This document shows positions 1-38,991 of a stretch of DNA of 38,991 nt, one piece after another. Both the position numbers and the translations under genes were made by a program. The notes under the pieces were generated by a model. It made no database searches. It saw only the letters and a program-made list of their open reading frames with translations, and was not told the origin of the DNA. Source of the stretch: Gemmatimonadota bacterium (GTDB lineage Bacteria; Gemmatimonadota; Gemmatimonadetes; Longimicrobiales; Gaopeijiaceae); the NCBI GenBank assembly GCA_009692205.1, contig SHZR01000024.1:1-38991 (forward strand), given 5' to 3'. The first letter of the stretch is position 1; the number at the start of each line of letters is the position of its first letter.

Positions 1-148
1 TGGCGGAGAAACAGTTCCGCAGGTTGGACGCACCCCACCTGCTCAGCGATGTGTTCGAGGGTAGGAAGTTCGTGGACGGAAAGCCCGTCCCGTCACAGCA
101 GCGGAAGGCAGCCGCCTGACTCGTTTACACACCTATTGACCCGACCTC
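1..148 (+). mobile_element. Right end of an IS256-family insertion sequence
   Basis: The window opens inside the 3' part of a transposase gene (stop at 117-119). About 5 bases after that stop, bases 124-148 begin TTTACACA and run through TTGACCC to CCTC. This resembles the terminal inverted repeats of many IS256-family elements. The element boundary is placed at about 148. The left end and target-site duplication lie outside the window, so the boundary is inferred from resemblance only. Confidence 0.5.
3..119 (+). CDS. IS256-family (mutator-type) transposase, C-terminal fragment
   Basis: This is an open frame without a start, cut by the window edge. It encodes about 38 residues ending at TGA 117-119. 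The tail carries FRRLDAPHLLSDVFEG followed by a short FVDGKPV stretch and an Ala-rich end. That matches the pattern at the C-terminus of IS256/mutator DDE transposases, where an (E/Q)xxWRxLxxPxLL segment is followed by a GxxFxDG stretch. The catalytic domain is outside the window, so the family call rests on this tail and on the terminal-repeat-like sequence just downstream. Whether the copy is intact cannot be judged. Confidence 0.5.
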   Translation, partial: AEKQFRRLDAPHLLSDVFEGRKFVDGKPVPSQQRKAAA

Positions 149-175
149 ATGAAGACCCGTGCCAGACTCTCTGCG

Positions 176-427
176 TTAGTCGGTCGGACCCTCGCGGTGA
201 CGCGGCGCGTACCCGGCACACCGCAGGACCGGCAGCGTCGGATATTTCGCATACGCGGGATCCGTCTGGGAGCGCTGGCAGAGCACGAAGCGCGACCCTC
301 GCCGGGTGTCGACCATGCGGAGGTGGCGGCACGAGCCACAGAGACCCGAGGGCCCCGCCCTCGGGACTCGCTCGCCGGTCAGGCTCGGATCCCCAGGTAC
401 CCGACCTGCCGCCCGCGATCGCCGCAC
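176..427 (-). CDS. Small Cys-rich conserved protein of unknown function
   Basis: The reading frame encodes up to 83 residues. The core runs CGSCRH, then RRGSRFVLCQRS, DPAYAKYP, LPVLRC and GYAP. The four cysteines and one His (C-x2-C-x-H ... C ... C) suggest a small metal-binding fold. I recall similar short proteins with LCxRSxxDPxxxxYPxLPVxxCxGY in many bacteria, but none with an assigned function. The gene follows pgeF on the same strand and overlaps its 3' end if GTG 427 is the start. A later non-canonical start (CTG at 382, overlapping the pgeF stop) is possible, because the N-terminal 20 residues look unconserved. The conserved core is far more protein-like than other short frames here. 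The IS256-type element ends about 27 bases beyond its stop. Confidence 0.55.
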   Translation of the reverse strand: MRRSRAAGRVPGDPSLTGERVPRAGPSGLCGSCRHLRMVDTRRGSRFVLCQRSQTDPAYAKYPTLPVLRCAGYAPRHREGPTD

Positions 428-1116
428 CGGTGCGAGAAGAGCCCACTGCCCGTGCAGCGCGTGCAGTGCTCGGAGACCGTGACGTTGGACGGATCCACGC
501 CCGCCTCGAGCGCCCGCCGGGCCAACACGTCCCTCAGGTCGAGCACCGTCGCTCTCGAGGGGACGGGCTCGCCGAGCGCCTCGAAGACCTCCGGTCCGAC
601 CTCGTAGCAGTCGCCGCAGATCGCGGGCCCGAGGTGCACGCGCAGCCCGCGCGCGTCGGAGTCACCCGACATCACCGCCAGTCCGCGCTCCAGCACTCCC
701 GCCGCGGTTCCGCGCCAGCCCGCGTGCAGAACCGCGACCGCGCGCTCCTCCGGATCCACCACGAAGATCGGGACGCAGTCGGCCGTCGCGACCGCGAGAA
801 GAAGACCGGCCTCGCTCGTCACGTGGCCGTCACACGGACTCACGATGCTGAGCCCCGCCGACGCACCTCCGTGCAAGCGCACGCCGGCCTCGTGGACCTG
901 CCGGGCGTGCACCGCCGCGCGCATCCCGGTCGCCGCCAGCAAGCGAGTCCAGCGCTCGTGCACGAGGTCGCTCGGCGACCCGCCGCTGAAGAGCCCCAGA
1001 TCGAACTCGTTGCCCGGCGCACCGCGAGTCGTCGTCCCTTGCATGAGCCATGGGAGCTCCGTCGCCCAGCCCGCGTGCACCAGCGCGGGAACGCTCGGAT
1101 CGTGGCCTTCGCGCAC
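379..1116 (-). CDS. pgeF: Peptidoglycan editing factor PgeF (YfiH / laccase-domain family)
   Basis: Members of this family (DUF152, YfiH) are zinc-binding cytoplasmic enzymes. In E. coli PgeF clears muropeptide precursors carrying L-Ser instead of L-Ala; related proteins are described as polyphenol oxidases or purine nucleoside phosphorylases. From GTG 1116 the protein has 245 residues, the usual size. The zinc ligands fit the E. coli spacing (71/107/124): H75 in ARQVHEAGV, C114 in ATADCVP and H131 in VLHAGWRG. The start is uncertain. GTG 1116 was chosen because it gives the family's usual short N-terminus; GTG 1155 and an ATG at 1278 are also in frame, but the latter would run into sucA. No clear Shine-Dalgarno was seen. 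The gene is divergent from sucA and followed by the small Cys-rich gene. Confidence 0.88.
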   Translation of the reverse strand: MREGHDPSVPALVHAGWATELPWLMQGTTTRGAPGNEFDLGLFSGGSPSDLVHERWTRLLAATGMRAAVHARQVHEAGVRLHGGASAGLSIVSPCDGHVTSEAGLLLAVATADCVPIFVVDPEERAVAVLHAGWRGTAAGVLERGLAVMSGDSDARGLRVHLGPAICGDCYEVGPEVFEALGEPVPSRATVLDLRDVLARRALEAGVDPSNVTVSEHCTRCTGSGLFSHRCGDRGRQVGYLGIRA

Positions 1117-1219
1117 GCGCCGCGCGCGCGCCGAGGCCGTCTCTTGGGGATTCACGCAGGGTGCTACCCGAGGCGCCTCGATTCGCGCCCACGGACTCCT
1201 ACGCCTCCGCCTGATGCCG

Positions 1220-1227
1220 TAGGTTAG
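1220..1227 (+). promoter_or_regulatory. Candidate -10/-7 element (TAGGTTAG) for sucA
   Basis: The TAGGTTAG box lies 37 bases before the sucA ATG in the 148-base divergent gap between pgeF and sucA. It fits the TAnnTT pattern seen before other genes here and resembles the TAnnTTTG element of Bacteroidota. No convincing -33/-35 partner was found. Confidence 0.3.
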
Positions 1228-1264
1228 AGCGGTTCCAGGCTCCTCCCGACAGCACATCAGGATC

Positions 1265-4147
<2,883 letters not shown>

Positions 4148-4165
4148 CCGCCGCGCTCACCACTT

Positions 4166-5155
4166 TCACCACTGAAGCAGGATCTTCCCGAAGCTCCGGT
4201 TCGACTCCATGAGGCGGTGAGCCTCGGCCGCCTCACTCGCCGGGAAGATGCGCTCGACCACCGGCGACAGTTCGCCCGTGGCGAAGCCCGGCAGCACGTC
4301 ACGGACGAACGCCACCGCGAGCTCGCGCTTCTCCGCCACGGGTCGCGCCCGGAGCACCGTCCCCCGGATGGAGGCTCGGCGACCCATGAGGGCGCGGAGA
4401 CTGATCGTCGCATCGGTCCCACCGGGCACCCCCACCACGATGTGCCGCCCACGCTCGGCGACGACGCGCTGGTTGCCCGCTAAGTAAGGCCCGCCGACGA
4501 GGTCGAGGATGACGTCGACGCCGCGCCCCCCCGTCAGCTCGAGCACGCGGTCCGGCCAGCGTTCGTCCGCGAGGACGCCGTGGTGCAATCCGAGCTCGAT
4601 GGAGCGCTCGAGCTTGTCCGGCGTCCTCGACGTGCCGATCACGGTGGCACCGGCCCTACGCGCGAGCTGCACGGCCGCCGTGCCGACCCCGCTGCCGACC
4701 GCGTGCACGAGGAGCGTCTCCCCAGCCGTCAGCCGCTCCTGCACGAACGCCGCGTCGAACGCGGTCATGAACACCTCGGGAATGGCGCCGGCCGTCGTGA
4801 GGGACATCCCGGGCGGAGCGGCGACGAGCGTCTCGCTCGGGGAGAGCGCGTACTCGGCGTATCCTCCCCCGCCGAGGATGCCCATCACGGCATCCCCTAC
4901 TGCCAGACCGCTCACGCCCTCGCCGAGCGCGTCCACCGTGCCAGCGAGCTCGAGCCCCAAAATGTCCGGCGGGCTGCCCGGCGGCGCGGGATAGCGCCCC
5001 ATGCGCTGGAGCAGATCCGCGCGGTTCAGTCCGGACGAGGCCACACGCACGCGTACCTCGCCGGGGCCGGGCTCTGGGCGCGGGACGTCCCGCAGCTCGA
5101 GCACCTCGGGGCCGCCCGGCCCGCTCATCACGACCGCCTTCATCATGTCGCTCAT
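4166..5155 (-). CDS. NAD(P)H:quinone oxidoreductase / PIG3-like zinc-free MDR
   Basis: This is a medium-chain dehydrogenase/reductase of the quinone oxidoreductase branch, expected to be a cytosolic NADPH-dependent reductase of quinones or enones. The N-terminus MKAVVMSGPGGPEVLELRDV and LNRADLLQRMGRYPAPPG are characteristic of the PIG3/QorA group. The Rossmann site appears as LVHAVGSGVGTAAVQLA, followed by GRGVDVILDLVGG. Structural-zinc cysteines of alcohol dehydrogenases are absent. From ATG 5155 the protein is 329 residues, the usual length; AAGG sits about 6 bases upstream. An earlier ATG at 5191 would overlap the divergent exonuclease gene. The two divergent genes share only about 30 bases. 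It is convergent with sucA, with an 18-base gap. Confidence 0.9.
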   Translation of the reverse strand: MSDMMKAVVMSGPGGPEVLELRDVPRPEPGPGEVRVRVASSGLNRADLLQRMGRYPAPPGSPPDILGLELAGTVDALGEGVSGLAVGDAVMGILGGGGYAEYALSPSETLVAAPPGMSLTTAGAIPEVFMTAFDAAFVQERLTAGETLLVHAVGSGVGTAAVQLARRAGATVIGTSRTPDKLERSIELGLHHGVLADERWPDRVLELTGGRGVDVILDLVGGPYLAGNQRVVAERGRHIVVGVPGGTDATISLRALMGRRASIRGTVLRARPVAEKRELAVAFVRDVLPGFATGELSPVVERIFPASEAAEAHRLMESNRSFGKILLQW

Positions 5156-5185
5156 AGAGTGCCTTGTAACTAGCTTGGCGGCGCC

Positions 5186-5980
5186 ATGCAACTACCGTTC
5201 GCGCTGGAGCGCCCGCTCGTCTTCTTCGATATCGAGACCACCGGCCTCGATCTGAAGAACGACCGAATCATCGAGCTCGCCTTCATCAAGATGACGCCCC
5301 AGGGCGACGTGCTCGAGCGAACACGTCGCTTCAACCCGGGCGTTCCGATCCCGGCGGAAGCGACCGCGGTGCACGGAATCACGGACGCGGACATCGCCGA
5401 CGAGGTGCCCTTCTGCCGGACGGCCCGGAGCCTCGCCGACGGGTTCGAGGGGTGCGACCTCGCGGGCTTCAACATCCGTCGGTTCGACCTGCACATGCTG
5501 ATCCACGAGTTCCGCCGCTGCGGGGTCGACTTCTCCCTCGAGGGACGACGCGTGCTCGACGTGCAGACCATCTTCCACCGCGAGGAGCGGCGGGACCTGT
5601 CGGCAGCGGCGCGGTTCTACCTGGGCCGCGAGCACGAGGAGGCTCACAGCGCGTTGGGCGACATCCGCACGGCCGCCGCGGTGCTGGGAGCCCAGCTCGA
5701 GCACTATCCGCACGTTCCTCGGGACCTGAACGGGCTTCATGAGTATTGCGATCAGTTCGCGCCCATCCGCACGGAGTTCGATCGCTGGTTTCGCGGACCG
5801 AACGAGGCGCGGGTCTTTGGCAGGGGGAAGCACCGCGGCCAGGCACTCACGGACGTGGCTCGGGACGCGCCCGACTATCTGCGGTGGATGCTCGGCGTCG
5901 AAGACATGGACGAGGAGGTCCTGAGCGTGGTCCGCGAGGCGCTCGGCGAAGGCGCACCCGCGGCGAGCGACTCACCGTGA
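5186..5980 (+). CDS. DEDDh 3'-5' exonuclease (DnaQ-like) with C-terminal DUF3820-like tail
   Basis: The protein is a DnaQ/RNase T-type exonuclease. Exo I is FFDIETTGL with D15 and E17, Exo II is AGFNIRRFDLHML, and Exo III is the DEDDh type with AHSALGDIRTA. After residue ~200 comes FGRGKHRGQALTDVA and then DYLRWML. That is the short basic/Trp module (DUF3820-like) often found at the end of stand-alone exonucleases and thought to help nucleic-acid binding. At 264 residues it is longer than the bare domain because of this tail. It lacks a polymerase or UvrC/GIY-YIG partner domain. Its stop overlaps the GTG of the cupredoxin gene (GTGA at 5977-5980), so the two are probably co-translated although functionally unrelated. 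TAGCTTGG lies only 7 bases before the ATG. Confidence 0.9.
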   Translation: MQLPFALERPLVFFDIETTGLDLKNDRIIELAFIKMTPQGDVLERTRRFNPGVPIPAEATAVHGITDADIADEVPFCRTARSLADGFEGCDLAGFNIRRFDLHMLIHEFRRCGVDFSLEGRRVLDVQTIFHREERRDLSAAARFYLGREHEEAHSALGDIRTAAAVLGAQLEHYPHVPRDLNGLHEYCDQFAPIRTEFDRWFRGPNEARVFGRGKHRGQALTDVARDAPDYLRWMLGVEDMDEEVLSVVREALGEGAPAASDSP

Positions 5981-6600
5981 AACGACTCGCCCTCTTCGCG
6001 ACCGCCCTGGCGGTCGCCTCGGCATGTGCCGACGCCCCGGCCGACGCCCCCGCCCCCGAAGCCGCACCCACTCCCCAGGGCATCTATGGAACCGCCCCTG
6101 GGGCGTTCGCAGGTACCCCTTCGGTGATCACGCTGCGCCCCGCCGGCGCCGCGGCCACCGAGCTCCCGCCGCGCGACAACCCACGGATGGACCAGCTAGG
6201 GTTGGCCTTCTCGCCCGGCCTGCTCGTGGTACGCGTAGGCGAGACCGTCACATTCACGAACAGCGAAACGGTTACACACAACGTGAAGTTGGCGCTCTCC
6301 GACAACGACTCGACGGTGATGGACGCCGAGACCGACCCGGGGGGCCGAGTGGACTTTCTGTTCGATCGGGAAAATGGTTACGAAGTGACGTGCGACCACC
6401 ACCCCGGCATGCGGGCGTTCATCTACGTCTCGTCCGCGCCCTACGCTACCTTCGCCGCCAACAACGGCAGTTTCCGGATCACCGACGTTCCTCCAGGTTT
6501 CTATACGCTCTCGGTCTGGAGCGTGGACCCGACCCGCCGGAGCGAGCGCGCCCTCGACGTGACCGGCCCGAGCACCGAGGTGAGCCTCGGTCCGGGCTGA
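5977..6600 (+). CDS. Cupredoxin-domain lipoprotein (methylamine-utilization/plastocyanin-like)
   Basis: From GTG 5977 the protein has 207 residues. The N-terminus is a lipoprotein signal (MKRLALFATALAVASAC, lipobox ASAC, Cys17), so the protein should be membrane-anchored outside the cytoplasm. The middle is a blue-copper cupredoxin fold: VGETVTFTNSETVTHNVKL supplies the first His, and EVTCDHHPGMRAFIYV supplies Cys, His and Met of a C-x2-H-x2-M type 1 site. The C-terminal third (SFRITDVPPGFYTLSVW) looks like a carboxypeptidase-regulatory beta domain, a pairing common in proteins labelled methylamine utilization protein. The likely role is periplasmic electron transfer or copper handling. It overlaps the exonuclease stop by 4 bases and precedes a small membrane protein. 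Confidence 0.85.
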   Translation: MKRLALFATALAVASACADAPADAPAPEAAPTPQGIYGTAPGAFAGTPSVITLRPAGAAATELPPRDNPRMDQLGLAFSPGLLVVRVGETVTFTNSETVTHNVKLALSDNDSTVMDAETDPGGRVDFLFDRENGYEVTCDHHPGMRAFIYVSSAPYATFAANNGSFRITDVPPGFYTLSVWSVDPTRRSERALDVTGPSTEVSLGPG

Positions 6601-6637
6601 TCCGCCGCCCCTCCCTCCCGCAACCACGAACCCGCCC

Positions 6638-7021
6638 ATGCTGCTCAGCGCACACTCCGGCCTTCGCTACCTGGTCCTGCTCCTCGGCCTGGTCGTCATC
6701 GCGTATGCCGCGCGCGGGATGATCACCAAGCGACCCTACGACAGCAGGATGCGCATTCTCGCGACGGCGTTTACGGGCATGCTCGACCTGACCGTGCTGC
6801 TCGGCGTCGCGAACCTCTTCACGCGCACGTTCTACCCCCAGCTCGCCGGCCACCTCACGATGATGGCGCTGGCGACGGCTATCGCCCACATCGTCTCCGT
6901 GGTGCAACGCAGACGCCCCCTGGAGCAACGGACGTACGCGCCGCATGTCGTCGGCACGCTCGTCGTGCTGGCGATCATTTCGTTCGGCATCTTAGCGATC
7001 GGCCGACCGATCGTCGGCTAG
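6638..7021 (+). CDS. Small integral membrane protein, four predicted helices
   Basis: The 127-residue protein is almost wholly hydrophobic, with about four transmembrane segments. It starts MLLSAHSGLRYLVLL and contains LTMMALATAIAHIVSVVQRRR. The conserved-looking histidines inside or next to helices (H6, one in AGHLTM, one in IAHIV) resemble small cytochrome-b-like or CopD-like membrane proteins, but I cannot name a family. It sits 37 bases after the copper lipoprotein and 7 bases before the patatin gene, so it is probably in the same transcript. A role with the cupredoxin in redox or copper chemistry at the membrane is only a guess. No Shine-Dalgarno was visible. Confidence 0.7.
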   Translation: MLLSAHSGLRYLVLLLGLVVIAYAARGMITKRPYDSRMRILATAFTGMLDLTVLLGVANLFTRTFYPQLAGHLTMMALATAIAHIVSVVQRRRPLEQRTYAPHVVGTLVVLAIISFGILAIGRPIVG

Positions 7022-7028
7022 ACCCAGC

Positions 7029-8216
7029 GTGACGCCTCTCCAACCCCTCGAGGTGCGACCCGACGCCAGTCGGTCCACGGGACCGGCCGACCTCGGCATC
7101 GTCATGAGCGGGGGCGGCGCACGCGCCGCCTACCAAGTGGGCTTCCTGAGATGCGTGGCCCGCCGCTTTCCTGAGCTGCGTATACCCTACGTGACCGGGG
7201 TGTCCGCCGGCGCGATCAACGCCGCACACCTCGCCTCGCATCACGGGACTTTCTTCCAGGCGATCCAGGAGCTGAGCGAGCTGTGGGGCAACCTGACCGT
7301 CCAGGACGTGTTTCGGACGGATGCGCGGTCGTTGGCCATGAACGCGGTCCGTTGGCTCCGTCAGCTCTCCTCCGGAGGCTCGGCGTCGCCGAAGCTGGTG
7401 CGGGGGCTCGTGGATACCGAGCCGCTGCGGGACTACCTGACCGAGGTCCTGCACGGCGTGGACGGCGAGCTGACGGGAGTCCGGCACAACCTCGACGCCG
7501 GCAGACTCAAGGCCGTAGCGATCAGCGGGACGAGCTACTCGACGGGGCGTTCGGTGACATGGATCCAGGGCCGCGACGTGAAGCTGTGGGAGCGGCCCGG
7601 GCGGATGCCGCGACTGGCGACGCTCACCGTCGAGCACATCATGGCTTCGGCGGCGCTGCCGCTCTTCTTCCCCGCCGTCGAGGTGGAGAGCGCCTGGTAC
7701 GGCGACGGCAGCATCCGCTTAGTCGCGCCGCTTTCGCCTGCGATTCACCTCGGGGCGCGGCGCATCATCGCGATTTCGACGCGCTACGCCGCGTCGCGCA
7801 CCGAGGAGCAAGAGCAGACGGTCTACGGCTACCCCCCGCCCGTGCAGGTGATGGGCATCTTACTGAACTCGATCTTCCTCGACCTTCTCGACCACGACGC
7901 CGTGCGGCTCGATCGTCTGAATCGGCTCATCGCGGGACTTCCCGTCGAGCAGCGGGGAGATCTCAATCCCATCAAGTTGCTCACGCTGCGCCCGTCCGCG
8001 GACCTCGGCAAGATGGCCAGCCGCTACGAGGCCGAGCTTCCGCGCTCCTTCCGGTTCCTCACGCGCGGCCTCGGCACGACACAGACACGCAGTCCCGACT
8101 TCCTCAGCCTGATCCTCTTCCATCCCGACTACCTGCGCTCCTTGATCGACATGGGCGAGCAGGACGCGGAGTCGAGGGCCGCAGAGATCGAGGCCTTCCT
8201 CAGTGCCGAGGGCTGA
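7029..8216 (+). CDS. Patatin-like phospholipase
   Basis: The protein is a serine lipid acyl hydrolase of the patatin/RssA class. The oxyanion-hole glycine stretch MSGGGARAAYQVGFLR (residues 26-41) is followed by the nucleophile elbow TGVSAGAINAAHL with Ser59. The dyad Asp is in WYGDGSIR, the usual DG(G/A/S) motif. The 395 residues match soluble bacterial patatins. No signal peptide was seen, so it is cytoplasmic or inner-face associated. The start is GTG 7029, 7 bases after the membrane-protein stop; no strong ribosome site is visible. The substrate cannot be deduced. Confidence 0.9.
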   Translation: MTPLQPLEVRPDASRSTGPADLGIVMSGGGARAAYQVGFLRCVARRFPELRIPYVTGVSAGAINAAHLASHHGTFFQAIQELSELWGNLTVQDVFRTDARSLAMNAVRWLRQLSSGGSASPKLVRGLVDTEPLRDYLTEVLHGVDGELTGVRHNLDAGRLKAVAISGTSYSTGRSVTWIQGRDVKLWERPGRMPRLATLTVEHIMASAALPLFFPAVEVESAWYGDGSIRLVAPLSPAIHLGARRIIAISTRYAASRTEEQEQTVYGYPPPVQVMGILLNSIFLDLLDHDAVRLDRLNRLIAGLPVEQRGDLNPIKLLTLRPSADLGKMASRYEAELPRSFRFLTRGLGTTQTRSPDFLSLILFHPDYLRSLIDMGEQDAESRAAEIEAFLSAEG

Positions 8217-8292
8217 CCGCCGCGGAGCTCGAAGCCGTTGGAGTGAGCACGGACCCCGGCTGCGACGTCCGCCGCTTCCCGGTCGGACCTGC

Positions 8293-8300
8293 TAGATTTT
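8293..8300 (+). promoter_or_regulatory. Candidate -10/-7 element (TAGATTTT) for the acyl-CoA dehydrogenase gene
   Basis: GCTAGATTTTCAGCC lies about 36 bases before ATG 8337, in a 120-base gap with no other gene. Nearly the same string (GCTAGCTTTTCAAGCC) precedes the lipoprotein gene at 32502, which supports a shared promoter element. No clear upstream hexamer was found. Confidence 0.38.
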
Positions 8301-8336
8301 CAGCCTGCCGTAGGTCGTCCTCATCGGGAGGCTGCG

Positions 8337-10253
8337 ATGACGAGCGATAGGAAGCTGGCGACCGAACTCGAGGCGAGAGAAGTCGCAGAGCACGCGCGCG
8401 AGGATTCCTGGGAGCGCCGGAGCTTCGCGGGCTCCCTCTTCGAGGGGAGCCCCCACCTCGACCTGGTGCACCCACACCCAACCTCCGACCCCGAGGAGCA
8501 GGCGCGCGGCGCCGCGTTCCTGCGGCGGCTGGAGCAGTTCGCCGCCGCGCACATCGACGGCGACGCGATCGACCGTGAGGGCTGGGTGCCGCAGGAGGTG
8601 CTCGACGGGCTCGCGGAGCTGGGTGCGTTCGGCATCAAGATTCCCGTGAAGTACGGTGGCCTCGGGCTCTCGCAGCTCACGTACGTGCGCGCGCTCGCGC
8701 TCGTAGGGTCCCGCTGTTCGGCGACCGGCGCATTCCTGTCCGCTCATCAGAGCATCGGCGTCCCCGGTCCGCTGCTCAAGTTCGGCACAGAGGAACAGAA
8801 GGCGCGCTACCTGCCCCGGCTCGCCAAAGGGGCTCTCTCGGCGTTCGCGCTCACCGAGAAGGACGTCGGCTCCGACCCGGCCAACATGTCGACGACGGCC
8901 GAGCTCGCGAAGGATGGCTCGCACTGGATCCTGAACGGCGAGAAGCTCTGGACGACGAACGGGCCGCGCGCCGACATCATCGTGGTGATGGCACGCACGC
9001 CTGCGAGGGACGGATCGAGCCGGAAGCCGATCACCGCGTTCATCGTGGAGACCGATTGGCCGGGCGTGGAGGTCGCACACGAGTGCTCGTTCATGGGCCT
9101 GCGCGGACTCTCGAACGGCATCCTGCGCTTCACCAACGTCAGAATCCCCCGCGAGAACCTCCTCTGGGACGAGGGGAAGGGCCTCAAGCTCGCCCTCATA
9201 ACCCTGAACACGGGGCGGCTCGCGCTTCCGGCGTTTTGCGCGGCCGCGGGCAAGGCATGCCTCGACATGCTGCGCGACTGGGCCTCTCACCGCGTGCAGT
9301 GGGGTCGCGCGGTGGGCAAGCACGACGCGGTGGCGCAGAAGCTCGGTGGCATGGCCGCCGACACGTTCGCGATGGAGTCGCTCGCCGAGCTCACGGCGGC
9401 AATGGCCGACACCCACCGCTTGGACATTCGGCTCGAGGCCGCGATCGCGAAGCTGTGGGCCAGCGAGGTCGGCTGGGCCGTTGTCCACGACGCGGTGCAG
9501 GTCCGTGGGGGGCGGGGCTACGAGACCCACGACTCGCTCCAGGCGCGTGGCGAGACGGCCTATCCAGTGGAGCGTTGGCTGCGGGACATGAGGATCAACA
9601 TGATCTTCGAGGGCTCGTCGGAGATCATGCGCTTGTTCATCGCGCGCGAGGCGGTCGATCTGCACCTGCGCGTCGCCGGAGATCTGGTGAACCCGAAGGC
9701 CCCGACGGGCGCCAGGCTCCGTGCGCTCGTCCGGGCCGCGCTCCACTACGCGTGGTGGTACCCCACCCGCTTCCTGGGATGGGGGTTCTGGCCCCGCCAC
9801 AGCTCGTTCGGGCGGCTCGCGCCACACGTGCGCTACATCGAGCGCGCGTCCCGCCGTCTGGCCCGTGCGACGTTCCACGCCATGGTGCGCTTCGGGCCCG
9901 CGCTGGAGAAGCGCCAGGCGGTGCTCGGCCGACTCGTCGACATCGGCGCGGACCTGTTCGTGATGACTGCGGTCGTGTCGCGTGCGCAGATGCTCGTCGC
10001 GGCGGGGAAGGATGCCTCTGCGTCCGACTTGGCCGACCTGCACTGCCGCCGCGCCCGCCGACGCATCGGAGACCGCTTCCGTGCTCTGCTCGCCAACGAC
10101 GACAAGGCCACCCATCTCGTCGCGAAACACTTCCTCGAGGGCGACCTGGTCTGGCTCGAGGGTGGGATCGTTCCGCTGGACGAATACCGCACCGGGGCAA
10201 CCGCGCCCACCGAGAAGCGGGTACCCGCGTGCGCGCCCGTGACGGTGGGCTAG
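8337..10253 (+). CDS. Acyl-CoA dehydrogenase, long form (VLCAD/ACAD9-like architecture)
   Basis: This FAD-dependent enzyme catalyses the first step of fatty-acid beta-oxidation. The ACAD core spans about residues 60-450: FGIKIPVKYGGLGLSQL, FALTEKDVGSDPANM (flavin/substrate loop), WILNGEKLWTTNG, then INMIFEGSSEIMRLFIAREA, whose Glu aligns with the catalytic base of medium- and very-long-chain enzymes. About 190 further residues follow, with an aromatic HYAWWYPTRFLGWGFW segment and helical repeats. This is the layout of VLCAD/ACAD9, whose C-terminal domain mediates membrane association. A well-placed Shine-Dalgarno (GGGAGG, 6 bases before ATG) makes the start secure. Substrate chain length is inferred only from architecture. 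Confidence 0.92.
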   Translation: MTSDRKLATELEAREVAEHAREDSWERRSFAGSLFEGSPHLDLVHPHPTSDPEEQARGAAFLRRLEQFAAAHIDGDAIDREGWVPQEVLDGLAELGAFGIKIPVKYGGLGLSQLTYVRALALVGSRCSATGAFLSAHQSIGVPGPLLKFGTEEQKARYLPRLAKGALSAFALTEKDVGSDPANMSTTAELAKDGSHWILNGEKLWTTNGPRADIIVVMARTPARDGSSRKPITAFIVETDWPGVEVAHECSFMGLRGLSNGILRFTNVRIPRENLLWDEGKGLKLALITLNTGRLALPAFCAAAGKACLDMLRDWASHRVQWGRAVGKHDAVAQKLGGMAADTFAMESLAELTAAMADTHRLDIRLEAAIAKLWASEVGWAVVHDAVQVRGGRGYETHDSLQARGETAYPVERWLRDMRINMIFEGSSEIMRLFIAREAVDLHLRVAGDLVNPKAPTGARLRALVRAALHYAWWYPTRFLGWGFWPRHSSFGRLAPHVRYIERASRRLARATFHAMVRFGPALEKRQAVLGRLVDIGADLFVMTAVVSRAQMLVAAGKDASASDLADLHCRRARRRIGDRFRALLANDDKATHLVAKHFLEGDLVWLEGGIVPLDEYRTGATAPTEKRVPACAPVTVG

Positions 10254-10258
10254 ACCGC

Positions 10259-11185
10259 ATGCTCCACGCCCGAGCCTTCAAGGTGTCCGTAACCTGGACG
10301 CTCGCCCTCCTCTACCTCGGGAGCGTCGTCCACGCCACGGAATCCAGCCTGGCGTGCCCGGACTGGCCCACGTGCTTCGGCACGATGGTGCCCGAGATGA
10401 CGGGCGGTGTGTTCTGGGAGCACCTGCATCGCCTGGTCGCGGGCGGTCTACTGCTCATGTGGGGGCTCGCCACCTGGTTCGCGCGCAAGGAAACGGCCGA
10501 CCGCCCCTGGATCTTCAAGGCATGCATCGCGGGAATCGTCCTCCTGCTCGTACAGTCGGCGTTCGGCGGGCTCACGGTCATCTACCGGCTGCCCGACCTG
10601 GTGTCGACGACACACCTCGCGCTCGCACTCTCGTTCCTCGCGCTCGCGACGGTCCTCGCCTCGGCAACCGCGCACGTCGGAAACTCCGAACCGCCGAGCG
10701 GCCAGGAAGACGGCACGCGGAGGTGGGCTACTGCGGCCGCCGGCCTCGTCTTCGCCCAATCCGTGCTCGGCGCCCTGGTGCGTCACATGGACGCGGGCCT
10801 GGCCTGCCTCGACTTCCCCCTCTGCCTCGGCCGCGTCGTCCCCCCGCTGGTGAACGCGCCCATCACGGTGCACTTCGCCCACCGCGCGCTCGGGATGATC
10901 GTGGCGGTGGTGGTGCTCGCGTTCGCCGTCCGGGCCTACCGGATCGGCTCCCCAGAGCGTATACGCCGGTGGGCCACGCTCGCGGCCGCCCTCGTCGTGG
11001 CGCAGGTAGCGCTCGGCGTCGCCTCCGTGTTCACGGTGCTGGCCGTCCTCCCGGTCTCGCTGCACACGTTGGTGGCCGCGTCCCTCCTCGCCGTGCTCGT
11101 GCACGTCGCCACACTCGCCCACACGACCAAGGCGCGTCGGCCAGAAGCCCGTGCTCGCCGCGATCGGCTGAGCACGCTCCGTTGA
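10259..11185 (+). CDS. ctaA: Heme A synthase (COX15/CtaA)
   Basis: CtaA oxidises heme O to heme A for aa3-type cytochrome oxidases. The 308-residue protein has eight hydrophobic helices in two homologous halves and the paired heme-ligand histidines: EHLHRLVAGG and TTHLALAL in the first half, VHFAHRALGM and SLHTLVAASL in the second. The loop cysteine pair typical of many CtaA proteins is present in LACPDWPTCFG and again in LACLDFPLCLG. It starts 5 bases after the acyl-CoA dehydrogenase stop. Its TTGA end overlaps the TTG start of the DUF420 gene, a standard oxidase-assembly neighbour. No oxidase subunit or ctaB is in the window. Confidence 0.93.
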   Translation: MLHARAFKVSVTWTLALLYLGSVVHATESSLACPDWPTCFGTMVPEMTGGVFWEHLHRLVAGGLLLMWGLATWFARKETADRPWIFKACIAGIVLLLVQSAFGGLTVIYRLPDLVSTTHLALALSFLALATVLASATAHVGNSEPPSGQEDGTRRWATAAAGLVFAQSVLGALVRHMDAGLACLDFPLCLGRVVPPLVNAPITVHFAHRALGMIVAVVVLAFAVRAYRIGSPERIRRWATLAAALVVAQVALGVASVFTVLAVLPVSLHTLVAASLLAVLVHVATLAHTTKARRPEARARRDRLSTLR

Positions 11186-11619
11186 GTTCGGCCGAGATCG
11201 GCGACACTTTAGCCGCCGTCAACGCGAGCCTGAACGCGACGAGCGCCGTCGCGCTGCTCGTGGGCTATATCATGATCCGAAGGCGCGCCCTGCACGCACA
11301 CCGCGCCGCGATGGTCACGGCGCTGTCCGCGTCCGCTCTGTTCCTGGTGTTCTACGTGACCCGAGTCGCGCTCTTCGGCACGCACGAGTTCGCCGGCGAG
11401 GGCGGGGCGCGCACGCTCTACTTCACCATCCTCTTCTCGCACATGGTGCTCGCGGTCGCCGTGCTCCCGTTCGTGCTGCGCCTCGTCTACCTCGTGCGCC
11501 ACCGGCGCTTCCACGACCACGCCCGGCTCGCGCGCTGGGTCTTCCCGGTGTGGGCCTACGTGTCCATCACGGGCCTCCTCGTCTACCTCCTGCTTTACCA
11601 GGTGTACGGGTACAGGTGA
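11182..11619 (+). CDS. DUF420 membrane protein (CtaM/YozB-like oxidase-assembly factor)
   Basis: The frame begins at TTG 11182, which overlaps the ctaA stop (TTGA). It encodes 145 residues with four helices. Motifs include LNATSAVALLVGYIMIRRR with H-x-HRAAM, FYVTRV, LYFTILFSHMVLAVAVLPF and RHRRFHDHARLARWVFPVWAYVSITGLLVYLLLY. These are the hallmarks of DUF420, whose B. subtilis member YozB (CtaM) is required for maturation of heme-A oxidases. The histidines in helices 2 and 3 are conserved in the family and could bind heme or copper. Overlap with ctaA upstream and the EamA gene downstream implies translational coupling. Confidence 0.85.
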   Translation: MSSAEIGDTLAAVNASLNATSAVALLVGYIMIRRRALHAHRAAMVTALSASALFLVFYVTRVALFGTHEFAGEGGARTLYFTILFSHMVLAVAVLPFVLRLVYLVRHRRFHDHARLARWVFPVWAYVSITGLLVYLLLYQVYGYR

Positions 11620-12542
11620 GTGACCGAGCGCCCGGCGGCCGGCCGTTCCTAGGCTACGCCGAAGCCGTGGTCGCGGCGTGCCTGTGGGGATCGTCGGGCG
11701 TGTTCGCCGTGCACCTCTTTCGCCTCGGGGTGCCACCGGAGACCGTCGCGCTGATTCGTCCGCTCATCGGAGTCGTCATCCTGCTGGCGGGATTTCTGCT
11801 GACCCGGCCGAGCGCCCTTCGCATCGGCGCGCGGGGGCTGATCGTCCTTGGCCTGGGCGGGGGCGCGGCCGTGGGTGTCTTCCAGATCGCCTACCAGAGC
11901 TCCATCGACGCGGCGGGCGTCCCCACCACCGTGGCGCTTCTCTACCTGGCTCCGGCGCTCGTGGCCGCCGTCTCCGGACCGCTGCTCGGAGAGTGGCCGA
12001 CCCCGCGGCGCCTCGCCCTGGTCGCGCTGACGCTCGTGGGTGTGTGGCTGACCGTTGTGGGTGCCGAGGACGTGCCGGCCAGGTTCGGAGCGTCGGGCCT
12101 AGGATGGGGCGCACTCGCCGCCGCCGCCTACGCGACCTACACGCTCTTCGGGCGCTACGCGACTCCCCGCTTCGGGTCTGCGTGCACGGTGTTCTACAGC
12201 ACCGCGGGAGCGTGTGCGTTCCTCGCGCTCGCCGTGCCCGCGGCACCTGGGCCACTCACGCTCCCATCCGGCCCGGAGGCGTGGCTGCTGCTCGTCGCGT
12301 TCGGCGCGCTCACCATCGCGGGAGCGCAGTTCCTCTTCTTCGATGCGCTCGGGCGGATCGAGGCGAGCAGCGCCTCCGTGGTCACGGCCGTGGAGCCCGT
12401 CGTCGCGGCGCTGCTCGCAACCATGCTGCTCTCCCAGGGCCTCTCGCCCGTGGGGTGGGCGGGCATCGCGCTCGTGGTCGCGGGAGTGGCGGGCGTCGGC
12501 ATCACCGCCCCCACCGAGGCGACGAGCACGACGACGGCCTAG
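11616..12542 (+). CDS. EamA/DMT-family transporter (RhaT-like)
   Basis: The 308-residue protein starts at GTG 11616, inside the DUF420 stop (GTGA). It has ten hydrophobic segments in two EamA repeats: ACLWGSSGVFAVHLFRLGV opens the first, and LGWGALAAAAYATYTLFGRY the second. The repeat ends LFFDALGRIEASSASVVTAVEPVVAALLA, the signature of drug/metabolite exporters. The substrate is not predictable. The 4-base overlap with DUF420 suggests co-translation with heme A synthesis genes, though a functional link is not obvious. Its stop overlaps the stop of the convergent kinase-like gene. Confidence 0.9.
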   Translation: MSDRAPGGRPFLGYAEAVVAACLWGSSGVFAVHLFRLGVPPETVALIRPLIGVVILLAGFLLTRPSALRIGARGLIVLGLGGGAAVGVFQIAYQSSIDAAGVPTTVALLYLAPALVAAVSGPLLGEWPTPRRLALVALTLVGVWLTVVGAEDVPARFGASGLGWGALAAAAYATYTLFGRYATPRFGSACTVFYSTAGACAFLALAVPAAPGPLTLPSGPEAWLLLVAFGALTIAGAQFLFFDALGRIEASSASVVTAVEPVVAALLATMLLSQGLSPVGWAGIALVVAGVAGVGITAPTEATSTTTA

Positions 12543-13411
12543 GCGCCCGGGAAGGAGATATCGACCTCGGCCCCGCCGTCCGGGACGTTCCTCAGCTCGA
12601 TCCGCCCGCCCATGGCCTCCACGACCTTGCGCGCGTGCGGAAGGCCCAGGCCGAGCCCCGAGTCCGAGGTCGAGTAGAACGGGTCGAACGCGCGCCGGAA
12701 GGCCTCCTCCGAAAAGCCCTTCCCGCGATCGCGCACGGTGATCTTGGCGCGACCACCGTCGCGGGCGACGCCGAGGTCGACCGTCTGCCCGTCACCGAAC
12801 CGGGCGGCGTTGTGCAGCACGAGGTAGAGCGCGTCCATTAGGGCGGTCGCGTTCACGGAGGCCCGCACGCCGGCCTCGCTCATCGCCAGCCGCACGCCAA
12901 CCCCCTGGTCGGTCACGAACTCCTTCGAGACCCGCTGCACCAGCATCCCAAGGTCCGTGCCCTGACGCTCGGCCGGGATCTCCTTGATGAAGAAGTCGAG
13001 ATCCTCGAGCGCGCCGAGCGCGCGGCCGATGCGCTCGCGGAGCTCGGCGGCCGTGGCTGCCTCGCCGATCCCGCTGAGCGGCGCGCGCACGCTCCGCTCC
13101 AGGAACCCGCTCACGCGCCCGACCGCGTCCCGCAGGGCCGCTCCGCGCTCGGTCTCGCGCGGCGCCCAGCCCTCCTGGAGCGCGCGCTGCAGCTCCGCCT
13201 CCGGGCTCCCCGTCGTCAGCCCCGGAAGGGTGCGGCCCCTCTTCAAGGCCTCCACGAGCGACCGGAGACGGGCGTCGCCCTCTTTGCGGGCCTGCTCCAG
13301 GCCCTCCTGACGGCCGACCTCGATCCCGGCCTGGCGACCGCGGGACGTGCCCGCCCAGAGCCTGAGGGCTCCGAGGACGACTGCCGCTGCGATCGCGATG
13401 ACGACTCCCAT
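12539..13411 (-). CDS. Membrane-anchored histidine-kinase-like protein lacking the phosphoacceptor His
   Basis: The 290-residue protein has one N-terminal helix (residues 2-19), a short coiled linker (30-60), a helical region where the dimerisation domain should be (95-145), and a HATPase_c domain (155-288). The ATP site is complete: N-box N201 in LVLHNAARFG, G1 DRGKGF (228-233), F-box FDPFYST and G2 GLGLGLP. The H-box position reads LERSVRAPLSGI (104-115). Aligning VRAPL with the usual IRNPL puts Arg106 where the phosphorylated His should be. It may be a degenerate kinase, an ATP-dependent scaffold, or a kinase using another residue. No response regulator is adjacent. ATG 13411 has GGAG upstream. 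Confidence 0.8.
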   Translation of the reverse strand: MGVVIAIAAAVVLGALRLWAGTSRGRQAGIEVGRQEGLEQARKEGDARLRSLVEALKRGRTLPGLTTGSPEAELQRALQEGWAPRETERGAALRDAVGRVSGFLERSVRAPLSGIGEAATAAELRERIGRALGALEDLDFFIKEIPAERQGTDLGMLVQRVSKEFVTDQGVGVRLAMSEAGVRASVNATALMDALYLVLHNAARFGDGQTVDLGVARDGGRAKITVRDRGKGFSEEAFRRAFDPFYSTSDSGLGLGLPHARKVVEAMGGRIELRNVPDGGAEVDISFPGA

Positions 13412-13518
13412 GCTTCTCCGAGGAGTTGGGTGGACGGAGGGCCGAATCTTGGCACCCGCGTATGTCGCGAGCAACTCGGCGTTGCGGTGCGAAGCGCACC
13501 TGCCCTATCGTCGCGCCC

Positions 13519-13980
13519 GTGGACGACCTCACCCAGCTCCGCCTCCTTCTCTCCCAATCGGAGGACCGCGCCAACCCGAGCGCCGAGGAGCTACGCGACC
13601 TCCTCGAGCGGGCCCGCCACATCGCGGTGATCGGGCTTTCGCGTCTTCCGGAGAAGCCGGCTCGCCGCGTGCCGGCCTACCTGGCAGCCAAGGGATACGA
13701 GATCGTCCCGGTCAACCCGCGTGCCGACCGGATCTTCGGCAAGCAGGCCTACTCGCGGCTCGAAGAGGTACCGGGACCCGTCGACATCGTCCTGATCTTC
13801 CGGCCCTCTGACCAGGCGGGCGCGTTCGTCCGGGTTGCCGCCGCCCGCCCCGAGCGCCCCGCGATCTGGCTCTCGGAGGGGATCCGCGCGGACGCCGAGA
13901 TCGCTACGGCGCGTGAGGAAGGGATCATGGCCGTGCAGGACCTGTGCGCGTACAAGGTGCACAGGGCTTTGGGGGAGTGA
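13519..13980 (+). CDS. CoA-binding domain protein (YccU/CoA_binding_2 family)
   Basis: The 153-residue protein is a stand-alone Rossmann domain related to the succinyl-CoA synthetase alpha N-terminus. It shows IAVIGLSRLPEKPARRVPAYLAAKGYEIVPVNP, split here as the nucleotide loop (VIGLSRLPEKPA) and the beta-strand (YEIVPVNPRA). Next are VDIVLIFRPSDQAGAFV, PAIWLSEGI and ending GIMAVQDLCAYKVH. In the family the ending carries a conserved Cys-containing tail like this. The exact role is unknown; CoA binding is the established activity. GTG 13519 gives the normal length, whereas the frame upstream is not family-like. It is divergent from the kinase-like gene and convergent with bcp. Confidence 0.87.
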   Translation: MDDLTQLRLLLSQSEDRANPSAEELRDLLERARHIAVIGLSRLPEKPARRVPAYLAAKGYEIVPVNPRADRIFGKQAYSRLEEVPGPVDIVLIFRPSDQAGAFVRVAAARPERPAIWLSEGIRADAEIATAREEGIMAVQDLCAYKVHRALGE

Positions 13981-13988
13981 GCGGGTCC

Positions 13989-14456
13989 TCAGCGGCCCGC
14001 GAGCACCTCCACCAGCATCTCCGCGTGGCCTTTCGGGGTGACCTTCCGCCACGCCTCGATCACCACGCCGTCCTCGTCGATGAGGAACGTGCTCCGCTCG
14101 ATCCCCATGAACGTGCGGCCATACATGCTCTTCTCCACCCAGACGCCGTAGGCCTCGCAAACCGCGTGGTCCTCGTCGGCCAGCAGGGGAAAGGTCAGGC
14201 CGAACTTCCCGCGGAACTTCCCGTGCGACTCGACCGAGTCCGCCGAGATGCCCAAGACCACCGCATCCAGCCCGGCGAACGTGGGCTGCGCGTCGCGAAA
14301 GTCGCACGCCTGGATGGTGCATCCGGGCGTGTCGTCCTTGGGATAGAAATAGAGCACGACCTTCTTGCCCCGCAGAGCCGAAAGCGTCACGGCGCCTCCT
14401 TGGTCTGACGCCAGCGTGAAGTCCGGCGCGGGGGAGCCCTTCTCGACTGCCTTCAT
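13989..14456 (-). CDS. bcp: Thioredoxin-dependent thiol peroxidase (Bcp/PrxQ)
   Basis: This peroxiredoxin reduces H2O2 and organic hydroperoxides using thioredoxin. The 155 residues match E. coli Bcp (156). The motif YPKDDTPGCTIQACDFRD holds the peroxidatic Cys (TPGCT) and, five residues later, the resolving Cys typical of alpha-type PrxQ. GISADSVESHGKFRGKFGLTFPLLAD follows. The start is ATG 14456, overlapping the V4R gene's stop (ATGA at 14453-14456), with GAGG upstream. It is therefore translated with the V4R-domain protein. Confidence 0.94.
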   Translation of the reverse strand: MKAVEKGSPAPDFTLASDQGGAVTLSALRGKKVVLYFYPKDDTPGCTIQACDFRDAQPTFAGLDAVVLGISADSVESHGKFRGKFGLTFPLLADEDHAVCEAYGVWVEKSMYGRTFMGIERSTFLIDEDGVVIEAWRKVTPKGHAEMLVEVLAGR

Positions 14457-15130
14457 GTCTGGGCCTCGCTCTTCTCTTTCGTGGCAACCCGGGTGTAGGG
14501 CTCGTCGACCTCGGCCTCCCAACGGCAGAGTGGATCGCCCCGCGACTGGCACATCGTGTGCGCCAGTCGGGCCGAACTCCCTAGTACCTGCTCAATGGTT
14601 TCCTGACAGAATCCGGACAGAAGATGGCAGGCGTCTCCGCCCGGATCGCACTCGATGAAGAACAACGCGCGGCCTTCGATCACGAAGGCACCCCTTCCGA
14701 AGCCGCCGATCGGCCTTCCGAACAGACGACACAGGCGCCGCGCCGCTTGGGCGCGAGCGAGCGCGAATCGAGCGCGGCGCGGCAGCACCCGACGCCAGCC
14801 CAGCAAACGGTTTCCCGTCGCGAGGAGCCTGCCCGCTTGGTGGAAGACCCGCTCACCGTCCGGCCGCCGCAGCACGAGGCGAAACAACCCCTGCACCTCT
14901 TCGTCGGCGAGACGGACGCGCTTACGCACGTCGTCCTTGTAGGTCCGGATCTGGCGGTCCACCACGTCGCTGAGGCCGAAGCGGCGGGGCATGGTACGCG
15001 TCGGGTCGTCGTCGTCCAGGATCTCCTGCGGGAGGTCCAGGTCGCGCATGACCTCGAGCAGACGGAGCGCCACCACCGCCTGAACGCGGCGCGGACCGCT
15101 GGAGGCTGTGGGCTCGCGAGGGTCGCTCAA
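14453..15130 (-). CDS. V4R-domain protein, possible small-molecule sensor
   Basis: From TTG 15130 the protein has 225 residues. The C-terminal third carries GGDACHLLSGFCQETIEQVL and ends MCQSRGDPLCRWEAEV. This is the ending of V4R (4-vinyl reductase-like) domains, in which a Cys/Asp/Cys pattern near GDPxCxFE is conserved; these fold into small-ligand or hydrocarbon-binding sensors. The N-terminal half is helical and Arg-rich (YKDDVRKRVRLADEEVQGLF) with no recognised domain. The start is uncertain: TTG 15130 was chosen because residues upstream are low-complexity frame noise; ATG 15049 is an alternative. It is coupled to bcp by a 4-base overlap, and divergent from the ECF sigma gene across about 400 bases. 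Confidence 0.7.
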   Translation of the reverse strand: MSDPREPTASSGPRRVQAVVALRLLEVMRDLDLPQEILDDDDPTRTMPRRFGLSDVVDRQIRTYKDDVRKRVRLADEEVQGLFRLVLRRPDGERVFHQAGRLLATGNRLLGWRRVLPRRARFALARAQAARRLCRLFGRPIGGFGRGAFVIEGRALFFIECDPGGDACHLLSGFCQETIEQVLGSSARLAHTMCQSRGDPLCRWEAEVDEPYTRVATKEKSEAQT

Positions 15131-15238
15131 TGGATCTCGTGGAAGGGAGGCCGCGGGGCGCAATCTCACGGATGTCCGACACCCCGGCAACGCGCCACAC
15201 CCCCGAGAATGGGGATTTCGCGGCGTACCAATTTGAGA

Positions 15239-15268
15239 GTGACACCCCCCACTGCCGGGGCTTATATA
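15239..15268 (+). promoter_or_regulatory. Candidate sigma-70-type promoter upstream of the ECF sigma gene
   Basis: In an unusually AT-rich patch, GTGACA (15239-15244, 5 of 6 matches to TTGACA) is followed after 18 bases by TATATA (15263-15268). Transcription to the right would start near 15275 and leave a leader of about 260 bases before ATG 15537. No other gene was seen in 15131-15536. Confidence 0.4.
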
Positions 15269-15276
15269 AAACTCGT

Positions 15277-15296
15277 TGGCGTCCTCAAAGACGCCA
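15277..15296. repeat. Perfect 7-bp inverted repeat at the predicted transcript start
   Basis: TGGCGTC and GACGCCA are separated by CTCAAA. The repeat sits directly after the candidate -10 box, where it could be a repressor operator or a 5' hairpin of the leader. No T-tract follows, so a terminator is unlikely. Confidence 0.4.
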
Positions 15297-15536
15297 CGGA
15301 GCGGGGCGAGTGTAGAGGACCATCTCGTTGGCCCACCCTGGGGGGGCTGGATTTCGCGCCATCGAGACCCTCTGCGCTCCCCCGCTTCATTTTTCCCTCC
15401 TCCCCAGGCCACTTCGGCCAGTCGCCACGCGAGTAAGCCGCGACCCGCGGAGCTTGAACGAATCCGGGGGTTCGGGCATCTTACGGGAAGCGGGGACAGG
15501 TGCCCACCCGGTGTCCGGGCGCCACGAGGCGGGAAC

Positions 15537-16166
15537 ATGGTCAAGCCCAGCGCGGAGAAGGCCAGGCGGCTTCTCGACGACGAGCCACTCGATGAGGTGT
15601 CGGACGAGCAGCTCGTCGTCGCCCATTTGGAGGGACGTCCGGGCGCTTTCCAGGAGCTCTACGACCGCTATCGGGACCGGCTGATCCACTTCATCACCCG
15701 CAAGACCGGCGACGCCGATCGGGCCCAGGACCTGGTCCAAGAGGCCTTCATCCGGGTGACCCGCCACCTGCATCGGTTCGACACCTCGAAGAAGTTCTCG
15801 ACCTGGATCTACACGATCGCGAGCAACCTCTCGAAGAACGAGCTCCGCAACCGCTCGCGTAGCCCCGTGGTCCTCTTCCAGAGGCTCACGGGGAACTGGG
15901 ACGACGATCATCGTCCGATCCAGTTCGAAGACTTCTCGATGCGGCCTGACGATCTCTATCGCAAGCGCTACCTGCGCCGGCTCGTCGAGAACACAGTCCA
16001 GGAGCTCCCCGAGCATCACCGGCTCGTATTCCGGCTGAGAGAGCTCGAGGGCAAGAGCTACGAGGAGATCGCCGAAATCACCGGCGTGAACCTCGGCACG
16101 GTGAAGAGCCGCCTCCACCGCGCGCGGAACTCTTTCGCGCAAAGGATTGAGCCCTTCCTCAACTGA
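15537..16166 (+). CDS. ECF-type RNA polymerase sigma factor
   Basis: The 209-residue sigma-70 family protein has only regions 2 and 4. Region 2 reads AFQELYDRYRDRLIHFI, then DADRAQDLVQEAFIRVTRHL and KKFSTWIYTIASNLSKNELR. Region 4 reads LPEHHRLVFRLRELEGKSYEEIAEITGVNLGTVKSRLHRAR, whose last part is the -35 recognition helix. ATG 15537 has a GAGGCGGGAA purine stretch just upstream. No zinc-finger anti-sigma gene follows. Instead a coiled-coil gene starts 37 bases after the stop, so control of this sigma factor is not by the usual cognate partner, at least not one encoded here. The divergent V4R gene is the other neighbour. Confidence 0.92.
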   Translation: MVKPSAEKARRLLDDEPLDEVSDEQLVVAHLEGRPGAFQELYDRYRDRLIHFITRKTGDADRAQDLVQEAFIRVTRHLHRFDTSKKFSTWIYTIASNLSKNELRNRSRSPVVLFQRLTGNWDDDHRPIQFEDFSMRPDDLYRKRYLRRLVENTVQELPEHHRLVFRLRELEGKSYEEIAEITGVNLGTVKSRLHRARNSFAQRIEPFLN

Positions 16167-16203
16167 GGGCGGCTCATCCTCGGCGACCCGCTGGATCGCG
16201 ACC

Positions 16204-16878
16204 ATGTTCGAAGACCTGCGCGCCGCGTTCCGCGAAGCTCTCGACAATTTCAGCAAAGAGCTGAAGCGGGATCAGGTTCCCGAGACGGTCGATCGACTCC
16301 TCGCCGGGATGCGGACCGAGCTCGTCGACGAGACAGCGCAGGTGCGCGGTCTCGAGGCCGAACTCGAGAAGGCTCTATCGACGTCCCTGCGTGAGAAGGA
16401 AGCGGCGGCCACGTGCCGGAGGCGGGAGCGCATGGCACGTGACATCGCCGACGAGGAGACCGCGAACTTGGCGGCGCAACACGCCGCCAAGCACGAGGGC
16501 CATCATGTCGTGCTGGAAAAGAAGGCTCAGGCTATCCGTGAGGAGCTCGACTTCCGCCGGAAGTCGGTCGAGGAGATGGGGGCTCAGCTCGCCGACGCTA
16601 CCAAGAAGCGCGGCTCGCTCGGAGCGACCGCCGGACGCGTCGGCGCGAGGGAAGCGCTCGCGGAAGCGGACGACCTCTTCAGCGAGCTCGACCGCATGGC
16701 GGAGAAGATGACGGGAGAGCGTGCGCGCGCCGAGGCGGCAGAGGAGCTCGACTCGATCGACCTCGACGGAGGCGGGACGTCGGACTACGAGGTAACGCTC
16801 GACGCGCCGCCGCCGCGTGAGGCGCTGGACGCGGATGCGGCGCTGGCGGAGCTCAAGCGCCGGATGGGGCGGGAGTAG
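16204..16878 (+). CDS. Coiled-coil protein, PspA/IM30-like
   Basis: The 224-residue protein is charged and nearly all helical, with heptad-like stretches from about residue 10 to 185. It begins MFEDLRAAFREALDNFSKEL, continues RLLAGMRTELVDETAQVRGLEAEL, and ends with an acidic linker and AALAELKRRMGRE. The amphipathic start, the long hairpin-like coiled coil and the short C-terminal helix resemble PspA/Vipp1 membrane-stress proteins. The similarity is in architecture; I see no diagnostic motif. Lying 37 bases after an ECF sigma gene, it may belong to the same envelope-stress response. It is convergent with the next gene, 9 bases away. Confidence 0.65.
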   Translation: MFEDLRAAFREALDNFSKELKRDQVPETVDRLLAGMRTELVDETAQVRGLEAELEKALSTSLREKEAAATCRRRERMARDIADEETANLAAQHAAKHEGHHVVLEKKAQAIREELDFRRKSVEEMGAQLADATKKRGSLGATAGRVGAREALAEADDLFSELDRMAEKMTGERARAEAAEELDSIDLDGGGTSDYEVTLDAPPPREALDADAALAELKRRMGRE

Positions 16879-16887
16879 CTAGACCCC

Positions 16888-17385
16888 CTAAGGGTCCTCC
16901 TCAGCGCCGTCGGCGAAGTCGCGCAAGAAGAGCAGGCCCGCGCACTCTCCGGCCAGGAAGAGGACGTCCTCGCGCTTCTTGGGCTCGAGCGGCGTACGGC
17001 GCGATTCGCCTCCCTCGGCGAGCAGGCACCAGATGCGGCCGTCGCGCGAGCCCAGGCAGACGACGAGGCCCGCAGAGCCCAGGTCGTACAGCGTCGTGGT
17101 CTCGGCGGCCTCGCAGCAGTCGAGGCTCACCCCGTCGAGGTCGAGGCGGGCCGGGTCCCTGGCGAGGTCGATCACCACGAAGGGCTGCGGTGCGCGGTCC
17201 CCTGAGGCATGCCTCCACAGGATCACGCCGCGGTCGGCCCCCGCCAGGTGCACGACGCGCCAGAGCGGGAGCGCGAAGCGCGAACGCTCGCCGTCCACGC
17301 CCCAGAGCGCGATGGTCCTCGGGAGGACCTCCTCGACCGGGTCGCGCTCCAGGTAGCGGGTGATGTCGATGATCTCGTCCGACAT
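16888..17385 (-). CDS. Uncharacterised cytosolic protein
   Basis: From ATG 17385 the protein has 165 residues, no signal peptide and no transmembrane helix. It starts MSDEIIDITRYLERDP and alternates short beta-like stretches (RFALPLWRVVHLAG, PFVVIDLARDPARLDLDGV, RIWCLLAEGG). There are several cysteines, among them LDCCEAAET. The pattern looks like a single alpha/beta domain, but I do not recognise the family. ATG 17385 was chosen because the upstream extension is Met/Pro-rich frame noise overlapping the divergent membrane-protein gene. Confidence 0.6.
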   Translation of the reverse strand: MSDEIIDITRYLERDPVEEVLPRTIALWGVDGERSRFALPLWRVVHLAGADRGVILWRHASGDRAPQPFVVIDLARDPARLDLDGVSLDCCEAAETTTLYDLGSAGLVVCLGSRDGRIWCLLAEGGESRRTPLEPKKREDVLFLAGECAGLLFLRDFADGAEEDP

Positions 17386-17478
17386 GGGTGCAATGGAACC
17401 CGCAGACCGCCGGGCGTCAAACCTCGAGGCGCCAGCGCCATGGCCGTTTTCGGCCTGGTTCTCGATCCGGGGTTCGGA

Positions 17479-17486
17479 TACATTCT
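17479..17486 (+). promoter_or_regulatory. Candidate -10/-7 element (TACATTCT)
   Basis: This TAnnTT box lies 50 bases before ATG 17537 in the divergent gap 17386-17536. It fits the pattern found before other genes here, without a clear upstream partner element. Confidence 0.28.
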
Positions 17487-17536
17487 GCCGTCCGCCGGCC
17501 CCAACGGTCGGCTCAGCCATCTCGCCGCAAATCGCT

Positions 17537-17815
17537 ATGCAGAACTGGATCGGCATCGGCATCTGGATCGTCATGGGCGGCTCCATCGGCCTCGTGATGA
17601 AGGCACTGATCAGCCGCCCCGAGGAGATGCCCGGGCACACGCTCATTCTGATGGTGCTCGGCGGCTTCGCGGCCGTGATCGGGGGCATGCTCGGCGTAGG
17701 GACGTTCCACCTCTACGAGCCCCTCGCGATCAGCCCCGGAGGCATGGCGGGCGCCGCGGTGTTCTCGGCCATGATGACGTTCCTGTACCGCTGGGGTCTG
17801 CGCTCGCTCATCTAG
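17537..17815 (+). CDS. GlsB/YeaQ/YmgE-family small membrane protein
   Basis: The 92-residue protein has three hydrophobic helices. The Gly-rich pattern GGSIGLVMKALISRPEEMPGHTLILMVLGGFAAVIGGMLG matches the transglycosylase-associated (TAG) family. Its parts GGSIGLVMKAL and LGGFAAVIGGMLG correspond to IGxxAGxl and GxxGAxxGG. Members are often induced by general stress, and their function is unresolved. ATG 17537 is the only start that gives the normal size. The M20 peptidase gene follows after 28 bases. Confidence 0.72.
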   Translation: MQNWIGIGIWIVMGGSIGLVMKALISRPEEMPGHTLILMVLGGFAAVIGGMLGVGTFHLYEPLAISPGGMAGAAVFSAMMTFLYRWGLRSLI

Positions 17816-17843
17816 GGCGTTTCGCTGTACTTCTGGAGCCCCG

Positions 17844-19217
17844 ATGACGGATCCCATCGCCTTCGTCGGCTCCCAGCTCGATCGGTTCCAGTCCGAGCTT
17901 TACGACTTCCTGCGCATTCCCTCCATCAGCGCGAAGTCCGAGCACGACGGCGATACGCGCCGAACCGCTGAATGGCTGGCCGCCCGCCTCACGGACGCCG
18001 GCCTGACCAGCGAACTCGTAGAGACCCCAGGTCACCCGATCGTGCTCGCGGAGTGGCGAGGAGCCCCCGGCGCACCGACGGTCCTCATCTACGGTCACTA
18101 CGACGTGCAGCCCGCCGAGCCGCTCGACGAATGGCTCTCGCCGCCGTTCGAGCCGACCGTGCGCGACGGCCGCCTGTACGGCCGAGGCACCGCGGACGAC
18201 AAGGGCCAGTTCTACATGCACGTGAAGGCGCTCGAGTCCCACCTCGCGACCCGCGGGTCCCTGCCGATCAACGTCGTGGTGCTCGCCGAGGGCGAGGAGG
18301 AAGTGGGCTCTCCCAACCTCGTACCGTTCGTCGAGGCCCACCGCGACCGCTTGGCGTGCGCGGTCGTGGTCATCTCCGATTCGGGCATGTTCGCCGAGGG
18401 TCTGCCCTCGCTGCTCTTCTCCCTGCGCGGGCTCGCGTATTTCGAGATCCACGTCAAAGGAGCCAAGAGCGACCTCCACTCGGGAGAGTACGGCGGCGCG
18501 GTCACGAACCCCGGCAACGCACTCGCGCGCATCATCGCGTCGCTGCACGATCGCGACGGTCGCGTCGCGGTACCGGGCTTCTACGATGACGTCGCGCAGT
18601 GGGACGCCGAGACGAGAGAGCAGATCCGACAGCTGCCGCACGACGATCGCGCGTACCGCGCCGAGCTCGGCGTGAATGCGCTCAGCGGAGAGGCGGGGTA
18701 CGGCACGCTCGAACGCACCTGGATCCGGCCCACGTGCGACGTCAACGGCATCCTCTGCGGCTACACCGGCGAGGGCGCCAAGACCGTGCTGCCGAATCGC
18801 GCGATGGCGAAGGTCAGCTTCCGCCTCGTGCCGAACCAGACTCCGGCCAAGGTGCGCGCCCTGTTCGAGGCGCACGTGGCGAAGGTGACGCCGCCCGGCG
18901 TAACGGTGGAGATCCGCGAGCTGCACGGAGGCAGGCCCTGGCGGGCCAAGGTCGAGGGGCCGGCCTTCGAGGCCGCGGCCGAAGCGCTCGAGGAGACGTT
19001 CGGCATCCGGCCGGTTCCGATGGGCGCCGGCGGATCGATCCCGATCGTGGTCGACTTCGAGGGACAGCTCGGCGCGACCGCTCTGCTCGTGGGGTTCTCG
19101 CTTCCGGGGTGCAACTTGCACGCGCCGAACGAGTGGTTGCCGCTGGCTTACTTCGGAAATGGCATCGAGACGCTCGTGCGGCTGTACTCGAAGCTGGGCG
19201 ACAAGCTCGCTAGCTAG
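17844..19217 (+). CDS. M20-family dipeptidase (CNDP/DapE superfamily)
   Basis: The 457-residue cytosolic zinc peptidase belongs to the M20 carnosinase-like branch. Metal ligands and catalytic residues are all visible: H85 and D87 in GHYDVQP, the bridging Asp at 118 in GTADDKGQ, catalytic E151/E152 in EGEEEVGS, D179 in VISDSGM, and a C-terminal His in GCNLHAPNEW. The dimerisation (lid) domain contains HVKGAKSDLHSGEYGG. It probably hydrolyses dipeptides with a free C-terminus; the exact substrate is unknown. TACTTCT lies only 10 bases before the ATG. It is the last ordinary gene before the accessory patch. Confidence 0.93.
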   Translation: MTDPIAFVGSQLDRFQSELYDFLRIPSISAKSEHDGDTRRTAEWLAARLTDAGLTSELVETPGHPIVLAEWRGAPGAPTVLIYGHYDVQPAEPLDEWLSPPFEPTVRDGRLYGRGTADDKGQFYMHVKALESHLATRGSLPINVVVLAEGEEEVGSPNLVPFVEAHRDRLACAVVVISDSGMFAEGLPSLLFSLRGLAYFEIHVKGAKSDLHSGEYGGAVTNPGNALARIIASLHDRDGRVAVPGFYDDVAQWDAETREQIRQLPHDDRAYRAELGVNALSGEAGYGTLERTWIRPTCDVNGILCGYTGEGAKTVLPNRAMAKVSFRLVPNQTPAKVRALFEAHVAKVTPPGVTVEIRELHGGRPWRAKVEGPAFEAAAEALEETFGIRPVPMGAGGSIPIVVDFEGQLGATALLVGFSLPGCNLHAPNEWLPLAYFGNGIETLVRLYSKLGDKLAS

Positions 19218-19224
19218 TGCTGGT

Positions 19225-19393
19225 CGACCGGGCGGGGGCCACGGGTCCCCCCTGCGGGGCCCGCTCGCTCGATTGGTTCAATGGTCGGGGGGCTCGCTCA
19301 GCGGCGCGGATCGACTACGCGCACGGTCGGTCGGCTTGATGGGGCGCCGCACCGATGACCCCTGCGGGGGGACCCGTGGCCCCCGCCCGGTCG
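19225..19393. repeat. 169-bp foldback element with 28-bp perfect inverted arms
   Basis: The arm at 19225-19252 (CGACCGGGCGGGGGCCAC, then GGGTCCCCCC) is matched exactly in reverse complement at 19366-19393. TGCGGGG follows the left arm, and CCCCTGC precedes the right one. A nested pair, GCGGCGC (19301-19307) and GCGCCGC (19344-19350), lies inside. No open frame fills it. It could be a miniature inverted-repeat mobile element, a REP/BIME-like unit or a strong bidirectional RNA hairpin. It starts 8 bases after the dipeptidase stop, so it might also end that transcript, although no T-tract follows. Confidence 0.75.
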
Positions 19394-20003
19394 CGAGAGG
19401 TACACGAGAGGTGCGTTCCGGACGCGACGCGATCGGCCGGACCCGGGCTCGTTTCCTGATACGGCTACGGCACCGCGTTGAGGATGTCGAGACCGGCGGG
19501 GGGCGCGGTACAGGCGGGTGATGCGGCTGTGCCGCGCCACCCCTACTCTCAGCGTGCTGATAGCGTGTAAGGTCGAATGAGTGGCCGGCGACAGTGGAGC
19601 CGTGCATGGCCCGTCAACGTATCGGAGGCGCCGCGCCGGAAACCTCTGAACGCTAGGCCGCATAGAATGCGGGTAGAGACAGCCTGCATTCGATCCAGAT
19701 CGGGTATCCGCGAAGCCAACGCATGGCATCTAGGTCTTGGCCGTTATCAGCGAGCTGCCTCGTCTTCATCGCCTCTGCCCACCAGCCGACCACTCGGGCA
19801 GGCCAGGAAACGCCTCCAAGCGGGGCGCTGAGGTGGGCCTCCGTGCGCTACCAGTTCCTGCGTGGGCGCGTTCTATACGCGCCCGCGCCACGCATTAGCG
19901 GCGCTGATGGCGACGTTCTGACTCCTCAGTTGCTTCACACGTGACTTCCTTGAGCCTGCCTCGGTCGCGGTGACCCTACGCGCCCACCCCTCCCTTGCTA
20001 GGC
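19394..20003. other. Gene-poor stretch with one strong hairpin
   Basis: No reading frame in these 610 bases looks protein-like on either strand. Composition is more mixed than in the flanking genes. The only structure seen is GGGCGCGT-TCTAT-ACGCGCCC at 19864-19884, an 8-bp perfect stem with a 5-base loop. With the foldback element to the left and the toxin-antitoxin pair to the right, this is probably eroded accessory DNA. Confidence 0.5.
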
Positions 20004-20021
20004 AATAGCAGTACTGCTATT
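20004..20021. promoter_or_regulatory. Perfect 18-bp palindrome, likely TA operator
   Basis: AATAGCAGTACTGCTATT is its own reverse complement and ends 7 bases before the toxin ATG. An overlapping imperfect dyad, TTGC-TAG-GCAA, lies at 19995-20005. In type II toxin-antitoxin modules the antitoxin represses its own operon through such sites. TATTCTT at its right side could be part of the -10 region, so binding would block transcription. Confidence 0.65.
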
Positions 20022-20028
20022 CTTCGCC

Positions 20029-20400
20029 ATGTCCTCATCGGACCGCAAACCCCTCCACTTCGTTGCTTCCACCATCAAGGATCTGCGCGCCCTCCCTGAG
20101 GCAATCAAAGACGTCTTCGGGACCGGACTGCTTGATGCCCAGTATGGGGAGCACCCCGAGGGAGCAAGGCCGTTCGGTGAGGGCCTACCTCGCGAGGTCA
20201 TGAAGCTGGTCGAGGACTACGACGGCAACACGTATCGAGCGGCCTACACCGTCGCCCTTTCGAACGCGGTCTATGTCCTACATGTCTTCACCAAGAAGTC
20301 CAAGCGCGGAATCGAGACGCCTCGACCGGACAAAGACACGATCCGCGCACGGCTCCAGGCAGCAAAGGAACACCACAAGCGGCACCACGAAGAGCGGTAG
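20029..20400 (+). CDS. HigB-like toxin (phage Gp49-like, RelE/ParE superfamily)
   Basis: The 123-residue protein matches the Gp49-like/HigB toxin family. An N-terminal strand-helix (LHFVASTIKDLRALPEAIKD) is followed by EVMKLVEDYDGNTYRAAYTV, then ALSNAVYVLHVFTKKSKRGIETP and a Lys/His-rich C-terminal helix. The core strand-turn YRAAYTV ... VYVLHVFTKKSK is where RelE-fold toxins carry their basic ribosome/mRNA-binding residues, so it is predicted to be a ribosome-dependent mRNA interferase. It is the first gene of the pair (toxin before antitoxin, the higBA order). No Shine-Dalgarno precedes ATG 20029; the palindrome takes that place. Confidence 0.85.
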   Translation: MSSSDRKPLHFVASTIKDLRALPEAIKDVFGTGLLDAQYGEHPEGARPFGEGLPREVMKLVEDYDGNTYRAAYTVALSNAVYVLHVFTKKSKRGIETPRPDKDTIRARLQAAKEHHKRHHEER

Positions 20401-20410
20401 AGGAGGCACT

Positions 20411-20749
20411 ATGACCAAAGATCTCAAGATTCACGACAGTTCCGGCAACGTGTTCGCGGACCTCGATGCCCGAGATGCCGATGAACGACTGGCCAAGGCG
20501 GAGCTCGCTCGTCTGATCCGACACGAGATCACACGTCGTGGACTCACCCAAGCTGCAGCCGCCGATCTGCTCGGCATGAAACAGCCCGACGTTTCGGACC
20601 TCGTGCGTGGCAAGCTCTCGCGCTTCAGCCGCTCTCGACTCGAGCGCTTGCTAAATGCCCTCGACCTCGAGATCAGGATCCAGGTCGGTCCCAAACCATC
20701 GGACAAGGTGCACGCAGGCATCACCGTGGAGCTGGTCGAGTCGTTCTGA
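20411..20749 (+). CDS. HigA-like antitoxin, XRE-family HTH
   Basis: The 112-residue protein contains a Cro/XRE helix-turn-helix: LIRHEITRRGLTQAAAADLL, then GMKQPDVSDLVRGKLSRFSRSRLERLLNALDLEI. The shape is that of antitoxins paired with Gp49-like toxins. It should neutralise the upstream toxin and repress the operon at the 20004 palindrome. The gap to the toxin stop is 10 bases, and a full AGGAGG lies 5 bases before the ATG. This is much stronger than the toxin's initiation region and would favour antitoxin excess. Confidence 0.88.
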   Translation: MTKDLKIHDSSGNVFADLDARDADERLAKAELARLIRHEITRRGLTQAAAADLLGMKQPDVSDLVRGKLSRFSRSRLERLLNALDLEIRIQVGPKPSDKVHAGITVELVESF

Positions 20750-20826
20750 CCCCGCTCTGGTGGTCTTCATTTACGAGAAGAACAAGGCCGCGGGTCACGC
20801 GCCCCACGCCGACCTAGACGTAGCCC

Positions 20827-21060
20827 TCAGGGCTTGGGCGACCGAGGGCGTTTCCGGCCTCGAGAGGCTGGTTCGGGCTGGGCTGGCTCCTGCGGCTGTT
20901 CTGGGGTTGGTCCGCGCGCGTACTGAGCGGCGAGAGAGCCAGTGACCGTGAAGGAGCTACTCCCGTACAGGTCGTCCCACTCTTTCTGCGTGTGGTCGTA
21001 CCAGACACCGTTCACGGGGTCGTACTTAGCCATCATTATCTGTTGGAGCCAGTTATTCAC
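20827..21060 (-). CDS. Hypothetical small protein, accessory
   Basis: A 77-residue frame from GTG 21060 (in-frame ATGs at 21036 and 21033) encodes an aromatic, acidic start (MAKYDPVNGVWYDHTQKEW, then DDLYG). It ends in a Pro/Gln/Glu and Arg/Lys-rich tail (PTPEQPQEPAQPEP, RGRKRPRS). Codons are less GC-biased than in the chromosomal genes, which suggests a real acquired gene or a gene fragment rather than a shadow frame. I do not recognise it. A competing plus-strand frame at 20760-20945 looks less protein-like. 20750-21186 holds nothing else I can support. Confidence 0.35.
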   Translation of the reverse strand: MNNWLQQIMMAKYDPVNGVWYDHTQKEWDDLYGSSSFTVTGSLAAQYARGPTPEQPQEPAQPEPASRGRKRPRSPKP

Positions 21061-21186
21061 GACGGCTGGGATCGGCGACTCGCCCGACAGCCATCACTGC
21101 GCGCGGTCATTTCCGATAACTCTACGCTATCTGACAGCGCGAGACCGGTCCGCCAGCGGTAAAATGCTCCGAGAGCTGCCATCACG

Positions 21187-22689
21187 CTAGTCCGGCGGCG
21201 GCGCGACCATCGCGGCCGCCTTCAGCAGCGCGCGCGCCTTGTTGAGCGTCTCCTCGTACTCCTTGGCCGGGTCCGAGTCCGCGACGATGCCGGCACCCGC
21301 CTGCACGTAGGCGCCGCCGCGCGTGGCGACCACGGTCCTGATGGTGATCGCGGTGTCCATGTTCACGCCGCCGTACGCGAAGTAGCCCACGGCGCCGGCG
21401 TACGTCCCCCGCCGGACCGTCTCCAACTCGTCGATGATCTCCATCGCGCGCACCTTGGGCGCGCCCGAGACCGTGCCCGCGGGGAAGCACGCACGGAAGA
21501 CGTCCATCGCGCCAAGCCCCGCCTTCAGCCTTCCCTCGACCTGGCTCACCAGGTGCATCACGTGAGAGTAGCGCTCCACCACCATGAGCTCCGGGACGGT
21601 CACGGTTCCGTACTCGGCGACCCTGCCGACGTCGTTGCGGCCCAGGTCGACGAGCATGCGGTGCTCCGCGAGCTCCTTCTCGTCCGTGCGCAGGTCATCC
21701 GCGAGGTCGCGCTCCTCCTCGGGCGTGCGTCCCCGCGGACGCGTACCCGCGATCGGACGCACCGTGACGATGCCGTCTTCGACGCGCACGAGCACCTCGG
21801 GTGAGCTGCCCACGAGCGTCACGCCGTCGAGCTCCAGGAAGTAGAGGTACGGCGACGGGTTGAGGCTCCTTAGCCCGCGATAGAGCGAGAAGGGCGTCGT
21901 CTGGAGGGCGAAGCGCAGGCGCTGGCTGAGCACCACCTGGAAGGCGTCACCCGCGCGGATGTACTCCTTGATGCGCTCGACTCCCGCCTCGTAGTCCGCG
22001 CGGCTCATCGAGCTCACGAACGCGGGGTCCTCCTCGGGCTCCGCGGCGAGAGCCAGCGGCGGCGGCCCATCCCGCTCGGCGAGGCGCTCGACCACCACGG
22101 CGGTACGCCGCGCCGCGTCGTCGTACAGGGCGCGCAACGCCGCGTCCGTCGTCGCGCCGTCCACCTGCACGGACGCGACCGCCATCGCCCGCCCCTTCAG
22201 GTTGTCGATCGCGAGCACGATGTCCGTGAAGACGAACAGGCCGTCGGGCAGCTCGAGGTCGTCCTCGGGCGGGTTCGGCAGGTGTTCGATCTGGCGCACC
22301 ACGTCGTACGCGAAGTACCCTACCGCCCCGCCCCAGAACCGAGGCAAACCCTCGACCTCGGCGGGAACTCGGGCGCGGAGCCTGGCGTCGAGGTCGGCGA
22401 GCGGATCGTCCGTCTCCACCTCGGCCCATCCCGCCTCCGGAGACCACCAGCTCACGACGCCGCGCTGCAGCTTCCACGCGCCCTTCGGCCGGGTGCCCAT
22501 GAACGAGTAGCGAGCCCACTGTTCCCCGCCGACCACGGACTCCAGCAAGAACCCGAACGGCGGCTCCGCGAGCTTGGCGTACGCCGTGACCGCCGTGTCG
22601 ACGTCGAACAGGAACTCGCGCCACACGGGGACCACCCCCGCACCCCGAGCCAGGGCTTTGAATCGCTCGAACGAGGGATAGAGCTGCAT
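21187..22689 (-). CDS. trpE: Anthranilate synthase component I
   Basis: TrpE converts chorismate to anthranilate for tryptophan synthesis, with ammonia supplied by a TrpG glutaminase. The 500-residue protein has the N-terminal regulatory region, with LLESVVGGEQWARYSFMG, which includes the LLES tryptophan-site motif. The chorismate-binding domain follows: RIKEYIRAGDAFQVVLSQR, PSPYLYFLELDGVTLVGSSPE, PIAGTRPRGRTPEEE, ELAEHRMLVDLGRNDVGRV, FPAGTVSGAPKVRAMEII and AGAGIVADSDPAKEYEET. The Trp-responsive motif favours TrpE over PabB. No trpG or other trp gene is in the window. ATG 22689 gives the standard N-terminus; no leader peptide or attenuator was seen. It is divergent from the hydantoinase gene with only about 65 bases between. 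Confidence 0.93.
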   Translation of the reverse strand: MQLYPSFERFKALARGAGVVPVWREFLFDVDTAVTAYAKLAEPPFGFLLESVVGGEQWARYSFMGTRPKGAWKLQRGVVSWWSPEAGWAEVETDDPLADLDARLRARVPAEVEGLPRFWGGAVGYFAYDVVRQIEHLPNPPEDDLELPDGLFVFTDIVLAIDNLKGRAMAVASVQVDGATTDAALRALYDDAARRTAVVVERLAERDGPPPLALAAEPEEDPAFVSSMSRADYEAGVERIKEYIRAGDAFQVVLSQRLRFALQTTPFSLYRGLRSLNPSPYLYFLELDGVTLVGSSPEVLVRVEDGIVTVRPIAGTRPRGRTPEEERDLADDLRTDEKELAEHRMLVDLGRNDVGRVAEYGTVTVPELMVVERYSHVMHLVSQVEGRLKAGLGAMDVFRACFPAGTVSGAPKVRAMEIIDELETVRRGTYAGAVGYFAYGGVNMDTAITIRTVVATRGGAYVQAGAGIVADSDPAKEYEETLNKARALLKAAAMVAPPPD

Positions 22690-22754
22690 GGTCGGGTATC
22701 GGCGTGCCCGTTGGCCGCGGACGCGCGTCCCGGGGCGAGGTTGTGAGCGCCCCA

Positions 22755-24749
22755 ATGTCCACAGGCCCCTCCGGACCGTCAACGCCGCTCGTCGCCGTGG
22801 ATACCGGGGGCACGTTCACGGATCTCGTGCTCCTGCGGGATGGAACGATCACGACGTTGAAGGTCCCCTCCACTCCAGCCGACCCCTCCCAGGCGGTGCT
22901 CGACGGGCTGCGCCAGCTGGTGCCGGAGGGTGTGGCGTTCGACCTCGTGCACGGCTCGACAGTCGCTACGAACGCGCTGCTCGAACGACGAGGCGCGCGC
23001 GTCGTGCTGGTCACGAATCGCGGCTTCGAGGACGTGATCGAGATCGGGCGACAGAACCGCCCCCAGCTCTACGCGCTCGTCGGTCACCGACCCCCTCCGT
23101 TGGTCGCGCGGGAGGACCGCCTCGGCGTGGCGGGCAGGCTCGGTCCGGACGGCGGGGAGATCGAGCCGCTCGACGCGGCCGAGCTCCACGACCTCGCGGC
23201 GCGCGTCGCGCGGCACGCCCCAGACGCCATCGCGGTGGCACTCCTGCATTCGTACGCCGACCCGATGCACGAGCGGGCCGTGGCGACCGCACTCGCGACG
23301 GCGGAGGTTCCGGTATCGGTATCCAGCGAGATCGTGCCGGAGTTCCGCGAGTACGAGCGAACCTCGACCACCGTCGTGAACGCGTACGTGGCGCCGGTCG
23401 TGGACCGCTACCTGGGGCGGCTCGCCGCAGAGGCCGGCGCGCACCGCGTCCGCATCATGGGCTCGAACGGAGGCGCGCTCACCCTGGAGCGCGCGCGGCG
23501 AGAGCCAGTGCATACGGTGCTCTCGGGCCCAGCGGGCGGCGTGGTCGGCTCGCTCGCCTGGGCTCGCCGCGCCGGCCACGACCGAGTGATCTCGTTCGAC
23601 ATGGGGGGCACCTCCACGGACGTGTCACTCCTCCCGGGACATGCTCTGCGGACCCGCGAGTTCGAGATCGCGGGACAGCCGGTCGCCATCCCCGTGCTCG
23701 ACATCCACACCGTGGGCGCGGGCGGCGGGTCGATCGCGCGCGTCGACCCCGGCGGGTCGCTGCGCGTAGGCCCACGGAGCGCGGGCGCCGAGCCGGGCCC
23801 CATCTGCTACGGGCGCGGGGGGACCGACGTCACCGTGACCGACGCCCACGTCTGGCTCGGGCGCCTTCCGGCCGACGCCTTCCTGGACGGCGAGCGCACA
23901 CTCGATCGGGAAGCCATCCGGGGGCCGCTCGCACGCCTCGCCGAGCAGCTCGGCACCTCCCTCGAGGAAGCCGCCGAGGGAGTCGTCGCTGTCGTCGACG
24001 CCGCCATGGAGCGCGCGCTGCGCGTGATCTCCGTCGAGCGCGGATACGATCCCGTCGAGTTCGCCGTGGTGGCGTTCGGCGGCGCGGGCGGCCTGCACGT
24101 CGCCGAGCTCACCGAACGTCTCGGAGCGCGTGAGGCGATCGTCCCGCCGAACCCGGGCCTCCTCTCGGCGTACGGCATGCTCGCATCGCCGGTCACGCAT
24201 GAGGTATCGCGCACGATCCTCGCCGGGAGCGATGCGGCGAGTGCCGCGCGGCTCGTCGCCGCCACGTTGGACGAGCTCGAGGCCGATGCGCGCGGCGCGA
24301 TGGTCGCTGCCGGAACGGACCCCGAAGCGTTGTCGGTCGAGCGCTGGATCGACGCGCGCTATCGCGGCCAGAGCTTCGAGCTCGCGGTGCCGGCGGAGAA
24401 CTGGGTGACACGCTTCCACGACGCGCACCGCGAGCGCTATGGCTACGCCCGCCCCGAGGCGCCGGTCGAGGCAGTGACGGTACGGGTCGTCGTCGCCTCA
24501 CCGCCCCCACCACTCGCGGTGGTCGCCCTCGAGGCAGGGAGCGGGCCGCCGCCCTCGCGCACCACGGAGGTGATCCTCGGCGGGCGCGTGCTCCAGGCGA
24601 GGCGCGTGCGGCGCCGGGACCTCCGCGCAGGCCATCGGCTCGACGGGCCGGCCGTGATCCAGGAGTACAGCGGCACGACGTGGGTGCCGCCGGGGTGGAC
24701 GCTCGAAGTGGACTCCTGGGGCTGCCTGCACCTGGTGGGAGGACGATGA
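22755..24749 (+). CDS. Hydantoinase/oxoprolinase family, A subunit
   Basis: The ATP-dependent hydrolase subunit (HyuA/OplA N-domain type) has about 664 residues. It shows the N-terminal ASKHA-like phosphate motif VAVDTGGTFTDLVLLRDG, then HGSTVATNALLERRGARVVL. VPEFREYERTSTTVVNAYVAP, SGPAGGVVGSLAW, ISFDMGGTSTDVSLL (second phosphate site), HTVGAGGGSIARVD and FGGAGGLHVAELTERLG follow. Family members cleave cyclic amides such as hydantoins or 5-oxoproline, or carboxylate acetone. The B subunit that normally follows is absent; the next gene is unrelated. The start is uncertain between ATG 22755 and GTG 22743. The substrate cannot be assigned. Confidence 0.87.
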   Translation: MSTGPSGPSTPLVAVDTGGTFTDLVLLRDGTITTLKVPSTPADPSQAVLDGLRQLVPEGVAFDLVHGSTVATNALLERRGARVVLVTNRGFEDVIEIGRQNRPQLYALVGHRPPPLVAREDRLGVAGRLGPDGGEIEPLDAAELHDLAARVARHAPDAIAVALLHSYADPMHERAVATALATAEVPVSVSSEIVPEFREYERTSTTVVNAYVAPVVDRYLGRLAAEAGAHRVRIMGSNGGALTLERARREPVHTVLSGPAGGVVGSLAWARRAGHDRVISFDMGGTSTDVSLLPGHALRTREFEIAGQPVAIPVLDIHTVGAGGGSIARVDPGGSLRVGPRSAGAEPGPICYGRGGTDVTVTDAHVWLGRLPADAFLDGERTLDREAIRGPLARLAEQLGTSLEEAAEGVVAVVDAAMERALRVISVERGYDPVEFAVVAFGGAGGLHVAELTERLGAREAIVPPNPGLLSAYGMLASPVTHEVSRTILAGSDAASAARLVAATLDELEADARGAMVAAGTDPEALSVERWIDARYRGQSFELAVPAENWVTRFHDAHRERYGYARPEAPVEAVTVRVVVASPPPPLAVVALEAGSGPPPSRTTEVILGGRVLQARRVRRRDLRAGHRLDGPAVIQEYSGTTWVPPGWTLEVDSWGCLHLVGGR

Positions 24750-24777
24750 GGCGCCGCGCGCCGGGGGCGGGCCGGGT

Positions 24778-24785
24778 TATCTTGT
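24778..24785 (+). promoter_or_regulatory. Candidate -10/-7 element (TATCTTGT)
   Basis: GGGTTATCTTGTCGG lies about 35 bases before ATG 24820 in the 70-base gap after the hydantoinase gene. It fits the TAnnTT pattern and includes the TTG of the Bacteroidota TAnnTTTG element. It suggests the membrane-protein gene has its own promoter. Confidence 0.33.
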
Positions 24786-24819
24786 CGGCCGACCCGGAAA
24801 CGCCGCATCCGACGAGGCC

Positions 24820-27144
24820 ATGACGACCCAAGCGACCAGGGACACTAAGCCCTCCCAGAGGGAGCCTTCGACCGAGGGGCTCGGGGAGATCTCGCCTCCT
24901 TACAAGGAGGCCGCGATCGCGGGCGCGCTCGTCTTCGCGCTCTACGCACTCACTCTCGCGCGCACCACGGCGTTCTGGGACACGAGCGAGTACATCGCCA
25001 CCGGGCACATCATGGGGATCCCGCACCCCCCGGGGAACCCGCTCTTCGTCGTGCTCGCTCGGGCCTGGTCCGTGCTGCTCGCGCCGCTCGGCCTCGATGT
25101 CGCCGTGCGGATCAACCTCTTCAGCGCGTTCATGAGCGCGAGCTCGCACGCGCTCTGGTTCCTCGTCGTCCACCACATCCTGCGCTACTTCTCGCCCGAT
25201 CGCACGTTTCGACTCGTCGGGGCGGCGGCCGCGGTCCTCGTCAGCGCCACGGCGTTCACCGTCTGGAACCAATCGAACGTCAACGAGAAGGTCTACACGG
25301 TCTCGCTACTCGCGATCGCGCTGCTCACATGGTTGGCCGTCCGCTGGCAGGAGAACCTCGGGAAGGGGAAAGACGACCATCTGCTGGTGCTGATGGTGTT
25401 CATCCTCGCGCTGAGCGTGGGCAACCACCTCATGGCCTTCCTGGCGGCCCCCGCGATCGGGGTCTTCGTGCTGATGGTCCACCCGCGATCGCTGCTGAAC
25501 TGGAGGCTCTACCTCGCCGGCGTCGTGGCGGCCGTGGTCGGGCTCTCCATCCATCTCTTCCTGCCGATCCGAGCGGGGCTCAGCCCCGTCATCAACGAGG
25601 CCGCACCTACGTGCCCGGACATCACCTCCGCGATCGGCGCGGTGGTCACGTACGGCAGGGCCGGGTGCGTCGCGCTGGCGGATGCGCTCAATCGCTCGCA
25701 ATACGACAAGCCGCCGCTGATGCCGCGGCTGGCGCCGCTCAGCTCGCAGATCGTCAACTACCTCCAGTACTTCGACTGGCAGTGGGCGCGGAGCGTCGGG
25801 GGCGTCAACACCGTGTTCGCCAACCTGCGCCTCCCCTTCACGATGCTCTTCACCGGGCTCGGCGTCTGGGGCGCGATCGAGCACGCGCGCTGGGACAAGA
25901 AGAGCTTCGCGTTCCTGTTCACGCTGTTTGCCACGCTGTCGGCGGGGTTGCTGTTCTACCTGAACTTCAAGTACGGCTACTCGCTCCAGTCGCCGTTGGA
26001 CGACCGCGATCTCCACGAAGTGCGCGAGCGCGACTACTTCTTCGTGGTGAGCTTCTCGGTGTGGGGGCTCTGGGCCGGGATGGGGATCGTGACCCTCTGG
26101 CAGGAAGCTGCGCTCGAGCTCAAGTGGACGCTGCGCAGGGCGAGCCCGGTGCTCGGCCTGGCGATGCTGCCGCTCGCGCTCAACTGGAGCTGGGCGTCCC
26201 GCGCCGACGACTACGCGGCGCGCGACTGGGCGCACAACCTGCTTATGAGCGTGGAGCCCTACTCGATCCTCTTCACCAATGGGGACAACGACACGTTCCC
26301 TCTCTGGTATCTCCAGGAGGTCGAGGGGATACGCCGCGACGTCACGGTGATCGTCACGTCCTACCTGAACACCGACTGGTACGTGCGCCAGTTGAAGGAG
26401 CTCACGAGCCCGTGCGAGCCGGGGGAGGATCCGGCGAGCGACCCGACGCGCATCCAGTGCCAGCGGCCCTATACGGCGGAGAACACCGCGGCCGCGTATG
26501 TGGCGAATGCCGCCGATGCGGCCGGCAGAGTCCCCCTGGTCTTGAACCACGCGATCACGTCTCCGACCCGCTCGATCTTCGGCCTCAGCGAGGAGCAGAT
26601 CGTCCAGGTCTCGCAGCAGTACGTGCCCATCGAGAGCGACATGCAGCTCACGATGGGTAACGTCTCTGCCGTCTTCAGGGCCGGCGACGTCCTCTCGCCG
26701 TGGCAGCAGTTCGCGCTCAACCTCATCAACGACTCGATCGATGAGCGCCCCATCTACTTCGCGTCGAGCGGCAACGCCGCCGCGTCGCTGGGCCTCCAGC
26801 AGTACCTCCTGCGCCAGGGACTCGCCTTCCGCCTGAACAACGGTGAACTCCTGGCCGACGAGGGCTCCGGGTTCGTGCGCATCGACACCTCGCCGTTCGC
26901 GCCCGTGACCGGTGCCTGGCTGGACGTCGCACGCACGCAGGTCCTGGCGGACCAGGTGTTCATCCACCGCGGGGGCCTCCCCGACGAGTGGCCTCACTGG
27001 CCCGATCGATCCACGCTCGGCATCCCGAGCTACTACGCGTGGGCGTACATCGCGCTGGCTCAGGCCGCGCTCCAGGCCAACGATCAGACGGCGCTCGACC
27101 GGTACCAGGAGCGCGCCGAGGCCTGGTCCGTCCTGGCCGGCTGA
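24820..27144 (+). CDS. DUF2723 membrane protein (TMEM260/GT-C-like O-mannosyltransferase family)
   Basis: The 774-residue protein has about eleven hydrophobic helices up to residue ~460, then a long soluble C-terminal domain. The first outside loop reads FWDTSEYIATGHIMGIPHPPGNPLF, in parts WDTSEY and GIPHPPGNPLF; Asp/Glu there is typical of the catalytic loop of GT-C glycosyltransferases. VGNHLMAFLAAPAIG and a cytosol-exposed ERDYFFVVSFSVWG are DUF2723 hallmarks. Human TMEM260, in the same family, is a protein O-mannosyltransferase. The bacterial relatives, common in FCB-group genomes, are presumed polyprenol-sugar-dependent protein glycosyltransferases. The C-terminal part (NGDNDTFPLWYLQEVEGIRRD) is expected on the periplasmic side. 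Confidence 0.85.
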   Translation: MTTQATRDTKPSQREPSTEGLGEISPPYKEAAIAGALVFALYALTLARTTAFWDTSEYIATGHIMGIPHPPGNPLFVVLARAWSVLLAPLGLDVAVRINLFSAFMSASSHALWFLVVHHILRYFSPDRTFRLVGAAAAVLVSATAFTVWNQSNVNEKVYTVSLLAIALLTWLAVRWQENLGKGKDDHLLVLMVFILALSVGNHLMAFLAAPAIGVFVLMVHPRSLLNWRLYLAGVVAAVVGLSIHLFLPIRAGLSPVINEAAPTCPDITSAIGAVVTYGRAGCVALADALNRSQYDKPPLMPRLAPLSSQIVNYLQYFDWQWARSVGGVNTVFANLRLPFTMLFTGLGVWGAIEHARWDKKSFAFLFTLFATLSAGLLFYLNFKYGYSLQSPLDDRDLHEVRERDYFFVVSFSVWGLWAGMGIVTLWQEAALELKWTLRRASPVLGLAMLPLALNWSWASRADDYAARDWAHNLLMSVEPYSILFTNGDNDTFPLWYLQEVEGIRRDVTVIVTSYLNTDWYVRQLKELTSPCEPGEDPASDPTRIQCQRPYTAENTAAAYVANAADAAGRVPLVLNHAITSPTRSIFGLSEEQIVQVSQQYVPIESDMQLTMGNVSAVFRAGDVLSPWQQFALNLINDSIDERPIYFASSGNAAASLGLQQYLLRQGLAFRLNNGELLADEGSGFVRIDTSPFAPVTGAWLDVARTQVLADQVFIHRGGLPDEWPHWPDRSTLGIPSYYAWAYIALAQAALQANDQTALDRYQERAEAWSVLAG

Positions 27145-27157
27145 TCGTCGGCCCGCG

Positions 27158-28333
27158 GTGGCCGCCGGTCCGGGACACATCGTCGTAGTCGGGGGTGGCG
27201 TATTCGGTGCGGCGAGCGCGCTCGAGCTCCGAGCGCGCGGCTGGACCGTCACGCTACTCGATCCGCACCCCCTGCCGTACGAGGGCGCGTCCTCGACCGA
27301 CGTGAGCAAGCTCGTCCGCATGGACTACGGCTCGGACGTCTTCTATCACGAACTCGCGGAGGCCGCCCTCGCGGGGTGGGACGACTGGAACGCCGCGTGG
27401 CCGCGCCGCCTGTATCACCAGGACGGGCTGCTCGTGCTGTCGCGGGGCCCGATGCTCCCAGGAGGCTTCGAGTACGAGAGTTGGCGCGGCCTGCGCGAGC
27501 GCGGCTACGAGCCGGAGCGCCTGAGCGAGCGCACTCTCGCCGAGCGGTTCCCCGCGTGGCGCGCGGCGAGCTTCCCCGACGGGTACGTGAATGCGCGCGC
27601 GGGTTGGGCGGAGAGCGCCGCGGTGGTCGAGCGCCTGCTCGATCTCGCGCGCCGAGCAGGGATCTCGATCCACCTGGACGGGTTCGCCTCGCTGGTCGAC
27701 GCGGGCTCGCGGGTGGCCGGTGTGGTCACGACCTCGGGGGAGCGCATCGTCGCGGACAGGGTGCTCGTGTGTGCGGGCGCCTGGACGCCCACGCTACTCC
27801 CCTGGCTCTCCGACCGCCTCTGGACGGTCGCCCAGCCGGTGCTGCACTTCCGAGCCGCAGACCCGACTGCGTTCCGAGGCGAGCGCTTCCCCCCGTGGAC
27901 TGCGGACATCGCCGGCAGCGGCTGGTATGGATTTCCGGCGATCGCCGACGGCAGCGTGAAGATCGGACACCACGGCACGGGCGCGCGCGTGCACCCCGAG
28001 GCGCGGGGAGAGGTGTCGCGCGAGCACGTGGCAAAGGCGCGTGCGTTCCTGCGCGACGCGCTTCCCGCCCTGGCGGACGCCCCGCTCGTCCAGCACCGCG
28101 TCTGTCTCTACTGCGACACCTTCGACGGCGACTTCCTCATCGATCACGACCCCGACCGCGAGGGACTCGTCGTCGCGAGCGGCGGCAGCGGGCACGCCTT
28201 CAAGTTCGCGCCGGTGCTCGGGCAGATCATCGCGGACGCGGTGGAGCGGCGGCCCCATCGAGGGTCCGAACGGTTCGGTTGGCGCTCCACCGGCGGTCGT
28301 CGCGCGGAGGAGGCCCGGTTCGTCGGGGAGTGA
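27158..28333 (+). CDS. FAD-dependent oxidoreductase, monomeric sarcosine oxidase-like
   Basis: The 391-residue flavoprotein belongs to the DAO/MSOX family and oxidises secondary or N-methyl amino acids, releasing H2O2 and aldehyde. GTG 27158 leads straight into the Rossmann dinucleotide motif IVVVGGGVFGAASALEL. The family motif AGWAESAAVVERLLDLAR and a CAGAWTP strand follow. Near the C-terminus HRVCLYCDTFDGDFLIDHDP has a Cys at the place of the covalent 8-alpha-S-cysteinyl FAD link of sarcosine oxidase (where CMYTxTPDxxFIID is usual). ASGGSGHAFKFAPVLG is the closing FAD motif. It lies 13 bases after the DUF2723 stop. The substrate is not predictable. Confidence 0.88.
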   Translation: MAAGPGHIVVVGGGVFGAASALELRARGWTVTLLDPHPLPYEGASSTDVSKLVRMDYGSDVFYHELAEAALAGWDDWNAAWPRRLYHQDGLLVLSRGPMLPGGFEYESWRGLRERGYEPERLSERTLAERFPAWRAASFPDGYVNARAGWAESAAVVERLLDLARRAGISIHLDGFASLVDAGSRVAGVVTTSGERIVADRVLVCAGAWTPTLLPWLSDRLWTVAQPVLHFRAADPTAFRGERFPPWTADIAGSGWYGFPAIADGSVKIGHHGTGARVHPEARGEVSREHVAKARAFLRDALPALADAPLVQHRVCLYCDTFDGDFLIDHDPDREGLVVASGGSGHAFKFAPVLGQIIADAVERRPHRGSERFGWRSTGGRRAEEARFVGE

Positions 28334-28657
28334 CTACGCGCCGCGGCGCGGGCGCGTCATGTTGTCCAGGAACACCCGATCCTTGCCCGTGAGCACGGCG
28401 ACACCGTCCGCCTCCACCATGGAGAGGAGGCGCCGGACCTCGTCCTGGTTGATCGGGTGAAGGCTCGCTAGGTCGATCCCGCCCCAGCGCTCACGGTCGT
28501 CGCGACCGACCGCGCCGCTCGAAGCGTAGTGCGAGTTCGGGGCCTCCACGCGGCGCGGCGCCGCGGCGTCTCGCCGTCGCCGGGTCGCGAACCACGCAGC
28601 GATCCCCAGCCCGCCCACGGCGAGGCCAGCCAGCATGGGCATCAGAGATTCTATCAT
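28334..28657 (-). CDS. Small membrane-anchored protein, last gene of the Mre11-Rad50-fusion operon
   Basis: The 107-residue protein has one N-terminal helix (SLMPMLAGLAVGGLGIAAWFATRRRR), then a positive linker. The soluble domain reads GGIDLASLHPINQDEVRRLLSMVEADGVAVLTGKDRVFLDNM. The soluble part looks like a folded helix-turn-strand domain rather than a linker, but I do not recognise it. Its ATG overlaps the stop of the fused nuclease/ATPase gene (ATGA at 28654-28657), so the two are translationally coupled. It could tether that protein or its DNA to the membrane. Its stop abuts the convergent oxidoreductase stop. Confidence 0.75.
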   Translation of the reverse strand: MIESLMPMLAGLAVGGLGIAAWFATRRRRDAAAPRRVEAPNSHYASSGAVGRDDRERWGGIDLASLHPINQDEVRRLLSMVEADGVAVLTGKDRVFLDNMTRPRRGA

Positions 28658-31155
28658 CCCACTCGCGTCGTCTTGCGTTGCACCGGAACCTCGAACGTCA
28701 CGCGCCCGGGTCCGGCGAGCGCGGGCCTCAAAGGGGGCCCACCCCCCATCTCTTCCTCGCGAACCTCAAGAACGTAGTCGAACAGCTCGGGTCGGGCATC
28801 GACCACGTCCCCACGCGTGAAGAGGATGACCCGCGGAATCTCCTCCAGCAACTCACGTACCAGCAGGACGGTGCGGATCTGCGTCTCCCCGTCCAGCCGA
28901 TCGAATGGCTCTTCGACGGCGAGGGAGCCAAGCACGCGGCCCGCGGCCGCCACGAGCGACGCCGCCGCGACCCGGATGGCGACCCGCCCGGTGGCGAGGT
29001 CCTCCTCCGACATCGGCCTGAGCGGCCCCTCGCTGCCCTCGAGACGCACGGTCTCGCCATCCCAGCTGAGCGCGAGGATCCTGCTGCCGGAGATCCGGCA
29101 CACGAACCGCGAGGCGCGTTGGAGCAGCAGATCGGTCGCCCTGGCCAGGCGCGCCGCGTGGAGACGCTTGAGCACCGCGACCACCGCGCCTGCGGCGCCC
29201 GTGGGCTCGTCGGTCGATACGCCCACCACCACGTCGAGCTCTTGGGGGCGAGCCCGCAGGAGCTCGACCCGCTCCGATCCGGCCTCGAGCGCCGCGTGTA
29301 GGCGCAGCGAACGACCCTCCAACTCCTGCAGCGCCGGCGGCTTCAGCTCGAGCTGCTCCCACCGGCTGCGCCACCAACCGCCGTCCTGCACGACGGACTC
29401 CCACTGATCGCGCAGCTCGGTCAGCACTTCCTCGTAGTGGCTCTCGAGCACGCGGCCGCAGGTGGGGCACGGCGCCTCCGGGCCCGCCGACTCCATGCGT
29501 CGGATGCGCGCCCTCAGCTCCCTCGCCCGGTCCCGGTATGCCTGCAGCGTCGTCTCGGCATCTTGCCGTTCGCGCAGCCAGTCCATCGTGCCCACCTCGA
29601 GGTCCCCGTCGACCTCCGCGACGTCGGCGCGGCTGGCGCGTAGGTCGCGCTCGGCGGTCCGGAACTCCGCGGCCACCTGCTCGGGGTTGACGCGGATCGC
29701 ACCGCGCGACCGGGCCGCAGCGGCCTGATCGGGCGCATGGCCGGCTGACCAAGCCGACGTGGGCGCGGCGCCAAGCCGACCTAGCGCGGTTCGCAACACG
29801 TCGAGGCCACGGCTCTCCGCGACGGCCTCGACGGCTCGATACCATGCACCCTCGAGCGTCTCGGGCTCCGATCCGCCCCAGAGGGCACCGAGCGCGCCCT
29901 CCCTACCGCCCGGCACCGCCGCGACCAGCAGCTCGAGAATCGCTCGCCTTCCCCTGCCGCTCCCGCCCACCAGCGCGGTCAGACCGACCGGGATCGACGT
30001 GCTCACGCGGCCCACGCCGGACACCTCGCCGTCCAGCGCGTCGACGGCGCCGTGCGGCAAGAGCGTCGATGGCTCGGCGTCCGGAATGCCTTCGGCGAGC
30101 AGCTCCGCGGCCGCCTCATCGAGCCGACCCTCGCGCTCGAGCTCCGCGGCGGCCGCTTCCCGCAGGAGGCGGGGGGCCTCCACGGGAAGCCACGCCTCGG
30201 CCGGCACCTTGAGCTCCTTACCCGCCTCCACCGCAAGGTGGAGCGCTTGGGCGCGTAGTTCCTTGAGCGGCTCGCCTTGGAGCGCCAGCAGATCCGCAGG
30301 AGCGGCACCTTCGAGGCGGAGACGCACGATTTTGCCCGCGATCCCGCCGGGGACCTCAGCGGTGACCTCGCGCACCCTCCTGCGCAGGCGGTCAGGCTCT
30401 CCGCGGCCCACCTTCACCGGCGCCAGCGCCACGACGGGGCGACCGGGTATCGGATGGAACGCCACCTGCCCGGTCCGCAGGTCCACCGTGAGGAAGCCCT
30501 TCTCGTCCGCGGCCTCCGCCCACGGATCGAGCGCCACGCGTTCGAGCGAGCCCGAGTACCTGGCCCTCGACGTGACTTTGCGACGGCGGTGCTCGCCGCC
30601 GAGCGCGACGTAGTTCCACTCGCCGGAATCGACGTGGATGCCCCGGTCGTCCCTACCCGACTCCTGCGCGTGCACGACGAGGAGATTCCACTGCATGCGG
30701 GGGTCCGGCTCCGGAAGAGTAGGCGGATGCCGGGTGACGGCTCGGTGGGGAATCAGTGCGGCGTGCAGGCCGAGACGCTCGATCAGGATCGAGCGCGGGA
30801 GGCCCGTCGCGGCCTCCACGTTGGGGAACGTGTCGAAGACGGCGAACGCCCCCGGATCGCCCTCCCGCCTCGGGGTATCGCGGGGTCCGGCGACCATGAG
30901 AACCGGAACCTCCGGGAGCGACGCGCGAAAGACTTCGAGGCCGCGCGCCAGCGCCACCACCGCGCTCGCCGGGGGGTCGGGTCGGTCGAAGACGTCGCCC
31001 GCGATGACCACGACATCGGGCCGGAGCCGGACGATCTCCAGGCTCGCGCGCTCGAACGCCGCGGCCACGTCGCGCTCCCGCACGTCCGCACCCCTCTCGA
31101 CGCGGCCGTAGGCGCGAAAGCCGAGATGCAGGTCGGACAGGTGCGCGACGATCAC
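28654..31155 (-). CDS. Single-chain Mre11(SbcD)-Rad50(SbcC)-like fusion with altered catalytic motifs
   Basis: The 833-residue protein joins a metallophosphoesterase (1-~240), a linker and capping-like region (240-380), and a Rad50/SbcC/YhaN-like ATPase split by a short coiled coil. Mre11 half: motif I D8/H10 (SDLHLG), II GDVFD 53-57 and IV H162 are kept. GNHD has become GPRD (90-93), and GHxH has become GGEH (186-189). Rad50 half: the Walker A site reads GGSGRGRR (397-404), with Lys and Ser/Thr both Arg. The zinc hook CPTC (563-566) is intact. The signature is MSEED (715-719), Walker B is LAVEEPFDRLD (745-755), and the switch His is Arg781 (FTRGD). It is probably a DNA-end-binding pseudoenzyme or divergent nuclease. 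GTG 31155 overlaps the upstream stop. Confidence 0.85.
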   Translation of the reverse strand: MIVAHLSDLHLGFRAYGRVERGADVRERDVAAAFERASLEIVRLRPDVVVIAGDVFDRPDPPASAVVALARGLEVFRASLPEVPVLMVAGPRDTPRREGDPGAFAVFDTFPNVEAATGLPRSILIERLGLHAALIPHRAVTRHPPTLPEPDPRMQWNLLVVHAQESGRDDRGIHVDSGEWNYVALGGEHRRRKVTSRARYSGSLERVALDPWAEAADEKGFLTVDLRTGQVAFHPIPGRPVVALAPVKVGRGEPDRLRRRVREVTAEVPGGIAGKIVRLRLEGAAPADLLALQGEPLKELRAQALHLAVEAGKELKVPAEAWLPVEAPRLLREAAAAELEREGRLDEAAAELLAEGIPDAEPSTLLPHGAVDALDGEVSGVGRVSTSIPVGLTALVGGSGRGRRAILELLVAAVPGGREGALGALWGGSEPETLEGAWYRAVEAVAESRGLDVLRTALGRLGAAPTSAWSAGHAPDQAAAARSRGAIRVNPEQVAAEFRTAERDLRASRADVAEVDGDLEVGTMDWLRERQDAETTLQAYRDRARELRARIRRMESAGPEAPCPTCGRVLESHYEEVLTELRDQWESVVQDGGWWRSRWEQLELKPPALQELEGRSLRLHAALEAGSERVELLRARPQELDVVVGVSTDEPTGAAGAVVAVLKRLHAARLARATDLLLQRASRFVCRISGSRILALSWDGETVRLEGSEGPLRPMSEEDLATGRVAIRVAAASLVAAAGRVLGSLAVEEPFDRLDGETQIRTVLLVRELLEEIPRVILFTRGDVVDARPELFDYVLEVREEEMGGGPPLRPALAGPGRVTFEVPVQRKTTRVG

Positions 31156-31577
31156 GACGTCGGCGGGCTCCCCTGCTCCGAGCCTACAGTGACGACCTCG
31201 CTGGGCTCGGACGCTAGTGCCGTCTCCGTGGGCACCTGCGGCTCCAGAGTCTCACCGGCGACAAGCCCGGTCGCGCCGGCGCTCTCCCCGAGCATGACGC
31301 CGTAGATCATTCCGCTGGCCGAGAGGAGCACCAGACAGCCGACCAGGAGGGACGCGGGAATCGGCGCCCTCGGCAGCAACGCCCCCGTGATGACGAAGCC
31401 TAGGCCAGCTCCGAGCGCAGCCGCGGCGCCCGGGCACGGCAACCGACCGTGCGCGTCAGTCTCGGCCGCGGATGCCATGCCGCCGAGCACCGACCCGCAC
31501 GCGAACAGCGGGAGGCCCGCGAGCAGCGCGAGACCCAGTCCCTGTCCGAGACGCCCCTCTCCGAGGGACTCAAACAT
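31152..31577 (-). CDS. Membrane protein, C-terminal member of a possible split pair
   Basis: The 141-residue protein has three or four hydrophobic helices (LGLALLAGLPLFACGSVLGGM, AAALGAGLGFVITGALL, SLLVGCLVLLSASGMIYGVML). A Ser/Thr/Glu-rich soluble tail ends SEQGSPPTS. It starts at ATG 31577, two codons after the TGA that ends the upstream membrane ORF, in the same reading frame. The two may therefore be halves of one protein. Its TGA overlaps the GTG of the Mre11-Rad50 fusion. I do not recognise the family. Confidence 0.7.
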   Translation of the reverse strand: MFESLGEGRLGQGLGLALLAGLPLFACGSVLGGMASAAETDAHGRLPCPGAAAALGAGLGFVITGALLPRAPIPASLLVGCLVLLSASGMIYGVMLGESAGATGLVAGETLEPQVPTETALASEPSEVVTVGSEQGSPPTS

Positions 31578-31580
31578 GCT

Positions 31581-31868
31581 TCACAGGGTTCCGAACATGG
31601 CGGCCGCAGCGAAGGCGCCGAAGCAAAGCAGCCACCGAAGTCGTAGGCGTTCGACGAGGCCCGACCGTTGGCCCAGTGGCAGGGAAGGCGCGGAGTGGAG
31701 GCCCGCGGCCAGCGCGGCGCCCTCGACCGCGAGCACGGCGGTGAGCGAGCGCATGAGGCCCGGCCCGGCGTACAGCAGGATGACGACCGCGACTTCCGCC
31801 GCGATCGCGGCGGCTGCGCCCACGAGGAGCGCGGGCGCCCACGCGGCCCGGGCCGCGCGGGTCGTCAT
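31581..31868 (-). CDS. Small membrane protein, N-terminal member of a possible split pair
   Basis: The 95-residue protein has about three helices: APALLVGAAAAIAAEVAVV, LTAVLAVEGAALAAGL and RWLLCFGAFAAAAMFGTL. The start ATG 31868 overlaps the flavin reductase stop (ATGA at 31865-31868). The stop TGA (31583-31581) is followed in frame by AGC and the ATG of the next membrane ORF. Topology resembles the small AtpI/Atp-assembly type of membrane protein, but there is no sequence signature to support that. Confidence 0.65.
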   Translation of the reverse strand: MTTRAARAAWAPALLVGAAAAIAAEVAVVILLYAGPGLMRSLTAVLAVEGAALAAGLHSAPSLPLGQRSGLVERLRLRWLLCFGAFAAAAMFGTL

Positions 31869-32362
31869 GGCCTCACGGACGTCAGTGCGCCGCGGTGGAA
31901 GAGGAGCGCTGGGGTATCGCTCGATCCGCACGACTGTGGGCAACCCAGGATGATCGTGTGATCGCCGGCCTCCATCACCTCTTCGATCGAGCAATCCAGC
32001 CAGGCGGTGACACCCTCGATCACGGGGTTGCCGGAGGGCGTCTGCCACCAGGCGACACCCTCGAAGCGGCCGTCGGACGGCTGGCGCGCGAACCGGCGCG
32101 CAATGTCCGCTTGACCCTCGGACAGCACGCTCACCGCGAAGCCGCCCGACGCGATCAGCCGATCGTGAGACCCCGTCGACCGCCCGATGCAAATGAGAAC
32201 GAGCGGCGGCTCCAGGGAGACCGACGTGAACGCGTTCACGGTGAGCCCCATGGGAGCCCCCTGCGCGTCGCGCGTGGTGACCACCGTGACTCCGGTCGGG
32301 AAACAGGCCATCACGGAGCGCAGCGTGGCTCCGGCCTGACCATCGGCATCCAGGCGACCCAC
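31865..32362 (-). CDS. Flavin reductase-like domain protein (FMN-binding split barrel)
   Basis: The protein belongs to the HpaC/RutF type of NAD(P)H:flavin oxidoreductases. RSVMACFPTGVTVVTTRDAQG leads to the FMN-binding region GLTVNAFTSVSLEPPLVLICI, then SGGFAVSVLSEGQADIARRF. GDHTIILGCPQS matches the usual GDHxixxGxV, and LLFHRG is near the end. From GTG 32362 it has 165 residues, the normal size. An upstream GTG at 32434 would add an Arg-rich stretch and cross the divergent start region, so it was not chosen. It opens the operon ending with the Mre11-Rad50 fusion. No flavin-dependent monooxygenase partner is nearby. Confidence 0.88.
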   Translation of the reverse strand: MGRLDADGQAGATLRSVMACFPTGVTVVTTRDAQGAPMGLTVNAFTSVSLEPPLVLICIGRSTGSHDRLIASGGFAVSVLSEGQADIARRFARQPSDGRFEGVAWWQTPSGNPVIEGVTAWLDCSIEEVMEAGDHTIILGCPQSCGSSDTPALLFHRGALTSVRP

Positions 32363-32448
32363 TCGGTCCGTCCTCCGCTCGAAATGGCGTCGGGAGCGTC
32401 CCCCGGGACGCCCGCGGGGCTTCGGCTTGCCCACCGAAGGGTCGGCGC

Positions 32449-32456
32449 TAGCTTTT
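32449..32456 (+). promoter_or_regulatory. Candidate -10/-7 element (TAGCTTTT)
   Basis: GCTAGCTTTTCAAGCC lies 46 bases before ATG 32502 and nearly repeats the string before the acyl-CoA dehydrogenase gene (8291-8305). It would drive the lipoprotein and importer operon. Confidence 0.38.
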
Positions 32457-32501
32457 CAAGCCCGGGCCCCGTGCGCGAGCCCGCACCGACCCAACGGCTT
32501 G

Positions 32502-33467
32502 ATGCGACGGCACTTACTAGCGACCGCGGTCATCTTAACCGTGGCCCCAGGCTGCGACAACGTGGCGTGGGGTGGGGTCGAGGTGCGCTGGGTCCCACCG
32601 GCCACGACCCAGGGGGATACCGTCGAGGTGGTGGCGCCGGTGGAGGATACCCGGCCTCGGGACGTCGCCTGGCCCCTGCTCCTCGCGGGCGAGCGCCAGG
32701 ATGCGGAGGCGACCCTCGTCGTAGTAGGCGAACTCAGGGACGGCTCCCTCGTCACCGCGACCCAGACCTCGACCGCGGCGGGCGCCGCCGTGGGTTCGGA
32801 GTGGATCCTCTTCGCGGACGGTGTGCGCGTCGGCCGCATGACCGCGGATCGCACGGGCACGGCGGAGGGCTTCTGCGGCTCCGCGACCACCGTCTCAGGG
32901 AGCGTCGAGCTCGTACTGGGAGCGAGCGCCGTGGAGCGGTTCCTGGCGCTCCCGGTGTCCGAGGCCGCAGCCGCCTCCTACGGGACGTTCCGCCCGCTGG
33001 CGCACGACTACGAACAGCGCGTCGCATCGCTCGAACTCGCTCAGGAGGCGATTCCGCGAGTCGGAGCACGCTGGCCGCAGGACGGGGTGCTGTCGGCTCG
33101 CCAGGACATCCAATCGTTCCAGCCCGTCGGGACATCCGCGCCCAGCGTGGCCGCCAGCTTCGTGTACCGTGACCAGCTGGCGGTGAGCCCCGCCGAAGCA
33201 GGAGCCTACTCGCTCTTCATCGTCGCCTCGCCCGCCGGAGACGCGTACCGCCAGACCTTCGAGTGGTACCAGGTCGCTGACTCCGCGGGTAAGCAGGCAC
33301 CCCGATACTTCGGCCACCTCGACTGGAATGGTGACGGCCAGGGGGAGATGATCCTGGATGTGTTCGGCTCACGCGCACGCTGGCACGCCGCGCTCGAGCA
33401 GCGTGCCGGGTCATGGGTGCGCACCTTCGAGAGCTCCTGCGGAGCCGGCGCTTCGCCGTCACGCTGA
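32502..33467 (+). CDS. Lipoprotein of unknown function heading the importer operon
   Basis: The 321-residue protein has a lipoprotein signal (MRRHLLATAVILTVAPGC, lipobox APGC). The mature part is beta-rich, with no recognised enzyme motif. Near the C-terminus YFGHLDWNGDGQGEMILDVFG contains DWNGDGQGE, which looks like a D-x-[DN]-x-D-G calcium-type or FG-GAP-like turn. ATG 32502 was chosen over the upstream start because it begins the signal peptide. Its TGA overlaps the ATG of the substrate-binding protein gene (TGATG), so it is probably co-expressed with the ABC importer and may help ligand capture at the envelope. Confidence 0.75.
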   Translation: MRRHLLATAVILTVAPGCDNVAWGGVEVRWVPPATTQGDTVEVVAPVEDTRPRDVAWPLLLAGERQDAEATLVVVGELRDGSLVTATQTSTAAGAAVGSEWILFADGVRVGRMTADRTGTAEGFCGSATTVSGSVELVLGASAVERFLALPVSEAAAASYGTFRPLAHDYEQRVASLELAQEAIPRVGARWPQDGVLSARQDIQSFQPVGTSAPSVAASFVYRDQLAVSPAEAGAYSLFIVASPAGDAYRQTFEWYQVADSAGKQAPRYFGHLDWNGDGQGEMILDVFGSRARWHAALEQRAGSWVRTFESSCGAGASPSR

Positions 33468-34360
33468 TGCCGCGGCGCCCGGCGCCGCCGCGTGCCGCCG
33501 TCGGTCTTCTCGTCGTCGCGTGCGCCTGCGCATGCGCGAGCGGTGAGCCGAGCGACGACGCGGGTCGAGTCGAGAGCCAGACCGAGGCGATCCGCTTCGT
33601 GGACGCCACCGGCGCCGAGGTCGTCCTCCGAGCGCCCGCTCGGCGAGTCGTCTCTCTGGTGCCCTCGGCGACCGAGACCCTGCACGCCATGGGGCGGGAC
33701 GACGTGCTCGCCGGCCGGACGGACTACGACACCCAACCCTGGGCGGCGCGCCTTCCGTCGGTAGGGGGCGGCCTCGAGCCCAATCTCGAAGCCATCGTCG
33801 CGCTGCGACCCGACTTGGTCGTGCGCTTCGCCGGCGAGCAAGATACACGCACACCGGCGCGGCTGGCCGACCTGGGGATACCGCAGCTCGCGGTTCGCCC
33901 CGATCGCATCGACGACATCTACCGCACGGCGAGCCTCCTGGGGCAGGCCATCGGGGACGCGGCTGCGGCCGACTCCCTCACGGCGGCCATCCGATCCGAT
34001 CTCCTGGCGGCGTCCGCCGCGGTGCGTGACCTGCCGCGGCTCCGTGTCGCCTACGTCCTCGGCGGGACACCGCCCTGGGTGGCGGGCGCGGGCACGTACA
34101 TCGACGAGGTGGTCTCGCTGATGGGCGGAGACAACGTGTTCGCCGACCTCGCTCTCCTGTACGCCGGGGTGAGCCCCGAGGAGTTCCGCACGAGAAGTGT
34201 CGACGTCGTCCTGCTGTCGGAGGCCGGCGCGTTCGATCCCACGCTTGCCCCCGGGGCGCGCGTGGAGATCGTGGGCGCCGCTCTCGAGATCCCGGGACCG
34301 GGCGTGGTGGAGGCGGCGTACCTGGTCGCCGAGCGCATGCACGGGCGGAAGCTCAGGTGA
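33467..34360 (+). CDS. ABC importer substrate-binding lipoprotein (BtuF/FepB-like)
   Basis: The 297-residue class III periplasmic-binding protein is lipid-anchored (VACACAC lipobox near residues 15-25). The mature protein opens FVDATGAEVVLRAPARRVVSLVPSATETL, in parts RRVVSLVPSATE and LHAMG. The middle helix holds EPNLEAIVALRPDLVV, then YVLGGTPPWVAGAGTYIDEVVSLMGGDNVF. These match cobalamin/heme/siderophore binding proteins; PSATETLHAMG is most like BtuF. The start ATG 33467 overlaps the lipoprotein stop, and the end overlaps the permease GTG. The ligand (vitamin B12, heme or Fe-siderophore) cannot be fixed from sequence. No cobalamin riboswitch was seen upstream. Confidence 0.87.
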   Translation: MPRRPAPPRAAVGLLVVACACACASGEPSDDAGRVESQTEAIRFVDATGAEVVLRAPARRVVSLVPSATETLHAMGRDDVLAGRTDYDTQPWAARLPSVGGGLEPNLEAIVALRPDLVVRFAGEQDTRTPARLADLGIPQLAVRPDRIDDIYRTASLLGQAIGDAAAADSLTAAIRSDLLAASAAVRDLPRLRVAYVLGGTPPWVAGAGTYIDEVVSLMGGDNVFADLALLYAGVSPEEFRTRSVDVVLLSEAGAFDPTLAPGARVEIVGAALEIPGPGVVEAAYLVAERMHGRKLR

Positions 34361-35349
34361 GCCGCTGGACGCTGGGCGTTTCGCTCGCCGTCTTGCTCGT
34401 CGTGGCGATGGTCCTGGGCGTGCTGTTCGGCTCCGTTCCCGTGGGGGCCTCCGAGCTCTGGGCGGTACTGCTCGGCGGAGGTGACCCCGCGAACCGCGAC
34501 ATCATCCTGCAGCTCCGGCTTCCGCGCGTGCTCCTCGCCGGTCTGGTCGGGGGCGGGCTCGCCATGGCGGGCGCGACGCTCCAGGCACTCCTCCGGAACC
34601 CGCTCGCCGAGCCCTACATCCTGGGCATGTCGGGCGGCGCCTCGGTGGCCGCGGTCCTCGTGCTCTCGCTCGGCCTGGCGGCTGCCGGATCGTGGGTCAT
34701 GCCGCTGGCCGCGTTCGTGGGAGCGGTCGGCGCGATCGTGCTCGTGTTCCGGGTCGCGACCTCCGCGAGCCGCGGCATGGACGTCCGAGTCCTCCTGCTC
34801 GCGGGCGTGGTCGTCGCCGCGTTCTTCTCGGCGTGCATCGCGTTCATTCTCTCCATCTCCTCAGCGCGCACGGTGCAGAGCGCGGTCCTGTGGATCATGG
34901 GGAGCCTCGCCGCGGCCGACTGGGGGGACGTCGTGACTGCCGCGATCTACACGCTTCCGGCCGGCATCCTGCTGATGGCGCTCGCCCGTTCCCTGAACCT
35001 CATGGCGATCGGCGACGAGACCGCGCACTACCTCGGCGCCGACGTGGAGGGCGTGAAGCGCGTTGCGCTCGGGGTGGCCGCGTTGATCACGGCGGCGGCC
35101 GTGGCGGTCGCGGGCGTTATCGGATTCGTGGGGCTCGTGGTCCCCCATGCCGTTCGCCTCGCGGTCGGGTCGGACCACCGAGCACTCCTGCCGCTGTCGT
35201 TCCTCGGCGGCGCCGCGTTCCTCACCCTCGCCGACCTCGTGGCGCGGGTCGCGCTCGCGCCGGCCGAGATTCCCGTGGGCGTCATCACGGCCTTCGTGGG
35301 GGTGCCGCTCTTCCTCGTTCTCCTCCGACGGAGCCTCGGCGCGCGGTGA
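34357..35349 (+). CDS. FecCD/BtuC-family ABC transporter permease
   Basis: The 330-residue permease starts at GTG 34357, inside the stop of the binding-protein gene (GTGA). It has about ten helices. Family motifs are LRLPRVLLAGLVGGGLAMAG, then LQALLRNPLAEPYILGMSGGA, and VAGVIGFVGLVVPHAVRL, whose GFVGLVVPH is the FecCD hallmark near the ATPase-coupling loop. It ends with EIPVGVITAFVGVPLFLVLL. As in BtuC it should form a homodimer with the ATPase encoded next. Confidence 0.93.
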   Translation: MSRWTLGVSLAVLLVVAMVLGVLFGSVPVGASELWAVLLGGGDPANRDIILQLRLPRVLLAGLVGGGLAMAGATLQALLRNPLAEPYILGMSGGASVAAVLVLSLGLAAAGSWVMPLAAFVGAVGAIVLVFRVATSASRGMDVRVLLLAGVVVAAFFSACIAFILSISSARTVQSAVLWIMGSLAAADWGDVVTAAIYTLPAGILLMALARSLNLMAIGDETAHYLGADVEGVKRVALGVAALITAAAVAVAGVIGFVGLVVPHAVRLAVGSDHRALLPLSFLGGAAFLTLADLVARVALAPAEIPVGVITAFVGVPLFLVLLRRSLGAR

Positions 35350-36146
35350 GGATCCGAGCCGAAGACCTCGTCGTGCGCTATCCAGCGCTGTCGGAGCCGG
35401 CGTTGCGCGGCGTGAGTTTCGACGTGCCGCCGGGCTCGCTCTACGCGGTGCTCGGCCCGAATGGGTCGGGTAAGTCCACGCTCATGCGCGCGCTGCTCGG
35501 CGTCTCACCGCTGGCGGGCGGGCGCGTCACGCTCGACGACCGCCCGGCGAACGCATGGAGCCGCCAGGAGCGGGCGAGGGCCGTAGGCGCGGTTCCGCAG
35601 GCGGAGTCCATCGCCTTTCCGCTGACGACCCGTGAGATGGTCGCCATGGGCCGCTATCCCTACTTGGGTCCCTTGGCCCCCGAGGGCAGCGCCGATCGGG
35701 CCGCCGTGGCGCGCGCGCTCGAGGCGTGCGACGTGCTCGCGCTCGCGGAGCGGGACCTGATGACGCTCTCCGGCGGCGAACTCCAGCGCGCGCGCATCGC
35801 GCGCGCGCTCGCCCAGGAGCCGCGCGCGCTCGTACTCGACGAGCCCACCGCGAGCCTCGACATCCGGCATGAGATGGAGATCCTCGAGCTGCTCCGGTCG
35901 GCGGCGAACGGCGGCATGACGGTCCTCCTCATCACGCACGGACTCGACAGTGTGGTGCAGTTCGCGGACCGTATGCTCCTCCTCTCGCACGGCGCGGTCG
36001 CCGCGGAGGGCACGCCCGCGGAGGTGATGCGCGAGGAGGTCCTGCGCGAGGTCTACGGCTGGCCCATCTCGGTGCACACGGATCCGAGGAGCGGCGCCCC
36101 GCGGGTCACGCCGCTGAGGTCCAACGCCGGATCCAACGGGGCCTAG
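35346..36146 (+). CDS. ABC transporter ATPase (FecE/BtuD-like)
   Basis: The 266-residue ATPase starts at GTG 35346, overlapping the permease stop (GTGA). Walker A is GPNGSGKST, the Q-loop is PQAES, the signature is LSGGELQRARIARALAQ, Walker B is ALVLDEPTASLD and the switch His is in LLITHGLD. The C-terminal part (EGTPAEVMREEVLREVYG) is the usual FecE/HmuV ending. It completes a three-component type II importer with the two preceding genes. No TonB-dependent receptor is in the window. Its stop overlaps the stop of convergent rsgA. Confidence 0.94.
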   Translation: MRIRAEDLVVRYPALSEPALRGVSFDVPPGSLYAVLGPNGSGKSTLMRALLGVSPLAGGRVTLDDRPANAWSRQERARAVGAVPQAESIAFPLTTREMVAMGRYPYLGPLAPEGSADRAAVARALEACDVLALAERDLMTLSGGELQRARIARALAQEPRALVLDEPTASLDIRHEMEILELLRSAANGGMTVLLITHGLDSVVQFADRMLLLSHGAVAAEGTPAEVMREEVLREVYGWPISVHTDPRSGAPRVTPLRSNAGSNGA

Positions 36147-37045
36147 TAGTTCGGCGCCGCCGCCTCGACAGCTTCCTCGTACAGCTTCTTGTAGCTCCGG
36201 TAGCGCTCCTCGCGGATGCGCCCCTCGGTGAGAGCCGCCCGGACCCCGCAGTCGGGTTCGTGGAGGTGCGTGCACACACGGAACCGACAGGGTTCGGCGT
36301 TGCCGAACTCCGGGAAGCAGCCGGAGATGTCCTCGGGCGCAACGCCCCATAGCGCGACGTCCCCGAACCCCGGCGTGTCCGCCACGAAGCCGCCGCACGA
36401 GAGCCCGATGAGTCGCGAGGACACGGTGGTGTGGCGGCCCGTGCCACTCTTGCCGGAGAGCTCACCCGTGCGAAGCGCGAGCGCCGGATCGAGCGCGTTG
36501 AGGAGCGAGGACTTCCCGACGCCCGACGGGCCGATCAGCGCCGACGTGCCCCGGCAGAGCTCCGTACGCAGGGCCTCTAGGCCTTCTCCGCTCTTCGCGC
36601 TCACGGGTAGCGTGTGATAACCCACGCTCTCGTACAGCTCCGTGAGCGGCCCCAGCGCCGCGCGGGCGCCGGCGTCGAGATCGAGCTTGTTGAGCACGAG
36701 CATGGGATGCATGCCGCTCGACTCGATCAGTACGAGCAGCCGATCAATGAGCTCCGTCGTGGCCGCGGGCGCTGTGAGAGCGACGACTGCGAAGACCCTA
36801 TCGAGGTTGGCCGCCAACACCTTCGGGGCCGCACCCGAGCGTCCCCGGCGCATGAGCCCGGTCGACCGTTCCTCAACGGATTCGATCGTCCAGGTCTCAC
36901 CCTCGTTGGCAACCGCAACGCGATCGCCGATGACGACGTGACCCGGGGACTGCTTCAGCCTCCCCCGCAGCGAGGCGTCGACGCGTCTTCCGTCGTCGAG
37001 CCGAACTGTGTAGACACCGCCCCGGGTCTCGTGGACCGCACCCAC
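36143..37045 (-). CDS. rsgA: Ribosome small subunit-dependent GTPase A
   Basis: RsgA is a circularly permuted GTPase that checks late 30S ribosome maturation. The 300-residue protein has an OB-fold (res ~8-75: GGVYTVRLDDGRRVDASLRG), then the permuted G motifs: G4 NKLD, G1 GPSGVGKSSLLNAL, the KSGTGRHTT switch I and G3 DTPGFGD. The C-terminal zinc domain is CRFRVCTHLHEPDC (C-x4-C-x-H-x6-C). GTG 37045 is the start, 21 bases after the sigma-factor stop, so it is probably co-transcribed with it. Confidence 0.95.
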   Translation of the reverse strand: MGAVHETRGGVYTVRLDDGRRVDASLRGRLKQSPGHVVIGDRVAVANEGETWTIESVEERSTGLMRRGRSGAAPKVLAANLDRVFAVVALTAPAATTELIDRLLVLIESSGMHPMLVLNKLDLDAGARAALGPLTELYESVGYHTLPVSAKSGEGLEALRTELCRGTSALIGPSGVGKSSLLNALDPALALRTGELSGKSGTGRHTTVSSRLIGLSCGGFVADTPGFGDVALWGVAPEDISGCFPEFGNAEPCRFRVCTHLHEPDCGVRAALTEGRIREERYRSYKKLYEEAVEAAAPNY

Positions 37046-37066
37046 CGAGGTGGAGGTGATGGCCCG

Positions 37067-37987
37067 TTACGCCGCGAACGACTCCAGGGCGTTGCCCTTG
37101 TCGCCTTCGCGCAGACGGCGCAGCGCACGGTCGCGCAGCTGACGGATGCGCTCGCGGGTCACGCCGAGCATGTTCCCGATCTCTTCGAGAGTATGCTCGC
37201 GCTCGCCCTCGAGCCCGAAGTAGAGCCGCAGCACCTTGGCGTCACGCGCCTCCAGGGTCGACAGCGCCGCCGTGACCGTCTCGGTCAACAGCCGGCTCTC
37301 GACCTCGAGCTCCGGCTCGGCTGCCTCCTCGGTGATGAAGCGCTCGACCAGCTGCGAGTCCTCGGAGTCGCCGATGGGCGCATCCAGGCGGATCTCGGCA
37401 GCGTTCAGCGTCTGCAGCGACTCGACCAGCTCGGGGGTCAGGAACGTCGCGACCGCGAGCTCGTCCGTCGTGGGCTCGCGACCCTTCTCCTGCTTGAGGC
37501 GCTCCTTCTCACGGAAGATGCGCGCGAGGTCGCTGGCACGGTTGAGCGGCACGCGCACCGCGCGGCCGTGGTTGGCAAGCGACGCGAGGATCGCCTGGCG
37601 AATCCACCACACGGCATAGCTGATGAACTTGACGCCCTGCTCCGGATCGAACTTCCGGGCAGCCGTCACGAGGCCCACGTTGCCCTCTTGAATGAGGTCC
37701 GTGAGGGACACACCGCGGTTCTGGTACTTCTTCGCGACGCTGATGACGAAGCGCAGGTTCGCGCGCGCGAGTTCCTGGATCGCCTCGAGGTCACCCTTCT
37801 GGGCGCGAGCGCCGAGTTCCTTCTCGCGGTCGGGCGTGATGAGCTCGTGGCGGCTCACGTCGCGGAGGTACTGATCGAGAGCGCTCTGCTCTTCCACGCT
37901 CGCGTCGAACCCCGAGAGGAGGCTCCCCTTCCCGCGGCGCTTGCGGCGCTTGGTCGTCGTGGCGGTGGCTATCTTCTTCTTACCCAT
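37067..37987 (-). CDS. Sigma-70 factor, RpoD/RpoS class, without region 1.1
   Basis: The 306-residue sigma factor has a Lys/Arg-rich N-terminus (KRRKRRGK). Region 1.2 is LDQYLRDVSRHELITPDREKEL. Region 2 includes NLRFVISVAKKYQNRGVSLTDLIQEGNVGL and FDPEQGVKFISYAVWWIRQAI (2.3/2.4 with the melting aromatics). Region 3 is RAVRVPLNRASDLARI, and region 4 is HTLEEIGNMLGVTRERIRQLRDRALRRLR. It has no region 1.1 or non-conserved domain, like the short primary sigmas of Bacteroidota, so it could be the main sigma factor or a group 2 paralogue. TTGACA occurs at 38075-38070, but with no well-spaced -10 box. Confidence 0.93.
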   Translation of the reverse strand: MGKKKIATATTTKRRKRRGKGSLLSGFDASVEEQSALDQYLRDVSRHELITPDREKELGARAQKGDLEAIQELARANLRFVISVAKKYQNRGVSLTDLIQEGNVGLVTAARKFDPEQGVKFISYAVWWIRQAILASLANHGRAVRVPLNRASDLARIFREKERLKQEKGREPTTDELAVATFLTPELVESLQTLNAAEIRLDAPIGDSEDSQLVERFITEEAAEPELEVESRLLTETVTAALSTLEARDAKVLRLYFGLEGEREHTLEEIGNMLGVTRERIRQLRDRALRRLREGDKGNALESFAA

Positions 37988-38157
37988 CGGTGAAAACGGC
38001 GAAAGGGCCCGTTCTTGCTGAGGTGTCGCGGGATCCTAAGCCATTTAAGGTGAAGGTGCTAGATCTCGCTGTCAATTGCTTTGCGGCGTTCCTACTCCCA
38101 CTTCACATTGGATGTTCCGCGAGTTCTCGGCGGTTGCTGGCGATGCGCCGAAGTCTC

Positions 38158-38163
38158 TAGCTT
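38158..38163 (+). promoter_or_regulatory. Candidate TAnnTT element for the PP2C gene
   Basis: TAGCTT lies 56 bases before GTG 38220, in the 232-base divergent gap 37988-38219. It fits the motif before other genes here but is weak on its own. Confidence 0.22.
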
Positions 38164-38219
38164 CCCCTCCCCAGCGCCCCCGCCATCCGGCTCAGGACGC
38201 GCCCTCCGACCCCCCGAAC

Positions 38220-38846
38220 GTGCTCCACCTAACATCCGTATTCGGGATGTCCGACGTCGGGAAGACGAGGACTCGGAACGAGGACAGTTGGTCCTTGGTC
38301 CCCGGGCTCGGCGCCGCGGTCGTAGCCGATGGGATGGGCGGCCACCCCGGCGGGGACTTGGCTAGCCGGATCGCCGCCGACGCCGCAGTAGGCGTCCTGC
38401 GTGAGGAGTTCGGGGCCGAGTCCCGTCCGGGCGAGCCATTGCACGAGCGAATGAGCGCGGCGATGCGGCGCTCCGTGATGAGCGCACACGAGGCCATCCG
38501 CGCACGGGCCGAGCGCGAGCCCGAGCTCGACGGCATGGGCACGACGCTCACCGCGCTAGCCGTGGACCCCGCCACCGATCTGTTCGTGCTCGGCAACGTC
38601 GGCGACTCGCGCGCCTATCGCTTCCGCGCCGGCGAGCTAACGCGCCTCACGCGGGACGACACGTGGGTACAGGAGCGCCTCGACGCCAAGCGGCTCACGC
38701 CCGAGCAAGCTCGCCGGCACCCGTTCGCTCACCTGCTCACGCAGTGCCTTGGCCTCGAGGACACGCCGAAACCCCGCATCACCGAGGGCACCGTCCAGGT
38801 CGGTGATGCCTACCTGCTGTGCAGCGACGGCCTCGTGGGCATGTGA
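38220..38846 (+). CDS. PP2C-type Ser/Thr protein phosphatase, C-terminally truncated by an IS
   Basis: The 208-residue product is a metal-dependent protein phosphatase (Stp/PrpC type). Visible motifs are SDVGKTRTRNEDSW, VVADGMGGHPGGDLAS (metal Asp and Gly loop), GMGTTLTAL, LGNVGDSRAYRFRAGELTRLT and YLLCSDGL. Normal PP2C domains continue for about 30-40 residues after SDGL to the last metal Asp (the DN/ND motif). Here the frame ends with VGM-TGA, and the TGA appears to be the first bases of an IS3-type terminus. The last metal ligand is lost, so activity is doubtful. GTG 38220 gives the usual short start; an ATG further upstream (38112) adds unrelated residues. It is divergent from the sigma gene. 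Confidence 0.82.
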   Translation: MLHLTSVFGMSDVGKTRTRNEDSWSLVPGLGAAVVADGMGGHPGGDLASRIAADAAVGVLREEFGAESRPGEPLHERMSAAMRRSVMSAHEAIRARAEREPELDGMGTTLTALAVDPATDLFVLGNVGDSRAYRFRAGELTRLTRDDTWVQERLDAKRLTPEQARRHPFAHLLTQCLGLEDTPKPRITEGTVQVGDAYLLCSDGLVGM

Positions 38847-38991
38847 GCTGTACCCGGTTCGAAGGACACTTCATCTAAGTTGTCCAACGCGAACCGGAGG
38901 TGGGAGATGGGAACGAGACGGCGGTTCAATCGTGAGTTCAAGCAGGAAGCGGTACGACTGGTGCGTGAACGAGGCGTGGCGATGGTCCAGG
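38844..38991 (+). mobile_element. IS3-family insertion sequence, left part
   Basis: TGAGCTGTACCCGGTTCGAA then GGACAC begins at 38844, directly after the interrupted phosphatase codons. TG-starting ends with TxxACCC ... GGACA are typical of IS3-family terminal repeats. The orfA start follows at 38907. The rest of the element is beyond the window, so its length, right end and duplication are unknown. Confidence 0.7.
38907..38991 (+). CDS. IS3-family transposase OrfA, N-terminal fragment
   Basis: ATG 38907, with GGAGG 7 bases upstream, opens MGTRRRFNREFKQEAVRLVR, then ERGVAMVQ. This is the N-terminus of IS3-type OrfA proteins ((R/K)RFxxEFKxEAVxLVxE), a helix-turn-helix that binds the element's ends. 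The frame is cut by the window edge after 28 codons. Confidence 0.88.
   Translation, partial: MGTRRRFNREFKQEAVRLVRERGVAMVQ

Follow-up and report, generated by a model that had tools for sequence, protein, structure and literature searches.

A Gemmatimonadota clade of Mre11-Rad50 relatives, many of them fused, with altered catalytic motifs and a conserved zinc hook

A gene on the minus strand of a 38,991-nucleotide stretch of Gemmatimonadota DNA (hereafter the window), from a genome of 2.7 Mb that is 97.9% complete, encodes an Mre11-like and a Rad50-like half in one chain. This protein and its relatives, referred to here as degenerate MR, form a single clade in which motifs have been lost from both halves, the ATPase head and coiled-coil arms are reduced, selection continues to act, and conservation has shifted toward the zinc hook. 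With moderate confidence, we interpret degenerate MR as a vertically inherited, archaeal-type Mre11-Rad50 pair that has become a pseudo-enzyme, and we infer that it tethers through its hook or binds DNA ends, independently of ATP and without nuclease activity.

The open reading frame starts with GTG and encodes 833 residues within a frame that is open over 865 codons. Its GC content by codon position (0.80/0.52/0.86) is coding-like. The intact frame bears out the preliminary description, which had placed both halves in one 833-residue chain. The features of the locus are as follows.

31152 to 31577, minus strand: C-terminal part of the upstream membrane protein, 141 aa, translationally coupled; no Pfam match
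28654 to 31155, minus strand: whole gene, fused Mre11-like and Rad50-like, 833 residues; 4-nt overlap with the gene on each side
30451 to 31155, minus strand: Mre11-like calcineurin phosphoesterase domain, residues 1-235 (Pfam PF00149, 1.4e-6; Foldseek to Mre11, 5.7e-14; motif census)
31137 to 31126 and 30999 to 30985, minus strand: SDLH and GDVFD, Mre11-like domain
30891 to 30871, minus strand: AGPRDTP, containing GPRD, Mre11-like domain
30678 to 30664 and 30603 to 30589, minus strand: VVHAQ and LGGEH, Mre11-like domain
30211 to 30450, minus strand: equivalent of the Mre11 capping domain, residues 236-315 (AlphaFold2 model and Foldseek alignment, about 350 Mre11 columns)
29746 to 30045, minus strand: reduced N-terminal ATPase lobe, residues 371-470, with the Walker A remnant at 29985 to 29932
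29230 to 29685, minus strand: zinc hook with two short coiled-coil arms of about 70 residues each, residues 491-642 (AlphaFold2 helices 491-560 and 574-642)
29469 to 29458, minus strand: zinc hook CPTC, residues 563-566, between these two helices
28693 to 29199, minus strand: Rad50 C-terminal lobe, residues 653-821 (sequence alignment)
29013 to 28999, minus strand: signature remnant MSEED, residues 715-719, Rad50 C-lobe
28923 to 28891, minus strand: Walker B remnant LAVEEPFDRLD, residues 745-755, Rad50 C-lobe
28833 to 28807, minus strand: switch Arg in RVILFTRGD, Rad50 C-lobe
28334 to 28657, minus strand: downstream 107-aa protein with one N-terminal hydrophobic helix, coupled; conserved beside the fused gene in the window's clade

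The phosphoesterase half retains D8, H10, D54, H162 and H189 and fits Mre11/SbcD on the DxH and GDxxD motifs, with GPRD (residues 90-93) in place of GNHD and GGEH (residues 186-189) in place of GHxH. The Walker A remnant at residues 391-404 is GLTALVGGSGRGRR, versus GLTGIIGPNGAGKS in the canonical orthologue; its GGSGRGRR does not match GxxGxGK[ST], the Lys being replaced by Arg. MSEED aligns with ISGGEED with both glycines deleted, leaving no SGGE signature, and the switch His is Arg in ILFTR. The alignment thus upholds the motif changes and the five remaining ligands listed in the preliminary description. Its statement that Walker B begins with Glu is also correct and can be refined: LAVEEPFDRLD aligns with LILDEVFGSLD, in which Asp has become Glu and the next, catalytic Glu is retained. 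The CxxC hook between coiled-coil arms, a Rad50/SbcC feature, is intact as described, but the domain architecture is not: only about 100 residues remain of the N-terminal ATPase lobe, and each arm has shrunk to about 70.

Database and structure matches agree with this assignment. Pfam recognizes only the calcineurin-like phosphoesterase family (PF00149), above its cut-off; NCBIfam gives partial matches to Mre11/SbcD and very weak ones to Rad50; and a phmmer search of the PDB retrieves Mre11 at 1.4e-10 and, weakly, the Rad50 C-lobe at 0.015. The AlphaFold2 model of the window protein, calculated from an alignment of 51 rows, has a pLDDT of 85.8 and a pTM of 0.82. The 50 Foldseek matches listed for the whole model, among them P. 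furiosus Mre11-H85S bound to DNA, are all Mre11/SbcD or MR complexes, and together with the Pfam match they place a calcineurin-like phosphoesterase and capping domain in the N-terminal half. The Rad50 half modeled alone (pLDDT 86.1, pTM 0.62) matches SMC and Rad50 heads (best 1.5e-7), such as 3qkt over 173 columns at 4.5 Å and 20% identity; the coiled coil inflates the rmsd in many of the longer alignments, and only local matches count as evidence. The sequence profile of this half also recognizes the C-lobe of the ABC head, with a match at 8.9e-8 to PDB chains of the Rad50 C-lobe. When profiles of the Rad50 half and canonical Rad50 are compared with hhalign, 313 columns align (E 7e-38), the N-lobe stays unaligned, and about 156 residues of distal coil are absent on the C-terminal side. 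The AlphaFold2 and Foldseek results point to a predicted Mre11 fold joined to a Rad50-like half-head.

Homologues of the window protein occur in 46 of the 59 genomes searched, the window's own counted. A scan of named genomes gave 80 loci, all from Gemmatimonadota MAGs except L122; this contig bears the label Gammaproteobacteria, but the tree places its fused degenerate MR among Gemmatimonadota sequences, and the contig is probably mis-binned. Eighty-four homologous systems were read, 45 fused and 39 two-gene. Degenerate systems number 73 (45 fused and 28 still encoded by two adjacent genes), whereas the 11 systems on the canonical branch are all two-gene, and 10 of these have full GNHD and GHxH motifs. 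The eleventh, L061 (G054, 4499-8075), is an independent case of Mre11 motif loss on that branch, with GDRD and GHHP in Mre11 and all ATPase motifs kept in Rad50; G054 also carries another SbcD-like/AAA_23 pair (G054:C23). A maximum-likelihood tree of the Mre11 domain and hook from 83 systems, obtained by a quick search, separates degenerate from canonical systems with an SH-aLRT of 100, and the 73 degenerate systems form one clade. This clade corresponds to the window's family (f1) within Gemmatimonadota, and the sister families have two canonical genes at the same locus. Across 121 Gemmatimonadota genomes, a canonical Rad50 query matches 75 genomes of families f2-f6, mostly near its whole length, versus around the hook only in f1 (22 of 29 genomes). 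Degenerate MR is absent from the f1 genomes G012, G015, G126, G131, G143 and G018; a full-scoring bacterial SbcD takes its place in G012 and G015, and G018 is without any SbcD-like match.

Because 28 of the 73 degenerate systems are still two genes, inactivation and fusion are separate events. The losses noted in the preliminary description therefore stand, but they define the whole family rather than the single chain to which they had been tied. On the tree, the fused and two-gene states require six changes, counted irrespective of direction, of which at least four are forced by supported branches. An exact 4-nt overlap joins the two genes in at least 17 of the 28 two-gene degenerate systems and would make fusion through a small indel easy. 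Full-length fused homologues, 57-81% identical, recur throughout the 26-member clade that holds the window, a recurrence far exceeding chance, which rejects a fusion created by sequencing error. Canonical motifs were sought in the fused homologues and found in 0 of 45, so simple decay of this one copy is unsupported. In L115 (G028, 6001-8512), a break splits the fused gene into overlapping frames of 200 and 709 aa; G146, a genome coded to the same genus as G028, has an uninterrupted 879-residue frame.

In P. furiosus Mre11 numbering, we take the ligands of metal 1 to be D8, H10, D49 and H208 and those of metal 2 to be D49, N84, H173 and H206. Across the 73 degenerate copies, D8 is kept in 99%, H10 in 97%, D54 in 97% and H189 in 96%, and D93 is likewise kept in 96-99%. 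The Asn of GNHD is lost from all 73 copies (0% kept), as is its His (0%), and the His85 equivalent, residue 92 of the window protein, has become Arg in 71 (97%). The first His of GHxH is kept in 8% and the second in 96%; H162, the H173 equivalent, is kept in 63%. The ATPase motifs are gone or changed throughout. In these terms, the clade keeps the metal-1 set and has lost N84 (0%) and H206 (8%) of metal 2. Retention of the metal-1 set is selective, because columns invariant in the canonical set are retained at a median of only 47%. The motif changes at the Mre11 site are real, but the site is not simply lost, and its complete loss is rejected: four ligands are kept and the catalytic His is replaced by Arg.

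This pattern of retention also brings in the strongest rival to our reading, a remodeled enzyme. A one-metal phosphoesterase in which Arg92 stands in for the second metal and the catalytic His might have DNA, a different phosphodiester or a nucleotide as its substrate. The selective retention of D8, H10, D54, H189 and D93, the near-uniform His-to-Arg change, and the invariance of GPRD, H162 and G-G-x-H in the window's 26-member clade are all consistent with such an enzyme. However, the second-metal ligands Asn and the first His of GHxH are gone, H162 is preserved in less than two-thirds of the family, and the His85 equivalent is reported to be essential for Mre11 nuclease activity (PMC4996933). 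The ligands could also be retained for the stability of the fold or for binding DNA, and we regard a remodeled enzyme as unlikely.

Conservation is inverted in the degenerate clade, where the hook is the best kept part and the C-terminal ATPase lobe the worst. Median pairwise identity falls from C-lobe (0.90) to phosphoesterase (0.74), cap (0.68) and hook (0.66) in canonical systems, versus hook (0.57), phosphoesterase (0.48), cap (0.38) and C-lobe (0.27) in degenerate ones; the ranks matter more than the values, as the two groups differ in depth. In nine pairs, dN/dS estimated by Nei-Gojobori along the full length is 0.05-0.18, although dS comes close to saturation where the pairs are more distant. 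Purifying selection on degenerate MR continues, which rejects a pseudogene and supports the earlier proposal that selection maintains the structure although the usual catalytic motifs are gone. Ordinary decay of a gene on its way out would account for the fast divergence of C-lobe and cap, the missing gene in G012, G015 and G018, and the frame break in G028. It is hardly credible, however, given that the dN/dS values contradict it, that most genomes of the family carry an intact gene, and that no other part equals the hook in conservation.

The window and the canonical locus L070 have rpoD-like, rsgA-like, DNVxWGG lipoprotein and flavin reductase genes in common on one flank and a trpE-like gene on the other; the flavin reductase matches PF01613 at 1.7e-40, and the other names were assigned by sequence reading. 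The shared gene order supports orthology of the degenerate and canonical MR loci, and it leaves a horizontal or viral origin, as proposed for Mimivirus R555, unsupported. A defence role, raised in the preliminary description, is not supported either: the window protein matches 0 families among the PADLOC models, and the locus is a vertically inherited one with housekeeping flanks shared with canonical species.

The immediate neighbors suggest another possibility, a scaffold at the membrane that does not act on DNA and that includes the upstream polytopic membrane protein and, in the window's clade, the downstream 107-aa membrane protein. In about 20 of 30 loci, the start of the MR gene overlaps the stop of the upstream gene by 4 nt, and the small one-helix protein lies downstream in the fused clade. 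In tblastn searches, however, the 107-aa protein, which has no Pfam match, is found in fused-clade loci only (45-56% identity), the length of the upstream gene varies, the window's copy of that gene is split, and operon position alone is weak evidence. We consider such a scaffold quite unlikely. The split is an in-frame TGA at about 31578-31590 (minus strand), followed by an ATG two codons on, and lies between the open reading frames 31581-32192 and 31152-31577; family orthologues are one longer polytopic protein, with a single uninterrupted 431-aa frame in L100, for example. The gene upstream of the MR locus (L100 4709-6004, L070 5213-6748) appears, by eye and with no Pfam match, to encode a polytopic membrane protein whose C-terminal domain resembles spermidine synthase and seems eroded or lost in f1.

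Many f1 genomes, including genomes of the same genus as G000, the window's genome, encode a second SbcD-like protein, which has GNHD and GHxH. Degenerate MR might therefore regulate or antagonize an active Mre11-type complex that coexists with it in the cell. However, the degenerate protein is the only clear SbcD-like match in G000, G009, G028, G032 and G023, which are 92-98% complete, and the second type was sought in G000, G009 and G028 and not found; such a role is highly unlikely. The window gene is the sole match to the TIGR00619 profile in G000, and a search of this genome for a hidden canonical orthologue found none. G000 also contains a Ku homologue and adjoining open frames of 1075 and 1276 residues with PDDEXK_1 matches, consistent with AddAB. 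Given these AddAB-like frames and Ku, the missing nuclease could be covered by other enzymes.

These analyses allow us to propose how a pseudo-enzyme of this kind might work. Conversion would have occurred at the base of the window's family, and fusion into one chain in several lineages. Zinc bound by CPTC, together with the conserved hook apex, would hold a stable dimer; for other MR complexes, the hook has been reported as a module of constitutive dimerization (PMC6969161). The Mre11-like halves, with one metal site and Arg92 in place of the catalytic His, may bind DNA phosphates or ends without cutting them. Lacking ATP-driven opening and closing, the complex would be a constitutive short tether or end-holder, with resection left to other enzymes such as AddAB. 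Fusion would fix the 1:1 ratio and proximity of the halves, which the two-gene form would have obtained from the 4-nt gene overlap. In canonical MR, DNA clamping depends on ATP binding. This is unexpected in the degenerate protein, so tethering by that geometry is not guaranteed. The invariant residues of the hook apex could instead serve a protein partner, and the fast evolution of the cap region and C-lobe counts against our reading. Like the preliminary description, we infer a role in DNA tethering or sensing. More specifically, but only tentatively, we suggest that a constitutively closed short zinc-hook clamp or bridge, holding DNA ends in a one-metal, Arg-containing former active site, replaces the ATP-driven complex family-wide.

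The role of the hook apart from ATP and nuclease activity is usually probed with mutants, whereas here the separation is natural. In some 70 related proteins, both sets of motifs are gone and the hook is conserved best of all, and the same locus offers unfused and canonical relatives for comparison, so whether tethering alone is worth keeping would become directly testable. Together they offer a graded series from repair machine to pseudo-enzyme to single chain.

Among the closest known systems is the canonical Mre11-Rad50 pair of sister families in Gemmatimonadota (L062, L070 and relatives), which has the same locus, neighbors and CPTC hook and is 38% identical in the phosphoesterase and 46% in the hook region (medians). 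It differs in being encoded by two genes, in a Rad50 of about 810-830 residues, and in its GNHD, GHxH, GPNGAGKST, ISGGEED, LILDE and ITH motifs. Lamassu LmuB and other SMC-like hook proteins likewise have a coiled coil with a hook and show Foldseek similarity, and an unfused degenerate Rad50 half matches PADLOC LmuB models weakly (8e-6); unlike Lamassu, the window protein has no PADLOC match and its locus is not a defence island. Catalysis has been lost in the B-subunits of eukaryotic DNA polymerases. These subunits and PolD DP1 have an Mre11-like phosphoesterase domain, which plays a structural part in the B-subunits (PMC4996933), but they have no Rad50 part, no hook and another partner. A single chain with Mre11 ahead of Rad50 also characterizes the Mre11/Rad50 (SbcD/SbcC) fusions that include Mimivirus R555; they were known by 2011 at the latest (PMC3175470) and have been created recurrently. 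Yoshida et al. (2011, PMC3175470) describe Walker A, Walker B and the majority of the Mre11 catalytic residues in R555 and link the fusions to viruses, plasmids and transposons; one P-loop segment is missing from two of the fusions reported. In contrast, the fusion in the window is chromosomal and a vertically inherited trait of a family, and none of its 45 fused relatives is canonical. Searches of open-licence PMC papers found no relevant report of an inactivated MR complex in Gemmatimonadota or elsewhere; within that literature, and provisionally, a clade-wide inactivated Mre11-Rad50 is new, whereas fusion as such is known. By motif, degenerate MR lies outside the catalytic Mre11 and Rad50 families, and by descent it clearly derives from them.
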